DNA of 64,000 nucleotides, taken from NCBI RefSeq assembly GCF_020991085.1, contig NZ_CP087719.1, forward strand, positions 3,678,001 through 3,742,000, written 5' to 3'. This DNA is from Roseomonas sp. OT10 (GTDB taxonomy: Bacteria > Pseudomonadota > Alphaproteobacteria > Acetobacterales > Acetobacteraceae). The position numbers and the translations under genes were made by a program. The notes beneath the pieces are model-generated. The model saw only the letters and a list, made by a program, of their open reading frames with translations, made no database searches and was not told the origin of the DNA. This document shows, piece after piece, positions 1-64,000 of the stretch (positions are counted from its first letter, which is position 1; each line of letters begins with the position of its first letter).

Positions 1-266
1 GTCGGCGTCTCCCAGCTCTCGGCCAGGGCGGGCTCCAGCTCCAGCCGCTCGTTGTGGCGGGCCAGCGTCTCGTAGACGTTGCCCAGGAAGGCGTTGGTGA
101 AGGTGTTGTTGGAGGAGTGCGGGTCGAGTGTCAGCACGTCGCCGCCGAAGGCCCAGGAGAAGGGCTTCGCCCAGGCCCCCGGCGCGGCGAGGGCGAGGCC
201 CGCCGCCAGGGCGCCGGGGAGGGCCGCCCGGAGAACGGCTCCGGGCAGCAGGGTGGCGAGGCGCAT
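1..266 (-). CDS. ABC transporter family-5 solute-binding protein, N-terminal part (runs off the window)
   Basis: The first 88 codons of a leftward gene are visible. Residues 1 to about 30 form a signal peptide (MRLATLLPG, then an Ala/Leu-rich core ending near AWA-K). The mature start, with FGGDVLTLDPH, NTFTNAFLGNVYETL and LAESWE, is typical of the N-terminal lobe of oligopeptide/dipeptide-type binding proteins (SBP_bac_5), which capture peptides, opines or other solutes in the periplasm for an ABC importer. The ATG at 266 is preceded by AAGGAG at 8 nt spacing, which fixes the start. The rest of the gene and any permease genes lie outside the window, so the ligand cannot be guessed. Confidence 0.85.
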   Translation of the reverse strand, partial: MRLATLLPGAVLRAALPGALAAGLALAAPGAWAKPFSWAFGGDVLTLDPHSSNNTFTNAFLGNVYETLARHNERLELEPALAESWETP

Positions 267-434
267 GGGGCAGGCTCCTTCTCGGACGGCGCGACGTTGC
301 CGTCGGGTATCCGAACGGTATCCAAGCAGCATGCCAAGATTTCGGAAACCCTCCGGCGTGTCGCGCGGGACACGGTGCCGACCTGCCCGCCGCGGCGCGG
401 AAACAGGGGAGGCGGCGGCGGCGTTGCGGCGGCC

Positions 435-611
435 ATGGACCCGATCCGATCCCTCCGCCTGGCGCTCGTCACCAGCATCCTCGGCGTGCCGGCCGGCCTC
501 TCCGGCGCCGCCCCGCTTCCAGCGTCGGAGGGGCGGCAGGAACGCGGCATGGCCGCCACGCCGGCGCCGCATTCGCAGCCCGATCCTGTCGCCGCCGCGC
601 CCGCCGGCTGA
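435..611 (+). CDS. Small hypothetical secreted protein (58 aa), tentative
   Basis: Short ORF starting MDPIRSLRLALVTSILGVPA, which has the shape of a signal peptide (basic start, hydrophobic core, small residues before the likely cut near GLSGAA). The mature part is a Pro/Ala-rich tail with no recognisable domain. It ends 24 nt before the SIMPL gene and could share its transcript. The only purine-rich stretch upstream (AGGGGAGG) is about 20 nt away, too far for a good ribosome site, and GC-rich DNA yields such ORFs by chance. I do not recognise a family. Confidence 0.3.
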   Translation: MDPIRSLRLALVTSILGVPAGLSGAAPLPASEGRQERGMAATPAPHSQPDPVAAAPAG

Positions 612-635
612 CGCCACGTTCCGGATCCATTGCCG

Positions 636-1382
636 ATGACCGATCGCTCCTCCCCCACCACCCGTTCCTCCCCCGCCGCCCGGACGGCCCCGTGCCGCCG
701 GGGCCTCGCGCTGCTGGGCCTGCTGCTCCCCCTCGGCGCCGCCCCCCTGCATCCTGCCCTGGCGCAGGAGGCGCCCGCCCCCACCCGGCTGCACCTGTCC
801 GAGACGGCGGCCGTCACCCGCGCGCCCGACGAGGTCGTCGCCACCCTGCGCGCGGAGGCGCGGGGCAGCACCGCCCAGGCGGCCCAGGCGGCGGTGAACA
901 CGGCCATGGCCGCGGCGCTGGAGCGGGCACGGGCTGCGCCGGGCGTCACCGCCTCGACCGGCACCTACTGGACCCAGCGGGTGGAGAACCCGCGCGGCTG
1001 GACCGCCAGCCAGACCCTCAGCCTGCGCGCCGCGGAGCTGCCGCCGCTGCTGGACCTGACGGGGCAGTTGCAGGAGCGCGGGCTGGCGATGGACGGCTTC
1101 GCCTTCCGCCTCACCCGCGACGCCAAGCGCAAGGCGCAGGAGGAGGCGGCGTCGCAGGCCATCGACTCGCTGCGGGCGCGGGCGGAGGCGGTGGCGCGGC
1201 AGCTCGGCCTGCGGGTGGAGCGGCTGGCGGAGATCCGGGTGGACAGCGCGGCCGAGCCGCCGCCCCGTCCCTTCGCCCGGAGCGTGGCCATGTCCGCCGC
1301 GGCCGCGCCGCCGGTGGCGCAGGCGGAGGATCTCGAGGTGACCTCGACCGTCCAGGCGGAGGTGCTGCTGCGCGCCCCGTGA
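636..1382 (+). CDS. SIMPL domain (DUF541) periplasmic protein
   Basis: 248-aa protein with a signal peptide (hydrophobic LALLGLLLPLGAAP, cleavage likely after ALA in PALAQEAP) followed by a SIMPL/DUF541 domain covering the rest. Family hallmarks seen are a first strand with VTRAPDEVVATLRAEA, a middle segment GWTASQTLSLRAAEL, and a long helix with KRKAQEEAASQAIDSLRARA followed by VARQLGLRVERLAEI. Members are periplasmic or outer-membrane proteins of poorly defined role (BP26 and YggE relatives). ATG at 636 is preferred to the in-frame TTG at 630. It ends 67 nt before mutM and probably has its own promoter. Confidence 0.85.
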   Translation: MTDRSSPTTRSSPAARTAPCRRGLALLGLLLPLGAAPLHPALAQEAPAPTRLHLSETAAVTRAPDEVVATLRAEARGSTAQAAQAAVNTAMAAALERARAAPGVTASTGTYWTQRVENPRGWTASQTLSLRAAELPPLLDLTGQLQERGLAMDGFAFRLTRDAKRKAQEEAASQAIDSLRARAEAVARQLGLRVERLAEIRVDSAAEPPPRPFARSVAMSAAAAPPVAQAEDLEVTSTVQAEVLLRAP

Positions 1383-1449
1383 CCGGCAGGCGGGGTTTCG
1401 CCCGCCCCCCCCTCTTGCCGGCGTGCCCGGGCGTGGCCACTGACGGGCC

Positions 1450-2343
1450 ATGCCCGAACTTCCTGAGGTCGAGACGGTGATGCGCGGCCTCTCCGCCGTG
1501 CTGACCGGCCGCACCATCGCCCAGGCGGAGACCCGCCGCGCCGGCCTGCGCTGGCCCTTCCCCGAGAATCTCGCCGGGCGCCTCACCGGCTCCCGCGTCG
1601 AGGGCTTCCGCCGGCGCGGCAAGTACATGCTGATGCGGCTCTCGGGCGGGACCTCGATGCTGGTGCATCTGGGCATGTCCGGCCGGATGGTGGCGCGGCA
1701 GGAGGGGGTGCCCCCGGCCCCGTCCCTGGGGCCCCAGGGCGCCGCCTCGGACTCGCGCGGCGCCGCGGGGGGCGAGGCGCACGAGCACCTGGTGATGCAC
1801 ACCGCCGATGGCTGGCGGGTCGGCTTCTGCGACCCGCGCCGCTTCGGGGTGGTGGACCTCGTGCCCACCGCGGCGGAGGACTCCCACCGCCTGCTCGCCG
1901 GCATGGGGCCGGAGCCGCTGGAGGATGCCTTCACCCCCGCCGTGCTGTCCAAGGCCCTGGCGGGCAAGCAGACCCCGATCAAGGCGGCGCTGCTGGACCA
2001 GCGCGTGGTGGCGGGGCTGGGCAACATCTACGTCGCGGAGGCGCTGTACCGCGCCGGCCTCTCGCCCGAGCGGCTGGCGGGCACCGTCACGGGCGCGCGG
2101 GCGGCGCGGCTGGTGCCGGCGATCAAGGCGGTGCTGCGGGATTCGATCGAGGCGGGGGGCTCCTCGCTGCGCGACTACGTGCGCGCGGATGGCGAGGTGG
2201 GGTTCTTCCAGGACCGCTTCAGCGTCTACGACCGCGCCGGGCTGGCCTGCCCCGCCTGCCCCGGCCCGCCGAAGTGCCAGGGGGTGGCGAGGATCGTCCA
2301 GGCCGGGCGCAGCACCTTCTTCTGTCCCCGGACGCAGCGCTAG
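1450..2343 (+). CDS. mutM: Formamidopyrimidine-DNA glycosylase (Fpg/MutM)
   Basis: Bifunctional glycosylase/AP lyase that removes 8-oxoguanine and formamidopyrimidines. The N-terminus PELPEVE gives the nucleophilic Pro and catalytic Glu; GKYML holds the conserved Lys; [17 protein letters not shown] is the helix-two-turn-helix; the C-terminal zinc-finger loop GRSTFF is present. At 297 aa it is longer than the usual ~270, partly through an insertion around residues 85–110 (Pro/Gly/Ala-rich, between GRMVARQ and HEHLVMH). The zinc-finger Cys pattern is atypical: C267, C270, C276 and C292, with the usual last Cys position occupied by Thr295 (CPRTQR). It converges on a GNAT gene 28 nt away. Confidence 0.97.
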
Positions 2344-2371
2344 GGCAGCCCGCCCAGGGCCGGGGGAGGGT

Positions 2372-2866
2372 TCAGCCGGGACGGGCGAGCCGGGCCCTGC
2401 CCCGCCGACCGGGGCCCCTCCGGCGCAGGTCCCGGGTGAGGAGGATCTGCCCGTCCTCCTCCCGGCCCCGCTCGACCCAGCCCCGCGCGCGGTAGAAGCC
2501 GCGCGCCCGCAGCCCGGGCTCGTTGCCGGTCAGCAGCCAGCCCTCGCCCACCCCCCGGGCGGCGAGCCAGGATTCGGCTTCGGCCAGCAGCCTGCTGCCC
2601 AGCCCCCGCCCCTCCGCCCCGGGACGGACGAAGAGCGCGAAGACGTCGCCCTCCCGCGCCCGCGCCATGGCGAAGCCCAGCGGCCGGCGGCCCCGCAGCG
2701 CCAGCCAGGCGGCGCAGGGCCCGCGGAGCGCCGCCGCCACGGCCGCGGGGGTCACGCCCGCCGCGGCCAGCGCCGCCCGGTCCATCGCGTTCTCCCGCAC
2801 CGCGGTGCGGATGGCGAAGAGGGCAGGAAGGTCGCGCGGGCCGGCGCGCCGCAGGGTGATGGGCAT
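2372..2866 (-). CDS. GNAT family N-acetyltransferase
   Basis: 164-aa single-domain acetyltransferase of the GNAT fold, which transfers acetyl from acetyl-CoA to an amine of unknown identity. The CoA-binding motif A is visible as VRPGAEGRGLGSRLL (the R/Q-x-x-G-x-G/A loop), preceded by the β4 strand EGDVFALF and followed by an α3/β5 segment with the Tyr-containing GFYRARGWVE. The ATG at 2866 (MPITLRRAGP) is chosen over an upstream in-frame start because the domain begins there; the extra 26 residues would be Pro/Gly-rich. Transcribed toward mutM. Confidence 0.88.
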   Translation of the reverse strand: MPITLRRAGPRDLPALFAIRTAVRENAMDRAALAAAGVTPAAVAAALRGPCAAWLALRGRRPLGFAMARAREGDVFALFVRPGAEGRGLGSRLLAEAESWLAARGVGEGWLLTGNEPGLRARGFYRARGWVERGREEDGQILLTRDLRRRGPGRRGRARLARPG

Positions 2867-3005
2867 GAGGCCAGGATAGCTCGGCCGGGCCGGGCGCGGT
2901 GGCCCCCCTTGCCCCTCCTGGCACGCGGCGGCGGGCCGGGCCAATCTGCCGGCGATCGCGCGGGCATGCCTGCCGCATCAGGGACCGCACCAGGGGAGCC
3001 GACGC

Positions 3006-3785
3006 ATGGCCGAATACGGGATGATCCTGACCGAGACCCGGGGACGGGTCGGGCTGATCACGCTGAACCGTCCGCAGGCGCTGAACGCGCTCTGCGACCA
3101 GCTGACCGAGGAGCTGGGCCGGGCGCTGCTGGAGTTCGACGCCGACCCCGGCATCGGCGCCATCGTCCTGACCGGCAGCGCCAAGGCCTTCGCCGCCGGG
3201 GCGGACATCAAGGAGATGAAGGACCGGGCCTACCCGGAGATCTATTTCGACGACTTCATCGGCAAGCGCTGGGAGACGGTGCTGACGGTGAAGACCCCCG
3301 TCATCGCCGCGGTCGCGGGCTTCGCCCTGGGCGGCGGATGCGAGCTGGCGATGATGTGCGACATGATCCTGGCCGCCGACACGGCGAAGTTCGGCCAGCC
3401 GGAGATCAGGCTGGGCGTCATCCCCGGCGCCGGCGGCTCCCAGCGCCTGACGCGGGCGGTGGGCAAGTCCAAGGCGATGGACCTGATCCTGACCGGCCGG
3501 ATGATGGACGCGGCGGAGGCGGAGCGCTGCGGCTTGGTCGCGCGCATCGTTCCGGCCGCCGAGCTGGTCGAGGCGGCGGTCAAGATGGGCGAGGAGATCG
3601 CGGCCTTCTCCACCCCCGCCGTGGCCATGGCGAAGGAGGCGGTGAACGCCGCCTACGAGACCACCCTGCACGAGGGGGTGCGGCTGGAGCGGCGGCTGTT
3701 CCTCAGCCTCTTCGGCACCCCGGACCAGAAGGAGGGCATGGCCGCCTTCGCGGAGAAGCGGAAGGCGCAGTTCCAGCGCGGCTGA
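3006..3785 (+). CDS. Enoyl-CoA hydratase (crotonase)
   Basis: 259-aa crotonase-fold enzyme that hydrates trans-2-enoyl-CoA to 3-hydroxyacyl-CoA in β-oxidation. The two catalytic acids of the mitochondrial/bacterial short-chain enzymes are both present, in [13 protein letters not shown] and [16 protein letters not shown], and the oxyanion-hole segment AAGADIKEM is intact, so activity is expected. Size and motifs match the FadB1/EchA type closely. It sits between mutM and rpsT with a gap of 219 nt to rpsT containing that gene's promoter, so it is probably a separate unit. The ATG at 3006 follows GGGGAGCC at suitable spacing. Confidence 0.95.
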
Positions 3786-3903
3786 GCCGGCGCGCCCGCC
3801 TGTCCCGGGTGGGGGCGCGGGCGACGGGGGCGGCACCGGCTGCCCCCCGCCCGGCGGGGGGCCGGTCCCCGGGGACCGCACCCCTGGCAGGCCGTCTCCG
3901 TCA

Positions 3904-3932
3904 TTGACTCGCAAGGCCCCCGGGGACTAGAA
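3904..3932 (+). promoter_or_regulatory. Candidate sigma-70-type promoter for rpsT
   Basis: TTGACT (3904–3909), a 17-nt spacer and CTAGAA (3927–3932) lie about 75 nt upstream of the rpsT start in an otherwise very GC-rich gap. The -35 matches consensus at 5 of 6 positions; the -10 is weaker. Read by eye only. Confidence 0.45.
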
Positions 3933-4004
3933 GCCCCGACCTTCCGCAGCGCCCCAGGTGCAGCGGCCTCCCATCTTATTGACGAATTGGCAGTCACGCA
4001 GCCC

Positions 4005-4277
4005 ATGGCGAACAACCCGTCCGCGCGCAAGCGCATCCGTCAGACCGAGAAGCGCAACGCCCGCAACACCGCCCGCCGCTCGCGCGTGCGGACCTTCCTG
4101 CGCAAGGTCGAGGAGGCGATCGCCGGCGGCGACAAGTCCCAGGCCCAGGCGGCGTTCCAGGCCGCCCAGCCGGAGATGCAGCGCGCCGCCGACAAGGGCG
4201 TCCTGCACGACAACACCGTGGCCCGGAAGCTGTCCCGCCTGTCCGCCCGGATCAAGGGACTCGGCGCCTCCGCCTGA
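4005..4277 (+). CDS. rpsT: 30S ribosomal protein S20
   Basis: 90-aa basic protein, full length for bS20. The N-terminus [17 protein letters not shown] and the conserved [14 protein letters not shown] helix are diagnostic; the C-terminal half ([17 protein letters not shown]) completes the three-helix bundle that binds 16S rRNA. The ATG at 4005 is chosen over an in-frame TTG at 3987, because S20 begins MANxxSA in other bacteria. The position directly upstream of dnaA is a common arrangement in Alphaproteobacteria. A strong intrinsic terminator follows. Confidence 0.98.
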
Positions 4278-4316
4278 TTGATCGGGCCGATCGCAAGATC
4301 AGGCTGGACAAGACTG

Positions 4317-4355
4317 AATCAGGGCCTGGACCGTTTCGGTCCAGGCCCTGATTTT
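4317..4355 (+). terminator. Intrinsic terminator downstream of rpsT
   Basis: A perfect 17-bp stem (left arm 4317–4333 beginning AATCAGGGCC, right arm 4337–4353) with a TTT loop, followed by a short T run (ATTTTC). It is the clearest hairpin-plus-T terminator in the window and separates rpsT from dnaA. Confidence 0.88.
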
Positions 4356-4646
4356 CTGAGGCCCATCAATGTTTTGATGCCGGCATCTTCGCGTGGCGTG
4401 GCAGAAGCGGCCAGCGTCTCGCGACTTCGTGGCAACAGTGTGACTCCAGAGTCGAATACGCGTCCCGAGTCCGCTTGATTCGCGCCTCGCCGAAGGCTGT
4501 TCTCTCGGCGGGTCGCCAGCACCGCCGGACCCCTGGAACGCCCCGCGGGGCAGGCATCGGGGTCCATTCGCGCGGCATATCGGGCTTCGGGCCCGGTCGC
4601 AGGTCATGATCGAGGGAGACGGCGCGCCGCGCCGGCCGGGGAGAGG
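4356..4646 (+). other. dnaA upstream region, no gene
   Basis: About 290 nt between the rpsT terminator and dnaA. I see no ORF with family signal and no clear DnaA boxes (TTATCCACA-like) or AT-rich unwinding element, so this is probably the dnaA promoter region and not the replication origin. The purine-rich GGGGAGAGG at 4638–4646 abuts the first dnaA ATG. Confidence 0.5.
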
Positions 4647-6161
4647 ATGCGGACGCTGATGCAGGACAAGCCCGGCACCTCCCCCTTCCCCGCCACGGCG
4701 GGGAACGAGCACGGGACGCCGGCCGCCTCGCCAGGGGAGGCGGGCGTCGCCGAGGCCTGGGCCCGGATCCGCGGCCGCCTGCGCGAGGAAGTCGGCGAGG
4801 TCGAGTACCGTACCTGGATGCGCCAGATGACGCTCGCCGCCATCGAGGGCGACGAGGCGGTCGTGCAGGTCCCCTCCCGCTTCCTCCGCGACTGGGTGCG
4901 CAGCCAGTACGGCGACCGCCTGCGCGCGCTGTGGATGGCCGAGAACCTGGGCGTGCGCCGGGTGGAAATCCGCGTCTCCGCCCCGTCGGCGGAGGAAGGC
5001 GCCGATGCCGCCCGTGCCGAGGCGGTGCCCGCCATGGGGCTGACGGAGCCGCTGGCCGCCCGCCCGGCCGAGCCGCGCCCGGAGAGCCGGTTGGCCGAGA
5101 CGCGCGCGGAGGCGAAGGCCGATGCCCGCAACGACTGGTCCGCGCCGCTCGACCCCCGCTACACCTTCGAGAGCTTCGTCGTCGGCAAGCCGAACGAGTT
5201 CGCCCATGCCTGCGCCCGCCGCGTCAGCGAGAAGCCGGCCTCGCCCGGCTTCAACCCGCTGTTCCTGTATGGCGGCGTGGGCCTGGGCAAGACGCACCTG
5301 ATGCACGCCATCGCCTGGGCGCTGCGCGAGGCGCGCCCCGATTGCTCCGTCGCCTACATGTCCGCCGAGAAGTTCATGTACCGCTTCATCGCGGCCCTGC
5401 GCTCTCAGTCCACGATGGAGTTCAAGGAATCCCTTCGCTCCGTCGACGTGCTGATGATCGACGACCTGCAGTTCCTGATCGGCAAGGACAACACGCAGGA
5501 GGAGTTCTTCCACACCTTCAACGCGCTGGTCGATGCGGGGAAGCAGATCATCGTCTCGGCCGACAAGTCGCCCTCCGACCTGTCGGGGCTGGAGGACCGG
5601 CTGCGCACGCGGCTGGGCTGCGGCATGGTGGCGGACATCCACGCCACCACCTACGAGCTGCGCATCTCCATCCTGGAGGCCAAGGCGGCCTCGGCCGGCA
5701 CGGCGGTGCCGGCGCGGGTGCTGGAATACCTCGCGCACAAGATCACCTCGAACGTGCGCGAGCTGGAGGGGGCGCTGAACCGCCTGGTCGCGCATGCCAA
5801 CCTGTTCGGCCGTCCGGTGACGCTGGAGAGCTGCCAGGAGGTCCTGCACGACATCCTGCGCGCCCACGACCGCCGCGTGACGATCGAGGAGATCCAGAAG
5901 CGCGTCGCCGAGCACTACAACATGCGGCTGACGGACATGTCCTCCGCCCGCCGCGCGCGCAACGTGGCGCGGCCGCGGCAGGTGGCGATGTACCTGGCCA
6001 AGCAGCTCACCTCCCGCTCCCTGCCGGAGATCGGGCGCAAGTTCGGCAACCGCGACCACACCACGGTGATGCACGCCGTCGCCAAGGTGGCGGAGCTGAT
6101 GCAGCAGGATTCCGGCTTCGCCGAGGATGTCGAGCTGCTGCGGCGCATGCTGGAAACCTGA
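4647..6161 (+). CDS. dnaA: Chromosomal replication initiator protein DnaA
   Basis: 504-aa replication initiator. Domain I (about residues 33–100, AWARIRGRLREEVGE, TWMRQM, PSRFLRDWV) is followed by an Ala/Glu/Arg-rich linker to about 165. The AAA+ domain has Walker A GGVGLGKTH near 210 and Walker B MIDDLQF near 270. Domain IV carries the DNA-binding signature GNRDHTTVMHAV near 467–478. Two in-frame ATGs are possible: 4647, which nearly touches GGGGAGAGG, and 4659 (MQDKPGTS), which has about 12 nt spacing; the second may be the true start. It heads the dnaA–dnaN–recF–gyrB series. Confidence 0.98.
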   Translation: MRTLMQDKPGTSPFPATAGNEHGTPAASPGEAGVAEAWARIRGRLREEVGEVEYRTWMRQMTLAAIEGDEAVVQVPSRFLRDWVRSQYGDRLRALWMAENLGVRRVEIRVSAPSAEEGADAARAEAVPAMGLTEPLAARPAEPRPESRLAETRAEAKADARNDWSAPLDPRYTFESFVVGKPNEFAHACARRVSEKPASPGFNPLFLYGGVGLGKTHLMHAIAWALREARPDCSVAYMSAEKFMYRFIAALRSQSTMEFKESLRSVDVLMIDDLQFLIGKDNTQEEFFHTFNALVDAGKQIIVSADKSPSDLSGLEDRLRTRLGCGMVADIHATTYELRISILEAKAASAGTAVPARVLEYLAHKITSNVRELEGALNRLVAHANLFGRPVTLESCQEVLHDILRAHDRRVTIEEIQKRVAEHYNMRLTDMSSARRARNVARPRQVAMYLAKQLTSRSLPEIGRKFGNRDHTTVMHAVAKVAELMQQDSGFAEDVELLRRMLET

Positions 6162-6468
6162 GCTCCCGGCGGCGGGCGCACCGGCCCTCGCCTCAACGGC
6201 TGCACCCTCCCCGCACCCGGACCACCGCCCCGCGCCGGCGCCGCCGGCCAGGCCGGGCGGCACCCGGCCTCCGCCGCCGGACGGCTGCGGCCGGACCGGC
6301 CGCCCGAGGGGGAACGCCCCCGCGCAGGCCGGCCGAACGCCTTGCCCCGACACGCTTGCGGCATCCTTCCGCCGCCACGCTTCCCCGCTCCTGGCCGGGA
6401 TGATACGGAAGGCCATGACAGTCCGGGGTCTGGTCTGACCCCCGCAGGGATGATCGGGGAACGCGGCG
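6162..6468 (+). other. dnaA–dnaN intergenic region
   Basis: 307 nt, extremely GC-rich, with several short inverted repeats (for example CCGGGCGGCACCCGG around 6254) but no T-run terminator and no ORF with family signal. The dnaN promoter is presumably here. GGGGAA at 6457–6462 is the likely dnaN ribosome site. Confidence 0.4.
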
Positions 6469-7605
6469 ATGAAGTTCACGGTGGACCGGGCGGTGCTCCT
6501 CAAGGCGCTCGCGCATGTCCAGAGCGTCGTGGAACGCCGCAACACCATCCCCATCCTGGCCAATGTGCTGCTCGACGCCGCCGAGGACCGGCTGACCCTG
6601 ACCGCCACGGACATGGAGATCGCGGTGGTGGAGGAGATCACCGCGGGCGTGCAGGTCTCCCGCCCCGGCCGCTGCACCGCCCCGGCCGCGACGCTGTTCG
6701 AGATCGCGCGCAAGCTGGGCGACGGGCTGAAGGTGGAGTTCGACCAGGCGGGCGGTGATGCGCCGCTGGGGCTGCGCGCAGGGCGCTACGTCACCTCGCT
6801 GATGGTGCTGCCGGTCGAGGACTTCCCCGCCATGACCGAGGGCAAGCTGCCGATCCGCTTCACCCTGCCGGCGGCGGCGCTGCGCGAGCTGGTGGACCGC
6901 ACCCGCTTCGCCATCTCCACCGAGGAGACGCGCTACTACCTCAACGGCATCTACCTGCATGTCGCCGAGGGCGAGGGCGGCAAGGTGCTGCGCGCCGTCG
7001 CGACGGACGGCCACCGCCTCGCCCGCGTCGAGGTGCCGCTGCCCGAGGGTGCCGCGGGGATGCCCGGCGTGATCGTGCCGCGCAAGACCGTGGGCGAGAT
7101 CCGCAAGCTGGCCGAGGAATCCGGCGAGGACGGCAGCGTCGAGATCCGCCTCTCCGACACCAAGATCCAGTTCCGCCTGGGTTCGGTGACGCTGACCTCC
7201 AAGCTGATCGACGGCACCTTCCCGGAATACGAGCGCGTCATCCCCAAGGGCAACGACAAGGAGCTGAAGGTCGACCGCGCCCTCTTCGCCCAGGCGGTGG
7301 ACCGGGTGGCGGCGATCTCCTCCGAGCGGTCGCGCCCGGTGAAGCTGGCGCTGAGCAACAACCAGCTGATCCTCACCGCCTCCTCGCCCGAGCAGGGGCA
7401 GGCGCGGGAGGAGCTGGATTCGGATGCCGTCTCCTACGCCTCCACCCCGCTGGAGATCGGCTTCCAGGCCCGCTACCTGAAGGACATCACCGACCAGGTG
7501 GAGGGGCAGGTGGTGTTCCGCTTCGCCGACGGCTCGGCGCCCACCATCGTGCAGGACGAGGCCAAGGGCAGCGCGCTCTACGTGCTGATGCCGATGCGGG
7601 TGTGA
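6469..7605 (+). CDS. dnaN: DNA polymerase III sliding clamp, β subunit
   Basis: 378-aa processivity clamp with the three repeated clamp domains. The start MKFTVDRAVLLKALAHVQSV, the NTIPILANVLL segment, the middle-domain RYYLNGIYLH and ATDGHRLA, and the C-terminal end ALYVLMPMRV are all classic. It forms a dimeric ring that tethers Pol III, MutS and other clamp-binding proteins to DNA. The length is normal (E. coli 366). It is followed by a 221-nt gap with a hairpin before recF. Confidence 0.98.
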   Translation: MKFTVDRAVLLKALAHVQSVVERRNTIPILANVLLDAAEDRLTLTATDMEIAVVEEITAGVQVSRPGRCTAPAATLFEIARKLGDGLKVEFDQAGGDAPLGLRAGRYVTSLMVLPVEDFPAMTEGKLPIRFTLPAAALRELVDRTRFAISTEETRYYLNGIYLHVAEGEGGKVLRAVATDGHRLARVEVPLPEGAAGMPGVIVPRKTVGEIRKLAEESGEDGSVEIRLSDTKIQFRLGSVTLTSKLIDGTFPEYERVIPKGNDKELKVDRALFAQAVDRVAAISSERSRPVKLALSNNQLILTASSPEQGQAREELDSDAVSYASTPLEIGFQARYLKDITDQVEGQVVFRFADGSAPTIVQDEAKGSALYVLMPMRV

Positions 7606-7757
7606 CGGGTGCGGGTGTGACGGGCGTCGCATCCCCGGGGGAGCGGGTTCCCCGGCCATCCTTGCCCTGCCGGGCCTGATCCCCACCCGCGGGCGGCGCC
7701 CGCGTGGAACGGGTGCCGTCCCCGGCCCCAGGCGGACTCCCGAAAGGAAGATGGGGG

Positions 7758-7781
7758 TCTGGGGGAATTCCTTCCCCCAGA
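7758..7781 (+). repeat. Hairpin in the dnaN–recF gap
   Basis: A 10-bp perfect stem (TCTGGGGGAA with TTCCCCCAGA) and a 4-nt loop, preceded by GGGGG. There is no T run, so it is not a classic terminator. The GGGTCTGGGGG opening resembles the final hairpin of the structured intergenic elements at 11.6, 26.3 and 58.8 kb, but the rest of that element is absent. Confidence 0.5.
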
Positions 7782-7826
7782 TTCTCCTGGCGCGCACCAT
7801 CTCGCATCGCCATCTGAACCCTTAGC

Positions 7827-11595
<3,769 letters not shown>

Positions 11596-11598
<3 letters not shown>

Positions 11599-12036
11599 TA
11601 CGGACGGCGGGATGCACTGACATCTGCCGGCGCAGGGTGCGCCCGTGGCCCGGGGGCAAGGCTCTGCCTCGCCCCCGATACCCCCACTCCGCCAGGACCC
11701 TGCGGGCCCTGGACCCGAGAGGCGCTGCCGCGGGACAGCCGGATACGGGATCAAGGCGCCGAGGAGCTTGGCTCCTCGGCGGGTACGGTGTCCGCGCTCG
11801 CTGACGCTCTCTGAAGCTTTATTCAGAGTCCCGCCTGCCCGAGCTTCGTCAGGGTTCAGCCCAGAGGCTGATGCCTGCCACGTAGAGCCAACTCCCAACG
11901 GGGACCGGGGCCCGCTTGTGGCCCCGGCAGGGGTAGGGTCCGGGACGGGCATCGACGCACGGCGTCGATGCCGCAGGCCGGCGTCCCCTTCCGGTCCCAC
12001 GCCCGAACACCACACCCCAACGGGTCAGATCATCCC
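11596..12036 (+). repeat. Structured intergenic element, copy A (full length)
   Basis: Starts at the gyrB stop (TGATACGGACGG) and runs to GGGTCAGATCATCCC. The recognisable hairpins in order are: 11652–11676 (GGGGGCAAGGC paired with GCCTCGCCCCC); a CCAGGACCC…GGGCCCTGG pair near 11692; 11757–11781 (arms CGCCGAGGAGC and GCTCCTCGGCG, loop TTG); 11905–11927 (CCGGGGCC, loop CGCTTGT); and 11948–11972 (GGCATCGACG with CGTCGATGCC). Copy B at 26.25 kb has the same order in the same orientation; C (55.9 kb) and D (58.8 kb) are related and inverted. No protein signal was found. Confidence 0.85.
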
Positions 12037-12124
12037 GGTGTCCGTCTCAGCCTCGCCCGACACGGAGAGGCCCAGGTCGTTGGCCACTACCACCGTGCCC
12101 CTGGTGGCTCCGGCCGTCCACCCG

Positions 12125-13000
12125 TCATCCCCCGAGGTGCCGGCCGCCGGTTGCCTGCAAGTCGGCTCCGGTGATGAAGCTGCCCGCATCAGAACAGAGC
12201 AGCAGGGCTGCGCCTGCCATCTCCCGTGGCAGGCCGGCGCGTCCCATCGGCGAGGACTCGCTCTGTATGCGGGCCCAGGCCTCGGCGTCCTCGCGCCGCC
12301 AGCGGTTGCGCTCAGTGGCGACGAGGCCGGGGGACAGGTTGTTCACCGTCACGCCGAAGGGGGCGTAGTCGCGCGCCAGGTTCAGGGCGAGGTTGCACTG
12401 CGCGCTCTTCAGCGCGGCATAGACGGACAGCTCGGATTCCGGCCGGGTCTGGTTGATGCTGCCGATCGTCAGCACCCGCCCCCAGCCGCGCTCCCTCATC
12501 GGCGGCAGCGCCGCCTGCAGCAGTTCGATCGTGGCGCGGAAGTTGATCTGGATCTGCCGCTCGACCTGCTCCTCCGTCATGTCGAGGAAGGGGACGCGGT
12601 ACTGGATGGAGGCGCAGACCACGAGAATGTCCACCCCGCCGAGCGCCTCGCGGGCCGCCGCGACGCAGCCCGCCGCCTGGCCGGGCAGGGCGAAATCCGC
12701 CTCCACCGGCACGCAGCGGCGGCCGAGGCCGGCGATCTCCGCCGCCAGCTCCTCCGCCGCGGCGGGACGGCCGAAGCCGCGATCCGCCACGGCCGAGAAC
12801 TGGATGGCCACATCCGCCCCGGCCTCGGCCAGCACCAGCGCGATCTCCCGCCCGATGCTGACGCTGCCGCCGGTGACCAGCGCCCGGCGTCCCGCCAGCG
12901 AGAAGCGTTTGGCGATCCGCGCCGCCCCCGCCGGCAGGCCACCCGCCGGCCCCGCCGGCAGGCCACCCGCCGGCCCCGCCCCGTGCCGTTCTCCGCTCAT
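12125..13000 (-). CDS. SDR family NAD(P)-dependent oxidoreductase
   Basis: 291-aa classical short-chain dehydrogenase. The nucleotide-binding loop TGGSVSIG is at residues 43–50, and the catalytic residues are Ser181, Tyr194 and Lys198 (YAALK). The usual NNAG stretch is replaced by VCAS. The start at 13000 is supported by GGAGG at 10 nt. Residues 8–25 are a Gly/Pro/Ala leader encoded by a 24-bp tandem duplication, absent from normal SDRs. It is the last gene of the leftward operon from 17 kb (121 nt after the RraA-like gene) and probably oxidises or reduces a hydroxy/keto intermediate of that pathway. Confidence 0.9.
   Translation of the reverse strand: MSGERHGAGPAGGLPAGPAGGLPAGAARIAKRFSLAGRRALVTGGSVSIGREIALVLAEAGADVAIQFSAVADRGFGRPAAAEELAAEIAGLGRRCVPVEADFALPGQAAGCVAAAREALGGVDILVVCASIQYRVPFLDMTEEQVERQIQINFRATIELLQAALPPMRERGWGRVLTIGSINQTRPESELSVYAALKSAQCNLALNLARDYAPFGVTVNNLSPGLVATERNRWRREDAEAWARIQSESSPMGRAGLPREMAGAALLLCSDAGSFITGADLQATGGRHLGG
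12926..12973. repeat. 24-bp tandem duplication inside the SDR N-terminus
   Basis: Two adjacent identical 24-bp units (each beginning CCCCGCCGGCAGG) at 12926–12949 and 12950–12973, followed by a partial third (CCCCG). They encode a repeated 8-residue GPAGGLPA-type motif upstream of the Rossmann fold. Being a multiple of 3, it leaves the frame intact. Confidence 0.85.
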
Positions 13001-13121
13001 CCCTGCCTGTCCTCCCCGTCCTGTCGTCGAGACGCCTGCCGCCACCCCGCGAAGGCCGGCTCCGGCAGGCCCGCATCCAGCACCGCCGGGCCGTCAGCGT
13101 GCCGCCGCGTTCGGCGCCGTC

Positions 13122-13724
13122 CTAGAGTTGGCTGTCACGAAGGAACTCCGCCTCGGCGATGGACCGTGCCAGTGCCATCGCCTCCCCGGCATGGGCGGCG
13201 GGGATGCAGACGAAGCCATCGGCATCCAGGGCGACGAGGTCTCCGCTCCGGACCGTGATCCCGCCGACCCGTACCTCCTCTCCGACGGAGACCGTGCGCA
13301 GTCGCCGCCTGCTGCCATGCGGGGCGGCGCCGCGCGCCAGGATGCGGATGCCCGCCGCGGCCAGTTCCTCGGCATCCCGGGTGAAGCCGTCGACGACGAC
13401 GCCCGCCAGCCCACGACGGGTCGCGCGGAGGGTGTGCGCCCCGCCCCAACTCGCCGCGTCCGTCTCACCCTGCACGGCGATGACCAGCACGTCGCCGGGC
13501 GCGGCGAGGCTGGCCGCGGCCTCGCCGTGACGCGTCGGCGGCGTGGCCTCGTCGGGCGCGGGATGGACCGCCTCCTGCAGGACGGTATAGGCGCGTCCCA
13601 CGGCCGTCCGCCCCGGCTGCCCGAAGGCCGTGAAGCCACCCGCCGCCACCGGCCCCGGCAGGCCGATCCGGTCCGCCGCATCGGCCAGGTGGGTGGTGCG
13701 CAGGATCGGCGCGGCGCCGGTCAT
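13122..13724 (-). CDS. RraA-like protein (HMG/CHA aldolase or demethylmenaquinone methyltransferase-like family)
   Basis: 200-aa protein of the RraA fold. The family core GVVVDGFTRDAEELAAAGI and the C-terminal RSGDLVALDADGFVCIP are clear; the Arg-Asp of the TRD motif contributes to the divalent metal/substrate site in 4-hydroxy-4-methyl-2-oxoglutarate aldolases of this family. Other members regulate RNase E, so the name is by family only. ATG at 13724 overlaps the stop of the HpcH aldolase gene (ATGA), implying translational coupling. With an aldolase, amidohydrolase and SDR next door, a role in cleaving a keto acid is more likely than RNA control. Confidence 0.85.
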   Translation of the reverse strand: MTGAAPILRTTHLADAADRIGLPGPVAAGGFTAFGQPGRTAVGRAYTVLQEAVHPAPDEATPPTRHGEAAASLAAPGDVLVIAVQGETDAASWGGAHTLRATRRGLAGVVVDGFTRDAEELAAAGIRILARGAAPHGSRRRLRTVSVGEEVRVGGITVRSGDLVALDADGFVCIPAAHAGEAMALARSIAEAEFLRDSQL

Positions 13725-14527
13725 CGCGCCTCGGCCGGTGCGAAGAGGTCCGCGTCCAGCGCCGCCACCCGCTCGGCCGCCGCCCGCGCGCCCGCCTGCA
13801 CGAAACCGATGTCGGAACCCGTGAAGTAGCAGCGCGCCGCGCCCATGCGCAGGTAGACGGCGATCTCCTCCGGCTTGCGGATGCCGCCGATGATCAGCGG
13901 CTTGCCGGCCGGGCGGCAGGCGGCGATGGCGGCGCGGAACGCCTCCTGCACGCGCGGGTGCAGGTACTCGCCGGGCAGCCCCATCGATGTCGTCAGGTCG
14001 TGCCCGCCGATCTGGACGGCGTCGATCCCGTCCACCGACGCGATCGCACCCGCCTGGGCGATCGCGGCCTCGTCCTCGATCATGGCGATCAGCAGGGTCG
14101 CGTCGTTCACCGCCCGCAACTGCGCCGCGCCGGACAGGCCTTCCACCCGTGGGTCGATCACCAGCCCCGGGGAGCGCTCGCCGCGCGGCGGCAGCAGGGC
14201 GGAGCGGACCAGCGCCTCCGCCTCCGCGCCCGTGCGCAGGCCCGGCGCGAGGATGCCCTGCGCCCCGCCATCGAGCAGCCGGCCGATCAGCCCGGGATCG
14301 AGCGTCGGCACGCGCACAAAGGCGGTCACGCCGGCGAACATCGCCGCGTGACAGATCTGCGCCGCGGCCTCGGCCGTCATCGTGCTGTGCTGGAGATCGA
14401 CGTAGAGGCCGTGATGGCCCGACTGCCGCGCCAGGGTGACGATGTTCACGGAGCGGGCGAGGCGCACGCCGAAGACATGGCATGGCCTGCCGGCGAGCAG
14501 CCTCTCCTTCAGCAGGTTGCCGGACAT
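13721..14527 (-). CDS. HpcH/HpaI family aldolase
   Basis: 268-aa class II (metal-dependent) aldolase/citrate lyase-β-like TIM barrel. The family segments LYVDLQHSTM, AFVRVPTLDPG, ILAPGLRTGAEAEALV, IAMIEDEAAI (metal-ligand Glu) and GIDAVQIGGHDLTTSMGLPGE (Asp ligand region) appear in order. Such enzymes split 4-hydroxy-2-oxo acids into pyruvate and an aldehyde or keto acid; the substrate is not visible from sequence. It overlaps the following RraA-like gene by 4 nt and follows the GST gene by 15 nt, so it belongs to the LysR-linked operon. Confidence 0.9.
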   Translation of the reverse strand: MSGNLLKERLLAGRPCHVFGVRLARSVNIVTLARQSGHHGLYVDLQHSTMTAEAAAQICHAAMFAGVTAFVRVPTLDPGLIGRLLDGGAQGILAPGLRTGAEAEALVRSALLPPRGERSPGLVIDPRVEGLSGAAQLRAVNDATLLIAMIEDEAAIAQAGAIASVDGIDAVQIGGHDLTTSMGLPGEYLHPRVQEAFRAAIAACRPAGKPLIIGGIRKPEEIAVYLRMGAARCYFTGSDIGFVQAGARAAAERVAALDADLFAPAEAR

Positions 14528-14542
14528 GCGCGCTGTCTCTCC

Positions 14543-15151
14543 CTACAGGGACGGCTTGGTCGATTGCATGGAAGGCCGCGCGGCGAAGGCATCGAACCAG
14601 GCCGCCAACCCCGGGTGCCGGCCGCGCCAGGCCTCCTCGGGCGCACGCACGTCGAGCCAGCCCAGCGCGCAGCCCGCCGCGATCTCGCCCACGGTCAGCG
14701 CATCCCCCTGCGGTGGCAGGCCGGCCTCCAGGGCGGCCAGGCAGGCCTGGACCTTGGCCCATTGCGCCGTGATCCATTCCGGCCAGCGCCGCTCCTCCGG
14801 TCGCGCCGCCTCTCCCTTGGCCAGGACGCCCGCGATGATGAGACCGTCGGCCGCGGCGTTCAGCGTCAGCGCCCGCCGCCGCTCCGTGCCGTCCAGGGGG
14901 ATCAGGCGCGGTGAGGGGCGGAGCTGATCGAGATAGTCCACGATCACCAGGGAGTCGTAGACGCTCTCGCCGGAGTCGGTGATCAGGGTCGGGATCTTGC
15001 CGGTCGGGTTGAGCGTCAGCAGCTCCGCGTTGACCACGCCCTGCGCGACCCGGGTCGGGACGAGCTCGATGTCGCCGGTCAGGCCCTTCTCCGCCGCCGC
15101 GACCATGACCTTGCGAACGAAGGGCGAGAGCTTTCCATGCATGAGCTTCAT
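14543..15151 (-). CDS. Glutathione S-transferase family protein
   Basis: 202-aa cytosolic GST. The N-terminal thioredoxin-like domain has SPFVRKVMVAAAEKGL (with the Ser expected at the GSH-activating site) and NPTGKIPTLITDSGESVYDSLVIVDYLDQ, the glutathione-binding PTL and ES motifs. A helical C-terminal domain follows from about residue 85. In catabolic operons such enzymes act as isomerases, dehalogenases or ether-cleaving enzymes. The start at 15151 is supported by GAGGAG at 10 nt. It lies between the amidohydrolase and the aldolase, 29 and 15 nt from them. Confidence 0.9.
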   Translation of the reverse strand: MKLMHGKLSPFVRKVMVAAAEKGLTGDIELVPTRVAQGVVNAELLTLNPTGKIPTLITDSGESVYDSLVIVDYLDQLRPSPRLIPLDGTERRRALTLNAAADGLIIAGVLAKGEAARPEERRWPEWITAQWAKVQACLAALEAGLPPQGDALTVGEIAAGCALGWLDVRAPEEAWRGRHPGLAAWFDAFAARPSMQSTKPSL

Positions 15152-15180
15152 GGCGGACGTCTCCTCGGGTTCTCGGGGGC

Positions 15181-16011
15181 TCAGAGCGGCCAGTCGCAGC
15201 ACTTCGCCGCGGCGCGCCCCATGATCCAGGACCTGTCCTCCTCCGAGAGCCAGTCGAGCGCCTCGGTGAAGAGGCGAATGTTCTCCTCGTAGGTGGAGGT
15301 CAGGCGGGTGACGTCGCTGCCCCATAGCATCCGCTGCGGGCCGAAGGCGTCGTAGATGGCGCGGATGTGCCGGTGCAGGTTGGCGAAGGGATAGGGCTGG
15401 GTCGAGAAGCACGGCAGGGAGGAGACCTTCACCGCCACGTCCGGATAGCGCGCCAGGGCGTAGAGCTGGTCGGCATCGGCCCAGGCGTCGTCGTCGCGCG
15501 CCCCGCGCGGGTGGCGCCCGGCGTGGTCGACGATCAGGCGCAGGCCGGGGAAGCGTGCCAGCAACGGCTCGAAGCCCGCGATATGGCCGGGGATGTGGGC
15601 CATGAAGGGCATCCGGCTGCGCTCCACCTCGCTCCAGAACCAGTCGTAGCTGCGCTCGTTCAGGAGCGACATCCAGGGCTCGCCGGCGAAGAACAGGCGC
15701 ATGCCCAGCATGCCCTGCTGGTCGCGCCAGCCGGCCAGCCGCTCCCGCGCATCCGGCGCCTGGATGTTGAAGCGGCCCATCACGCCGAAGCGGTCCGGCT
15801 TCGCCCGGGCTGCGGCCAGCGAGTACTCGTTGTCCCAGCCGTTCCAGCTCACCGGCACCAGGATGGCGCGCTGCACCCCGGCGGCATCCATCTGGGCCTC
15901 GGCCTGCTCCAGCGTGTATTGCGGCCCGTGCGGGCTGACGGCGCCCTCCGGCCAGGGGCGCTCGGGGGTGTTCGGGTAGAAGGCGTGGATCTGGCTGTCG
16001 ATGATCTGCAT
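15181..16011 (-). CDS. Amidohydrolase family 2 protein
   Basis: 276-aa TIM-barrel hydrolase of the amidohydrolase-2 family (LigI/ACMSD-like), which hydrolyses lactones or decarboxylates aromatic-derived acids. Visible motifs are IIDSQIHAF at the start, MAHIPGHIAGFE, LIVDHAGRHPRGA and a late MLWGSDVTR holding the conserved Asp. The first His of the usual HxH metal motif is Gln here (QIH), as in some metal-independent members. It stands between the frameshifted Bug gene (55 nt upstream) and the GST gene. The substrate is unknown; neighbours suggest a ring-cleavage lactone or similar. Confidence 0.88.
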   Translation of the reverse strand: MQIIDSQIHAFYPNTPERPWPEGAVSPHGPQYTLEQAEAQMDAAGVQRAILVPVSWNGWDNEYSLAAARAKPDRFGVMGRFNIQAPDARERLAGWRDQQGMLGMRLFFAGEPWMSLLNERSYDWFWSEVERSRMPFMAHIPGHIAGFEPLLARFPGLRLIVDHAGRHPRGARDDDAWADADQLYALARYPDVAVKVSSLPCFSTQPYPFANLHRHIRAIYDAFGPQRMLWGSDVTRLTSTYEENIRLFTEALDWLSEEDRSWIMGRAAAKCCDWPL

Positions 16012-16066
16012 GGTCCTGGTCCTGATGGCACCTGTCCGGCGACGGAGGTCGGCTGTCTGCTTCCGG

Positions 16067-17039
16067 CTACTCGATGCGGATGTTCGCGGCCTGGATGATC
16101 GGCAACCAGGTTTCCAGCTCGCTGTGGATCAGCGCGGCGAAGCGGTCCCGGCCGCCCGGATAGGGTCGGAAGCCGGCGGTCTCCAGGATGCGGTGGAAGG
16201 CCGCATCGTCCGCGACCTGTTGCGACGCCCGCTCCAGCCGGGTGGCGACCGCGTCCGGGATGCCCCGGGGGCCCACGATCCCGTACCAGAGCTCGACGAC
16301 GAGGCCGGGCATCCCCTGCTCCGCCGTGGTCGGCACGTCCGGCAGGCCGGGGAAGCGCTCGCTGCTCGCCACCGCCAGGATACGCAGGGCGGGGTTGGTG
16401 CGCTGTCCCATCACCGTGCCGGTGTCGAGGAAGGCAATCGGGATCTGGCCGGAGAGGAGGTCGGTCAGCGCCGGCGCGCCGCCGCGATAGGGCACGTGGA
16501 CCATCTCCACCTTCGCCAGGCGTTGCAGCATCTCGCCGGCTAGGTGCAGCGCCCCTCCGGTGCCGGCGGACCCATAGGCGATGGCGCCCGGCTGCTGCCG
16601 CGCCCTGGCCAGGAGATCGTTCAGGTCCCTGATCCCGGATGCGGCCGAGGCCACCACCACGATCGGGGTGCTCCCCATCAGGCCGATCGGCACGAAGTCG
16701 CGCTCGACGTCGAAGGGAACGCGGCCCGCGAGGGTACCCGCGCTGTGCACCAGGGAGCCGACCCCGCCGAAGCCCAGCGTGTAGCCGTCGGGCGCGGAGC
16801 GGGCCGCGGCCGCGAGGCCGATGGTCCCGCCGGCGCCGACGCGGTTCTCCACGACCATCGGCTGGCCGAGTGCCTTCGACATGCCCTCCGCCGACGCCCT
16901 GGCGAGGAGGTCGCTCGATCCGCCCGGCGCGAAGGGCGCGATGAGGCGCAGCGGCCGCGAGGGGAAGGCCTCCTTGCCCGGACGCCGGCCGCGCCAGGGG
17001 TGCCACAAGGGCAGCGGCGAGAAGCGATCTCCGCTTCAT
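16067..17039 (-). pseudogene. Tripartite tricarboxylate transporter (Bug) receptor gene with an apparent +1 frameshift
   Basis: The signal peptide MKRRSLLAAALVAPLARPA starts at 17039, but the mature Bug domain (EAFPSRPLRLIAPFAPGGSSD through AANIRIE) is in another frame. One surplus base at 16974–16975 explains it: reading GGGCAGGAGG in place of GGGCAAGGAGG joins the two halves into a normal ~323-aa Bug protein. The mature half is otherwise intact, with GSAGTGGALHLAGE and PYRGGAPALTDLL, the usual ligand-loop regions. Bug proteins bind carboxylic acids in the periplasm. It is either a recent pseudogene or a sequence error. It heads the operon divergent from LysR. Confidence 0.85.
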
Positions 17040-17092
17040 CCCGGGTTTCCTCCGTTGCTGTGTCGTTGCAGCCGGTCTACGGCGGCCGGAAG

Positions 17093-17120
17093 ACCAAAAT
17101 CAATTTTAGATTTTATTGGT
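17093..17120. promoter_or_regulatory. Candidate LysR operator/divergent promoter
   Basis: In a 135-nt gap between the divergent Bug and LysR genes, an AT-rich stretch holds an inverted repeat AAAATC (17096–17101), 7 nt, GATTTT (17109–17114), flanked by ACC and ATTGGT. LysR-type proteins usually bind T-N11-A dyads in such divergent gaps, and the AT content contrasts with the surroundings. Confidence 0.5.
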
Positions 17121-17174
17121 ATCATGCAAAGATTTTCTTTGGTAAACGGGCCGGCCGCCGCGGGAAAGGTGAGC

Positions 17175-18170
17175 ATGGATCTGCAGGCCATCCGGTACTT
17201 CGTCGCGACGGTCAGGGCCGGAAGCTTCGCCGGCGCGGCGGCGCAGCTGGGGCTGACCCAACCCGCGGTGGCGAGGCAGGTCCGGCTGCTCGAACGCGAG
17301 CTGGGGGTGCCGCTGGTCTTTGCCGTGACGCCGCGGCGGCTGGCCCCGACCCCGTCGGGGGAGGCGGTGCTGGCACGGGCGCAGCAGATCGAGGAGGTCC
17401 TCGCGCAGCTGCGGCGCGACGCGGTGGACCGGGCGGCCGAGCCGAACGGCCCGCTCTGCGTTGCCCTGCCGCCGGTCATCGGCGCCACGCTGATGCATGC
17501 GGCCCTGCCCAACTTCATCGCGCGCTTCCCCAAGATCAGGCTGCGGGTGCTGTCGGGGTACTCGGGCTATGTCGAGGATTGGGTGAGCAGCGGGGAGGCG
17601 GAGATCGGCCTCATGTTCGGAGAGCCGCGCCGGGGCGAACTGGAAGCCACCCCCCTGCTGGAGCAGGAGATATGCCTCATCGCTCCGGCCGCTGCGTCGA
17701 CGGCACAGGCGCCGGACGGCCTGGCCGGCCGGCAGTCCTGCACGCTGGCGGAGGTGGCCCGGCTGCCCCTGGTGCTGCCGGGCCTGCACCACGGGCTGCG
17801 CATCGTGTTCGACGAGGCGGTCGAGCGCGCCGGGCTGAAGGCGCCGCAGATCGTGGTCGAGGCGGACAACATCGATCTTCTCAAACTTCTGGTGATCGAT
17901 GGGCGCGGCTATTCGGTCCTGAGCGCCGACGCCGTGCGGGCGGAGGTCGGCGCCGGCACGATGCGTGCGCTACCGATCGCGGCGCCGCGTCTCCTCTGGC
18001 GGCTGTCCTTCGTCGAGCAGCGCGACCGCTACCGATCGCTTGCCGTTGCGGCATTCAAGCAGGCCATGGTCGAGACGACGATCGAGCTGCTGGATCTGGG
18101 AACGATCCGGGGCAACCTCCTTCATGCGCGGGGACATCCGGCACGACCGCCACGGCCGTCGACCCCGTGA
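17175..18170 (+). CDS. LysR family transcriptional regulator
   Basis: 331-aa regulator. The winged helix-turn-helix spans residues 1–60 (MDLQAIRYFVATVRAGSF, AAQLGLTQPAVARQVRLLE, LGVPLVF), followed by the LysR substrate-binding domain from about 90 (LCVALPPVIGATLM). ATG at 17175 follows AAAGGTGA. It is divergent from the Bug-led operon with an AT-rich dyad between them, so it most likely controls that operon in response to a pathway compound. It converges on the flavoprotein gene at 18217, 46 nt away. Confidence 0.93.
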   Translation: MDLQAIRYFVATVRAGSFAGAAAQLGLTQPAVARQVRLLERELGVPLVFAVTPRRLAPTPSGEAVLARAQQIEEVLAQLRRDAVDRAAEPNGPLCVALPPVIGATLMHAALPNFIARFPKIRLRVLSGYSGYVEDWVSSGEAEIGLMFGEPRRGELEATPLLEQEICLIAPAAASTAQAPDGLAGRQSCTLAEVARLPLVLPGLHHGLRIVFDEAVERAGLKAPQIVVEADNIDLLKLLVIDGRGYSVLSADAVRAEVGAGTMRALPIAAPRLLWRLSFVEQRDRYRSLAVAAFKQAMVETTIELLDLGTIRGNLLHARGHPARPPRPSTP

Positions 18171-18216
18171 CATTCCAGGATGCGCGCGACGCCCGATGGC
18201 GAGGGCCCCGGTTCTC

Positions 18217-19947
18217 TCACCCGGGACCAGCGGCCGCATGCCGGCCGGCGATGAAGCCGAAGGTCATGGCGGGACCCAGGTTGATCCCCCCCGCCGGGTA
18301 ATGCCCGCCCATCACGCTCGCCATGTCCGTGCCGGCGGCGTAGAGCCCGGGGATGGGCGCGCCGCCGGCGTCCAGGACCCTGGCGCAGGCATCGGTCTTC
18401 AACCCCGCGAAGGTGCCGAAGCTGCCGGGCAGCACCTTCACCGCGAAGAATGGCCCGTCCTCGATGGGCGCGACGCAGGGGTTGGGGCCGCCATGGTCTG
18501 CGTCCCCCTGCAGCCGGTTGTAGGGCGTGCTGCCGCGCCCGAAGGCAGGGTCCTCGCCGCGCCGGGCATGCCGGTTGTACTCGGCGAGCGTCCGCTCCAG
18601 CCCGTCCGGGTCGATGCCGCATGCCCGCGCGAGCTCCGCGACGGTGCGGCCGCTCCGGATGTAGCCGGAGCGCAGGTGGGGCCGCACCGGCAGCGGGGCC
18701 GGCCGCGCGATGCCGAGGCCGTAGCGGCGCTGGAAGGCGCGCGTGCAGATCAGCCAGGAGGCGACCTCCTGCCCGGGCCGGACGGCACGGAGCAGGGCGG
18801 CGACGTAGTCGTGGTAGCCGCCGCCCTCGTTGCAGAACCGCCGCCCGTCCGACAGCACGCCGATGATGCCGGGCTTGCCGCGTTCGATGATGTGGGGGAA
18901 GCGGCCCGTGCTGCCGTCGGCGTAGGGAACGAGAGAGACGGGGCACCAGGCGCCCGGCGCTGCCAGAGACGCGTCGACCGTGCCCCCGACGGCTTCGCCC
19001 AGCCGCAGCCCATCCCCCGTGGCGGCGGGCGCCGCGACCGTCCAGTTCTCGCCGCCCGCGGGAAAGGTGGCCTGCCGGCGCGCGAGGTCGTGCGGGTAGC
19101 CGCCCGCGGCCAGCACCACGCCCCGGCGGGCCCGCACCTCGACCTCGCCCGCCGGCGAGCCCAGCACGGCGCCGCAGACGCGCCCCTCCTCGCGCAGCAG
19201 CCGCAGCGCGGGCGCATCGGTGCGGAGATCGACGCCCAGCTCCGCGGCCGAGCGCAGCAGCCGCCCGACCAGGGCGATGCCGTTGCGCAGCTGCATGCCG
19301 CGCCCGTGGCGTGCGAGGTCGAGCAGGTGCTGCCCGAGGCGGCGCGTGACATGGAGGAAGGCGCGGGGCGAGCGCGTCACGTTCATGAAGGCGGCGAGGT
19401 CCGGCCCCGCCTGGATCGTCATGCCGAGAAAGGTGGTCTCGCGCAGCGGCCGGCGCAGGCGGCGCACCAGCGGACCCAGCGCCCGGGCGTCGTAGGGCGC
19501 CGCGATCAGGGACCGCCCCCCCGTGCCGGCGCCCGGGATGTTGCCGTAGGTGTCCGGGATGCGGTTGTTGGCCTCGAACCGCAGCGCGGTACGGCTCTCG
19601 AAGAACTCCACCATGCGCGGCGCGGCTTCCAGGAAGGCGTCCACCCGCGCCGCGTCGAAGTTGTTGCCGAGCACGCCGCGCAGGTACTCCCGCGGGGCCT
19701 CGACCGGCTCGTCGATGCCGGCGCGCCGCGCCAGGGGATTGCGCGGCAGCCACATCCAGCCGCCGGACCAGGCCGTGGTGCCGCCGAGCACCGGCTCCTT
19801 CTCCGCCACCACGACATGCAGGCCGTGCGCCGCGGCGGTGACGGCGGCGGACAGGCCGCCGGCGCCCGAGCCCACCACCAGCAGGTCGCACTCGACGGGC
19901 GTCGCGGTTCCGGACGTCGCCGCGGCCTCTTCGACGTGGCGTGTCAT
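18217..19947 (-). CDS. FAD-dependent dehydrogenase, KstD/fumarate-reductase flavoprotein type (paralog 1)
   Basis: 576-aa flavoprotein. FAD is bound by the N-terminal GSGAGG (26–31) and by the late IPGLYAAGTDMAS segment. GGTTAWSGGWMWLPRNP and RFCNEGGGYHDY match 3-ketosteroid-Δ1-dehydrogenase-like enzymes, and HYPAGGINLGP holds Tyr550-x3-Gly554, the pair that contacts the keto oxygen in KstD. This suggests dehydrogenation next to a carbonyl on a ring or acid; the substrate is unknown. It is the last gene of the IclR-headed operon, 4 nt after the isomerase gene, and is a close paralog of the gene at 21380. Confidence 0.9.
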   Translation of the reverse strand: MTRHVEEAAATSGTATPVECDLLVVGSGAGGLSAAVTAAAHGLHVVVAEKEPVLGGTTAWSGGWMWLPRNPLARRAGIDEPVEAPREYLRGVLGNNFDAARVDAFLEAAPRMVEFFESRTALRFEANNRIPDTYGNIPGAGTGGRSLIAAPYDARALGPLVRRLRRPLRETTFLGMTIQAGPDLAAFMNVTRSPRAFLHVTRRLGQHLLDLARHGRGMQLRNGIALVGRLLRSAAELGVDLRTDAPALRLLREEGRVCGAVLGSPAGEVEVRARRGVVLAAGGYPHDLARRQATFPAGGENWTVAAPAATGDGLRLGEAVGGTVDASLAAPGAWCPVSLVPYADGSTGRFPHIIERGKPGIIGVLSDGRRFCNEGGGYHDYVAALLRAVRPGQEVASWLICTRAFQRRYGLGIARPAPLPVRPHLRSGYIRSGRTVAELARACGIDPDGLERTLAEYNRHARRGEDPAFGRGSTPYNRLQGDADHGGPNPCVAPIEDGPFFAVKVLPGSFGTFAGLKTDACARVLDAGGAPIPGLYAAGTDMASVMGGHYPAGGINLGPAMTFGFIAGRHAAAGPG

Positions 19948-19951
19948 CGCG

Positions 19952-20764
19952 TCAGGCCGCCGCTGCCAGCAGGCCGCGCGCGGCCGCCATGGCGCGCCGG
20001 ACGCGCTGCTCCGCCGGGACGGTCCTCGCCAGCTCCAGCGTGGGGATTTCGAGGCTGATGGTCAGGTCGGCCGGCATGGCGCGGATCAGCGACACCAGGT
20101 CGATGCCGCCCTCGCCGGGGAACATGCGCTCGGCGCGGGCGGTATGGAGCAGACCCTCCATCGTGGTTGGCCGTTCGGCCGGCGCGTCGCAGATCTGCCA
20201 GTAGTGCAGCCACTCCCGCGGCACCCGGGGGATGTCGGCGATCCGGCTGCCGGAGCGGTCGAAGTGCAGGGCGTCGATCAGGACGCCGCCATTCGGCTGC
20301 CCCGCACGCCCCACCACGTCGATCGCGGCGGCGAGGTCCGGCACGGCGGTCCAGGGCATGAACTCCAGGTCGCCGGTCAGGCCGAAGGCGGCGGCCTCGC
20401 GGCAGAAGGCGGCGTAGGTGTCGACCAGCCGCGCGCGGTCCGGGTCGTAGCCGGCGACGAGGACGTGCTTCGCCCCGATCCTGGCCCCGGCTTCGAAGAA
20501 GGGGCGGTAGGCCACCACGTCCGTCTCCGGGCGCAGCATGGCGATCTCCAGGTCGGCCACGCCGACGCCCGTGTCGCGCAGCCGCACCAGCGTCTCCCGC
20601 ATCAGGGCGGGATCGTCCTGCAGCGGGTAGGCGGCGGCGCCCGGCGCCACGGGAATCAGGCGCAGCCCGACCTGGGCACAGCCCGTCGCGGCGGCGACGT
20701 CGATCAGGGCCGGCGGCGGCAGTTCCAGCGCGGTGAGCGCGGCAAGGGAGAAGGACGGTTCCAT
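19952..20764 (-). CDS. Sugar phosphate isomerase/epimerase-like TIM-barrel protein
   Basis: 270-aa xylose-isomerase-like (AP_endonuc_2) barrel. Visible family segments are VGLRLIP near the start, GDLEFMPWTAV (metal-ligand Glu), GVLIDALHFDRSGS (Asp/His ligands) and ISLEIPTLEL (Glu ligand near the C-terminus). These enzymes isomerise sugars, inosose or keto acids, and some are 3-dehydroshikimate dehydratases; the sequence does not decide. It is 4 nt from the following flavoprotein gene and 11 nt after the NIPSNAP gene, so clearly in the same operon. Confidence 0.88.
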   Translation of the reverse strand: MEPSFSLAALTALELPPPALIDVAAATGCAQVGLRLIPVAPGAAAYPLQDDPALMRETLVRLRDTGVGVADLEIAMLRPETDVVAYRPFFEAGARIGAKHVLVAGYDPDRARLVDTYAAFCREAAAFGLTGDLEFMPWTAVPDLAAAIDVVGRAGQPNGGVLIDALHFDRSGSRIADIPRVPREWLHYWQICDAPAERPTTMEGLLHTARAERMFPGEGGIDLVSLIRAMPADLTISLEIPTLELARTVPAEQRVRRAMAAARGLLAAAA

Positions 20765-20775
20765 GGCATGTCGCC

Positions 20776-21393
20776 TCAGCGTAGTGGGGAATTGGCCGTG
20801 GGCAGGCCGACGGTCGCGCGCATGTCGGAGGTGAGCCAGGGCGGCCCGCCCTTGGGCGGCCAGATGCCCTGCCGCACCGATTCACCGCGGACCGCAAGGC
20901 GGTCGTTCAGGCTGGGATAGGGCCAGATGTGGGTGAAGCGTGGCGCGCCGTCGGTCGCATACATCGCGATGGTCAGCGGCGAGAGCACCGCGCGCGGCGG
21001 CACGGCGGCCTTCCATGCCTCCAGGGTCGGGCCCAGCCCGCCATGCTTGAGGATGTAGGTGCGGAACTCGTAGACCGCGCCATACGCGCCCGGCGCCACC
21101 GGCGGCAGCTCGGGGAAGGGGACGTAGCTGTCCAGCGCCAGCCCGGTCAGCCATTCGGCGCTGCCGAACGGGTTCGCCGCCAGCAGCGTGCGCCGCCGCT
21201 CGGCGGCGAGGTCCGCCTCCGTCTCGAAGCCGCGCAGCACAAGGATCTGGTTCAGCGGTCCCAGCTCCGTCGTCCAGAGGCCCAGCAGTCGGCCCTTGGC
21301 GCCCGCCTCGCCCGCGAAGGCCTCGATCGCCGGCGCGGCCCTGGACGCCGCGCCCAGCGTCGTCGTCAGGGTTGCGATCTCATAGCGCTGCAT
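20776..21393 (-). CDS. NIPSNAP family protein (double domain)
   Basis: 205-aa protein with two dimeric α/β-barrel halves. The second half carries the typical NIPSNAP start YEFRTYILKHGGLGPTLEAW and the end FTHIWPYPSLNDRL, where the HIWPY block is diagnostic. The first half (MQRYEIATLTTTL, LGPLNQILVLRGFE) is a diverged copy. NIPSNAP proteins are common beside bacterial catabolic genes, role unclear. It overlaps the end of the upstream flavoprotein gene by 14 nt. A one-domain relative lies at 40116, again beside a flavoprotein. Confidence 0.85.
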   Translation of the reverse strand: MQRYEIATLTTTLGAASRAAPAIEAFAGEAGAKGRLLGLWTTELGPLNQILVLRGFETEADLAAERRRTLLAANPFGSAEWLTGLALDSYVPFPELPPVAPGAYGAVYEFRTYILKHGGLGPTLEAWKAAVPPRAVLSPLTIAMYATDGAPRFTHIWPYPSLNDRLAVRGESVRQGIWPPKGGPPWLTSDMRATVGLPTANSPLR

Positions 21394-23137
21394 GCGGTTC
21401 CTCCTTGCGCGGCGCGGCGCCGGGCTGCGCCGCGTCCTGCGGTGCCGGCCCCGCCACGCCGGCCAGGTCGAGTCCGGCGATGAAGCCGAAGGTCATGCCC
21501 GGGCCGAGGTTGATCCCCCCCGCCGGGTAGTGGCCCGCCATCACGCTGGCCATGTCGCTGCCCACGGCGTAGAGGCCGGGGATCGGCCCCCCTGCCCCGT
21601 CCAGCACGCGGGCGCGCTCGTCCGTGCGCAGCCCGGCGAAGGTGCCCAGGCTGCCCGGCACCACCTTCACCGCGTAGAAGGGGCCGCACTCGATCGGCGC
21701 GACGCAAGGGTTGGGCTTGCGGTCCGGCTCGCCCTGGATGCGCTCGTAGGGGGTGCCGCCGCGATCGAATTCCGGGTCGCGCCCCTCGCGGGCGTGGCGG
21801 TTGAAGCGCTCGACCGTCTCTGCCAGCGCACCGGGATCGATGCCGCATTCGACCGCCAGCGCCTCGATCGTGTGACCGCGCCTGAGGTAGCCGCTGCGCA
21901 GGTGCGGGCCGAGGGGGAAGGGAAACGGCTTGGCCGCGCCCAGACCGTAGCGGCGCTGGAAGGCGCGGTCGCAGACCAGCCAGCACGCCACCTCCTCGCC
22001 CGGCGCCGTGGCGGCGAACAGGCAGCGCATGAGGTCATGGTAGGAGCCCGCCTCGTTCACGAAGCGCCGGCCGTCGCGGCGCACCGCGATCAGGCCGGGC
22101 TTCGCACGCTCGATCAGGTGCGGGAAGTTGGTGATGCCGCCATCCCGGCGCGGCACGCGGGAGACGGGGGCCCAGGCCGCCGGGTCGGGGAAGTCGTCGG
22201 CGACGCGGCCCCCTGCGCTCTCGCCCAGGCGCAGGCCGTCGCCCGTGTTGGTGGGCGGTGCCGCGGAATGATGCTCCCGCCCGGTGGGCGCATGGGCGAA
22301 CATCGCCTGCTGCCGGGACGGGTCATGGGGAAAGCCGCCGCAGGCCAGCACCACGCCGCGGCGCACCGCCACGGCGCACTCGCCCTGCGGCGTGCGCAGC
22401 ACCGCGCCACGCACCGCGTCGCCCTCGCGGACCAGCCGCACGACGGCCGTGCCCTCGCGCAGCACCACCCCCGCATCGGCGGCCGAGCGCAGCAGCCGCG
22501 CCGCGAGCGCGTTGCCGTTGACCAGCTGCTGGCTGCGGCCATGCGTGGCAAGGTCGCGCCCATGGCGGGCGAAGCGCTTCGCCACGTGCCAGGCCGATCC
22601 AGGGGCGCGGAAGGCGTTGAGGAAGTGCTTCAGATCCTGGCCCGAGGCGATGGCCATGCCGCCCACCGTCGTCTCCGCCAGCGGCGGGCGCAGCCGGTCG
22701 CGCAGCGGCCCCAGCGCCCGGCCGTCATAGGGCGCGCCGCAGACGGAACGGCCGCCCGTGCCGGCGCCGGGGGTGCGGCCGTGGAAGTCCGGCATGGCGT
22801 TGCCGGGGATGAAGCGGACGGCGGTGCGCGCCTCGAAGAAGGCGACCATGCGCGGCCCCGCCTCCAGGAAGGCATCCACCTTCGCCGCGTCGAAGCCTCG
22901 GCCCAGCTCGTGCTGGAGGTAGCGGCGCGGCTCCGACACGTCCTCCACGATGCCGGCCCGCACCGCGAGCGGATTGCGCGGGATCCAGAGCCAGCCGCCC
23001 GACCAGGCGGTGGTGCCGCCAAAGAGCGGGTCCTTCTCCACCAGCAGCACGGAGAGGCCGTGCAGCGCCGCCGTCACGGCCGCTGCCATCCCGCTGGCGC
23101 CGGAGCCGGCGACCAGAACGTCATAGGTCTCGGGCAT
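21380..23137 (-). CDS. FAD-dependent dehydrogenase, KstD/fumarate-reductase flavoprotein type (paralog 2)
   Basis: 585-aa flavoprotein very similar along its length to the product of 18217–19947. GSGASG near residue 11 binds FAD; GGTTAWSGGWLWIPRNP, RFVNEAGSYHDL, and the C-terminal HYPAGGINLGPGMTFGF (Tyr537 and Gly541 of a Y-x3-G motif) match KstD-like enzymes. A ~30-residue Ala/Pro tail is extra. The start is ATG 23137 (MPETYDVLV); the longer in-frame start would add an Arg-rich non-conserved leader. It directly follows iclR (58 nt) and overlaps the NIPSNAP gene, so the two paralogs sit in one operon. Confidence 0.9.
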   Translation of the reverse strand: MPETYDVLVAGSGASGMAAAVTAALHGLSVLLVEKDPLFGGTTAWSGGWLWIPRNPLAVRAGIVEDVSEPRRYLQHELGRGFDAAKVDAFLEAGPRMVAFFEARTAVRFIPGNAMPDFHGRTPGAGTGGRSVCGAPYDGRALGPLRDRLRPPLAETTVGGMAIASGQDLKHFLNAFRAPGSAWHVAKRFARHGRDLATHGRSQQLVNGNALAARLLRSAADAGVVLREGTAVVRLVREGDAVRGAVLRTPQGECAVAVRRGVVLACGGFPHDPSRQQAMFAHAPTGREHHSAAPPTNTGDGLRLGESAGGRVADDFPDPAAWAPVSRVPRRDGGITNFPHLIERAKPGLIAVRRDGRRFVNEAGSYHDLMRCLFAATAPGEEVACWLVCDRAFQRRYGLGAAKPFPFPLGPHLRSGYLRRGHTIEALAVECGIDPGALAETVERFNRHAREGRDPEFDRGGTPYERIQGEPDRKPNPCVAPIECGPFYAVKVVPGSLGTFAGLRTDERARVLDGAGGPIPGLYAVGSDMASVMAGHYPAGGINLGPGMTFGFIAGLDLAGVAGPAPQDAAQPGAAPRKEEPHAAL

Positions 23138-23195
23138 TTCTCCCCCGGCCCTGTGGGCTCTGCTTCTTTGCGCTGCCCCGTCCGGGGGCTTGGCC

Positions 23196-24011
23196 TCAGG
23201 CCGCCGCGTCGATCCGCGCCGGCTCCGGCCGCCGATCGGAGAAGAAGCGCGAGCCACGGCTGGCCTCGCCCATCTCCAGCGACGCCTCGCGCAGCTCCGG
23301 CGCCAGGGCGTGCATGCGTGCCTCGTCCAGCCGCACGAGGGGGCCGGCGAGGCTCAGCACGCCGATCACCTCCTGCGTGTCCGGCTGCCGCACGGGGATG
23401 GCGATGGCGGCCGTGCCTGGCGCGAAGCCTTCCGTCATGACGGCATAGCCTCGCTCCCGCGCCAGGCGCAGCCGCTCCAGCAGGGCCTGCACCGTCGCGG
23501 GCGCGTTGCGGCCGAGGCGCTGCGGCTCGCCGAAGCCCTGGCGGCTGACCATCGCCATCGCCGCCTCGTCCGACATGGTGGAGAGCCAGGCGTGGCCATT
23601 GGCGGTGGAGGAGAGATGCGCCACCGCCCCGTCATCGGGGTCGTAGCGCAGCCCGTCCCGCGCCCCCTGGCACTTCGTCACCCAGATCAGCTCCCCGCCG
23701 CTGACGATGCCCAGCCGGCACAGCTCGCCATGGCGGAAGGCCAGCCGGTCCACGATCGGCTGGGCGATGTCGGGGATGCCGTTGCGGGCGAGGTAGGTCA
23801 GGCCCAGCGAGACGAGCCGGATGGTGAGCAGGTAGGGCCCGCCTTCGCGCTCCTGGCGGACGTAGCCCTGCTGCACCAGCTCGGTCAGCAGCCGGTGCGT
23901 GGCGCTGCGCGGGATGTCCAGCGTATCCGCCAGGACGTGCAGCGGCAGCCCGTCGGCATGCAGCGACAGCATCTCCAGCAGCCGCAGGGCACGGTCGAGG
24001 ACGCTGCTCAT
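23196..24011 (-). CDS. IclR family transcriptional regulator
   Basis: 271-aa regulator. The winged helix at residues 1–65 (SSVLDRALRLLEMLS, LPLHVLADTLDIPRSATHRLLTELV, GYVRQE) is followed by the IclR effector domain (about 75–255; LIWVTKCQG, GHAWLSTMS, AAIAIPVRQPD, VIGVLSLAGP). It is divergent from the SBP gene at 24168, and between them lies a 15-bp perfect palindrome that overlaps the probable promoter. The same palindrome occurs at 31401, so this protein probably controls both divergent gene sets. A plausible promoter is TTGAAA (24098–24103) and TAAATT (24074–24079) on the minus strand with 18 nt spacing. Confidence 0.93.
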   Translation of the reverse strand: MSSVLDRALRLLEMLSLHADGLPLHVLADTLDIPRSATHRLLTELVQQGYVRQEREGGPYLLTIRLVSLGLTYLARNGIPDIAQPIVDRLAFRHGELCRLGIVSGGELIWVTKCQGARDGLRYDPDDGAVAHLSSTANGHAWLSTMSDEAAMAMVSRQGFGEPQRLGRNAPATVQALLERLRLARERGYAVMTEGFAPGTAAIAIPVRQPDTQEVIGVLSLAGPLVRLDEARMHALAPELREASLEMGEASRGSRFFSDRRPEPARIDAAA

Positions 24012-24105
24012 GACGGCCGACCATCTGCGGGGGGGACGGGGGATGGACGGGGGGCGCTGCAGCACATGCCGTGAATTTAGACTAGACTGGCACGAAGTTT
24101 CAATA

Positions 24106-24120
24106 TGGAATGCTATTCCA
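24106..24120. promoter_or_regulatory. Candidate IclR operator, site 1
   Basis: Perfect palindrome TGGAAT-GCT-ATTCCA midway between the divergent iclR and SBP genes, adjoining a possible minus-strand -35 (24098–24103). Site 2 at 31401–31413 has the same half-sites. IclR proteins often bind short palindromes of this form. Confidence 0.65.
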
Positions 24121-24167
24121 GAGGACGGGGTGAACCCTGCTCCTGTCGATGTGAGGGAGGAGTTTCC

Positions 24168-25403
24168 ATGACCGCATTCCGTGCGCCCGGCCTCGGGCGA
24201 CGCACCGCACTGGCCGGCTCGGCCGCCATCCTGGCCGCGCCCTGGATCCGCTCGGCCCGCGCGGCCGAGGATACGATCAAGCTCGGCCTGGTCTTCGCGA
24301 AGCAGGGCACCTGGACCGAGCAGGGGGAGCAGCTGGTCAGCGGCGCCCGGATCGCGCTGGAGCAGGCCGGCGGCAAGGCGTTGGGCCGGCCGGTCGAGCT
24401 GGTCTGGCTGGACGAGCCGAGCCCGCAGGTGGCGCAGCAGAACATGCAGAAGCTGGTCGAGGAGGAGAAGGTCGCGGCCGTGATCGGCGGCACCAACAGC
24501 GGCACCTCCCTCGCCATGGCCTCGGTCGCCAAGCGCGCGAAGGTGCCCTACATCACGCCGAACGCGGCGGCGCGCGAGATCACCGGCAAGGACTGCAACC
24601 GCTATACCTTCCGGGTGCTGACGACGACGCCCGTCGCCTCCCGCGCCATGGCGCCACACCTGACCGCCATCGGCAAGAAGTGGTACTTCCTCACCGCCTC
24701 CTATGCCTTCGGCCAGGACATCTACACCTCGATGAAGGGGCTGCTGGAGGAAGCGGGCGGCCGCGAGGTGGCGCGCGACAACACGCCGCTGGGCACCACC
24801 GACTTCTCCTCCTTCATCCTCAAGATCCGCTCGGCGCGGCCGGACGTGGTGGTGGCGGGGCTGCCGGGCGGCGACCTCTCCACCTTCCTCAAGCAGTACG
24901 GCGAGATGGGCATGAAGGGCCGCATCCCCGTGGCCTGCCCGATCATCGGCGACGCCGACCTCTGGGCCATCGGGCCGCAGGCGGCGACGGGCATCTTCGG
25001 CAAGCCCTGGCACTTCAGCGACCCGACCAACCCGGAGGCCGACCGCACCTTCGCCGCCGCCTACCAGGCGCGCCACAACAAGCCCGCCGCGGACAAGGCC
25101 TGGCTGGGCTGGATGAGCATGCGCACCCTTCTGGGCGGGATCGAGCAGGCGAAGTCGGTGAAGCCGCAGGACATCGTCGCCGCGCTGGAAACGGCGCGCT
25201 TCCCGGACGGGGCGGTGGACGCCTACTACCGGTCCTGGGACCACCAGATGCTGCGCCGCTGCCTGGTGATGAAGGTGAAGGAGCGCATCACCGACCGCTG
25301 GGACTGGCTCGACCTGCTGGCCCAGGCGCCGGAGAAGCCGGGCGAGCTGGAGGCGCTCTACGGCACCCAGGCGGAGATCGGCTGCCAGATGGAAGCGCCC
25401 TGA
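24168..25403 (+). CDS. Branched-chain-type ABC transporter substrate-binding protein (LivK-like)
   Basis: 411-aa periplasmic binding protein. The signal peptide has a twin-Arg start (LGRRTALAG) and an AAPWIRSARA end, with cleavage near residue 32. The mature part follows the Peripla_BP_6 pattern: IKLGLVFAKQGTWTEQGEQL, AVIGGTNSGTSLAMASVA and AYQARHNKPAADKAWLGW. In this family the ligands range from branched amino acids to aromatic acids, short-chain amides and urea. There is no permease beside it; the only Liv permease/ATPase genes in the window (32.5–36 kb) carry the same upstream palindrome, so they probably form one transporter. GGGAGGAG precedes the ATG. Confidence 0.92.
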   Translation: MTAFRAPGLGRRTALAGSAAILAAPWIRSARAAEDTIKLGLVFAKQGTWTEQGEQLVSGARIALEQAGGKALGRPVELVWLDEPSPQVAQQNMQKLVEEEKVAAVIGGTNSGTSLAMASVAKRAKVPYITPNAAAREITGKDCNRYTFRVLTTTPVASRAMAPHLTAIGKKWYFLTASYAFGQDIYTSMKGLLEEAGGREVARDNTPLGTTDFSSFILKIRSARPDVVVAGLPGGDLSTFLKQYGEMGMKGRIPVACPIIGDADLWAIGPQAATGIFGKPWHFSDPTNPEADRTFAAAYQARHNKPAADKAWLGWMSMRTLLGGIEQAKSVKPQDIVAALETARFPDGAVDAYYRSWDHQMLRRCLVMKVKERITDRWDWLDLLAQAPEKPGELEALYGTQAEIGCQMEAP

Positions 25404-25431
25404 TGGCACGGTCCTGACGGGAAGCCCCACC

Positions 25432-26253
25432 ATGGCGGAGCTTCCTGCCGCGCCCGCCGGCGCCATCCGGCTGGATGGCGCCACCCGGCTGCACGTCATC
25501 ATCGGCGACCCGATCGCCCAGGTGAAATCGCCCGACGGCGTCAGCCGGGCCCTCGCCGCACGCGGGCTGAACGCCGTTCTGGTGCCCATCCAAGTGCCGC
25601 CGGATGCGGTGGCGGGCTTCGTGCGCGGCGCCAGCCTGGCGCGGAACCTGGACGGCATCATCGTCACCGTGCCGCACAAGTTCGCCGCCGCGTCGCTCTG
25701 CGACACGCTCACCGACCGCGCCCGCTTCCTCGGCGCGGTGAACGTGATGCGGCGCAACCCCGATGGCGGCTGGCACGGCGACATGACGGATGGCGAGGGC
25801 CATGTCGCCAGCCTGCGCGCCGGGGGATGCGAACCCGCCGGGCGGCGCGCGCTGCTGGTCGGCTCCGGCGGCGCGGGCACGGCCATCGCGCTCGCGCTGC
25901 ACGAGGCGGGGGTGGCGGAGCTGGCGATCCACGATGCCGACGCGGCGCGGCGCGACCAGCTGATCGATCGCCTCGCCGGGCGCGGCGGCGCGCCGGTCGT
26001 GGCCGGCAGCGACGACCCGGCGGGCTATGAACTGGTGGTCAACGCCACCCCCGCCGGGATGCGCCCAGGCGACCCGCTGCCGGTGCGGACGGAGCGACTC
26101 TCGCCCGATGCCTTCGTCTCGGACGTCGTCACCGTGCCGGAGGTGACGCCGCTGCTCGCCGCCGCCCGCGCCCGCGGCTGCGGCACCCGCACGGGCACCG
26201 GCATGTTCGAGGCGGTGCGCGACCGGATGGTGGCGTTCCTGCTGGCGGATTGA
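25432..26253 (+). CDS. Shikimate dehydrogenase-like (AroE family) oxidoreductase, probably catabolic
   Basis: 273-aa AroE-fold enzyme. The catalytic Lys83 (TVPHK), Asn104 (GAVNV) and Asp120 (MTDGEG) are present, and the Rossmann loop LLVGSGGAGTA lies near 141–151. The substrate pocket differs: the usual SxSP pair that binds the shikimate carboxylate reads VKSP (Val31, Ser33). Biosynthetic AroE would keep both Ser, so quinate or another hydroaromatic acid is more likely. It is 28 nt after the SBP gene and shares its operon. A structured repeat element begins at its stop codon. Confidence 0.85.
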   Translation: MAELPAAPAGAIRLDGATRLHVIIGDPIAQVKSPDGVSRALAARGLNAVLVPIQVPPDAVAGFVRGASLARNLDGIIVTVPHKFAAASLCDTLTDRARFLGAVNVMRRNPDGGWHGDMTDGEGHVASLRAGGCEPAGRRALLVGSGGAGTAIALALHEAGVAELAIHDADAARRDQLIDRLAGRGGAPVVAGSDDPAGYELVVNATPAGMRPGDPLPVRTERLSPDAFVSDVVTVPEVTPLLAAARARGCGTRTGTGMFEAVRDRMVAFLLAD

Positions 26254-26628
26254 TACGCACGGCCCCCGTGGCCCGGGGGCAAGGCTCTGCCTCGCCCCCG
26301 TACCCCCACTCCGCCAGGACCCTGCGGGCCCTGGACCCGAGGAGTGCTACCGCGCGGATGACTGCGACGGGGTCACAGCGCCGAGGAGCCATGCTCCTCG
26401 GCGGGCACGGCCTCCATGCTCGCGGACGCCTTCTGAAGTTTTTCCAGAGTCCCGCCTGTCCACGCTCTGTCAGGGTTCAGCCCGGAGGCTGACTCCTACC
26501 GTGAAGAACCAACTCCCAGCGGGGACCGGGGCCCGCTTGTGGCCCCGGCAGGGGAGGGTCTGGGAGGGGACGGCGTCCCCTCCCGGTCCGACGCCCGAAC
26601 ACCACAGCACAACGGGTCAGATCATCCC
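26251..26628 (+). repeat. Structured intergenic element, copy B (full length)
   Basis: Starts at the stop codon of the AroE-like gene (TGATACGCACGG) and ends GGGTCAGATCATCCC, as copy A does. Blocks in the same order as A: GGGGGCAAGG…GCCTCGCCCCC near 26275; the CCAGGACCC/GGGCCCTGG pair; hairpin 26379–26403 (same arms as A, loop CAT); the CCGGGGCC hairpin with loop CGCTTGT near 26525; and terminal hairpin 26562–26584 (GGGAGGGGAC with GTCCCCTCCC). The terminal stem has a different sequence from A but stays fully paired. The remaining 75 nt to 26703 hold nothing recognisable. Confidence 0.85.
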
Positions 26629-26703
26629 ACCGTCAGTATGAGGCAGGGACGGTGCGGGCCGCGGCGGGGAACGGGGCAGCGTCACTGTCCGACGCCGCAG
26701 GGC

Positions 26704-27687
26704 CTACTCCACCGTGATGTTCCGCTCGCGGATGACCTGGCGCCACTTGCTGGTTTCCGCCGCGAAGTAGGCGGGGAACTCGGCCGGCGTGCCGCCAACC
26801 GGCTCGATCGCCAACGGCAGCAGCCGCTCGCGCACCTCGTCGGATCGCATCGCCTCGGCGGTGGCCTCCGCAAGGCGTGCCAGGATCGGCGTCTGCAGGC
26901 CGGCCGGGGCGAAGAGGGCGAGGTCGGAGTTGACCTGGTAGCCGGGCAGGCCGGATTCGGCGATGGTCGGCACGTCCGGCAGATGCGGGCTGCGCTCCAG
27001 CGAGGTCACGGCCAGCGCGCGCATTGCGCCGTCCCGGAGGAACGGGATGCAGGTGACCAGATCGACGAAGGAGAGGGTGATCTCCCCGGTCAGCACGGCC
27101 TGCGCCGCCGGTCCGCCGCCGCGATAGGGGGCGTGCAGCATCTCCACGCCCGAGCGCTGGGCGAAGAGCTCGGCCGAGAGGTGGTTGACGACGCCGATGC
27201 CGCCGGAGCCGTAGCTGATCTTCCGCGGCTCCGCCCGGGCGGCGGCCGCCAGGTCGGCGAGCGTCCGGAGGGGGGAGTCGGCACGCACGCAGACCGCCTG
27301 GCAGTTGCTGGCGAGCAGGCTGATCGGCGTGAACGCCGTGTCGTTGTCGTAGGGCGTCCGGTAGAGCAGCGCCGCCATCGCGTAGGTGCTGTTGGGGCTG
27401 ACCAGCAGCGTGTAGCCGTCCGGCCGCGCGCGGGCGACGAGGCCGGAGCCGACGATGCCACCCGCCCCGGCGCGGTTGTCGGGAACGAAGGGCTGGCCGA
27501 GCGTGGTGGACAGGCGCTGCGCCAGGACACGCCCGACGATGTCCGTGGCGCCGCCGGCGGCGAAGGGAATGACGACCGTCACCTGCCGCGCCGGATAGCC
27601 CGGCTGGGCCAGGGCGGGGCGCGTGGCGGCCGCCCCCGTCATCAGTGCCAGGGCCGAGGTCCCGAAGCTGCGTCGGCTGAATGTCAT
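26704..27687 (-). CDS. Tripartite tricarboxylate transporter substrate-binding protein (Bug family)
   Basis: 327-aa Bug-type periplasmic receptor. The Tat-like signal (FSRRSFG, then a hydrophobic core) ends at ALA-Q near residue 27. The mature protein follows the family closely: YPARQVTVVIPFAAGGATDIVGR, FVPDNRAGAGGIVGS, ISYGSGGIGVVNHLSAELF and APYRGGGPAAQAVLTG. Bug receptors bind di/tricarboxylates, aromatic acids or nicotinate and usually work with TctAB membrane proteins, which are absent here. AGGAGA precedes the ATG. It is last in the leftward set from 31.3 kb, 59 nt after the flavoprotein gene. Confidence 0.93.
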   Translation of the reverse strand: MTFSRRSFGTSALALMTGAAATRPALAQPGYPARQVTVVIPFAAGGATDIVGRVLAQRLSTTLGQPFVPDNRAGAGGIVGSGLVARARPDGYTLLVSPNSTYAMAALLYRTPYDNDTAFTPISLLASNCQAVCVRADSPLRTLADLAAAARAEPRKISYGSGGIGVVNHLSAELFAQRSGVEMLHAPYRGGGPAAQAVLTGEITLSFVDLVTCIPFLRDGAMRALAVTSLERSPHLPDVPTIAESGLPGYQVNSDLALFAPAGLQTPILARLAEATAEAMRSDEVRERLLPLAIEPVGGTPAEFPAYFAAETSKWRQVIRERNITVE

Positions 27688-27746
27688 CCCGTTTCTCCTT
27701 GGACAGTGCAGGGAACAGTGCAGGCCACGTCCGACCCGGCGCGGCG

Positions 27747-29510
27747 TCACGCCGCCTTGCCGCGCGCCGGCGCGACGGACGCCTGGCCGTCCCTCCCCGC
27801 GGCGTGGCGGGCGGCGGCGTAGGCGAAGGTGATGCCCGGCCCGATGGTGATGCCGGGGGCGTTGTAGACGCCGCCCATGATCGACTGCATGTCGTTGCCC
27901 ACGGCATAGAGGCCGCCGATCGGCCGGTCGTCGGGGCCCAGCACCTGCGCGTCCGCATCCGTCACCATGCCGGTCGAGGCGCCGATGTCGCCGGGGTAGA
28001 GCTTCACCGCGTAGAAGGGCGCGGTGCCGATGGGGCCCATGGTCGGGTTGGGGAAGCCGCGCGAGGCGTCGCCGTTGACCTTGTGATAGTCGGTGGTGCC
28101 GCGCCCGAACTCCTCATCCACCCCGGTCTGCGCGTAGCGGTTCATCGCCGCGACGGCGTCGCGCAGGTGGGCGGGGTCCATCCCCAGCTTGCCGGCCAGG
28201 GCTTCCGGCGTCGGCGCCTCGGTCAGGTAGCCATCGGCCAGGAAGGGCGCGAGGGCCTTGGGCGAGGCATTCGGCCGCACCATGCCCAGGCCGTAGCGCC
28301 GCAGCCCCTCCGCATCGGTGACGATGAAGCACGGGATGGTGGGGCGCGTCCGGTTCGCCTCGAACATGGCGCGGACGAAGAGGTGGTAGGAGGTGGATTC
28401 GTTGACGAAGCGCTGCCCCGTCTGGTCGACGCAGAGCGTGCCCGGCTTGCTGCGGTCCAGCACGAAGTGCGGGAAGACCGCTGTGGTGCCGTCCGGGCGC
28501 TTGCGCACGGAGCACGGCGCCCAGAAGGCGTTGTCCAGCCCGCCCTCGGCATAGCGGGCGCCGGCGGCGAGGGCGAGGTCGTGCAGCTCGCCGGTATGGC
28601 CGGGGGCTGCGGGGCTGTAGGCGGGCGTCGGCTGGTGCAGCATCTCCGCCCGGCGCTTCGGATGCCGGTTGAAGCCGCCGGTCGCCATCACCACGCCCTT
28701 GCGCGCCCGCACCACGCGGCGTGTGTCGCCCTGGCGCAGCGCCACGCCCTCAATGCCGCCCTCGCCCAGCAGCAGCCGCTCCACCTTCGTCCGCGTCAGC
28801 AGCGCGACGCCCTTCCGCTTCAGCGCATAGAGCAGGCGGCCGACCAGCGCGTTGCCCATCAGCAGCCGCGTGCCGCGCGAATGGCGCAGCCGGTCCATGC
28901 CGTAGCGGGCCAGCAGCTTCGCGGAATAGACGAAGGACTTCGCCGACTTCGTCATCTTCAGCAGATGTGGGATGTCGTCGCGGTCCACCATCATCCCGCC
29001 CAGCACGGTGAATTCCGGGATGGGTGGCCGCACCAGCGCCAGGTCCTCGCCCAGCAGCCGCCCGTCGAAGGGCAGCGGCTCCAGCGCGCGGCCGCGCAGC
29101 GTCGCGCCCTCCACGTCCTGGATGTAGTCCGGGTGCAGGGGCCGGGCGCGGAAGTTCACCGGCGTCTCCGCCTCCAGCCGCGCGATGGCGGCCGGGCCGT
29201 TGCGCAGGAAGGCGGCGCGCAGCGCCTCGCTGGAGCGGTTGCCGACGGTGCGGCGCATGAACTCCGCCGCGACGGCGCTGTCCTCGGGGCCGGAGCCGAC
29301 GCTCGCCGCGTGCTGCGTGCCGGGAATCCAGGTGGTGGCGCCGGACCAGGCGGTGGTGCCGCCGACCACCGCCTCATGCTCCACCAGCAGCACGGTCTGG
29401 CCTTCCAGCGCGCCGAACAGCGCCGCCGCCATGCCCGCGCCGCCGGCGCCGACCACGACGAGGTCGTAGGCCGCGTCCTCGGCGAGGGCGGCGAGATCCA
29501 GGTTCATCAT
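27747..29510 (-). CDS. FAD-dependent dehydrogenase, KstD/fumarate-reductase flavoprotein type (paralog 3)
   Basis: 587-aa flavoprotein, more distant from paralogs 1 and 2. The FAD loop GAGGAG lies near residue 22; GGTTAWSGATTWIPGT, RFVNESTSYHLF and VYNAPGITIGPGITF (Tyr549-x3-Gly553) keep the KstD-like pattern. It presumably oxidises a C–C bond next to a carbonyl; ligand unknown. The start has two successive ATGs (29510 and 29507) with AAGGA upstream. It follows the SDR gene by 29 nt and precedes the Bug gene, in the set divergent from the epimerase/Liv genes. Confidence 0.9.
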   Translation of the reverse strand: MMNLDLAALAEDAAYDLVVVGAGGAGMAAALFGALEGQTVLLVEHEAVVGGTTAWSGATTWIPGTQHAASVGSGPEDSAVAAEFMRRTVGNRSSEALRAAFLRNGPAAIARLEAETPVNFRARPLHPDYIQDVEGATLRGRALEPLPFDGRLLGEDLALVRPPIPEFTVLGGMMVDRDDIPHLLKMTKSAKSFVYSAKLLARYGMDRLRHSRGTRLLMGNALVGRLLYALKRKGVALLTRTKVERLLLGEGGIEGVALRQGDTRRVVRARKGVVMATGGFNRHPKRRAEMLHQPTPAYSPAAPGHTGELHDLALAAGARYAEGGLDNAFWAPCSVRKRPDGTTAVFPHFVLDRSKPGTLCVDQTGQRFVNESTSYHLFVRAMFEANRTRPTIPCFIVTDAEGLRRYGLGMVRPNASPKALAPFLADGYLTEAPTPEALAGKLGMDPAHLRDAVAAMNRYAQTGVDEEFGRGTTDYHKVNGDASRGFPNPTMGPIGTAPFYAVKLYPGDIGASTGMVTDADAQVLGPDDRPIGGLYAVGNDMQSIMGGVYNAPGITIGPGITFAYAAARHAAGRDGQASVAPARGKAA

Positions 29511-29539
29511 CGTCCGGTCCTTGGCATGTCCGTGAGAAT

Positions 29540-30283
29540 TCAGTAGGTCGCCCGCCCGCCGGACAGGTCGAAGGTGGCGCCGGTGGAGAAGGAGCATTCG
29601 GCGGAGCAGAGCCAGGCGACCATCGCCGCCACCTCCGCTCCCTTGCCGGGGCGGCCGAGCGGCACCCGGGCCAGCACGGCGCGGTACATCGCCTCCGGCA
29701 TCTGGGCGAGCAGCGGCGTCTCGATGACGGCCGGCGCGATGGCGTTCACGCGGATGGGCGTGTCCGCCAGCTCCTTGCCCAGCGACTTGGTCAGCGCGAT
29801 CACCCCCGCCTTGCCGGCCGAGTAGCTCGACTGCCCCGCATTGCCTTCCTTGCCGGCGATGGAGGCGATGTTGACGATCCGCCCCTGCGCCGAGCGGCGC
29901 AGATGCGGCACGGCGGCGCGGCAGCAGAGGAAGACGCCGAACAGGTTCAGCTCCAGGTTGCGGCGCCACGCCTCGGGCGGCGTCTCCTCCAGCGGCAGGT
30001 TCGGTCCGGTGGCGCCGGCCGCGGTAACGAGGATGTCGAGCCCGCCCAGCGCCGCCACGGTCCCCGCCATGGCCTCGTCCACGCTCTCCGCCGTCGTCAC
30101 GTCCACGGCGCGCGCCTCCGTCGCGCCGGTGCGCGCGGCGACGGCCGCGGCGGCGTCGCGGTCCAGGTCCCAGAGCGAGACGGTGGCGCCGGATGCCACG
30201 AAGCGCGCGGCGATCGCCTCGCCCAGCCCGCCGGCCCCGCCGGTGATGACGGCGCGCAGCCCGTCGAGGTCGATGCGGTTCAT
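29540..30283 (-). CDS. SDR family oxidoreductase
   Basis: 247-aa classical SDR (FabG-like). TGGAGGLG is at residues 14–21, and the catalytic Ser141, Tyr154 and Lys158 (SYSAGKAG) are in place. The NNAG motif reads TAAG. The C-terminal PLGRPGKGAEVAAMVAWLCS…FSTGATFDLSGGRATY is standard. It probably interconverts a hydroxyl and keto group in the pathway that supplies the flavoprotein next door. ATG at 30283 overlaps the stop of the Gfo/Idh gene (ATGA), implying coupled translation. Confidence 0.93.
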   Translation of the reverse strand: MNRIDLDGLRAVITGGAGGLGEAIAARFVASGATVSLWDLDRDAAAAVAARTGATEARAVDVTTAESVDEAMAGTVAALGGLDILVTAAGATGPNLPLEETPPEAWRRNLELNLFGVFLCCRAAVPHLRRSAQGRIVNIASIAGKEGNAGQSSYSAGKAGVIALTKSLGKELADTPIRVNAIAPAVIETPLLAQMPEAMYRAVLARVPLGRPGKGAEVAAMVAWLCSAECSFSTGATFDLSGGRATY

Positions 30284-31338
30284 GCCACCGGCTCCAGCGC
30301 GGCGCCGGGTCGCACGGCCTCGCCCGTCTCGGCCGAGCGCTTCACCGCGAGCGTCGCGGCCAGCGTCGCCACCCCGTCGCGGCCGGAGACGAGCGGCGCC
30401 TCCTCCCGCCGGATGACGCGCAGGAAGTGGCGCATCTGCTCCGCCAGCGGGTCGCGCGGCGGCACGGCCAGCACCTCGCGCGTCAGCGGCTGACCCCAGC
30501 CGCGGGTGCCGGCGTAGCGCCACAGCGCCATCTCCGGCATCTCCAGCGACGCCTCCGTGCCGCAGATCCGATAGGCATTGGCCCGGTGCCGCGCGAAATC
30601 CGCGTTCTCGCCGGAGGTCTGGTCCCAGCACCAGGGCGAGGGCACGGCATCGGAGAGGGTGATCGTCGCCAGCGCGCCGGAGCGGAAGCGCAGCAGCACG
30701 GCGGCGGTGTCCTCCACCGCGAAGCCCCGCGCGGCGCTGCCGGTGACGGCCTGCACGGTGTCGATCTCGCCGCAGAGGAAGCGCAGCGCATCGATGTCGT
30801 GGACGAGGTTGATCAGCACCGGCCCGCCGCCCGCCTCCCGCCGCCAGGCGATGTCGAAATAGGGGTCGGGCTTCAGCACCAGGGAATCCGCGCTGACGGC
30901 GACGAGGCGGCCGAGGCGTCCTTCGCGGATCAGCCGTCGCGCCGCGCCCATCACCGGGTTGTGGCGGCGGAAATGCCCGACCAGCAGCGGGACGTCGGCG
31001 CGCTCCGCCGCCTCCGCGACGGCGGCGGCGGCGTCGAGATCGTCGGCGATCGGCTTCTCGATCAGCATGGCGACGCCGCGGTCGATGCAGGCGCGGGCGC
31101 CGGGGACGTGCAGGGCATTCGGCGTCGCGATGACCGCGCCGTCCGGCCGCACCGTGTCGAGCATCGCCTCCGCCTCGCGGAAATGCGGCACGCCCAGCCG
31201 TGCCGCGAGCTCCGCGCCCGCTTCGGTGGGATCGACGATGGCGGCGAGGCGGCCCTGCTCCGGCGCCAGCGCCGCCAGGATTCGGATATGCGCCCGGCCG
31301 ATCACCCCCGCGCCGATCACGGCGACTGCAATGGACAC
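30280..31338 (-). CDS. Gfo/Idh/MocA family oxidoreductase
   Basis: 352-aa NAD(P)-dependent dehydrogenase. The Rossmann loop GAGVIGRAH is at 9–17, the EKPIADD motif with catalytic-type Lys is in the first domain, and the C-terminal α/β domain has NLVHDIDALRFLCGE with the His/Asp usually in the active site. Family members oxidise sugars, inositols and other cyclic polyols or reduce keto sugars. The start is GTG at 31338, preceded by a purine-rich GGGGGGAA. It is the first gene of the leftward set and faces the epimerase across a gap containing the second IclR-type palindrome. Confidence 0.9.
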   Translation of the reverse strand: MSIAVAVIGAGVIGRAHIRILAALAPEQGRLAAIVDPTEAGAELAARLGVPHFREAEAMLDTVRPDGAVIATPNALHVPGARACIDRGVAMLIEKPIADDLDAAAAVAEAAERADVPLLVGHFRRHNPVMGAARRLIREGRLGRLVAVSADSLVLKPDPYFDIAWRREAGGGPVLINLVHDIDALRFLCGEIDTVQAVTGSAARGFAVEDTAAVLLRFRSGALATITLSDAVPSPWCWDQTSGENADFARHRANAYRICGTEASLEMPEMALWRYAGTRGWGQPLTREVLAVPPRDPLAEQMRHFLRVIRREEAPLVSGRDGVATLAATLAVKRSAETGEAVRPGAALEPVA

Positions 31339-31380
31339 GCGATGTTCCCCCCGGGCCTGTAGCCTCAAAATTCCAGATCG

Positions 31381-31413
31381 AACGTAGGGGGTTCCTTTTC
31401 GGAATGCAATTCC
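31381..31413 (-). promoter_or_regulatory. Candidate IclR operator (site 2) overlapping a minus-strand promoter
   Basis: The palindrome GGAAT-GCA-ATTCC (31401–31413) has the same half-sites as the one at 24106. On the minus strand TTGCAT (31409–31404) and TACGTT (31386–31381) with 17 nt between could be the promoter of the Gfo/Idh operon, in which case the operator covers its -35. The gap also serves the divergent epimerase–Liv operon. Confidence 0.6.
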
Positions 31414-31528
31414 ATAAAAGACCTCCGTGGTGCCGATGGGGCGGCGCCCGCAGCAAGCAAGAAGCCCCGGGGGAGAGAGACATGCGCGACGGGACCGACC
31501 CGCATGCCGCATCCAGGAGAGCCCGCCG

Positions 31529-32455
31529 ATGCGCGTCCTGCTGACGGGCGGCAGCGGCTTCCTCGGCGCCTGGATCCTGCGGCGCCTGCTCATCGAGGGG
31601 ATGACCTGCCGCGTGTTCGACCTGCGCCCCGATCCGCGCCTGGCGCGGGAGGTCGCGGGCGTCGGGGCGGATGATCCGCGCGTGGAGTGGCGGGCCGGCG
31701 ACGTGCGCGACGGCGACGCGATGCAGGCGGCGGCCGCGGGCTGCGGCGGGCTGATCCACCTCGTCGGGCTGCTCACCCCCGCCTGCGCCGCGAACCCGGT
31801 GCTGGGGGCGGAGGTGAACCTGATCGGCTCGCTGCACGCCTTCCTGGCCGCGCGATCCGCCGGGATCGGCCGCGTGGTCTATGCCAGCAGCGCCGCCGTC
31901 TTCGGGCCGCAGGACGGGCACACCCCCTGCCCCACGACGCAGTACGGCGCCACCAAGCTCGCGGTGGAGGGCGCCGCCCGCGCCTTCTGGCGCGATGCCG
32001 GCATCGCCAGCACCGGCTTCCGCCCCTATGTCGTCTACGGCCCCGGGCGCGAGGGCGGGCTGACCGCCGCCCCCAGCCTCGCCTGCCGCGCCGCCGCGCG
32101 GGGCGAGCCCTACGTCATTCCCTATACCGGCGCCTCGGGCATGGTCTTCGCCGGGGATGTCGCCGCCGCCTTCGTCGCCGCGCTGGGCTGCGACCGTCCG
32201 GGCGCCGAGGTCTTCAACCTGAACGGCGAGACCGCCGACACGGACGCGCTGATCGCCGCGATCCGCCGCGTGGAGCCGGGGGCCGACCTGCGCGCCGAGG
32301 GGCCGCCGCTGCCCTTCCCCGCCGCGCTGGCGCCGGACGGGCTGGAGGCGGCGCTGCCCGGCCTGCCGCGCACGACGCTGGCCGATGGCCTCGCCCGCAC
32401 CATCGCCCATGAAAGAGAGCAGGCCCCGCCGCGACGGGCCAGGGAGGACGCATGA
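31529..32455 (+). CDS. NAD-dependent epimerase/dehydratase (extended SDR)
   Basis: 308-aa extended SDR. TGGSGFLG at 6–13 binds NAD, YASSAAVFGP holds the catalytic Ser, and Tyr139-x3-Lys143 (QYGATK) completes the site. RPYVVYGPGREGGLT and VFAGDVAAAFVAAL are typical of sugar-nucleotide epimerases and of related hydroxy-acid dehydrogenases. It starts a rightward operon with the Liv transporter; its stop overlaps a possible 23-codon ORF that bridges to livH. In this setting a role on the imported compound is more likely than cell-wall sugar metabolism. Confidence 0.9.
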   Translation: MRVLLTGGSGFLGAWILRRLLIEGMTCRVFDLRPDPRLAREVAGVGADDPRVEWRAGDVRDGDAMQAAAAGCGGLIHLVGLLTPACAANPVLGAEVNLIGSLHAFLAARSAGIGRVVYASSAAVFGPQDGHTPCPTTQYGATKLAVEGAARAFWRDAGIASTGFRPYVVYGPGREGGLTAAPSLACRAAARGEPYVIPYTGASGMVFAGDVAAAFVAALGCDRPGAEVFNLNGETADTDALIAAIRRVEPGADLRAEGPPLPFPAALAPDGLEAALPGLPRTTLADGLARTIAHEREQAPPRRAREDA

Positions 32456-32523
32456 GCACCGGACCAGGACCCGGGCGGGATCGCCCCCCGCCGCTCCGCC
32501 AACCCGATCCCGGAGAGCCGTGA
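32452..32523 (+). CDS. Possible 23-aa coupling peptide between epimerase and livH
   Basis: ATG at 32452 overlaps the epimerase stop (ATGA), and its own TGA (32521–32523) overlaps the livH ATG (TGATG). The ORF therefore exactly spans the otherwise untranslated gap. It is preceded by a strong AGGGAGG four nt from the ATG. The product is Pro/Gly-rich (MSTGPGPGRDRPPPLRQPD…) with no known domain. It could be a translational bridge that carries ribosomes to livH, or a chance ORF in GC-rich DNA. Confidence 0.4.
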   Translation: MSTGPGPGRDRPPPLRQPDPGEP

Positions 32524-33392
32524 TGCTCGACATCCTCCTGTCGCAGGCCGTCAACGGCCTGGTGCTGGGCTTCCTCTACGTGCTGATCGCCATCGGCCTG
32601 TCGATCATCTTCGGCATGCTGGGCATCGTGAACTTCGCCCATGGCGCCTTCTTCGCGCTCGGCGCCTACTTCGCCGTCTCGCTCTACCAGTCCTTCGGCT
32701 GGATCGCCGTGCCCCTGGCCCCGCTGCTGGTCGGCGCGCTGGGGATGGCGGTGGAGTTCCTGCTGGTGCGCCGGCTCTACGGCAAGGAACCGCTGATCAG
32801 CCTGATCCTGACCTTCGCCCTGGCGCTGCTGATCGAGGCGCTGATCCGCCTCGTCTGGGGCGCGGGCGGCCAGCCCTTCTCGCCGCCGCCCTTCCTGACG
32901 GGCTTCGTCGAATGGGGGCCGGTGCTGATCACCACCTACCGCCTGGCCGTGCTGGTCACGACGGTCGCGATCCTCGTGGCGCTCTGGGCCTTCCTCTCCT
33001 TCACGCCCTATGGCCGCATCCTGCGCGCCGGCTCGCGCGACGCGGAGATGGTCAGCCTGCTCGGCATCAACCTGCCCTGGGTGCTGACCGGCGTCTTCGG
33101 CCTGGGCTGCATGCTGGCGGGCACGGCGGGGCTGCTGGCCGCGCCGCTCTGGACCGTCACCCCCTCCATGGCGGCGGGCGCGGTGATGCCCGCCTTCGTC
33201 ATCGTCACCATCGGCGGCCTCGGCTCCTATGCCGGGGCGGTGGTCGCGGGCCTGCTGGTCGGGCTGGTGACCGCGATGAGCATCCAGTTCTGGCCCGAGG
33301 CCTCCGCCGCGTCGATGTACGTGCTGATGGCCGCCATCCTGCTGATCCGGCCGCGCGGCCTGTTCGGCGAGCGCTGGGAGCGCTTCGAATGA
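32523..33392 (+). CDS. livH: Branched-chain-type ABC transporter permease LivH
   Basis: 289-aa inner-membrane permease of the LivH/HtpB family with about eight hydrophobic segments. GLVLGFLYVLIAIGLSIIFG followed by GIVNFAHGAFFALGAY is the family opening. The cytoplasmic coupling region (RAGSRDAEMVSLLGINL) contacts the ATPases. The C-terminal IRPRGLFGERWERFE is standard. It pairs with the LivM domain of the next gene, whose ATG overlaps its stop (ATGA). GGAGAG before the ATG is a good ribosome site. Confidence 0.95.
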   Translation: MLDILLSQAVNGLVLGFLYVLIAIGLSIIFGMLGIVNFAHGAFFALGAYFAVSLYQSFGWIAVPLAPLLVGALGMAVEFLLVRRLYGKEPLISLILTFALALLIEALIRLVWGAGGQPFSPPPFLTGFVEWGPVLITTYRLAVLVTTVAILVALWAFLSFTPYGRILRAGSRDAEMVSLLGINLPWVLTGVFGLGCMLAGTAGLLAAPLWTVTPSMAAGAVMPAFVIVTIGGLGSYAGAVVAGLLVGLVTAMSIQFWPEASAASMYVLMAAILLIRPRGLFGERWERFE

Positions 33393-35953
33393 GCCACGCC
33401 CGCAGCCTGCCACGCCGCCCCATCCTGGGTCATCCCGTCCTGGGCCACCCCGTCCTCTGGGTCGCGCTCGTCCTCGGCGGCCTCACCGCCTTCGTCATGC
33501 TCACCGGCCAGCCGCTGAGCCGCGTCACGCAGATCGCCGTTTACATGCTCTACGGCGCGGGCGTGAACCTGCTGATGGGCTATACCGGCCTCGTCCCCTT
33601 CGGCGCCTCCGTCTTCTTCGGCCTGGCGAGCTACGCCGCTGCGCTGTCGATGGGCCACCTCTTCGGCTCGGAGGTCGGCGCGCTGCTCTTCTCCATCGCC
33701 TTCTCGATGGCGCTGGCCTTCGCCCTCGGCCTCGTCATCCTGCGCCGGCGCGGCCTGTACTTCTCGCTGCTGACGCTCGCCTGCTCGCAGATCGCCTTCG
33801 AGATCGTCTTCAAGTGGACGGACTTCACCGGCGGCGAGAACGGCATCCAGAACGTGCCGCGCCCCTGGTTCACGGAGCTGCCGGCCTTCCACCTCTTCAC
33901 CCTGGCGACCGTGACCGCGGCGATGTACTTCCTCTGGCGCCTCGCGCACGCGCCCTTCGGCCGCACGCTCCAGGCCGTGCGCGACAACGAGCCGCGGGTG
34001 CGCAGCCTGGGCTACGACGTCTTCCGCACCAAGCTCGCGGCCTTCGTCGTCTCGGCCGGGGTGATCGGCTATGCGGGCGGGCTGCTCGCCTTCCTGATCC
34101 AGGGCGCCTACGCCAACAACCTCTCCTGGGTGCATGCCGGCGACAGCCTGCTGATGACCGTGCTCGGCGGCGTGCACCACTTCCTCGGCCCGCTCTGGGG
34201 CGCGATCGTCTTCATCGTGCTGGAGGACCGGCTGAGCGCCGTCACCGAGAACTGGTGGCTGATCTTCGCGCCCATCATCATCGCCTTCGCCCTGCTCTCG
34301 CCGGAGGGCATCCAGGGCCTGGCGCAGCGCCTGCTGCGGCGGGAGCACTGGACGCTGACCCGGCGCGGCATCCCGCCCCGCCCGGCCGCGATCCGCCCCT
34401 ACGAGGCGCCGCGGCTGGAGATGGCCGACGGCAGGCCCATCCTGACGGTGGAGCACCTGACGCACCGCTTCGGCTCCATCGTCACCCAGAAGGACATCAG
34501 CCTGGAGGTCTACCCGCACAGGCTGCACAGCTTCATCGGGCCCAACGGCGCCGGCAAAACGACCTTCTTCAACCTGCTGACCGGCGTGCTGCCGACCGTG
34601 CAGGGGCGGATCGTCTTCGACGGCACGGACATCTCGAGGCTGCCGATCCACAAGCGCGTGCGGCTCGGCCTCGCGCGCTCCTTCCAGATCGTCAGCGTCT
34701 TCCCCAACCTGACCGCCTTCGAGAACGTCCGCGTCGCCGTGCAGGCGCGGCACCCGGCGCGGCGCGGGTTCTGGCGGGACGCCTACGGCATCGAGGAGAT
34801 CAACGCCCGCACCTGGTCGCTGCTTGCCGCCGTGGGCCTCCAGGACCGCGCCGCCGAGGGCTGCGCCAACCTCGCCCATGGCGAGAAGCGGCTGCTGGAG
34901 ATCGCGGTGACGCTCGCCACCGAGGCGAAGCTGCTGCTGCTCGACGAGCCGCTGGCGGGGCTGGCGGAGGCGGACCGCAAGGTGGTCTCCGCGCTGATCC
35001 AGACGCTCGCCCGCAGCCACGCCGTGCTGCTGATCGAGCACGACATCGACCGCGTGCTGGCCATGTCCGACCGCATCACCGTGCTGCACCAGGGCCGGCT
35101 GATCGCCGACGGCAAGCCGGCCGAGGTGGCCCGCCACCCGGAGGTGATCTCCGCCTATCTGGGCCATGCCAAGGGCGAGGAGATCCATCTCTCCGAACCC
35201 GCCTCGCCCGTGGTGGCGCGGCTGCCGCTGGGGGCGAGCAAGCCGCTGCTGAAGATCGAGGGGCTGCGCGCCGGCTATGCCGGCAGCACCATCCTGGACG
35301 GGCTGAACCTCGCGGTGGGCGAAGGCGAGGCGCTGGCCCTCCTCGGCCGCAACGGCGTGGGCAAGACGACGACGCTGCGCGCCATCATGGGCACGGTGGA
35401 GGTCGCCTCCGGCCGCATCACCTTCGCCGGCCAGGATATCACGCGGTCGAAGCCCTTCGAGATCAACCGGGCCGGCGTCTCAGTGGTGCCGGAGGGGCGG
35501 CGGCTGTTCCCCAACCTGACCGTGCTGGAGAACCTGCGCATCGCGGCCCGGCCGGGCGGGGCGAGCCTGGACGACGTCTACGACCTCTTCCCCAAGCTCA
35601 AGGTGCTGCAGCGTTCCCGCGCCGATTCGCTTTCGGGCGGGGAACGGCAGATGGTGGCCATCGCCCGCTCCCTGGTGGTGCCCAGCAAGCTGATCCTGCT
35701 GGACGAGCCCTTCGAGGGGCTGGCGCCGGCCATCGTGCAGGAGGTGATGGAGGCGGTGGTACAGCTGCGCCACAAGGCCAGCCTGATCCTGGTGGAGCAC
35801 CATGCGGAGACAGTGCTGCCGATCGTCGACCGGGCGACCATCCTGGTGAACGGCGCCGTCGCCTATGAGGGCAGCGCCGCGGCGCTGGCCGCCGACGCGG
35901 CGGTGCAGGCCCGGCTGCTCGGCCTGGCCGACACCTCGGCCGAGGCGGCCTGA
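33389..35953 (+). CDS. LivM–LivG–LivF triple-fusion ABC transporter protein (permease + two ATPases)
   Basis: 854-aa single polypeptide joining three subunits that are usually separate. Residues 20–315 are a LivM permease (NLLMGYTGLVPFGASVFFGL; coupling region AVRDNEPRVRSLGYD). Residues 345–595 are a LivG-type ATPase with Walker A GPNGAGKT at 384–391, a weak signature LAHGE at 495–499 and Walker B LLLLDEP ending at 521. Residues 620–850 are a LivF-type ATPase with Walker A GRNGVGKT at 653–660, signature LSGGE from 748 and Walker B Asp782/Glu783. There is no stop or frameshift between domains. With LivH this is a complete membrane/ATPase set; the SBPs at 24168 and 38872 are likely partners. 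Confidence 0.93.
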   Translation: MSHARSLPRRPILGHPVLGHPVLWVALVLGGLTAFVMLTGQPLSRVTQIAVYMLYGAGVNLLMGYTGLVPFGASVFFGLASYAAALSMGHLFGSEVGALLFSIAFSMALAFALGLVILRRRGLYFSLLTLACSQIAFEIVFKWTDFTGGENGIQNVPRPWFTELPAFHLFTLATVTAAMYFLWRLAHAPFGRTLQAVRDNEPRVRSLGYDVFRTKLAAFVVSAGVIGYAGGLLAFLIQGAYANNLSWVHAGDSLLMTVLGGVHHFLGPLWGAIVFIVLEDRLSAVTENWWLIFAPIIIAFALLSPEGIQGLAQRLLRREHWTLTRRGIPPRPAAIRPYEAPRLEMADGRPILTVEHLTHRFGSIVTQKDISLEVYPHRLHSFIGPNGAGKTTFFNLLTGVLPTVQGRIVFDGTDISRLPIHKRVRLGLARSFQIVSVFPNLTAFENVRVAVQARHPARRGFWRDAYGIEEINARTWSLLAAVGLQDRAAEGCANLAHGEKRLLEIAVTLATEAKLLLLDEPLAGLAEADRKVVSALIQTLARSHAVLLIEHDIDRVLAMSDRITVLHQGRLIADGKPAEVARHPEVISAYLGHAKGEEIHLSEPASPVVARLPLGASKPLLKIEGLRAGYAGSTILDGLNLAVGEGEALALLGRNGVGKTTTLRAIMGTVEVASGRITFAGQDITRSKPFEINRAGVSVVPEGRRLFPNLTVLENLRIAARPGGASLDDVYDLFPKLKVLQRSRADSLSGGERQMVAIARSLVVPSKLILLDEPFEGLAPAIVQEVMEAVVQLRHKASLILVEHHAETVLPIVDRATILVNGAVAYEGSAAALAADAAVQARLLGLADTSAEAA

Positions 35954-36005
35954 TCGGCGCCGCCTCCCGGCGTCGTACCCGTGGTGCTGCGCCGGCTCGC
36001 CCGCG

Positions 36006-36893
36006 TCAGCCGTCCGGCATCTGGGCCGTGCGGAAGGCGCTGGGCGAGCGGCCGGCATGCCGGTGGAAGAAGCGGGAGAAGTAGGCCGGGTCCTGGAAGC
36101 CGAGCTCCAGGCCGATCTCGCCCACCGAGGCGGAGGTGTAGAGCAGCCGCCGCTGGGCCTCGGCCATGAGGCGCCGCTGAATCAGGGCCTTGGGCGTGTC
36201 GCCCAGGCGGCGGCGGCAGGCGGCGAGCAGGCGGTCCTCGGTGACATGCAGCTTCTTCGCATAGGCGCCGACCGAGGCGCCGCTACGGTACTCCTCCTCC
36301 ATCAGGGCGCGGAAGCGGTCGAGCAGGCGGTCGTCGGCGCTGCGGGTCGCGCCGCGCTCCGCCCCGCGGTCCAGGGCGATGCGAGCGGCGGCGACGAGCA
36401 GGCGCAGCAGCTCCGCCTCGATGGCCAGGGCGCGGGCCGGGGCGGACCATCGCAGCTCCCGGTCCAGGGCGGCGAAGGCGTCCTGGAGGCTGTCGCGCTG
36501 CGCCCCGTCCAGCCCGCTCCAGAAGGCAGGGGCGCGGAGCAGCGCGGCCAGGGCCGGGTCGCCCCGTGCCGCCTCGGCCACCACCGCCTCGGCCATGGTG
36601 ATCACCCAGCCATCGGTCTGCGGGATGAAGTCGAAGGCGTGCACGTCCCCAGCCGGCAGCACGATCAGGGCGGGGGACTGGATGCGCGGCGCGACGGCCT
36701 CGGCCCGCATCCGCCCGCCGCCGACATCGACGAGGAGGAGCTGGTGCAGCCCGGCATGGGCATGCGGGGCGATGATCCAGCCATGGGGGCCGCTGCGCTC
36801 GTGGATGGGTTCCAGGTGCAGGAAGCGGCTGCCCGCGCCACGCACCGGCTCGCCGTAGAGGGCGAAGCGGTCGATCTCCGGTTTTCCTCCCAT
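36006..36893 (-). CDS. AraC family transcriptional regulator (PobR-like)
   Basis: 295-aa regulator with an N-terminal cupin-like sensing domain (HAHAGLHQLLLVDVGGG, LPAGDVHAFDF) and a C-terminal AraC double helix-turn-helix from about residue 200 (VGAYAKKLHVTEDRLLAACRR, SVGEIGLELGFQDPAYFSRFFHRHAGRSP, split here only for reading). The arrangement and the LYGEPVR opening recall AraC-type 4-hydroxybenzoate activators, so an aromatic or related acid is a plausible signal. It is divergent from the flavoprotein operon at 37072 and converges on the Liv fusion gene, 52 nt away. ATG at 36893 begins MGGKPEIDRF. Confidence 0.92.
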   Translation of the reverse strand: MGGKPEIDRFALYGEPVRGAGSRFLHLEPIHERSGPHGWIIAPHAHAGLHQLLLVDVGGGRMRAEAVAPRIQSPALIVLPAGDVHAFDFIPQTDGWVITMAEAVVAEAARGDPALAALLRAPAFWSGLDGAQRDSLQDAFAALDRELRWSAPARALAIEAELLRLLVAAARIALDRGAERGATRSADDRLLDRFRALMEEEYRSGASVGAYAKKLHVTEDRLLAACRRRLGDTPKALIQRRLMAEAQRRLLYTSASVGEIGLELGFQDPAYFSRFFHRHAGRSPSAFRTAQMPDG

Positions 36894-37071
36894 CGGCAGC
36901 CCCCTGGCGCTTGTGCAGATGCGAAAAGCCGACTTGCGCGAACCGGGAAAAGTGCAAGCGAAACCGGATTGTGTCCATGGCTTCCGGGGGAGGCGCGGGG
37001 ACAGGATGCGCCAGGAACCCGCCCCCCTGTGCAAGCCAACGGTCCGAGGCGGTGGGAAAGGAGGACGGCCC
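36894..37071. promoter_or_regulatory. Divergent promoter region between AraC and flavoprotein genes
   Basis: 178 nt. Two GAAAAG direct repeats (36923–36928 and 36947–36952), 24 nt apart, lie near the AraC start, close to two helical turns and so compatible with an AraC-type dimer site. AAAGGAGG just upstream of 37072 is the ribosome site of the flavoprotein gene. No other structure is obvious. Confidence 0.35.
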
Positions 37072-38841
37072 ATGACCGACGCCACGAACCCCGCTTCCCT
37101 GTCCCCCGCTTCTCCGACCTGCGACGTGCTGGTGATCGGCGCCGGCGCCGGCGGCCTCGCCACCGCGATCACCGCGCGCAAGCTCGGCCTCGACGTGCTG
37201 GTGGTGGAGAAGGAGCCGTTCTTCGGCGGCACCACGGCCTTTTCCGGCGGGGTGCTGTGGATCCCGGGCAACCCCCAGGCGAAGGCGCGCGGCATCGGGG
37301 ACAGCCGCGAGGCGGCGCGCACCTACCTGCGCCACGAGGCGGGCAACCACTTCGATGCGGCCAAGGTCGAGGTCTTCCTCGAGAACGGCCCGAGGATGAT
37401 CGACTTCTTCGAGAAGGAGACGGAGGTCCGCTTCGTCGCCAGCGACTATCCCGACTATCACCCCGACGTGGAGGGAGGCGCGCCGATCGGCCGCTCCATC
37501 ACCGCCGCCCCCTATGACGCGCGGCGCTTGGGGCCGGAGCTGGCGCGGCTGCGGCCGCCGCTGCGGACGATCACCTTCCTCGGGATGATGTTCAACTCCT
37601 CCAACGCGGACCTGAAGCACTTCTTCAACATCACCCGCTCGCCCGTCTCCGCCGCCTATGTCGCGAAGCGGCTGCTGAGCCACTTCAAGGACCTCGCCAC
37701 CCACCGGCGCGGCGTGCAGCTCACCGCCGGCAACGCGCTGGCGGCGCGGCTGGCGAAGTCCGCGCTCGACCTGGGCATCCCCATCCGCACGGAATCCCCG
37801 GCGCGCTCACTGATCGTCGAGGAGGGGCGCGTCACCGGCGCGGTCGTCGCGACGAAGGCGGGCGACATCCGCGTCCAGGCGCGCCGCGGCGTGGTGCTGG
37901 CGGCGGGCGGCTTCCCGCGCGACGCGGAGCGGACGGGGCAGCAGTTCGGCCATGTGCGGCGCGGCGGCGAGCATGTCTCTCCCGCCCCCCCGGGCAACAC
38001 CGGGGATGCCGGCCGGATGGCCGCGCCGCTGGGCGCGCAGCGGGTGGACGACCATCCCAACGCCGCGGCCTGGATCCCCGTCTCCAAGGTGCCGCTGGGC
38101 GGCGGGCGGACGGGCGTCTTCCCGCACCTGGTGGACCGCTACAAGCCGGGCATCATCGCCGTGACGCGCGACGGCCGCCGCTTCACCAACGAATCCAACA
38201 GCTATCACGACGTGGGCGAGGCGATGCAGCGCGCCTGCGAGGGCCAGGGCGAGACGGCCGCCTGGCTGATCGCCGACCACCCGACCATCCGTAAGTACGG
38301 GCTGGGCTTCGTCAAGCCGACGCCCATGCCGCTCTCCCTCTACACGCGCAGCGGCTACCTGCTGAAGGGCCGCACCCTGGCGGAGCTGGCGCAGAAGGCG
38401 GGCATCGACCCGGCCGGTCTGGAGGAGACGGTGCGCCGCTACAACCTGGGCGCCGAGCGCGGGGAGGACCCCGAGTTCGGCCGCGGCAGCACCGCCTTCA
38501 ACCGCTTCCTCGGCGATGCGGACCACACGCCCAACCCGAACGTCGCGCCGCTGCGGCGCGAGCCGTTCTACGCGGTGAAGCTGTACGTGGGCGACCTCGG
38601 CACCTTCAACGGGCTGCGCACCGACGCCGCCTGCCGCGTGCTGGGCGAGGGCGGCACGCCGATCCCCGGCCTCTACGCCGTGGGCAACGACGCGGCCAGC
38701 ATCATGGGCGGCAACTATCCCGGCGCGGGCATCACCCTCGGGCCGCACCTGACCTTCGGCTACGTGCTGGGCCGCCACCTCGCCGGGCTCGACGCGGAGA
38801 CGGCGGCGGCGAAGGAACCGGCCGGCGCGCTGTACGGCTGA
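37072..38841 (+). CDS. FAD-dependent dehydrogenase, KstD/fumarate-reductase flavoprotein type (paralog 4)
   Basis: 589-aa flavoprotein. FAD loop GAGAGG is near residue 23; GGTTAFSGGVLWIPGNP, RFTNESNSYHDV and NYPGAGITLGPHLTFGY (Tyr549-x3-Gly553) are the family marks shared with the paralogs at 18217, 21380 and 27747. A strong AAAGGAGG precedes the ATG. It is the first gene of a rightward operon: flavoprotein, SBP, NIPSNAP, two SDRs. It is expected to dehydrogenate an alicyclic or α,β-saturated carbonyl compound; the substrate is not known. Confidence 0.92.
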   Translation: MTDATNPASLSPASPTCDVLVIGAGAGGLATAITARKLGLDVLVVEKEPFFGGTTAFSGGVLWIPGNPQAKARGIGDSREAARTYLRHEAGNHFDAAKVEVFLENGPRMIDFFEKETEVRFVASDYPDYHPDVEGGAPIGRSITAAPYDARRLGPELARLRPPLRTITFLGMMFNSSNADLKHFFNITRSPVSAAYVAKRLLSHFKDLATHRRGVQLTAGNALAARLAKSALDLGIPIRTESPARSLIVEEGRVTGAVVATKAGDIRVQARRGVVLAAGGFPRDAERTGQQFGHVRRGGEHVSPAPPGNTGDAGRMAAPLGAQRVDDHPNAAAWIPVSKVPLGGGRTGVFPHLVDRYKPGIIAVTRDGRRFTNESNSYHDVGEAMQRACEGQGETAAWLIADHPTIRKYGLGFVKPTPMPLSLYTRSGYLLKGRTLAELAQKAGIDPAGLEETVRRYNLGAERGEDPEFGRGSTAFNRFLGDADHTPNPNVAPLRREPFYAVKLYVGDLGTFNGLRTDAACRVLGEGGTPIPGLYAVGNDAASIMGGNYPGAGITLGPHLTFGYVLGRHLAGLDAETAAAKEPAGALYG

Positions 38842-38871
38842 CAACGACACAACATACGGGAGACGACGGGA

Positions 38872-40110
38872 ATGAACTGGAATCGGCGCGATATCCTGGC
38901 CTCGGGCCTCGCCGCGGCGGCGATGCTGGCGACGGGGCCGGCGAAGGCACAAGCGGCGAAGGTGATCCGGGTCGGCCACATCACGGACATGTCCGGCATC
39001 TACCGTGACGTGGAAGGGCCCACGAGCGTCGCCTGCGCGCAGCAGGCGATCGACGAGTTCACCGCGCAGAACCCGGACATCCGCGTGGAGCTGCTGGTCG
39101 CCGACCACCAGAACAAGGCGGATGTCGGCCTCGCCATCATCCGCCAGTGGTTCGACCAGGCCGGCGTGGACGTGCTGACCAATGTCGGCAACAGCTCGCT
39201 CGCGCTGGGGGCGAAGGACCTGGTGGAGGCGCGGGACAAGGTCTCCATCGTCACCTCCGCCGGCACCTCCGACCTGACGGGCAAGGCGTGCTCGGCCAAC
39301 ACGCTGCACTGGTCCTGGGATTCCTGGTGCCTGGCGCATTCCACCGCCACCAGCCTGGTGAAGACCGGCGGCACGAAGTGGTTCTTCGTCACCGCCGACT
39401 ACGCCTTCGGCCATGCGGCGCAGGCGGATGCGACGCGCTTCGTCGAGGCCGCCGGCGGCAAGGTGCTGGGCGCCGTGCGCTACCCCTACGGCAACACCAC
39501 CGACTTCACCTCCTTCCTGCTCCAGGCGCGGCGCAGCGGGGCGAACGTCATCGCCTTCGCCAATTCCGGCACGGACCTGATCAACTGCCTGAAGCAGGCG
39601 CAGGAATTCGGCCTGTCGCGCGGCGGCGTGCGGATGGCGGCGATGGTCGGCTACATCACGGATGTGCTGGGCATGGGCCTGCCGGTGGCCAAGGGCCTGT
39701 CGCTGACCGAGACCTTCTACTGGGACCTGAACGACCGCACCCGCGCCTTCATGGAGCGCATCCGGCCGAAGCTGCCGGCCAACACCTTTCCCAACATGAG
39801 CCAGGCGGGGGATTATTCCGGCCTGCTGCACTACCTGAAGGCGGCGAAGGAGCTGGGCGTCGAGAAGGCCAAGGCCTCGGGCCGCGAGACGGTGGCGATG
39901 ATGAAGCGCCTGCCCACCGACGACGACGCCTTCGGCACGGGCAGCATCCGGGCCGATGGCCGCAAGATCCACCCCGCCCACCTGTTCGAGGTGAAGTCGC
40001 CGGAGGAGAGCCGGCGGGTGGGCGACATCTACAAGCCCGTCTCCACCGTCTCGGCCGAGGAAGCGTTCCGTCCGCTGGCCGACGGCAACTGCCCCCTGGT
40101 GCGGAGCTGA
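38872..40110 (+). CDS. Branched-chain-type ABC transporter substrate-binding protein
   Basis: 412-aa Peripla_BP_6-type binding protein. The twin-Arg-like signal (WNRRDILASG) ends AKA-Q near residue 26. The mature domain begins KVIRVGHITDMSGIYRDVEGP and has DVLTNVGNSSLALGAKDL, KWFFVTADYAFGHA and NSGTDLINCLKQAQEFGL. It resembles SBPs found with aromatic or cyclic acid genes. No permease lies beside it; the Liv fusion transporter 3 kb upstream is the only candidate in the window. It is 30 nt after the flavoprotein gene and 5 nt before the NIPSNAP gene. Confidence 0.92.
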   Translation: MNWNRRDILASGLAAAAMLATGPAKAQAAKVIRVGHITDMSGIYRDVEGPTSVACAQQAIDEFTAQNPDIRVELLVADHQNKADVGLAIIRQWFDQAGVDVLTNVGNSSLALGAKDLVEARDKVSIVTSAGTSDLTGKACSANTLHWSWDSWCLAHSTATSLVKTGGTKWFFVTADYAFGHAAQADATRFVEAAGGKVLGAVRYPYGNTTDFTSFLLQARRSGANVIAFANSGTDLINCLKQAQEFGLSRGGVRMAAMVGYITDVLGMGLPVAKGLSLTETFYWDLNDRTRAFMERIRPKLPANTFPNMSQAGDYSGLLHYLKAAKELGVEKAKASGRETVAMMKRLPTDDDAFGTGSIRADGRKIHPAHLFEVKSPEESRRVGDIYKPVSTVSAEEAFRPLADGNCPLVRS

Positions 40111-40115
40111 GCGCC

Positions 40116-40451
40116 ATGGATGCCAAGCCGCTGGTCGACCTGCGCACCTACACCATCCGCCTGCGCCGCATGGGCGAGTTCCTGGAGGTGTTCGACCGCC
40201 TCGCCATGCCCGTGCAGCGCCGCTACCTCGGCCGGCCGCTGGGCATCTTCACCAGCGCGGTGGGGCCGCTGAACCAGGTGGTCCACCTCTGGGGCTTCGA
40301 CGACATGGGCGAGTTCCAGAGGAAGCACGCCGAGCGCGACAGGGACCCCGACTGGCCCGCCTACCTGAAGGCCTCGGCGGACCTCATCCTGGCGCAGGAG
40401 AACCGGCTGATCCTGCGCGCCGCGATGCCCTCGCTGGCGCAGCCGGGCTGA
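40116..40451 (+). CDS. NIPSNAP family protein (single domain)
   Basis: 111-aa single-domain NIPSNAP. VDLRTYTIRLRRMGEFLEVF at the start and VVHLWGFDDMGEFQRKHAERD in the middle are the standard motifs of this dimeric α/β-barrel family. The biochemical role is unknown, but members recur beside bacterial catabolic oxidoreductases. It lies 5 nt after the SBP gene and 13 nt before an SDR. The 205-aa relative at 20776 has two such halves and also sits next to a KstD-like flavoprotein, suggesting a functional link between the two families. Confidence 0.88.
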   Translation: MDAKPLVDLRTYTIRLRRMGEFLEVFDRLAMPVQRRYLGRPLGIFTSAVGPLNQVVHLWGFDDMGEFQRKHAERDRDPDWPAYLKASADLILAQENRLILRAAMPSLAQPG

Positions 40452-40464
40452 GGGAGGCGCAGCG

Positions 40465-41289
40465 ATGGCACGGGACGGGGGCTGGCTCGGGCTGGAAGGC
40501 CGGGTCTGCGCGGTGACCGGGGCGGGCGGCGGGCTGGGCCGCGCCATCGCCCTGGGCCTCGCGGCGGTGGGGGCGCGGGTGGCACTGCTCGACCGCAGCG
40601 CGGACGGGATGGCCGGCACGGTCGCGGCGCTGCGCGAGGCGGGGGCGGAGCCGCTCGCGCTCGCCTGCGACGTCTCCGACCCGGAGAGCGTCGCCACAGC
40701 GGCAGGGCAGGTGGAAGCGTCGCTCGGCCCCTGCGCCGTGCTGGTGAACAACGCCGCCCTGCTGCGCCCCGGCCCGCTGGAGAGCCTGACGCTCGCCGAC
40801 TGGAACGCGCTGCTGGCGGTGAACCTGACCGGCTACTTCCTCTGCTCCCAGGCCTTCGGGGCACAGATGCGGGCGGCGGGGCGGGGCAGCCTGGTCCATG
40901 TCGCCTCGATCGCCGCGGGCCATGCCCAGGGCTTCAGCGGCGCCTACAGCGTCAGCAAGGCAGGGGTGGTGATGCTGTCGCGGCAGATCGCGACGGAATG
41001 GGGGCCGGCCGGCCTCCGCAGCAACGTGGTCAGCCCCGGCCTGGTGATGACGCCGCTCAGCCAGCCCTTCTACGACGCGCCGGGCGTGCAGGCGCGGCGG
41101 GAGGCGGTGGTGCCCGCGCGCCGCATCGGCCAGCCGGAGGACATCGCCGACGCGGTCGCCTTCCTGGCCAGCGACCGCGCCGCCTATGTCAACGGCGACG
41201 AGATGGTGGTGGATGGCGGCTTCACCCGCGGGATCATGAACCTGATCCCCCGCCCCGGCTTCGACGCGCCGGCGAAGGCCCCGGCATGA
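40465..41289 (+). CDS. SDR family oxidoreductase
   Basis: 274-aa classical SDR. TGAGGGLG at 18–25, VNNAA near 94–98, catalytic Ser148, Tyr161 and Lys165 (AYSVSKAG). The C-terminus RIGQPEDIADAVAFLAS…YVNGDEMVVDGGF is canonical, followed by a 20-residue extension. It probably oxidises a ring hydroxyl or reduces a keto group in the pathway of the flavoprotein at 37072. Its stop overlaps the next SDR start (ATGA). Confidence 0.93.
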   Translation: MARDGGWLGLEGRVCAVTGAGGGLGRAIALGLAAVGARVALLDRSADGMAGTVAALREAGAEPLALACDVSDPESVATAAGQVEASLGPCAVLVNNAALLRPGPLESLTLADWNALLAVNLTGYFLCSQAFGAQMRAAGRGSLVHVASIAAGHAQGFSGAYSVSKAGVVMLSRQIATEWGPAGLRSNVVSPGLVMTPLSQPFYDAPGVQARREAVVPARRIGQPEDIADAVAFLASDRAAYVNGDEMVVDGGFTRGIMNLIPRPGFDAPAKAPA

Positions 41290-42044
41290 GCGCCCTGGTC
41301 ACCGGCGCGGCGGACGGCATCGGCTGGGCCATCGCCCGCCGCCTCGCCGCCGCAGGCCACCGCGTGGCGCTCGCCGACCTCGCCGCCGAGCGCGTGGCGG
41401 CACGGGCGCGCGAGCTGGGCGAGGGCCACCTCGCACTCGCCGCCGACGTCTCGGACGAGGCGGCGGTGGTCGCCCTGGTCGCCGAGGCCGCGTCGCGCCT
41501 CGGTGGGCTGGACGTGCTGGTGAACAACGCCGGCATCGGCGACCCGCAGCGCCCGACGCTGGAGCAGGAGGTCGGCACCTTCGACCGCATCCTGCGCGTC
41601 CACCTCAACGGCACCTTCGTCGCCGCGCGCGAGGCGGCGCGGGTGATGGGAGAGGCGGGCGGGGGCACCATCCTGAACCTCGCCTCCATCGCCGGGCTCA
41701 CCGGCCTGCCGCGGCGCAACGCCTATGGCGCGGCCAAGGCGGGGATCGTCGCCATGACGCGCAGCCTGGCCTGCGAATGGGCGGGACTCGGCATCCGCGT
41801 CAACGCCATCGCCCCCGGCTATGTCCGCACCGCCCTGGTGGCGCGGCTGGAATCGGAGGGGCGGCTGGATGGCGGGGCGATCCGCCGCCGCATCCCGCTG
41901 GGCCGCCTGGCCGAGCCGGAGGAGATCGCGGAGGCCGCGCACTTCCTCTGCTCCACGGCCGCGTCCTACATCACCGGCACGGTGCTGAGCGTCGATGGCG
42001 GCTGGATGGCCTTCGGGGATTCGGGCGATGCCGCGCCGGGCTGA
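41286..42044 (+). CDS. SDR family oxidoreductase
   Basis: 252-aa classical SDR. TGAADGIG at 6–13, LVNNAGIG near 78–85, catalytic Ser134, Tyr147 and Lys151 (AYGAAKAG). The C-terminus has PLGRLAEPEEIAEAAHFLCS and ITGTVLSVDGGW. It overlaps the upstream SDR by 4 nt, so the two are translated together and may act on consecutive hydroxyls. A 34-nt stretch (41541–41574, encoding DPQRPTLEQEV) recurs nearly unchanged at 42182 in the debris downstream. Confidence 0.93.
   Translation: MSALVTGAADGIGWAIARRLAAAGHRVALADLAAERVAARARELGEGHLALAADVSDEAAVVALVAEAASRLGGLDVLVNNAGIGDPQRPTLEQEVGTFDRILRVHLNGTFVAAREAARVMGEAGGGTILNLASIAGLTGLPRRNAYGAAKAGIVAMTRSLACEWAGLGIRVNAIAPGYVRTALVARLESEGRLDGGAIRRRIPLGRLAEPEEIAEAAHFLCSTAASYITGTVLSVDGGWMAFGDSGDAAPG
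41541..41574 (+). repeat. 34-nt direct repeat, copy 1 (second copy at 42182–42215)
   Basis: Within the SDR gene, beginning GACCCGCAGCGCCCGACGCT. The copy at 42182 differs at only 2 of 34 positions and is in the same codon phase (D-x-QRP-x-LEQEV). It is not explained by SDR conservation, since the flanks of the second copy are unrelated to SDRs. Confidence 0.7.
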
Positions 42045-42065
42045 ACCCGGGCCGGCGGCACGCGC

Positions 42066-42337
42066 ATGGAGGAGAGGCTGGCGCACCACGGCGTGGTGCG
42101 GAGCGCCGACGGGCGGCAGCACCGCTTCGACGTCGTCGAGCGCGTGAACCACGGCGTCATGGTCCACGGCCGGACGGAGGTGACGCGCAGCGCCCGGCGC
42201 TGGAGCAGGAGGTCGCCCTGACCGGCATGGGCCGCCCCCGCGCGACCTCTGCGAAGGACGGCGCGACGCACGAGGTCGCCTGCGACGTCGCCGCTGCCCA
42301 GGCCATGGGCGAGAACCACACCGGCCTGCCCGTCTGA
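42066..42337 (+). pseudogene. Degraded or chance ORF downstream of the SDR pair
   Basis: An ORF starts at ATG 42066 (MEERLAHHGVVRSADGRQHRF…) with AGGAGAGG just inside it and stops at 42221. From about 42180 another frame stays open to 42337 and includes DAQRPALEQEV and MGENHTGLPV. Joining the two would need a frameshift near 42180. I do not recognise a family in either part. The segment 42182–42215 is 32/34 identical to a piece of the upstream SDR in the same codon phase, so part of this may derive from a local copy. Confidence 0.3.
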
Positions 42338-42350
42338 GCCGCCAGGCGGA

Positions 42351-43160
42351 TCAGGCGAGGTCACGCTTCGACAGCGGCCGGCGCGCCGGCCGCCCCCTCG
42401 CCGCCTGGCGCCCACGCGTCGCACGGGCCGATCCGGGGGCGCAGGGGCCGGACATGTCGCCTCGCGACGCGGCGTTGAAAGGCGCGAGGGCGTTCAGGGC
42501 GAGGACGTGGCGAACGCAGGCCTCGAGATGCTCGGCCAGGGCGGCCTGGCCTGCGGCGCTGTCGCGGGCAAGGGCGCTGTCCAGCAGGCGCCGGTGCTCC
42601 GCCGCGGCCTCTTCCCCACGGAACACCACGGCCACCATCTGGTAGCGCAGGTAGCGATCGTACATCGCCGCGTGGGCCTGGAGCAGGAGCTTCGAGCCGC
42701 ACGCGGCGATCAGGGCGCGGTGGAATTCCCAGTCGTAGCGCTTCCAGGTCTCGACCTCGGCCTGCTCTCCGGCGAGCAGCCGATGCTCCAGGGCGGCGAG
42801 CTTGTGGTGGGCGGCGACGACCCCGCCTTCCCAGTCCAGCCCGCCCGCGGCGAAGGACTGCGCCATCGCGTGGCTTTCCAGGAGGAGGCGCAGCGAGGTG
42901 ACCTCGCGGAAATCCTCCGCCGAGACGGGAGCCACCTCGAAGCCGCGCTGCCCCTCCGCGACGATGAGGCCCTCCGAGGCGAGCCGGCTCAGCAGCTCCC
43001 GCAGCGTGCTGACGCTCGCGCCGTAGGTGGCGCGCATCCGGTCGAGGCCGAGCTTCCGCCCGGGCGCGAGGCGGCCGAAGACGATGTCCGTTCGGATGCG
43101 GCGATAGGCCGCCTCCCCGATGGTCGTCTCCCCAGGCTCTGACGGGACGTCGCGCAGCAA
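42351..43160 (-). CDS. GntR (FadR-type) transcriptional regulator
   Basis: 269-aa regulator. The winged helix-turn-helix (TTIGEAAYRRIRTDIVFGRLAPG…LDRMRATYGASVSTLRELLSRL, positions about 10–70) is followed by an FCD effector domain with LRLLLESHAMAQSF, the metal-ligand segment DWEFHRALIAACGS and EHRRLLDSALARD. The start is inferred as TTG at 43160 because TAGGAGG lies 7 nt upstream; an in-frame ATG at 43265 lies within the AT-rich promoter and lacks a ribosome site. It is divergent from the AroQ-like/Bug operon and probably represses it. A 35-residue basic tail is non-conserved. Confidence 0.88.
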   Translation of the reverse strand: MLRDVPSEPGETTIGEAAYRRIRTDIVFGRLAPGRKLGLDRMRATYGASVSTLRELLSRLASEGLIVAEGQRGFEVAPVSAEDFREVTSLRLLLESHAMAQSFAAGGLDWEGGVVAAHHKLAALEHRLLAGEQAEVETWKRYDWEFHRALIAACGSKLLLQAHAAMYDRYLRYQMVAVVFRGEEAAAEHRRLLDSALARDSAAGQAALAEHLEACVRHVLALNALAPFNAASRGDMSGPCAPGSARATRGRQAARGRPARRPLSKRDLA

Positions 43161-43257
43161 GTGCTTCCTCCTACCCCCGTGAGGGTGCCCCAGTCCCCGG
43201 GAAAAGGACAGACGCTTCGTCACAGGGATTAATATATGACAATGGAGAAAACATCCG

Positions 43258-43286
43258 TTGATCATGCAAAAAGATGATCATAAACT
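43258..43286 (+). promoter_or_regulatory. Candidate promoter overlapped by a GntR-type operator
   Basis: TTGATC (43258–43263), 17 nt, TAAACT (43281–43286) upstream of the AroQ-like gene. The same stretch holds a perfect dyad TGATCAT (43259–43265), 8 nt, ATGATCA (43274–43280), filling the space between -35 and -10. Such placement suits repression by the divergent GntR protein. The region is AT-rich in a GC-rich setting. Confidence 0.55.
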
Positions 43287-43405
43287 CTGCGTAGCAAGCG
43301 CTCGCGAAGCGCCGTGAGGGGGGAGGTCGTCAGCTTGACGGGTTCAGGAGCGGTGGCAGCCGCGCGTGGCGGGGGACGCCGCGGCGCGGGATCGGGCCAG
43401 CGGGC

Positions 43406-43839
43406 ATGAGCGGCCCCATCCACGTCCTGAACGGGCCGAACCTCAACCGGCTCGGCAAGCGCGAGCCGGAGATCTACGGCCGGACGACGCTGGCCGAGGT
43501 CGAGGCGATGTGCCGCGAGGCGCCGGGGAGACGCCGCTCGTCTTCCGGCAGACGAACTGGGAAGGCCAGCTCGTGGAGTGGGTCCACGAGGCGATCGACG
43601 GTGACGCCGCTGGCATGGTCATCAACCCGGCCGGGCTGACCTTCACCTCGATCCCGCTGCTCGACGCCCTGAAGATGTTCGGCCGCCCGATCATCGAGCT
43701 GCACATCACCAACATCCATCGTCGCGAGCCGATCTATCACCGCTCGCTCGTCTCGGGCGTGGCGACGGCCGTCATCGCGGGCCTCGGGGCGCGCGGCTAT
43801 GCCACGGCGATCCGCTCCCTGCAGGACATGCTGGACTGA
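43406..43839 (+). pseudogene. Type II 3-dehydroquinate dehydratase-like gene (AroQ family) with an apparent -1 frameshift
   Basis: Frame 1 encodes [20 protein letters not shown] with Arg19 and Tyr24 of the AroQ active site; the rest ([21 protein letters not shown] to the end) is in another frame. Restoring one G in GAGGCGCCGGGG near 43520 gives a normal 144-aa protein. In the second half HITNIHRREP keeps the His and Arg, but NPAGLTFTS has Phe where AroQ has His81 (THTS). So even if the frameshift is an error, this is an atypical AroQ, perhaps acting on another hydroaromatic compound. It is the first gene after the GntR-controlled promoter. Confidence 0.8.
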
Positions 43840-43894
43840 GGCGGCCGCCACCGCCGGCGGACGAATCACAAGAACCGACACAGGAGGAACGAGG

Positions 43895-44923
43895 ATGCGG
43901 GAAGACACGAAGGGCGTGCCATGCCGGCGCGCGGTGCTGTCCGGGCTGGGCGGCCTTGCCGCCCTGTCCGTGACCGGGGCCGGCATGGCCCGCGCCCAGG
44001 GCCAGGGCCAGGGCGCGGCCCAGGACTATCCGAACCGGACGGTCACGATCATCGTGCCCTTCGCGCCGGGCGGCTCGACGGACTTCGTCGCGCGGCTGCT
44101 GGCGCAGCACCTCACGACGGTCCTCCATGGCAACTTCGTGGTGGACAACCGCGCCGGGGGCAGCGGCACGGTGGGGCATGGCGCCGTCGCCCGGGCACGG
44201 CCGGATGGCTACACGCTCGGCGTCTCGCCCACCGGCACCTTCGCCCTGGCGCCCTTCCTGTTCGAGAAGCTGCCCTATGACAGCGACAAGGGGTTCGCGC
44301 CGATCAGCCTGCTGGCCGGCAACGCCATGTTCGTCTGCGTCCACGCCTCCAGCGACATCCGCACCTATGCGGACCTGATCGCGGCGGCGAAGGCGCAGCC
44401 GGGCAAGCTCACCTATGGGTCCGCGGGGGCCGGCACGATCAGCCAGCTTGCGCCCGAGATGATGTTCGACATGGCCGGGATCGAGATGCTGCACGTCGCC
44501 TACCGTTCCGGAGGGCTCCAGGTGCAGGCGATGCTCGGCAAGGAAACGACTATGGCCTTCGTCGACACGGTGACGGCCATCCCCTACCTCAAGTCGGGCG
44601 ACCTCCGCGCGCTGGCGGTGACGAGCGCGCAGCGCAGCCCGCAGGTGCCCGAGGTGCCGACCCTGGCGGAATGCGGGCTGGCCGGATACCGCGCCACCAA
44701 CGACTTCGGCTTCTTCGCGCCCGCCGGCACCCCGCCCGCGATCGTCGCCGCCCTCTCGGACGCCTCGCGCCGGATCCTGGCGCTGCCGGAGGTCAAGGCT
44801 CGGCTCGACAATGCCTCCATCGACATCTACGCCGGCACGTCGGAGGCCTTCCCCGCCTATCAGGCGGAGGAAGGACGTCGCTGGGGAGAGCTGATCCGCA
44901 AGCGCGGGATCAAGATGGAATAG
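43895..44923 (+). CDS. Tripartite tricarboxylate transporter substrate-binding protein (Bug family)
   Basis: 342-aa Bug receptor. The signal peptide (CRRAVLSGLGGLAALSVTG) ends ARA-Q near residue 34. Mature family motifs: YPNRTVTIIVPFAPGGSTDFVARLL (first 20 or so residues), VVDNRAGGSGTVGH, LTYGSAGAGTISQLAPEMM and VAYRSGGLQVQAMLG. It is a periplasmic carboxylate-binding protein; the membrane partners are not in the window. CAGGAGGAACG precedes the ATG. It follows the AroQ-like gene by 55 nt and precedes the 44933 gene by 9 nt. Confidence 0.93.
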   Translation: MREDTKGVPCRRAVLSGLGGLAALSVTGAGMARAQGQGQGAAQDYPNRTVTIIVPFAPGGSTDFVARLLAQHLTTVLHGNFVVDNRAGGSGTVGHGAVARARPDGYTLGVSPTGTFALAPFLFEKLPYDSDKGFAPISLLAGNAMFVCVHASSDIRTYADLIAAAKAQPGKLTYGSAGAGTISQLAPEMMFDMAGIEMLHVAYRSGGLQVQAMLGKETTMAFVDTVTAIPYLKSGDLRALAVTSAQRSPQVPEVPTLAECGLAGYRATNDFGFFAPAGTPPAIVAALSDASRRILALPEVKARLDNASIDIYAGTSEAFPAYQAEEGRRWGELIRKRGIKME

Positions 44924-44932
44924 GAGGGCATC

Positions 44933-45592
44933 ATGCCGAAAGGGATGCTCGCGATCTGGAGCGACGTGAGTTCGGAGCAGGAGACGGACTACCTGCACTG
45001 GCTCAGCCGGGAGCACGCCGCCGAGCGCGTCGCCATCCCGGGCTTCGAGGCCGGCCGCGTCCTGCGCGCCGACCTTGCGGAGGTCCGCCGCTACCTCATC
45101 CTCTACGAGCTGGCCAATCCTTCGGTCCTGAACGGCGCCGACTACCTCGCCCGGTTGAACGCGCCGACGCCGTGGTCATCGCGCATCATGCCGATCCTGC
45201 GGAACTTCGCGCGCGGCGGCGGGCAGGTGGTGGCGGCGGCCGGGGCGGGACAGGGCGGGTTCGTGCTCCCCCTGCGCCTGGGACGGATGCCGACCAAGGA
45301 GGCAGCGCCGGTGGTGGAGGCCATCGCGGCGGAGGACAGGCTTTGCGCGGCCTGGCTGCTCGCGGTGGACCAGGACAGGACCGCCGTGAAGACGCAGGAG
45401 AAGTCCCTTCGCAGCGGCGACAGCAGCTTCGCCGGCCTGCTGCTGATCGAGGCCACGGAGGCCGGCGCGCTGCAGGACGCGGCCAACCGCCACGCGGCGG
45501 CGATCGCGGCGCTCGGCGGCGAAGCGGCAGGGGCGCCGACCTACGCCACGGCCTTCGCGCTTCGGAAGCGGGAGGTGTCCCAGCCGGGCTGA
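44933..45592 (+). CDS. Putative dimeric α/β-barrel protein, function unknown
   Basis: 219-aa cytoplasmic protein, no signal peptide. The first half (MLAIWSDVSSEQETDYLHWL, EHAAERVAIPGFEAGRVL, YLILYELANPSVLNGADYLARLN) looks like a ferredoxin-like barrel of the kind seen in DUF4286/EthD/NIPSNAP-type proteins; the second half may be a repeat (FVLPLRLGRMP, LLLIEATEAGAL). No catalytic residues can be named. It is 9 nt after the Bug gene and last in that operon. By analogy with the NIPSNAP neighbours of the other clusters, it may fill the same accessory role. Confidence 0.7.
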   Translation: MPKGMLAIWSDVSSEQETDYLHWLSREHAAERVAIPGFEAGRVLRADLAEVRRYLILYELANPSVLNGADYLARLNAPTPWSSRIMPILRNFARGGGQVVAAAGAGQGGFVLPLRLGRMPTKEAAPVVEAIAAEDRLCAAWLLAVDQDRTAVKTQEKSLRSGDSSFAGLLLIEATEAGALQDAANRHAAAIAALGGEAAGAPTYATAFALRKREVSQPG

Positions 45593-45741
45593 TGCGCCGG
45601 GGCGTGGGCTGGCCGAGGTCAGCGGCAGTCTGTTGCAACGGCGTCCGCCGCTGGCCGACAGCCTCGTACCGGCGCGGCCTGCGGCACCGCTTCCCCAGCC
45701 CCTTTACCGTCGGCGTTGCCGTGTCGAGCGGGGATGGGGAG

Positions 45742-45770
45742 CATTCATCCCCGCGAGCGCGGGGGAACGC
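45742..45770. repeat. Solitary sequence resembling a type I-E CRISPR repeat
   Basis: 29 nt beginning CATTCATCCCCGCGAGCGC and ending GGGGGAACGC. It matches the general form of type I-E repeats (ATCCCCGC, loop, GCGGGGAAC) apart from one extra G. The dyad CCCCGCG/CGCGGGG gives the expected stem. I found no second copy nearby and no cas genes, so this is not an array. Confidence 0.35.
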
Positions 45771-45812
45771 AGACCGGCCGCCTGTGCGCCCGGAAGCATT
45801 CCCCTGCTGCGC

Positions 45813-45899
45813 CTGCCGCCCTCCAGCCCCGAGTTGAACCCGGTCGAGAGCGTCTGGGCCTTCCTGCGTGCGAACAGGCTCAGCAACCCTGTGCTCGAC
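45813..45899 (+). pseudogene. IS630-family transposase C-terminal fragment
   Basis: One frame reads LPPSSPELNPVESVWAFLR followed by ANRLSNPVLD. This is the DDE-domain end of IS630/Tc1-like transposases (typically LPPYSPELNPVENVW), including the final catalytic Glu. Nothing upstream or downstream in any frame continues the protein, so only a ~30-codon remnant remains. Confidence 0.75.
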
Positions 45900-45972
45900 A
45901 GCGGCGCACCCCCTGCCCGACCAGGCGGAGCGGGCCTTCGCCGCCGCAGCCCGGGACGAGGCGGGCCCTCCC

Positions 45973-46308
45973 CTATCCGCGGGCCCGCCGGAAGATGGCG
46001 TCCATGCGCCAGTGCTCGTTCGGATACCGCCCCTGCCACTCGTCCCAGCCCGACTCGCGCCGGAACTGCCCGAGCAGGCCGGAGGCAAGGATCCCGGCCG
46101 GATCGGCCGGCTCGGCCGCCTCGCAGTCCGGGCCGACGAAGATCGCGTCCGCCTTGCAGTACAGCTCGCACATGAAGCAGGTCTGGCAGTCCTCCGGCCG
46201 CGCGATGACGGGGGGACGCCCCGGCACGGAGTCGAGGACGTTGCTGGGGCAGGCAGGGACGCAGGCATCGCAGCGGGTGCAGCGCTCGCTCAGCAGCAGT
46301 TCGATCAC
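45973..46308 (-). CDS. 2x[4Fe-4S] ferredoxin-like subunit (AprB-like) of a flavoprotein complex
   Basis: 111-aa protein with two cluster motifs: C10-C13-C16-C20 (CTRCDACVPACP) and C41-C44-C47-C51 (CQTCFMCELYC). A ~50-residue C-terminal tail (GLLGQFRRESGWDEWQGRYP) follows, reminiscent of the tail of adenylylsulfate reductase β subunits, which contacts the flavoprotein. The start is GTG at 46308 with GGAG 8 nt upstream; it overlaps the stop of the flavoprotein gene (GTGA), so the pair is translated together and probably forms a complex in the cytoplasm. It would pass electrons to or from the FAD. Confidence 0.88.
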   Translation of the reverse strand: MIELLLSERCTRCDACVPACPSNVLDSVPGRPPVIARPEDCQTCFMCELYCKADAIFVGPDCEAAEPADPAGILASGLLGQFRRESGWDEWQGRYPNEHWRMDAIFRRARG

Positions 46309-47915
46309 GACGTCAGCTCCATGACCCGCGTGGCCTGCGGGTGCGCCTCTGGCCGGGTCCAGACCTCCTGCAACCCGCCGACCAGCCGCCGCCCGGCCTG
46401 GGCCGGGTCCTGTTCCGGCCGGTCCTCCCGCTGGTGCAGGCCACGGCTCTCCCCGCGCGCCAGGGCCGCGGCGACGCACCAGCGCGCCGTCGCCAGCAGC
46501 GCCGCCGCCTCCCGCGCCCGCAGCTGGTCGTGGCCGCGCGCCGCGGCGTGGTCCCGCAGTTCCGACCAGCCCTCCTCCAGCACCGCGCGCGACCGCTCCA
46601 GCGCCGCACCGGTCCGGAACAGCGCCTTGTCGTAGGGCAGCATCTCCCCCCGCACCGCCTCGCGCAGCGACGCCAGCTCCACCGGGCGCGCGGCACGGGT
46701 CGGGCGCAGACCCGCCTGGCCGAGCGGCAGGGCCGGCGTCCGCTCCCGCCGACCCAGGCGGCGTGCCAGCCGCGCCGCGCCCCGTCCGGCCCAGTGGCCG
46801 GAGGAGAGCGCCCAGGCGGAGTTCTGCGCGCCGCCGCCGGAGGTCGCCCCCGCCACCAGCTCCCGCGTGGCGGCATCGCCCGCCGCGAAGAGCCCCGCCA
46901 CGCGGGTCCGGCAATCCTCGCCCGCGATGCGCAGCCCGCCCGTGCCGCGGATGGTGCCGTCATGGCGCAGCGTCACCGGGAAGCGGTCGCGGAACGGGTC
47001 GATGCCCCAGCGCGCGAAGGGCAGCATGACGTTGGGCGAGACGGTGGGCAGGTGGCGCCGGATGTCCTCCGGCATGCGGTGCAGGCTGCACAGGACCGGC
47101 CCCGCCAGCAGGGCGCGGGCCAACGGCCGCGTCGGGTCCGGCCCGGGCGGGATCGGCAGCTCGCGCCCCGCCGCGTCGTAGTAGGTGGCGAAGGCATACG
47201 ACATGGAGCGCGTCATGGTCGTGCGCGCCGGGGCGACGGTGAAGATGCCGGTGAACTCCATCCCCGACAGCTCCACCCCCGCCTCCGCGCCCATGAGGTA
47301 GCCGTCGCCGGTGTTGTTCTGCGAGCCCAGCAGGTGGGAGAGGAAGCTGGTGCCGCCGGTGGCCAGCACGGTGGCGCCCGCGCGGACCTGCCAGGCTTCC
47401 TGGCCGCGCTGCCGCCGGATGCCGCGCGCCCCGGCCACGGCGCCGTCGGGATGCGCCAGCAGCTCCAGCGCCGGGCTGTGGTCCAGGATGGTGACGCCCA
47501 GCTCGCGGATCAGGGCCCGCAGCGCGCGCATGTATTCCGGGCCGCGCAGGGCGCGGTACTGCACCACGCCGCGCTCGTCGGCGGGGAAGTCGTAGTGGCG
47601 GGCGAGGGTCGGCAGCACCTCCCAGGTCAGGGCGACGACGCGCTCCATCCAGGCGGGGTCGGCCAGGCCCAGCCCGGCGGCGGCCCGGTTGCGGATGGCC
47701 GTCTCCCGTGCCTCCGGCGGGTCGGGCGGCACCCACCAGTGCCCCGGCCCGGCCGTGGCGGTGACGCCGCTGGTGCCGCAATAGCCCTTGTCCACGAGGA
47801 TGACGGAGGCGCCTTCGCGCGCGGCCGCGGCGGCGGTCCATGCGCCCGCCATGCCGCCGCCGATCACCAGCACGTCGGCCGAGAGGGAAAGGCCGGGCTC
47901 ATCGGTCCTGGCCAT
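46305..47915 (-). CDS. FAD-dependent oxidoreductase, fumarate-reductase/AprA-like flavoprotein
   Basis: 536-aa flavoprotein. The FAD loop GGGMAG is at 19–24; GYCGTSGVTATAGPGHWW, GTGGLRIAGEDCRTRVAGL and GLFAAGDAATRELV are the usual FRD/SDH-type FAD contacts, and a helical C-terminal domain follows (DKALFRTGAALERSRAVLEEGW). It is not closely related to the four KstD-like paralogs. The coupled ferredoxin gene makes an AprAB-like pair likely. The upstream genes (sulfonate-type ABC importer, LLM flavin enzyme) suggest a role in organosulfur or sulfite metabolism, but no APS-binding residues can be confirmed by eye. Confidence 0.88.
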   Translation of the reverse strand: MARTDEPGLSLSADVLVIGGGMAGAWTAAAAAREGASVILVDKGYCGTSGVTATAGPGHWWVPPDPPEARETAIRNRAAAGLGLADPAWMERVVALTWEVLPTLARHYDFPADERGVVQYRALRGPEYMRALRALIRELGVTILDHSPALELLAHPDGAVAGARGIRRQRGQEAWQVRAGATVLATGGTSFLSHLLGSQNNTGDGYLMGAEAGVELSGMEFTGIFTVAPARTTMTRSMSYAFATYYDAAGRELPIPPGPDPTRPLARALLAGPVLCSLHRMPEDIRRHLPTVSPNVMLPFARWGIDPFRDRFPVTLRHDGTIRGTGGLRIAGEDCRTRVAGLFAAGDAATRELVAGATSGGGAQNSAWALSSGHWAGRGAARLARRLGRRERTPALPLGQAGLRPTRAARPVELASLREAVRGEMLPYDKALFRTGAALERSRAVLEEGWSELRDHAAARGHDQLRAREAAALLATARWCVAAALARGESRGLHQREDRPEQDPAQAGRRLVGGLQEVWTRPEAHPQATRVMELTS

Positions 47916-47917
47916 GG

Positions 47918-48991
47918 TCAGGCCAGGACCGTCGCCGGTTCGTGCCGTGCCGTGTCCCGCCGCGGCGCCCAGCCCAGCGCGGGGGCGATCCGGGTCGCGA
48001 TCAGCTCCAGCGCCCGCAGGGTCTCGTCGAAGCCCGGCACGCCCGGGTTGACCTGGCAGAGGATGTCGGTGGCGATGGGCAGGGTCTGCTCCACCCGCAG
48101 CGCGGCGACGATCTCCTCGGGGTGGCCGTAGAAGGCGTGCAGCCGTTCCAGGTAGCCTTCCAGGCCGAGGCCCGCCGGGAACTTCCCCTGCGCCACCATG
48201 CGCTCGGCCATGCGGAGCACCCCCGCCTCCAGGTGGCCCATCGCCGTGCGCCGATCGCGCGCGGGGAAGACCAGGCGGGAGAGGCCGATGCGAGGCCGCC
48301 GCCCGGCGTTGCGCGGCTCGGCGCGCCAGGCCTCCAGGTAGCTCTCCGCCCAGGGCCGCTGCACCAGGTCGGTGCGCCCCTCATGGCCGTAGGTGGCACG
48401 GTTCAGCAGGAGGTTCGAGCCGGCGGCGCCGGCGAACCGCGCGCCCTCGTGGCTGAAGATGCCCTGCCACAGCCGCTGGCCCAGCCCGGGGGCGCGCGGG
48501 TGCAGGATGGGGCCGCCCTCCGTCAGCGGCTCGCCGCGATAGGCGCGGGACAGCAGGGCGATGCCCTCCGTGGTGCGCTGCCGCTTCTCCGCGAAGGGCA
48601 CCCCGAAGGCGTCGAAGGAGGCGAGGTCGTAGCCGCTGCTCAGCCCCAGCTCGACCCGCCCGCCGCTGATCGCGTCGAGCGTCGCCGCGTCCTCCGCCAG
48701 CCGGATCGCGTTCTCCAGCGGCACGGTGATGACCGCCGTGCCCAGGCGGATGTGACGGGTCCGCTCCGCGACCGCGGCCAGGAAGACCAGCGGCGCGGCC
48801 CCGGCGCCGGGGCCGTGCCGGCCGTCCTCGAAATGGTGCTGCGCCACCCAGCCGGCGTCGAAGCCCAGCTCCTCCGCCGCCACGAACAGGTCGATGAAGC
48901 GGCGGTACAGCTCGCGCGGGTCCGCGTCGCCCTCCAGATGGGTGAGGAAGCCCAGGCGGAAGCCCGGCCCGACAGGTGCGATCTGGTTCAT
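47918..48991 (-). CDS. LLM class flavin-dependent oxidoreductase
   Basis: 357-aa bacterial luciferase-like TIM-barrel enzyme. Family segments in order: FRLGFLTHLEGD, FVAAEELGFDAGWVAQHHF, RTRHIRLGTAVITVPLENAIRLAEDAA (first 20 residues diagnostic), SGGRVELGLSSGYD and FGVPFAEKRQRTTEG. Relatives use FMNH2 from a separate reductase to oxidise alkanesulfonates, sulfones or other small substrates. ATG at 48991 overlaps the ATPase stop (ATGA), tying it to the importer operon, and it ends 2 nt before the flavoprotein start. No flavin reductase gene is seen, so the neighbouring flavoprotein/ferredoxin pair may matter for electron supply. Confidence 0.92.
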   Translation of the reverse strand: MNQIAPVGPGFRLGFLTHLEGDADPRELYRRFIDLFVAAEELGFDAGWVAQHHFEDGRHGPGAGAAPLVFLAAVAERTRHIRLGTAVITVPLENAIRLAEDAATLDAISGGRVELGLSSGYDLASFDAFGVPFAEKRQRTTEGIALLSRAYRGEPLTEGGPILHPRAPGLGQRLWQGIFSHEGARFAGAAGSNLLLNRATYGHEGRTDLVQRPWAESYLEAWRAEPRNAGRRPRIGLSRLVFPARDRRTAMGHLEAGVLRMAERMVAQGKFPAGLGLEGYLERLHAFYGHPEEIVAALRVEQTLPIATDILCQVNPGVPGFDETLRALELIATRIAPALGWAPRRDTARHEPATVLA

Positions 48992-49776
48992 TCGGACTCG
49001 TCCTCGTGCAGGGTCTCGTGAAGCGGGGTCTCGTGATGGCGGCCGACGCCGAGCCAGCCCAGCAGCCGCCCGCGCATCTCCGCCAGGCGCCGGTCCTCGA
49101 CGGATCGCGGGCGCGGCAGGTCGACGCGCAGCGCATGCGCGATCACGCCGTCGCGCATCAGCAGCACCCGGTCGGCGAGGAGCAGCGCCTCCTCCACGTC
49201 GTGGGTGACGAGCAGGATCGCGCAGCGGTGGCGCTGCCACAGCTCTCCCACCAGCTCCTGGGCCTTGATCCGCGTCAGCGCGTCCAGCGCGCCGAAGGGC
49301 TCATCCAGCAGCAGCAGGTCGGGCTCGCGCACCAGGGCACGGGCCAGCGAGGTACGCTGCGCCTCGCCGCCCGAAAGCACGCGGGGCCAGACGGTGGTGC
49401 GGTGCGACAGGCCCACCTCGGCCAGCGCCGCCTCCGCGCGGCGCCGGTCCGGCCGCCCCGGCAGGCCGAGCACGACGTTGCGCCAGACCCGCTTCCAGGG
49501 CAGCAGGCGCGGCGCCTGGAAGGCGACGGCGCGGCGGACGGGCACCTCCACCTCGCCCGCGATCTCATGGTCCAGATCGGCCAGGATGCGCAGCAGCGTG
49601 CTCTTGCCGCAGCCGCTGGCGCCGATCAGCGCGACGAACTCGCCGGGCGCGATGTCCAGGTCGAGGTCCCGGATCACGGCGCGCTCGCCGAAGCGCCGTG
49701 TCAGGCCGCGCACGCGCACGGCGGCGGGGCCGTCGGCGGCGAGGGGCAGGGTCTCGTGGCGGGGCAGGCTGTCCAT
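48988..49776 (-). CDS. Sulfonate/nitrate/taurine-type ABC transporter ATPase (SsuB/TauB-like)
   Basis: 262-aa ATP-binding subunit. Walker A GASGCGKST is at 52–60, the Q-loop region AFQAPRLLPWKRVWRNV and the signature LSGGEAQRTSLARAL follow, and Walker B is LLLLDEPFGALDALT with the switch His in LVTHDVEEALLLADRV. The LLPW and FGALD wording is characteristic of the SsuB/TauB/NrtD subfamily. A His/Glu-rich tail (HHETPLHETLHEDESE) is unusual and might bind metal or be neutral. It overlaps the LLM gene and starts 5 nt after the permease stop. Confidence 0.93.
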   Translation of the reverse strand: MDSLPRHETLPLAADGPAAVRVRGLTRRFGERAVIRDLDLDIAPGEFVALIGASGCGKSTLLRILADLDHEIAGEVEVPVRRAVAFQAPRLLPWKRVWRNVVLGLPGRPDRRRAEAALAEVGLSHRTTVWPRVLSGGEAQRTSLARALVREPDLLLLDEPFGALDALTRIKAQELVGELWQRHRCAILLVTHDVEEALLLADRVLLMRDGVIAHALRVDLPRPRSVEDRRLAEMRGRLLGWLGVGRHHETPLHETLHEDESE

Positions 49777-49781
49777 CGCGC

Positions 49782-50654
49782 TCAGCTCCCGGTGAAGGCG
49801 GGGCGCCAGGCGAGCAGCACGCGCTCCAGCAGCCGCACCACCAGATCCACCGCGAGGCCGAGCAGCGCATAGACTGCGAGGCAGACGACGATCACGTCCG
49901 TCTGGAAGAACTCCCGCGCGTTGCTCATCAGGTAGCCGATGCCCTCGGTGGCGTTCACCTGCTCCCCGAAGACCAGCGCCAGCCAGGAGAGGCCGAGCGC
50001 GTAGCGCAGCCCGACCAGCGCGTTGGGCAGGGCACCGGGCAGGATGACGTGGCGGATCATGGCGGCCCGCCCGAGTCCCAGCGTCTGGCCCGCCTCCACC
50101 AGGGTCTGGTCCACGTTGCGGATGCCGGCATAGACGTTGAGGTAGAGCGGGAAGGCGGTGGCCAGCGCGATCAGCGCCACCTTCGGCGTCTCGCCGATGC
50201 CGAACCAGATGATCAGCAACGGGATCAGCGCCACGTTCGGCACCGTCCGCAGCATCTGCATGGTCGCGTCGATCAGGTCCTCGCCCAGCCGGAACAGGCC
50301 GGAGAGCACGGCGAGCACCACGCCGATGCTTCCGCCGATGGCCAGCCCGGACATGGCCCGGCGCAGCGAGGCGGTCATGGCGTCCGGCAGCTCGCCGCTC
50401 GCCCAGAGCTTCGTCGCGCTGGAGAGCACGGTGGAGGGGCCGGCCAGCACCTCGGCCGGCAGCGCGCCCGTCTCCGAGGCCAGGTGCCAGGCGGCGATCA
50501 GCAGCACGGGGCCGACCGCCCGGCGCAGCACGCGAGGTGGCCCGCGCCGGCGGGCGGAGGCGGGGACGACCCGCTGCAGCAGGATGGGCGCGCCGGCCGG
50601 GCGGGTTGCCGCGGCCGTGGTGGCGTCCATGGCGGGGATGGAGAGCATGGTCAT
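49782..50654 (-). CDS. Sulfonate/nitrate/taurine-type ABC transporter permease (SsuC/TauC-like)
   Basis: 290-aa inner-membrane permease with about six hydrophobic segments (VGPVLLIAAWHLASE, LAIGGSIGVVLAVLSGLF, VALIPLLIIWFGIGETPKVA, VCLAVYALLGLAVDLVVRLL). The BPD_transp_1 coupling loop EAGQTLGLGRAAMIRHVILPGALPNALVG (about residues 185–213) contains the EAA motif, and NVALIPLLIIWFG is typical of the SsuC group. The N-terminal ~45 residues are a variable cytoplasmic extension. It forms the importer with the ATPase downstream and the two SBPs upstream. Confidence 0.93.
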   Translation of the reverse strand: MTMLSIPAMDATTAAATRPAGAPILLQRVVPASARRRGPPRVLRRAVGPVLLIAAWHLASETGALPAEVLAGPSTVLSSATKLWASGELPDAMTASLRRAMSGLAIGGSIGVVLAVLSGLFRLGEDLIDATMQMLRTVPNVALIPLLIIWFGIGETPKVALIALATAFPLYLNVYAGIRNVDQTLVEAGQTLGLGRAAMIRHVILPGALPNALVGLRYALGLSWLALVFGEQVNATEGIGYLMSNAREFFQTDVIVVCLAVYALLGLAVDLVVRLLERVLLAWRPAFTGS

Positions 50655-50671
50655 GGGAGGTCCTTCCGGCC

Positions 50672-51638
50672 TCAGGCCAGCGGCAGGCCGCGATGGACCC
50701 GCGCGCCGAGGTCCAGCGCGCCGTCCAGCACGCCGGCCCGCTTCCAGGTGGCGAAGGTCTGCTCCAGCCGCGCGACGAAGGCGTCGTCCACCGGCACGCG
50801 GCGATAGCCGAGGGCGCCGTCATAGGCCTGCTCGGCGATGGCACGCTCCTGCTTCACGAATGCGGCGTACCAGGCGATGTGCGCCTCGCGGCTGGCGCGG
50901 GTCCAATCGTGGCCACGCTCCACCCGGGCGACGAAATCCGCCAGCGCGGCCGTCCGGCCCGGATCGGCGAGCGCCGCTTCCGTGGCGCTGACGACGTAGA
51001 GCTCCGGCCGGAACTGCGTCCCCTGCGCCAGCACGCGCCTTGCGCGTGCCCAGGGCGCGATAGGCATAGGTGGACCAGATGCCCCAGGCGTCGATGCTGC
51101 CCGAGCTGAAGGCGGCCCCCGCATCGGCGGGCGACAGGAAGGCAAGCTTCACGTCTGCGGCGGACAGGCCCACGCTTTCCAGCGCGTTCACGACGATCAG
51201 GTGCCCCGCGCTGCCGCGGCCGGTGGGCGAGACGGTCCGGCCGCGCAGCTCCTCCAGCCGCCGGACCGGGCTGTCCGGCGGCACCAGCAGGTAGGTCTCC
51301 CGCCCGCCCGTGTCCCAGCCCGCCACGATCCGCACGCGCGAGCCGCCGGCCAGGGCAGCGATGGTGGGGCCGGAGCCGGCCATGCCGAGATCCACGGCAC
51401 CCGCCTTCAGCGCCTCGTGGATGTTCACCGCCGCGGCGAAGACGGACCATTCGATGCGGTAAGGCACGTCGTCCAGCAGCCCCGCCGCCGCCAGCTTGGA
51501 GCGGGTGGCGCCCGCCTGGTCGGCGACGCGCAAGGTGACGCCGGAAAGGCCGGAACCCACGGCCAGGGACGGGACGGCGAGCAGGGTGCCGCCGAGGCCA
51601 GCCAGGGCGGCGCGTCGGGAGAGGGAGGTGGTGCGCAT
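50672..51638 (-). pseudogene. SsuA/TauA-like sulfonate-type substrate-binding protein gene with an apparent +1 frameshift
   Basis: ATG 51638 opens a signal peptide (SLSRRAALAGLGGTLLAVPS) and an SsuA-like domain (GVTLRVADQAGATRSKLAAAG, AAVNIHEALKAGAVDLGMAG, SIDAWGIWSTYAYRALG). At 51040–51041 the frame is lost; removing one base (GCGCAGGCGC for GCGCAAGGCGC) restores the paralog-like continuation RRVLAQGTQFRPELYVVSAT to GLPLA at 50672, giving ~321 aa. The intact neighbour at 51644 aligns across the whole length and supports this. Either a recent pseudogene or a sequence error. It lies 5 nt after the paralog and before the permease. Confidence 0.85.
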
Positions 51639-51643
51639 CGGGA

Positions 51644-52615
51644 TCAGGCCGCCGGCAGGCTGCGCAGGACGTGGTCGTTGAAGTCGATCGTGCCGTTCAG
51701 CGTGCCGATCGACTTCCACACGTCGAAGGTGGTGCGCAAGCGATCGACGAAGCGGTCGTCGAGCGGCAGGCGGCGATAGGCCGCCTCCTCGTCGTAGAGC
51801 AGAGCCGCGATCTCCTCCGGCTGGCGGGAGAAGGCGCCGTACCAGCGCAGATAGGCGTCGCGGTTCGCCCGCACCCAGTCGTAGGAGCGGTCGATCCGCC
51901 GGGCGTAGTCGGCGATCGCCGCCAGCTTGCCGGGATCCCGCGTGGCGGCGCGGGTGGCGCTCAGCGCGAAGATGCCGGAGTTCACCCCGGCCCCGTCCGA
52001 CAGCACCCGCGCGCCCAGCGCGCCGCGGGCGCGCGCCTTGTAGACGCCCCAGGTGCCCCAGGCGTCGATGCTGCCGGCCGAGAAGGCGGCACTGGCATCG
52101 GTCGGCGTCAGGAAAGCGAGCTTCACCTCGGCGGGGTCGATCCTCGCCTGGCGCAGCAGCCCGACGACGAGGAAATGCGCGACGCTGCCGCGCGTGGTGG
52201 GCGAGATCGTCTTCCCGCGCAGGTCCGACAAGGACTGCGCCGGGCTGTCACGCGGCACCAGCAGCACCGCGCCCGCGCCGTTGCCCCAGGCGCCGACGAC
52301 GGTGATGCGCGACCCGCCGGCGATGGCGCTGACCGTGGGTGAATCATTCGCCGCGCCGATGTCGATGGCGTCCGCCTTCAGCGCCTCGTGCAGGTTCACG
52401 GCCGCGGGATAGACGGACCATTCGATGCGGTACGGAACATCCTCCAGCAGGCCGGCGGCCTGGAGACGCCCACGCGAGGCGCCCGTCTGATCGCCGATGC
52501 GCAGGGTGACCCCGCCCAGCCCGGCGGGGCCGGACCGGACCCTAGGCGAGGCGAGCAGGCCGACCGTGGCGGTCGCCGCCGCGAGACCCAGGGAGCGGCG
52601 ATGGAATACAGGCAT
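51644..52615 (-). CDS. SsuA/TauA-like ABC transporter substrate-binding protein
   Basis: 323-aa periplasmic binding protein of the NMT1/SsuA type. The signal peptide (FHRRSLGLAAATATVGLLAS) is twin-Arg-like. Mature motifs: GVTLRIGDQTGASRGRLQAAG, VPYRIEWSVYPAAVNLHEAL, KADAIDIGAANDSPTVSAIAGG and SIDAWGTWGVYKARA. The VEWxxFxxGxxxxEALxxGxxDxG-like pattern is typical for aliphatic sulfonate SBPs. It is a tandem paralog of the frameshifted gene downstream and first in the importer operon. Upstream is an unusually AT-rich stretch likely to hold its promoter. Confidence 0.93.
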   Translation of the reverse strand: MPVFHRRSLGLAAATATVGLLASPRVRSGPAGLGGVTLRIGDQTGASRGRLQAAGLLEDVPYRIEWSVYPAAVNLHEALKADAIDIGAANDSPTVSAIAGGSRITVVGAWGNGAGAVLLVPRDSPAQSLSDLRGKTISPTTRGSVAHFLVVGLLRQARIDPAEVKLAFLTPTDASAAFSAGSIDAWGTWGVYKARARGALGARVLSDGAGVNSGIFALSATRAATRDPGKLAAIADYARRIDRSYDWVRANRDAYLRWYGAFSRQPEEIAALLYDEEAAYRRLPLDDRFVDRLRTTFDVWKSIGTLNGTIDFNDHVLRSLPAA

Positions 52616-53565
52616 GGCGGAAGCCTTGTGATGGCGCAGGCAGCAGGGCCGTGCGCGACGAGGATGAGGTTCGGTGTCCACAGGCTCGGGCGCGCGGCGT
52701 GCAGGGCCACGGCTGTGGTCAGGGCAGGGAGCGGTCGAATGGACATCGCCCGTAGGGCGGGGTCGTCGGGCGCATGGAGAAGGAAGGTCGGTAGCGCATC
52801 CCGTGCGGCTTCGCGGTGTCTGGGAGCTGCATGAAAAACGATGTAAAATTGTGAGTCAACAATAAATACACTTTATGTTGGTGTTTATTGCATCAGATAC
52901 GTCCAATTATTCACTATACAAAATCGTATTTAACTCTGTACGCGCGGCCGCGCCTCGTGTCCTCGGCAAGTTGCATCTGGTGCCGGCCGGATTGGTCTGA
53001 GCGCCGCCAGCGACGCACCACGCGGATGGCCCTACGGGCCGCGCTCGGCAAACCCGATGACGCCGAGCGCCATCGGCAGCGTCGGAACGGTACGGCTGGA
53101 TGGGCGGCTGAACCGGGTCCCCTTCCCCTTGTGACCCTTACGGATGCGCTGCCCGAAGCGCCGGCGGCGGGGCCCACATGCCCTGGCAGTGCGCGTGGTG
53201 TTCCAGGACGTGCGTCCGCTGCTCCAGTGAGCTGTGCGGCGCAGCGTCACCATGGACCCGCCGCCGACGCGAGGGCGAGGAGTGGATCTCCGTGGCGGTC
53301 TTCCTGGGCACGCAGCCGGGCGCGGAGCTGCCGAGCCTGCCGCCGCACCGCGCAGCGGAGGCGAAGGGGCCGGCCAGCGACCCGGACACCCGCTCTTCCG
53401 CTCGGTCGGGCAGAACGACCTCAGGGGCTGCCTGCCGGAGAGCGGGCGGGTCTCCCCTGACGATCCAGCCTTTCAGGAGATGGGCGCCTTCACCAGCATC
53501 AGCATGAAGGCCAGGAGCGGGAGGGCCGCGCCGCACTCGCCGTGAAGCCGAAGGTGTGGCGCATG
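52616..53565. other. 950-nt gap with an AT-rich island and no recognised gene
   Basis: 52831–52950 is strikingly AT-rich for this genome and contains an inverted repeat CAATAAA (52860–52866) with TTTATTG (52884–52890); it probably holds the promoter/operator of the sulfonate operon, or is foreign DNA. 53000–53560 is GC-rich again. Several ORFs overlap there on both strands but none shows a domain, signal peptide or family motif I recognise; remnants of mobile DNA are possible but not shown. Confidence 0.5.
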
Positions 53566-54543
53566 TCAGGCGCCCTCCGGCCGGATGCCGGCAGCGCGGA
53601 TGACCTCCGAGAACGCGTCGACGGAATGGGCGATCAGGTCCCGGAACGGCTCCGGCCCGGCGCCGACGACCTCGAAGCCGAGCCCGGCCAGATCCCCCCG
53701 GACATCGTTTCGCGCCAGCGTCGCGGCGATCGCCTCGTTCAGCGCCGCGACGATCGGCGCTGGCGTGCCGACCGGCGCCAGCACGCCCTGCCAGGTGGCA
53801 AGGTCTACCCTGGGCGCGACCGTCTCGTCGAGCGTCGGCACCTGCGGCAGCGCCGCGGCACGGCGCGCGGTGGTGACCGCGAGCGCGCGCAGCCGACCTG
53901 CCCGGACCAGGCTCGTCACGGCAGGCAGGGTGATCCACAGCGCGTCGACGTCGCCCGCCAGCAGCCCCGCGGTGGCCGGCGCGCCGCCGCGATAGGCGGC
54001 GTGCTCCGGCCGGGGCAGGGAGAGCCGCGCGACCAGCAACTCGCTCGACAGGTGACCGATGGCGCCCCATCCGGGCACGGCGACATTCAGCCGCCCGCCC
54101 GAGGAGCGGAGACGCGCGACGTAGTCCTGAACGTCGCGCAGGCCCGTGCGCGGATGCGTGACGAGGACCTGCGGCGCGGTGATGGCCAGCGTGACGGGCG
54201 CGAAGCTGCCGGGCGCCTCGTAGCCGGGATCGGGCAACAGCGCGCGGTTGATGGCCAAGCTGTCGCTGGTGACGAGAAGGCTGTGGCCGTCCGGCGCGCT
54301 GGCCGCGATCTGGCGCGTCGCGATCAGGGTGTTGGCACCGCCCTGGTTCTCGACCACGACGGAGGCGCGCAGGGCATCCGACATGCCCTGCTGCAGCCGG
54401 CGGCCCAGCGTGTCCACGCTGCCGCCCGGTGGAAAGGCGACAAGAAGGCGCACCGGGTGGGACGGGAAGCCGGCGGCGGGCGCGGCGCGGACGGGAGGTC
54501 CCGCCAGGGCGGCAGCCAGGCCGAGCAGGGCGCGCCGGCGCAT
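53566..54543 (-). CDS. Tripartite tricarboxylate transporter substrate-binding protein (Bug family)
   Basis: 325-aa Bug receptor. The signal peptide is MRRRALLGLAAALAGPPVRA. Mature motifs: FPSHPVRLLVAFPPGGSVDTL, VVVENQGGANTLIA, NVAVPGWGAIGHLSSELL and AAYRGGAPATAGLLAGDVD. The GWGAIGH stretch differs from the usual GSxGxGxxxH, so the ligand may differ. Its ATG overlaps by one base the stop of the small upstream gene (TGATG), so the two are coupled. No other pathway gene adjoins it. Confidence 0.92.
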   Translation of the reverse strand: MRRRALLGLAAALAGPPVRAAPAAGFPSHPVRLLVAFPPGGSVDTLGRRLQQGMSDALRASVVVENQGGANTLIATRQIAASAPDGHSLLVTSDSLAINRALLPDPGYEAPGSFAPVTLAITAPQVLVTHPRTGLRDVQDYVARLRSSGGRLNVAVPGWGAIGHLSSELLVARLSLPRPEHAAYRGGAPATAGLLAGDVDALWITLPAVTSLVRAGRLRALAVTTARRAAALPQVPTLDETVAPRVDLATWQGVLAPVGTPAPIVAALNEAIAATLARNDVRGDLAGLGFEVVGAGPEPFRDLIAHSVDAFSEVIRAAGIRPEGA

Positions 54544-54809
54544 CACGCCGTCGCCTCGGAGCGGTCCTGGTGCCATGCGCGCTGCACCGCCCTGGTCACG
54601 GCGCCCCGGCTGGGGAAGAGCGCGGCGCTGAGGCCAGACAACGCGGGTTCCCTGGTCAGGAAGAGCCAGTCCCCCCGCCGCGCGACCATGATGCCCACGA
54701 AGTGGCCGCCGATCGTGACGGGATGGGAGGACAGCATCTGCGTCGAGGCGTCGGGGGCCTGGCTCTCGCTTCGGCTTGCGGAGGGGATTTCGGTGGAGGC
54801 GGTCGTCAT
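54543..54809 (-). CDS. Small conserved-looking hypothetical protein (88 aa) coupled to the Bug gene
   Basis: 88-aa protein with no signal peptide or membrane segment. The core VTIGGHFVGIMVARRGDWLFL and the end GAVTRAVQRAWHQDRS look structured, preceded by a Ser/Ala-rich N-terminus. I do not recognise a family. The start ATG 54809 is chosen (GGGAGG upstream in CGGGAGGATAGG) in preference to 54935. Its TGA overlaps the Bug ATG, which argues that it is a real translated gene. Confidence 0.6.
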   Translation of the reverse strand: MTTASTEIPSASRSESQAPDASTQMLSSHPVTIGGHFVGIMVARRGDWLFLTREPALSGLSAALFPSRGAVTRAVQRAWHQDRSEATA

Positions 54810-55159
54810 GCAGCCAATCCGGTCTTGCGGGAGGATAGGGTCTGTCGGCGTCGTCACGTGGACCCGACACCGACAGCCAACCCGGCTCGTGATGCGTGAC
54901 GCCTGACCGTTCCGCGCTGCCATCGCCTCTGTCATGGCAACAGGATCGCCGGGCGGGCGGGTCGTGTCGATGAAACGGAATGATCAAAGATTCGGCGGGA
55001 GCAGCATGATCGTCCCAGCGCCGATCCCGTGATGCGAAAGCCATTGCCGGAGCGGTGGGAGAGCGTCGTGGCGCCGCGGCCCCCCCCGCGCCGTGGCCTG
55101 CGGCGAGAGGGAAAGTGGCTTGGCTGCTTTAGCATGCCTAACGGAAGGTGGTCCGATGG
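54810..55159. other. Gap between the small gene and the transposase remnant
   Basis: 350 nt. The right half (55020–55159) has no continuation of the transposase in any frame. The left part presumably contains the promoter of the 54809 operon. The sequence GGTCTGTCGGCG near 54839 only faintly resembles the possible IS end at 55864, so the IS boundary on this side cannot be placed. Confidence 0.35.
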
Positions 55160-55772
55160 GTTGGGCGTGCCGCCACGGGCGCGGATGACGGCTTCCGGCC
55201 GGCTCCCCGCATAGGCGCTGTCGCCGTAGGTGTCGCCAGGCGCTTCCGGCAGCATCCTCGCCAGTTCCGCCGCGTCATGGATGTTCGCGGTGGTGATCTC
55301 GATCCCGCGGATCAGACTGGCCTCCTGGTCGGTGGCGACATGGGCCTTGGTGCCATGGGTGGGCTTGCGCCGCCGATGGCCGGCCCAGCGCGCCTCCCGG
55401 TCGCAGCGGATGCTGGCCGAGGGCAGCAGCGTCGCATCGGCCAGCGTGCCGGTCCGTCCCACCAGCCCGTGGCGGCCGAGCTGGCGCGTGACCGCCTCGA
55501 ACAGCACGCGGTCCAGCTTGCGCTGCACCAGCGCGGCGCGAAACTGCACGCAGGCCGTGCGCTCGGGCACAGGCTCCTGCCGGGCAAACCCGCAGAACCG
55601 CCGGAAGCTCGCCCGGTCGTCGGGCACCTCCGCCAGGCGGACATCCGACAGGTCGTGCCAGGTCGCCAGCAGCGACGCGCGGAACAACGCCAGAGGTGGC
55701 CAGCCCGCCTCGCCCTTCGGCGAGGGACTGCCCAGGGACAGATGGCTCCTGCCCGATCTGCCGCCGCGCCAT
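55160..55772 (-). pseudogene. IS5-family transposase, broken
   Basis: Starts MARRQIGQEPSVPGQ at 55772, then loses about 30 residues and changes frame near 55720. The middle is well preserved: GWPPLALFRASLLATWHDLSD, RASFRRFCGFARQEPVPERT, LVGRTGTLADATLLPSAS, RRRKPTHGTKAHVATDQEA and TANIHDAAELARMLPEA, with the first DDE Asp (ADAT) and the second (GDSAY). The C-terminal third with the last Glu is missing after RARGGTP (about 55166). The element is therefore inactive. Its start side abuts a truncated copy of the structured intergenic element (55867). Confidence 0.85.
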
Positions 55773-55866
55773 CGATGCCTCCGTAGCCCTCGCAGCAACA
55801 GCGAATCAGCGCGATCCGCGTCGGATCAAGCGCATCCGCGTACAGATCTCATTACAGACAGCCGTA

Positions 55867-55996
55867 CGGCAGCGCCCATCGGGTCCAGGGCACGCAATGT
55901 TCTGGCCGGGTGGGGGTATCGGGGCGAGGCAGAGCCTTGCCCCCGGGCCACGGGCGCCAGTCCGCCAGGCATCGACGCATCATGCGGTACGTATCA
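55867..55996 (-). repeat. Structured intergenic element, copy C (5' part only)
   Basis: On the minus strand it begins TGATACGTACCGC at the stop codon of the enolase-family gene, then shares CCCGTGGCCCGGGGGCAAGG, CTCTGCCTCGCCCC, GATACCCCCAC and CCCTGGACCCGA with copies A and B. Similarity ends at GCTGCCG (55867), where sequence leading into the IS5-type transposase starts (CGGCTGTCTGTAATGAG). The IS therefore appears to have replaced the 3' two-thirds of this copy. Confidence 0.8.
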
Positions 55997-57172
55997 GTTC
56001 ACCCGGTGCGCGCGGACGAAGTCCTCGTCCACCTCCACCCCCGGGCCGGGCGTGTCCGGGATGGCGACCATCCCCTCCGCATCCAGCACGAAGGGCTGGC
56101 TGGTGAGGCCGTGCGTCAGCGGGCTCTGCGCCACGTTGAACTCCACCAGCCGCGCCCGCGGCAGGGCGGCGATGAGCTGGAGGCTGTAGCCGGTCAGCAG
56201 GTGCGTCAGCCAGGAATGGGGGACGAGGTCCATCCCCGCCTCCTCCACCAGCCGCATCACCTCCCGCGCCACGCTCAGCCCGCCGCAGCGCGACAGGTCG
56301 GGCTGGATCACGTCGGCGCAGCCCAGGCGGATGAAGCGCTCGAACTCCCAGGTGGTCGCGAGCTGCTCGCCCGCCGCGACGGGGGTCGGGCTGCGGGCGC
56401 GCACGGCGGCGTACTCCTCGAAGCGCTCGGGGTGGATGAAGTCCTCCACCCAGCCGACGCCGTAATCGGCGAGCCAGGCGCAGAGCGCCTCCGCCTCCCG
56501 CCGGCTGCGCAGCCCGGGCGCGCCGGGGCCGCGCCAGCCCGCCGGGTACCAGCCGGGATCGACCAGCAGCTCCCGCTCCGGCCCCAACGCCTCGCGCGCC
56601 GCGGCGACCAGCTCGCGGTCGCGGCCGGAATCCTCGCCGAAGACGCCCCAGCCGAACTTCACCGCCCGGAAGCCGCGATCGACATAGCCGCGCGCCGCCT
56701 CCGCCATGCCCTCCGGCGTGTCGCGGAACAGGGTGGAGGCATAGGCCCGCACCCGGTCGCGCCGCCGCCCGCCCAGCAGGGTGGCGATGGAGACGCCCAG
56801 CGCCTGGGAGCGGATGGACCACAGCGCGTTGTCGAGCGCGGAGAGGCAGTGCATCGCCACCCCGCGCCGGCCGTAATAGGCGCTGCCGACATAGAGCCGG
56901 TCCCAGGCCCGCTCCGGCGCCAGCGGGTCCTCGCCCAGCAGCAGCTCCCCCAGCCCGCGGAAGCCCTGGAGCGCCATGCCCTCGCCGGCGATGCAGGCCA
57001 GCGCGGCGGAGGGCAGCGTCTCCACGTCGGCCCAGCCGGTCAGCCCCGCATCCGTCCCCACCCGGACGAGGAGCTGCCAGTCGCCGTTGTCGCTCGCCTC
57101 CGCCCCGTCCGCGCCCGTCCGCCAGCCCTGGGTGCTGCGCAGCAGGATCGGCTCGACGGCGGTGACGCGCAT
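55994..57172 (-). CDS. Mandelate racemase/muconate lactonizing-type enolase superfamily enzyme
   Basis: 392-aa two-domain enzyme: an α+β cap (to about 120) and a (β/α)7β barrel. Metal ligands Asp205 (LLVDPGW), Glu243 (WVEDFIHPE) and Glu269 (AAGEQL) are present; Lys172 (AVKFGWG) replaces a full KxK motif; His319 (VPHSW) is the other likely acid/base. This pattern suits sugar-acid dehydratases or related racemases. It is the last gene of the leftward set from 64 kb, 4 nt after the SBP gene, alongside an IlvD/Edd dehydratase and RraA-like protein, so an aldonate- or uronate-like substrate is plausible. Confidence 0.92.
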   Translation of the reverse strand: MRVTAVEPILLRSTQGWRTGADGAEASDNGDWQLLVRVGTDAGLTGWADVETLPSAALACIAGEGMALQGFRGLGELLLGEDPLAPERAWDRLYVGSAYYGRRGVAMHCLSALDNALWSIRSQALGVSIATLLGGRRRDRVRAYASTLFRDTPEGMAEAARGYVDRGFRAVKFGWGVFGEDSGRDRELVAAAREALGPERELLVDPGWYPAGWRGPGAPGLRSRREAEALCAWLADYGVGWVEDFIHPERFEEYAAVRARSPTPVAAGEQLATTWEFERFIRLGCADVIQPDLSRCGGLSVAREVMRLVEEAGMDLVPHSWLTHLLTGYSLQLIAALPRARLVEFNVAQSPLTHGLTSQPFVLDAEGMVAIPDTPGPGVEVDEDFVRAHRVN

Positions 57173-57176
57173 CGCC

Positions 57177-58754
57177 TCAGCCCCGCCGGATGCCCCAGAA
57201 GAGCGGCGCGCCCTTCACCAGCCCGGTGAGGTCGGAGCGCAGCGCCGTCGCCTGGGTGAAGAAGCCGGTGGGGTAGAAGGGCACCTCCTCGAAGGCCAGG
57301 GCCTGCATGTCGCGGCAGATGCGCTTCTGGGTGTCGAGGTCCGACGCCTCCAGCCAGGCGTTGCGCAGCGCCTCCATCCGGTCCGAGCCGAACCAGCCGA
57401 AGGTCGCGCTGCGCCCGCTGCCGCGGATATAGGCGTGGGCCGCCGGGCTGGCGACGCCCGCCCCCAGCGACCAGGTGCTGAACAGGCTCCAGCCGCCCTT
57501 GTCCAGCGGCTCCTGGCTGGCCAGGCGCTGCAGCGCCGTGCCCCAGTCCATCGCCTGGTAGTCGAGGTTGATGCCGGAGCGGCGCAGCGCGTCGCCCGCC
57601 ACCTCGCTCATCGCGTTGACCGTCTGGAAGTCGGTGGGCACGAGGAAGACGACGCGCTCGCCCTTGTAGCCCGCCGCCTGGAGGTCGCGCTTCACCGTGT
57701 CGAAATCCGCCCGCTTCGGCAGGGCGGAGAGGCCGACATCGCTCGCCATCGGGCTGCCGGGCAGGAAGAAGCCGACATTGTCCTTCCACAGCGCGCGGTT
57801 GTCGCCCACCACCGCCTGCATGAAGTCCGCCTGCACGAAGGCGCCGAGCAGCGCCTTGCGGATGGCCGGGTTGTCGAAGGGCGGGTGCAGGTGGTTCGGC
57901 CGCAGCAGGCTGAAGAAGCCGTAGCTCTCCACCAGGTCGACGCGCAGGGCGGCGTTGCGGCGCAGCAGCGGCAGCAGGTCGATCGCCGGCTGCTCCCACC
58001 AGTCCACCTCGCCCGATTGCAGCGCGGCGGCCGCCGTGCCCGCATCGGGGATGATGCGCCATTCCACCCGGTCGAAATGCGCCCTTCGCGGCCCGGCGAG
58101 GAAGCTCGCCTCGCCGCCCGGGCGCGGCGCGTAGTCGCGGAAGCGCTCGTACACCACTTGCGCCCCCGCCACCCGCTCGCCGGCCACGAAGCGGTAGGGG
58201 CCGCTGCCGATCATCTCCGGCACCGCGCGCGACGGGTCGGTCTGCGCCAGCCGCTCCGGCATCATGACGCAGATGTTGGAGTTGCTCTTGCCCAGCGCAT
58301 CCGCCAGCAGCGGGAAGGGCCGCTTCAGCCGGAAGACCAGCGTGCGGTCGTCCGGCGTCTCGATCTCGTCGGTGGCCGCCATCAGCGCCAGCCCGAAGGT
58401 GTCCCGCTTGCCCCAGCGCCGGACGGAGGCAGCGCAGTCCCGCGCCCGCACCGGCTCGCCATCGTGGAAACGGAGCCCCTCGCGCAGACGGATGGTCCAG
58501 CGCTTGCCGTCCTGGTCGATGGTGTGGCCCTCGGCCATCTGCGGCTGCGGCTGGAGATTCGCATCCACGCCGTAGAGCTGGTCGAAGACCATCAGCCCGT
58601 GGTTGCGCGTGATCGCGGCCGTGGTCTGCACCGGGTCCAGCAGCGCCAGGTCGCTCTGCGGCACGAAGCGCAGCACCGAGGCGCGTTGCGCCCCGGCGAT
58701 CCGGGGGGCCGCGAGCGTCGCGGCGGCGGAGGCGATGAGGGTGCGGCGGCGCAA
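57177..58754 (-). CDS. ABC transporter family-5 substrate-binding protein
   Basis: 525-aa SBP_bac_5 protein. The start is TTG at 58754 (read MRRRTLIASAAATLAAPRIAG), preceded by GAAGGAG at 8 nt. Mature motifs: VLRFVPQSDLALLDPVQTT, VFDQLYGVD, PQMAEGHTIDQDGKRWTIRL and PNHLHPPFDNPAIRKALLGA. It binds peptides or other solutes for an ABC importer whose other subunits are not in the window. It is a close tandem paralog of the 59112 gene, separated from it by structured element D, so a duplication is likely. Confidence 0.93.
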   Translation of the reverse strand: MRRRTLIASAAATLAAPRIAGAQRASVLRFVPQSDLALLDPVQTTAAITRNHGLMVFDQLYGVDANLQPQPQMAEGHTIDQDGKRWTIRLREGLRFHDGEPVRARDCAASVRRWGKRDTFGLALMAATDEIETPDDRTLVFRLKRPFPLLADALGKSNSNICVMMPERLAQTDPSRAVPEMIGSGPYRFVAGERVAGAQVVYERFRDYAPRPGGEASFLAGPRRAHFDRVEWRIIPDAGTAAAALQSGEVDWWEQPAIDLLPLLRRNAALRVDLVESYGFFSLLRPNHLHPPFDNPAIRKALLGAFVQADFMQAVVGDNRALWKDNVGFFLPGSPMASDVGLSALPKRADFDTVKRDLQAAGYKGERVVFLVPTDFQTVNAMSEVAGDALRRSGINLDYQAMDWGTALQRLASQEPLDKGGWSLFSTWSLGAGVASPAAHAYIRGSGRSATFGWFGSDRMEALRNAWLEASDLDTQKRICRDMQALAFEEVPFYPTGFFTQATALRSDLTGLVKGAPLFWGIRRG

Positions 58755-58802
58755 GGCGGGGGCTCCTTCGGGTTGAGGGTCAGGGGAGTTCGGGCGGCGC
58801 GC

Positions 58803-59111
58803 TCCAGGGGGCGCTGCCCCCTGGACCCCCGCCGGGGCCACAAGCTGGCCCCGGACCCCGCTGGGCCTTGTCGCCCGCGGCTTTGGTCGGCCTGCGGGCT
58901 GCACCCGGGGAGAGCGCGGACGGGCGGGGCGCTGGAAAAACAGCGTCAGGGTCGCGCGCGCTGCGGCCGCAGTCGCCGAGGAGCGAGGCTCCTCGGCGCG
59001 ATCCCGATGCAGCGCGCGGACTCGAAGGGCCCAGGGCCCTCTGGGTCCTGGCGGATAGGGGGTACGGGGGAAAGGCGGCGCCTTTCCCCCGGGGGGTGGC
59101 ACCGCGCGGCC
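58803..59111 (-). repeat. Structured intergenic element, copy D (full but diverged)
   Basis: Fills the gap after the SBP stop at 59112, read on the minus strand. Hairpins in the order of copies A and B: 59066–59090 (GGGGGAAAGGC with GCCTTTCCCCC, fully paired); the CCAGGACCC/GGGCCCTGGGCCC region; 58974–58998 (arms CGCCGAGGAGC and GCTCCTCGGCG, same as A and B, loop CTC on this strand); CCGGGGCC with loop AGCTTGT near 58840; terminal hairpin 58803–58825 (TCCAGGGGGC with GCCCCCTGGA). The spacers differ from A and B much more than the stems do. Confidence 0.78.
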
Positions 59112-60686
59112 TCACCCCCGCCGCACCCCGGTGAAGAGCGGCGCGCCCTGCATCATGCCGGCGAGGTCGGCGCGATAGGCGGTGGGCTGGGTATAGGCGC
59201 CGAGCGGCCAGTAGGGCACGTCGCGGAAGGCCTGGAGCTGGATGTCGCGTCCGATCGCCTGCTGTGCCGCGAGGTCGGGCGCGTCGAACCAGGCGTTGCG
59301 CAGCTCCTCGATGCGCGGGCTGTCGAACCAGCCGAAGGTGGCGCTGCGGCCGCTGCCGCGCAGGTGGTTGTGGGCGGCGGGGTTGGCCGCGCCCACGCCG
59401 AGGGTGGTGTTGCAGAAGGCGCTCCAGCCGCCCTTGTCCAGCGGCTCCTGGCTGGCCAGGCGTTGCAGCACCGTGCCCCAGTCCAGCGCCTGGTAGTCGA
59501 GGTTGATGCCAACCCGGCGCAGCACGTCGCCGACTACCTCGCTCAGCGCGTTCAGCACGGGCAGGTCGGTGGGGACCAACAGGACGACGCGCTCGCCGCG
59601 ATAGCCGGCGGCCTGGAGGTCGCGCCTGACCTTCTCCAGGTCCGGCTTCTCCGGCAGCGCCTCCAGCCCGGCCTCGCTGGCCATGGGGCTGCCGGGGGTG
59701 AAGAAGCCCACGCGGTCGCGCCACAGGCTGCGGTCGCTGCCCGCCACAGCCTGCATCGCCTCCGCCTGGGAGAAGGCGCCGAGCAGGGCGCGGCGGATGG
59801 CGGGGTTGTCGAAGGGCGGGTTGAGGTGGTTGGGCTTGAGCATGGCGAGCTGCCCGGCCGTGTCCAGCACCTCCACCTTGATGCCGCGGGCGCGGCGCAG
59901 GACGGGGAGGAGGTCCGGGATCGGCTGCTCCCACCAGTCCACCTCGCCGGATTGCAGCGCCGCGGCGGCGGTCGCGGCATCGGGCAGGGTGCGCCATTCC
60001 ACCCGGTCGAAGTTCGCGACGCGCGGCCCGGCGAGCAGGCTGGCCGTGCCCTCCGCGCGCGGCACGTAGTCGCGGAAGCGCTCGTAGACGGCCAGCGCGC
60101 CGGGCACGCGCTCCCCGGCGACGAAGCGGTAGGGGCCGCTGCCCACCACCTCCGGCACCGGGCGCATGGCGTCGAGCCGCGCCAGCCGCTCCGGCATCAT
60201 GGCGGCGAGGTTGGGCCCGGCCTTGGCCAGCGCGTCGGGCAGCATCGGGAAGGGACGCTTCAGCCGGATCTCGATGGTGCGGTCGTCCGGCGCACCGATG
60301 CTGTCCGTCACCGCCATCAGCGCCAGGCCGAAATTGTCCCGCTTGCCCCAGCGCTCGATCGAGGCGGCGCAGTCGCGCGCGAGGACGGGCGTGCCGTCAT
60401 GGAACCTCAGACCCTCGCGCAGGCGGATGCGCCAGAGGCGGCCATCCTCCGACACGGTGTGGCCCTCGGCCATCTGCGGCCGCGCGACCTGTTGCAGGTC
60501 CGCGCCGTAGAGCGTGTCGAAGACCAGCATGCCGTGGTTGCGCGTGACGAGGCCCGTGGTCTGCACCGGGTCGAGCAGCGCGAGATCCGCCTGCGGCACG
60601 AAGCGCAGCACGCGCGGCGCCTGCGCCTTGGCCAGGCGCGGTGCCGCGAGGAGCGCGGAGGAGGCGAGCAGGGTGCGGCGGCGCAT
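59112..60686 (-). CDS. ABC transporter family-5 substrate-binding protein
   Basis: 524-aa SBP_bac_5 protein. The signal peptide is MRRRTLLASSALLAAPRLAKA. Mature motifs: VLRFVPQADLALLDPVQTTG, VFDTLYGAD, PQMAEGHTVSEDG, SGEVDWWEQPIPDLLPVL and PNHLNPPFDNPAIRRALLGA. It is nearly the same length as the paralog at 57177 and similar along all of it, so the pair arose by tandem duplication. It follows the IlvD/Edd gene by 30 nt and is probably the binding protein for the operon's substrate. No permease or ATPase genes are in the window. Confidence 0.94.
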   Translation of the reverse strand: MRRRTLLASSALLAAPRLAKAQAPRVLRFVPQADLALLDPVQTTGLVTRNHGMLVFDTLYGADLQQVARPQMAEGHTVSEDGRLWRIRLREGLRFHDGTPVLARDCAASIERWGKRDNFGLALMAVTDSIGAPDDRTIEIRLKRPFPMLPDALAKAGPNLAAMMPERLARLDAMRPVPEVVGSGPYRFVAGERVPGALAVYERFRDYVPRAEGTASLLAGPRVANFDRVEWRTLPDAATAAAALQSGEVDWWEQPIPDLLPVLRRARGIKVEVLDTAGQLAMLKPNHLNPPFDNPAIRRALLGAFSQAEAMQAVAGSDRSLWRDRVGFFTPGSPMASEAGLEALPEKPDLEKVRRDLQAAGYRGERVVLLVPTDLPVLNALSEVVGDVLRRVGINLDYQALDWGTVLQRLASQEPLDKGGWSAFCNTTLGVGAANPAAHNHLRGSGRSATFGWFDSPRIEELRNAWFDAPDLAAQQAIGRDIQLQAFRDVPYWPLGAYTQPTAYRADLAGMMQGAPLFTGVRRG

Positions 60687-60716
60687 GATGCGGTCTCCTC
60701 CGGGTGCGGCAGCGTC

Positions 60717-62435
60717 CTAGTGCGATCCCCGCAGCGGCCGGTCCTCGGTCCGGCCGACGAGGAAGTCGAAATCCACCCCGCGCTCGGCGCCGAGCACGTG
60801 CTCCACGTAGAGCTTCTCGTAGCCGCGGGCGTAGGGGCTGGCGAAGGGCGGACGGGCGGCGCGGCGCGCGGCCAGCGTGGCCTCGTCCACATGCAGCTCC
60901 AGCTTCCGCGCCTCGACGTCGAGGGTGATGAGGTCGCCCGTCTCCACCAGCCCCAGCGGGCCGCCGGCCGCGCTCTCCGGGGCGATGTGCAGGACGACGG
61001 TGCCATAGGCGGTGCCGCTCATCCGCGCGTCGGACAGGCGTACCATGTCCGTCACGCCCTGGCGCGCCAGCTTGGCGGGCAGGCGGGTGTTGCCGACCTC
61101 CGGCATGCCCGGATAGCCGCGCGGGCCGCAGTTCTTCAGCACCAGCACGCTGTCGGCGGTGACCGGCAGGTCCGGGTCGTCGATGCGGGCGTTGAAGTCC
61201 TCGATATCCTCGAAGGTCACGGCCGGGCCGGTGTGGCGCATCAGCGCCGGGCTGGCGGCGGAGGGCTTGATGATCGCCCCCTGCGGCGCGAGGTTGCCGC
61301 GCAGCACGGCGATGCCGCCCTGGGGCTTGAACGGGTCGTGCAGCGGGCGGATCACCTCGCCATCCGGCTCCGGCGCCTCCTCGCAGAGTTCCGCGAGGCT
61401 GCGCCCGGCCACCGTCTCCGTCCCGCCATGCAGGCGCGGCAGCAGGGCCTTCAGCACGGCGGGCACGCCGCCGGCGTAGCAGAAATCCTCCATCAGGAAC
61501 TGGCCGGAGGGCATCAGGTCCACCAGGCAGGGCATGTCGCGGCCCAGCCGGTCCCAGTCGTCCAGGCTCAGCTCCACCCCGGCGCGGCCGGCCAGGGCGA
61601 GGAGGTGCACGACGGCGTTGGTGGAGCCGCCCAGGGCGCCGTTGAGCAGGATGGCGTTCTCGAAATGCCGGCGCGTCAGGAAGCGCGACATGCGGATGTC
61701 CTGCTTCACCAGCTCCACCGCGCGCATGCCGGTCAGGTGCGCCAGGGCCTGGCGCCGCGCGTCGACGGCGGGCAGGGCGGCGTTGTCCGGCAGGGCGAGG
61801 CCCATGCCCTCGACCAGGCTCGCCATGGTGCTGGCCGTGCCCATGGTCATGCAGGAGCCGGCGCTGCGCGACAGCGCCGCCTCGGCCGCGTCGAACTGCG
61901 CCTGGGTCATGGTGCCGGCCTGGAGCTTCTGCACCGACTGGCTGACGAAGGTGCCCGAGCCCATGCGCTTGCGCCCGTCCCAGGCGTTCAGCATCGGCCC
62001 GCCGGAGAGCAGGATGGTCGGCAGGTCCACGCTGGCCGCGCCCATCAGCAGCGAGGGCGTCGTCTTGTCGCAGCCGGCCAGCAGCACCACCCCGTCCATC
62101 GGGTTGCCGCGGATGGCGCATTCCGCGTCCATGCTGGCGAGGTTGCGGAACAGCATGGTGGTCGGGCGCAGGTTGCTCTCGCCCGGCGAGAAGACGGGGA
62201 ACTCCAGCGGGAAGCCGCCCGCCTCGTAGACGCCGCGCTTCACGAACTCGGCGAGCTGGCGCAGGTGGCCGTTGCAGGGGGTGAGGTCGGAGAAGGTGTT
62301 GGCGATGCCGATCACCGGCCGCCCGTCGAACATGTGGCTGGGATGGCCCTGGGACTTCATCCAGCTGCGCGGGATGAAGCCGTGGCTGCCCTCGGCGCCG
62401 AACCAGGCGCGGCTGCGTCGCGGCTTGTCGCTCAC
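60717..62435 (-). CDS. IlvD/Edd family dehydratase (sugar-acid dehydratase-like)
   Basis: 572-aa Fe–S dehydratase. Cluster ligands are expected in CNGHL, AGCDKTTPSLLMG and AGSCMTMGTASTM; the C-terminal SDARMSGTAYGTVVLHIAPE is the family signature. The start MKSQG-type N-terminus (AWFGAEGSHGFIPRSWMKSQG) and overall motifs resemble L-arabinonate/other aldonate dehydratases more than IlvD of branched amino acid synthesis. GTG at 62435 is chosen because it overlaps the amidohydrolase stop (GTGA); another GTG lies 18 nt upstream. The product of such a step is a 2-keto-3-deoxy sugar acid. Confidence 0.92.
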   Translation of the reverse strand: MSDKPRRSRAWFGAEGSHGFIPRSWMKSQGHPSHMFDGRPVIGIANTFSDLTPCNGHLRQLAEFVKRGVYEAGGFPLEFPVFSPGESNLRPTTMLFRNLASMDAECAIRGNPMDGVVLLAGCDKTTPSLLMGAASVDLPTILLSGGPMLNAWDGRKRMGSGTFVSQSVQKLQAGTMTQAQFDAAEAALSRSAGSCMTMGTASTMASLVEGMGLALPDNAALPAVDARRQALAHLTGMRAVELVKQDIRMSRFLTRRHFENAILLNGALGGSTNAVVHLLALAGRAGVELSLDDWDRLGRDMPCLVDLMPSGQFLMEDFCYAGGVPAVLKALLPRLHGGTETVAGRSLAELCEEAPEPDGEVIRPLHDPFKPQGGIAVLRGNLAPQGAIIKPSAASPALMRHTGPAVTFEDIEDFNARIDDPDLPVTADSVLVLKNCGPRGYPGMPEVGNTRLPAKLARQGVTDMVRLSDARMSGTAYGTVVLHIAPESAAGGPLGLVETGDLITLDVEARKLELHVDEATLAARRAARPPFASPYARGYEKLYVEHVLGAERGVDFDFLVGRTEDRPLRGSH

Positions 62436-63286
62436 GGCGCCGTCCCGTGCCACCAGTGCTCGAAGGGATTGGAGTGCATGATCGCCTGGATGGTCGCGTC
62501 GGAGACGCGGGGCAGGCTAGTGCCCTCGACGAGGTGGTTGGCGCGGCGCAGCCCTTCCAGGCTCTCCTCCACCTCAGCATAGGGGAAGTCCGTGCCCCAG
62601 AAGATCTTGTTGCGGTCGGCGACGCCGTATTCCTGGGCGGAGACCAGCATGTTCCAGAACTGCCAGGGCCGGTAGTGCAGCGCCGAGACCTCCGCATAGA
62701 CGTTCGGGTTCTTGCGGATCACGGCGATGCACTCGTCCATCCAGGGATGGCCCATATGCGCCATGACGATCTTCAGGTCCGGATGGCGCCGCGCCAGCTC
62801 GTCCACATGGATCGGGCGGCCGAATTCCAGCGGCGCGTTGTTGGCGTAGGTGGTGCCCATGTGCATGGTCAGCGGCAGGTCGTGCCTCAGGCAATGCGCG
62901 ATCACCGGCTCCAGCCGCGGGTCGAGCACGCTGACGCCGTTGTAGATGGGGCCGAACTTCACCCCGCGCAGGCCCAGCGTGCCGGTGGCGTGGCGCAGCA
63001 GCTCCATCACGTCCGCCCGGCGCGGATCGGCATAGGCGAATCCGACGCAGCGGCCGGGGTCCAGCGCCATCAGCCGGGCGGTGACCTCGTCATCCCCCTC
63101 CACCCCGGCGCTGTCGCCGTAGCGCAGCGAGAAGGCGATGTAGCGGTCCACCCCCGTCATCGACGCCTTCACCCGTTCGGGCGTGGCGCAGGGATCGACG
63201 CCGCCGCTGCGGCTCGCCGTCTGCGCCTTCAGCAACGGCAGGATATGCGCGTCCTCGTAGACGTTGACGTGGCAGTCGACGATCAT
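62432..63286 (-). CDS. Amidohydrolase family 2 protein
   Basis: 284-aa TIM-barrel hydrolase. Motifs: MIVDCHVNVYED at the start, LRGVKFGPIYNG (barrel Lys), LTMHMGTTYANNAP, IVMAHMGHPWMDE and IFWGTDFPYAEVEE with the conserved Asp. The first metal motif reads HVN in place of HxH, so metal binding may be altered. Relatives hydrolyse lactones or decarboxylate. It overlaps the dehydratase gene by 4 nt and starts 2 nt after the RraA-like stop; a lactonase role before the dehydratase would fit a sugar-acid pathway, but this is inference. Confidence 0.9.
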   Translation of the reverse strand: MIVDCHVNVYEDAHILPLLKAQTASRSGGVDPCATPERVKASMTGVDRYIAFSLRYGDSAGVEGDDEVTARLMALDPGRCVGFAYADPRRADVMELLRHATGTLGLRGVKFGPIYNGVSVLDPRLEPVIAHCLRHDLPLTMHMGTTYANNAPLEFGRPIHVDELARRHPDLKIVMAHMGHPWMDECIAVIRKNPNVYAEVSALHYRPWQFWNMLVSAQEYGVADRNKIFWGTDFPYAEVEESLEGLRRANHLVEGTSLPRVSDATIQAIMHSNPFEHWWHGTAP

Positions 63287-63288
63287 GC

Positions 63289-63972
63289 TCAGAGGATCCC
63301 GTGCCGGGCGAAGACCTCGGCCAACGACTGGCCTTCCTGCAGCTCGCGCAGCGTCGTCCGCTCGCCGGCCAGCTTCTCCGCGGCCCGGCGCAGCGCCTCC
63401 GCCTCCGCCTCGCGCGGCACCACCACCACACCGTCGGCATCGCCCAGGACCAGGTCGCCGCTGCGGACCTTCACGCCCGCGCATTCGACCGGCACGTCGA
63501 TGGCCGCGACCCTGCCGCGCCCCTTGCTGTCCAGCGGCGCGATGCCGCCATGGAAGACGGGGAAGCCCATGGCCCGGATCGCCTTGATGTCGCGCACCGC
63601 GCCGTCCATCACCGCGCCCGCCGCGCCGCGCCCCTTGGCCGCCGTGCTCAGCAGCTCGCCCCAGGGGGCGATGCGGCCGCCCGTGCCGCAGGCGAAGACG
63701 GGAATCTCGCCCGGGCGCAGCCCGTCGATCAGGGCGATCTCCAGCTCGTAGGGGTTCTCGCCCTCCGTGTGGTGCCAGACCTCCTGGTACAGCGCGGTGC
63801 GGGCGCGGCCCAGCATCACCAGCGCGTCGTCCAGCGGCCGGATGCGCGCGGCCAGCGCCTGGTGCATCAGCCCCATGCCGTCCAGCACGTCGGAGAGCAG
63901 CGCGGCGAAGAGCGGCGTGCGCTTCGGGTCCAGCAGCGTGTCGAGTTCCGTATCCGTCATGCGCCTCGCCAT
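63289..63972 (-). CDS. RraA-like protein (HMG/CHA aldolase-like family)
   Basis: 227-aa RraA-fold protein. The signature GAVMDGAVRDIKAIRAMGF and VRSGDLVLGDADGVVVVPRE are clear; the VRD Arg-Asp pair is the usual metal/substrate site in keto-acid aldolases of this family. ATG at 63972 gives MARRMTDTEL; ATG 63960 (MTDTELD) is equally possible. It is the first visible gene of the leftward sugar-acid-like set; its promoter lies beyond the window or in the last 28 nt. A second, shorter RraA-like protein is at 13122, also beside an amidohydrolase. Confidence 0.9.
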   Translation of the reverse strand: MARRMTDTELDTLLDPKRTPLFAALLSDVLDGMGLMHQALAARIRPLDDALVMLGRARTALYQEVWHHTEGENPYELEIALIDGLRPGEIPVFACGTGGRIAPWGELLSTAAKGRGAAGAVMDGAVRDIKAIRAMGFPVFHGGIAPLDSKGRGRVAAIDVPVECAGVKVRSGDLVLGDADGVVVVPREAEAEALRRAAEKLAGERTTLRELQEGQSLAEVFARHGIL

Positions 63973-64000
63973 CGGGTCGTCGGGTGCGCGGCCGGCGGGG

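Follow-up and report, generated by a model that had tools for sequence, protein, structure and literature searches.

The window, a stretch of 64,000 nucleotides from Roseomonas sp. OT10, carries four copies of a multi-hairpin element, which occurs in many further copies in the same genome (G000; 5.69 Mb, 3 contigs), was mobile in the past and is confined to gaps at gene ends. Constraint on its hairpins after insertion is strongly supported. Our leading interpretation, which we hold tentatively and with somewhat less than even confidence, is that a MITE-like element spread and that its hairpins became gene-end structures serving both strands, probably as two-way terminators.

Copy A, a complete element located 3' of gyrB (11596..12049, plus strand), begins with a 5' terminal inverted repeat (TIR; 11596..11614), whose TGA at 11596-11598 is the gyrB stop codon, followed by the G-rich hairpin HP1 (11649..11677), HP2 with the arms CCAGGACCC and GGGCCCTGG (11692..11712), HP3 with CGCCGAGGAGC arms and a variable 3-nt loop (11757..11781), HP4 with the arms CCGGGGCC and GGCCCCGG (11905..11927), a terminal hairpin with the arms GGCATCGACG and CGTCGATGCC (11948..11972), and the 3' TIR (12031..12049), all on the plus strand. 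The terminal hairpin, which was assigned by eye and whose stem is there in the fold, is unlike the usual HP5. Since the outer triplets of copy A are TGA and TCA, its duplication was not kept. Copy B (26251..26641, plus strand), from which the 5' subterminal part is absent, has an intact duplication, i.e. TGA at 26251-26253, which is the stop codon of an aroE-like gene, and TGA at 26639-26641; it contains HP1 (26272..26300), HP2 (26314..26334), HP3 (26379..26403), HP4 (26526..26548), HP5 (26562..26584) and the 3' TIR (26623..26641) on the same strand. Copy C is truncated (55867..55996, minus strand) and runs down from 55996 through the 5' TIR (55978-55996), which sits on the stop codon of a 392-aa gene, HP1 (55920-55947) and a changed HP2 (55885-55905), where it was probably cut by an insertion or deletion. 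A transposase-like ORF (54932-55798, minus strand) with a partial DDE_Tnp_1 match (G000:C1:3733205-3733456) adjoins the broken end. That this truncated copy has an altered HP2 is as expected, but it is one case. Copy D (about 59114-58793, minus strand) is divergent: it begins on a stop codon and has all hairpins, including HP3 (58974..58998, with arms identical to those of the family), HP4 (58832..58854) and a different HP5, and it has no TIRs. It lies between two similar genes in tandem (57177-60686, minus strand), which by eye resemble genes for ABC-transporter substrate-binding proteins.

Reading all four places confirmed the hairpin blocks that the earlier note had described there; the places stood, and the ends of A, B and D had to be corrected to those given above, while it had been missed how many copies there are and that they carry TIRs, a 3-bp duplication and ends that coincide with stop codons. 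That A, B and D are related, and not chance GC-rich sequence, follows from the comparison of copy D with the consensus (0.76 identity over 310 bases around HP3, with exact HP3 and HP4 arms) and from the scores of a model of HP1-HP2 (R1, 77 positions), which were 88.7 bits for A, 88.5 for B, 85.4 for D and 66.3 for C. The absence of a protein signal was upheld as well: each frame of the core is interrupted in all but 41 of 90 copies at most, and the substitutions lack codon periodicity, so that protein coding was rejected.

Further copies, the absence of which would have refuted the earlier note, are numerous: when 2 mismatches were allowed, the HP4 pattern matched the genome 227 times (111 + 116; reversed control 0), and copy A as a DNA query found at least 39 further places with 81-89% identity among the best 40 of 371 candidates scored. 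Among the matches listed, all family places are on contig C1; as a separate observation, no perfect HP4 match in this set lies before position 214,699 of that contig (1-214000), at an average spacing of about 23 kb. We read 132 distinct copies, accepted only if HP4 was present with no more than 4 mismatches; copies in a more advanced state of decay are therefore under-sampled. Both TIRs were recognizable at 12/17 or better in 90 of them (49 from the HP4 pattern, 22 from a TIR search, 19 from DNA similarity), and the 42 that lacked two clear TIRs were left out of the alignment. The two-TIR copies have a median length of 423 bp (range 388-482). Their TIR is TSATACSGACGGCGGGATG, inverted at both ends, and the element ends are TACSGACGGCGGGATG, with a 3-bp TNA duplication. 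The outer triplets are identical in 60 of the 90 copies, compared with a mean of 32.0 and a maximum of 48 in 10,000 shuffles; read on the top strand, TGA/TGA occurs 26 times, TCA/TCA 34 times, TGA followed by TCA four times and TCA followed by TGA never, and the base outside the triplet is C on the left in 54/90 and G on the right in 62/90. The ends thus carry a 3-bp TSA target duplication, and from this together with both TIRs we conclude that the element spread in a MITE-like manner; it shares with MITEs the TIRs, the target-site duplication and a short, non-coding sequence. At 123 of 124 TIR places at least one hairpin lies inward, the exception being L218. One hybrid copy (L219, 1001-1500) consists of a TIR, HP1 and a loop-enlarged HP2 followed by other sequence.

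The earlier note had proposed a non-autonomous mobile element or, alternatively, a structured 3' UTR or ncRNA family. The TIRs and the target duplication support the first, the position at gene ends, the conservation of the hairpins after insertion and the covariation described below back a structured gene-end element, and the evidence favours both simultaneously. An autonomous parent was not found among five multi-copy IS groups, which have other ends (18 of 30 DDE_Tnp_1 loci compared), nor in 200 family genomes, where three single TIR hits outside the genome of the window had no partner end within 3 kb at up to 4 mismatches. We therefore call the element MITE-like, as the parent could be extinct or lie outside the sequence searched. 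One resident DDE_Tnp_1 insertion sequence, present in 12 equal-scoring copies (L248-L259; 3 on C1, 9 on C2), was also observed. The resident DDE_Tnp_1 insertion sequence is IS1031-like and shows TGA, TCA or TAA (TNA) duplications in 6/6 copies compared by eye. The 3-bp TNA-type duplication of the element would fit a mobilising enzyme of the IS5/IS1031 type.

Gene context was assessed with a custom codon model, for which the window served as training sequence, instead of an annotation. According to these gene calls, the flanking genes are convergent in 101 of the 132 copies, tandem in 29 and divergent in one, with one undecided (55, 18, 0 and 3, respectively, in the first 76 copies). The element sits in gene-end gaps, mostly convergent ones. 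By their triplets, 43 copies are TGA-type, 40 TCA-type and 7 of 90 neither; the triplet is located exactly on the stop codon of the left gene in 35/43 TGA-type copies and on that of the right gene in 32/40 TCA-type copies, and the element often sits exactly on a TGA stop codon, which the duplication restores. Special targeting of stop codons was considered and dropped, since 52 of 66 copies at a stop compare with 48.1 (sd 2.8) expected from a random choice of TSA, and with 51.8 if the C/G flanks are weighted (convergent two-TIR copies; 2 skipped). Removal of the element leaves gaps with a median length of 89 bp, in which the stop codons account for most of the TSA triplets; the overlap with stop codons agrees with the prediction from TSA targeting of short gaps. 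Downstream of gyrB, none of 14/14 congeners has a hairpin pattern in the orthologous region (1500 bases in 13, 526 in one); the flanks there are diverged and a base-exact empty junction is absent, and the three nearest congeners (gyrB protein 87% identical) have, by eye, a U-run hairpin at this site instead. A second empty site at aroE was discarded, the homologues (59%, 58%) being too distant and not clearly orthologous.

A target duplication is exact at insertion and hence an independent clock. The spare duplication provides such a clock inside each insertion, and the conservation of every block after insertion thereby becomes measurable, as in a natural experiment. Two-TIR copies are identical to each other at a median of 0.852 and a maximum of 0.915 (1,500 sampled pairs). 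Across the 90 copies, the duplication has decayed by 12.6% per site (60/90 still exact), and divergence from the consensus is 13.9% in the linkers and 14.7% in the TIRs, compared with 3/1980 changed bases in the HP3 arms (0.15%), 21/2424 in HP2 (0.87%), 1.3% in the unpaired HP1-HP2 spacer, 2.2% in HP1 and 2.9% in HP5; the value for HP4, 0.29%, is biased because HP4 was a selection criterion. In the 22 copies found by the TIR search only, 0/484 bases of the HP3 arms are changed and the linkers differ by 13.6%. Among 30 loci detected through the TIR alone, none of the four hairpins needs more than 5 edits in 29, and one is without HP4. Rare variants (≤2 copies), which most likely arose after insertion, amount to 0.21% in HP2 and 0.29% in HP3 versus 1.4-1.7% in the TIRs. 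These data strongly support that the hairpin arms have remained almost as they were at insertion, whereas decay has reached about 10-15% per base in the linkers, the TIRs and the spare duplication.

Such uneven decay bears on the reading that the element is a purely selfish MITE, the hairpins of which would be needed by the transposition machinery and would have no use for the host. The TIRs, the target duplication, the high copy number and the essential confinement of the TIR to the window's genome among 200 family genomes are in line with it, as is the fact that our sample consists of HP4-bearing copies, and the host function is one that we infer. We nevertheless regard it as decidedly unlikely, since an element of this kind should decay evenly, which the contrast between the arms and all other parts contradicts, since nearly all TIR-found loci keep their four hairpins, since the TIR-less copy D retains exact HP3 and HP4 arms, and since the hairpins persist in sister genomes, where the TIR barely exceeds background. 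Even less probable, in our view, is a mutational process, such as template switching or gene conversion, that would keep the arms identical in the absence of selection. HP3 arms that are uniform within a genome and show fixed differences between clades would suit such a process, as would the occurrence of some HP3 loops as reverse complements, as if hairpins formed and flipped. But conversion would be expected to even out the linkers between the frozen hairpins as well, and these have diverged by 12-15%; template switching would leave the arms complementary and allow the pair to drift, yet just 3 both-sided changes were found in HP1-HP4 of 90 copies, and the unpaired HP1-HP2 spacer is frozen as well. 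The loop triplets themselves are CAT in 72 and ATG in 17 cases in the window's genome, and ATG 10 / CAT 7 and CAG 6 / CTG 4 in R. mucosa; TTG, found 19 times in the window's genome without any CAA, speaks against flipping.

Covariation was examined in an HP1-HP2 alignment of four genomes (G000, G003, G006, i.e. Roseomonas mucosa ATCC BAA-692, and G011), for which 35 of 204 rows were chosen, 33 of them distinct. With 90.7% of the cells paired, both-sided changes affect 38 cells versus 12.6 (sd 3.0) in shuffled alignments and 6 pairs versus 3.7; the number of pair types (10 vs 9.3) is not above that of the shuffles, and one-sided standard pairs, hence G-U, are absent from all 686 cells. In R. 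mucosa, where the search pattern for HP2 had left two facing positions free, this pair is Watson-Crick in 56/56 cases (29 C-G, 15 G-C, 12 A-T) with no G-T, and the same pair in the window's genome is C-G in 115, A-T in one and mismatched in one of 117 cases. HP5 is looser in the window's genome, with 24 G-U and 34 broken pairs in 990 cells. The HP3 arms have undergone a lineage-wide paired switch: all 118/118 perfect-arm hairpins of the window's genome have CGCCGAGGAGC, and 45/48 elsewhere have CGCCGGAGAGC (37/40 in G006, 5/5 in G003, 3/3 in G011), a difference also seen at one apparently orthologous locus (L005/L093). This lock-step change counts against our leading interpretation, because selection for structure alone predicts none. 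Copies in sister genomes that look orthologous (L091/L149 and L005/L093, too few for counts) have kept their hairpins; L103 and L135 occupy the same place, but L135 is without HP3, and L119 breaks off inside HP2.

A changing recogniser would produce such a clade-wise lock-step change, as expected if the element were a site at the DNA level, i.e. cruciforms or a sequence to which DNA gyrase, a factor that organises the chromosome or another specific protein binds, where positive supercoils collect between convergent genes. This reading, which we consider rather unlikely, also agrees with the lack of G-U pairs in the compared HP1-HP2 stems, with the frozen unpaired spacer (1.3%), with the use of both orientations at convergent positions and with the precedent of REPs, for which the consulted part of PMC3733652 describes a preference for convergent and tandem gaps. 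The one-sided changes in HP5 do not fit, and the binding protein is hypothetical.

A trans-acting family of non-coding RNAs transcribed from the elements is very improbable. Folding is strong, being 5.7 sd better than shuffles for copy A and 5.8 sd for copy D (z -5.7 and -5.8), and one promoter-like match on the minus strand lies over the 5' end of copy A, with 0.0 found in shuffles. Against this stand the large number of copies, their location in gene-end gaps, the occurrence of both orientations, the lack of G-U in the compared stems and the lack of an Rfam match at threshold. An RNA acting on one strand only is likewise not supported, as both orientations occur and no G-U pair is present in the compared HP1-HP2 stems, and the stem changes are too sparse for a strand-specific RNA to be read from them (C>T 9 vs G>A 20), with the plus strand not indicated.

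The layout of the element itself is two-sided. In the R. mucosa consensus (55 copies), the 3' part is HP1-HP2 inverted at the level of sequence (score 72; maximum of 2,000 shuffles 36), so that the halves HP1-HP2 and HP5-HP4 mirror each other, and some elements of congeners carry HP1 and HP2 in both orientations. In the window's genome, the halves mirror each other in the order and kind of the hairpins alone, HP4-HP5 reaching a score of 20 against inverted HP1-HP2 (shuffled mean 18.9; 745/2,000 as high). Consequently, our leading interpretation is lowered and three rivals are raised slightly. R1 matches HP4-HP5 on the opposite strand in many of 99 sources, with 22-39 bits, a range close to the 30 bits reached by antisense matches to HP1 itself; examples are 26522-26598 (minus strand, 31.7 bits) in copy B and 58793-58858 (plus strand, 26.6 bits) in copy D.

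R1 matched in 29/110 Acetobacteraceae genomes (27/102 genera), with at least 30 matches in G000, G011, G046, G072 and G085 (scoring covered no more than 43 per genome), and among 142 genomes of the class G000 alone matched; when 3 mismatches are allowed, the HP2 motif occurs in 19/397 family genomes (control 0). The TIR at ≤1 mismatch gave 79 hits in the window's genome and single hits in three others of 200 family genomes, and at ≤3 mismatches 22, 18 and 31 hits in three sister genomes versus 11, 7 and 11 for the reversed control. With the TIR nearly confined to one genome and R1 present in many genera, we conclude that the mobile wrapping is lineage-specific and the module older. In other genera, 20 stretches of which were inspected by eye, the module is often one of several hairpins that follow shortly on a stop codon and are joined by different linkers. 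Two genomes from other genera of the family (G235 and G041; L308-L318) have their own multi-hairpin stretches at gene ends, in which long inverted repeats such as CTGAAAGTTTGGGGAAGGGGC...GCCCCTTCCCCAAACTTTCAG occupy the centre.

In the interpretation that we prefer, a non-autonomous MITE-like element of about 420 bases would have spread, mostly into short convergent gene-end gaps, and its hairpins would have proved useful to the host where they landed, each half acting on the transcript or the polymerase that arrives from its own side; the element would then be a two-way transcription terminator or 3'-end block. We place such a two-way function first because of the position, the two-sided layout and the absence of G-U, and a DNA-level site second. 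The hairpins are without a U-run: the intrinsic-terminator test was positive at 6/192 convergent 3' ends with an element and 0/18 without, and at 1/13 tandem ends with and 3/76 without; inside copy A no U-run terminator was matched, and two matches are nearby, at 12199-12219. U-run terminators looked rare in this genome by the simple test used; we do not take their scarcity as proof that the element terminates transcription, as the test does not discriminate. Since the U-run test is unsupportive, termination would have to rely on the stable hairpins, on Rho or on another factor, or else the element would function as DNA. A broader picture, possible but speculative, is that Acetobacteraceae carry portable two-way double-hairpin gene-end modules, spread by a MITE at least once and held by selection, which would be recognised by a dedicated host factor, either in the DNA or in RNA of both strands; this would account for the lock-step change within each lineage and would amount to a system for U-run-free termination or for the relief of supercoils. 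If the terminator reading is true, a G+C-rich bacterium owes the gene ends at very many of its loci to a mobile element.

The earlier note knew of no described family with this layout, and the family adds to Rfam, for which no match in the window reached the gathering threshold; the sub-threshold matches to CRISPR-DR20 (twice), MIR531 and sno_ZL63 were attributed to chance (best E 0.21, at copy A). A literature search, which included few subscription journals, found no published account of such an element in Roseomonas or Acetobacteraceae. In its general MITE features the element can be likened to MITEAba12, reportedly a bacterial MITE. The MIRU of mycobacteria are short repeats that spread into TGA-containing sites at gene ends, within co-directional operons, and going by this general description the element resembles them in being a repeat at gene ends and TGA-containing sites. 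Bacterial MITEs such as Correia/NEMIS and RUP are, in the parts of PMC10969869 and PMC2229807 consulted, short, non-coding, multi-copy and intergenic, with TIRs and a target duplication, all of which applies to our element; unlike them, it has hairpins that are far better conserved than its ends, is G+C-rich and is built of double-hairpin modules, and a parent insertion sequence with the same ends was not found. The IS1031 subgroup of the IS5 family inserts at TNA with a 3-bp repeat (consulted part of PMC12016507), as the element does with its TNA duplication (TGA/TGA or TCA/TCA, 60/90 copies), but its ends differ from those of the resident IS1031-like insertion sequence (GAGCCTGATCCG against TACSGACGG), and its membership is that of a candidate. 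Bidirectional intrinsic terminators, as far as the consulted parts of PMC5381666 and PMC7566282 go, are located between convergent genes and show extra conservation, both of which the element shares; the commonest intermediate in terminators of B. cereus is G-U (same part of PMC5381666), whereas the element has no U-run and no G-U in the compared HP1-HP2 stems. According to the consulted part of PMC3733652, REPs measure 20-40 bp, carry a GTAG or CGTC tag and frequent G-T stem pairs, and are found preferentially in convergent and tandem gaps; a stop codon can be provided by the termini of GTAG-REPs, and CGTC repeats are reported missing from Acetobacteraceae. On this partial account, the element resembles REPs and BIMEs in its palindromic units, often in opposite orientation, and in its convergent and tandem gaps; unlike them, it is about 420 bp long with TIRs and a duplication, and neither tag was seen by eye at the consensus ends. 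Set apart from REPs by its size and its ends, and from MITEs by the lack of a recognized parent, the element is MITE-like in its behaviour and REP/BIME-like in its position.
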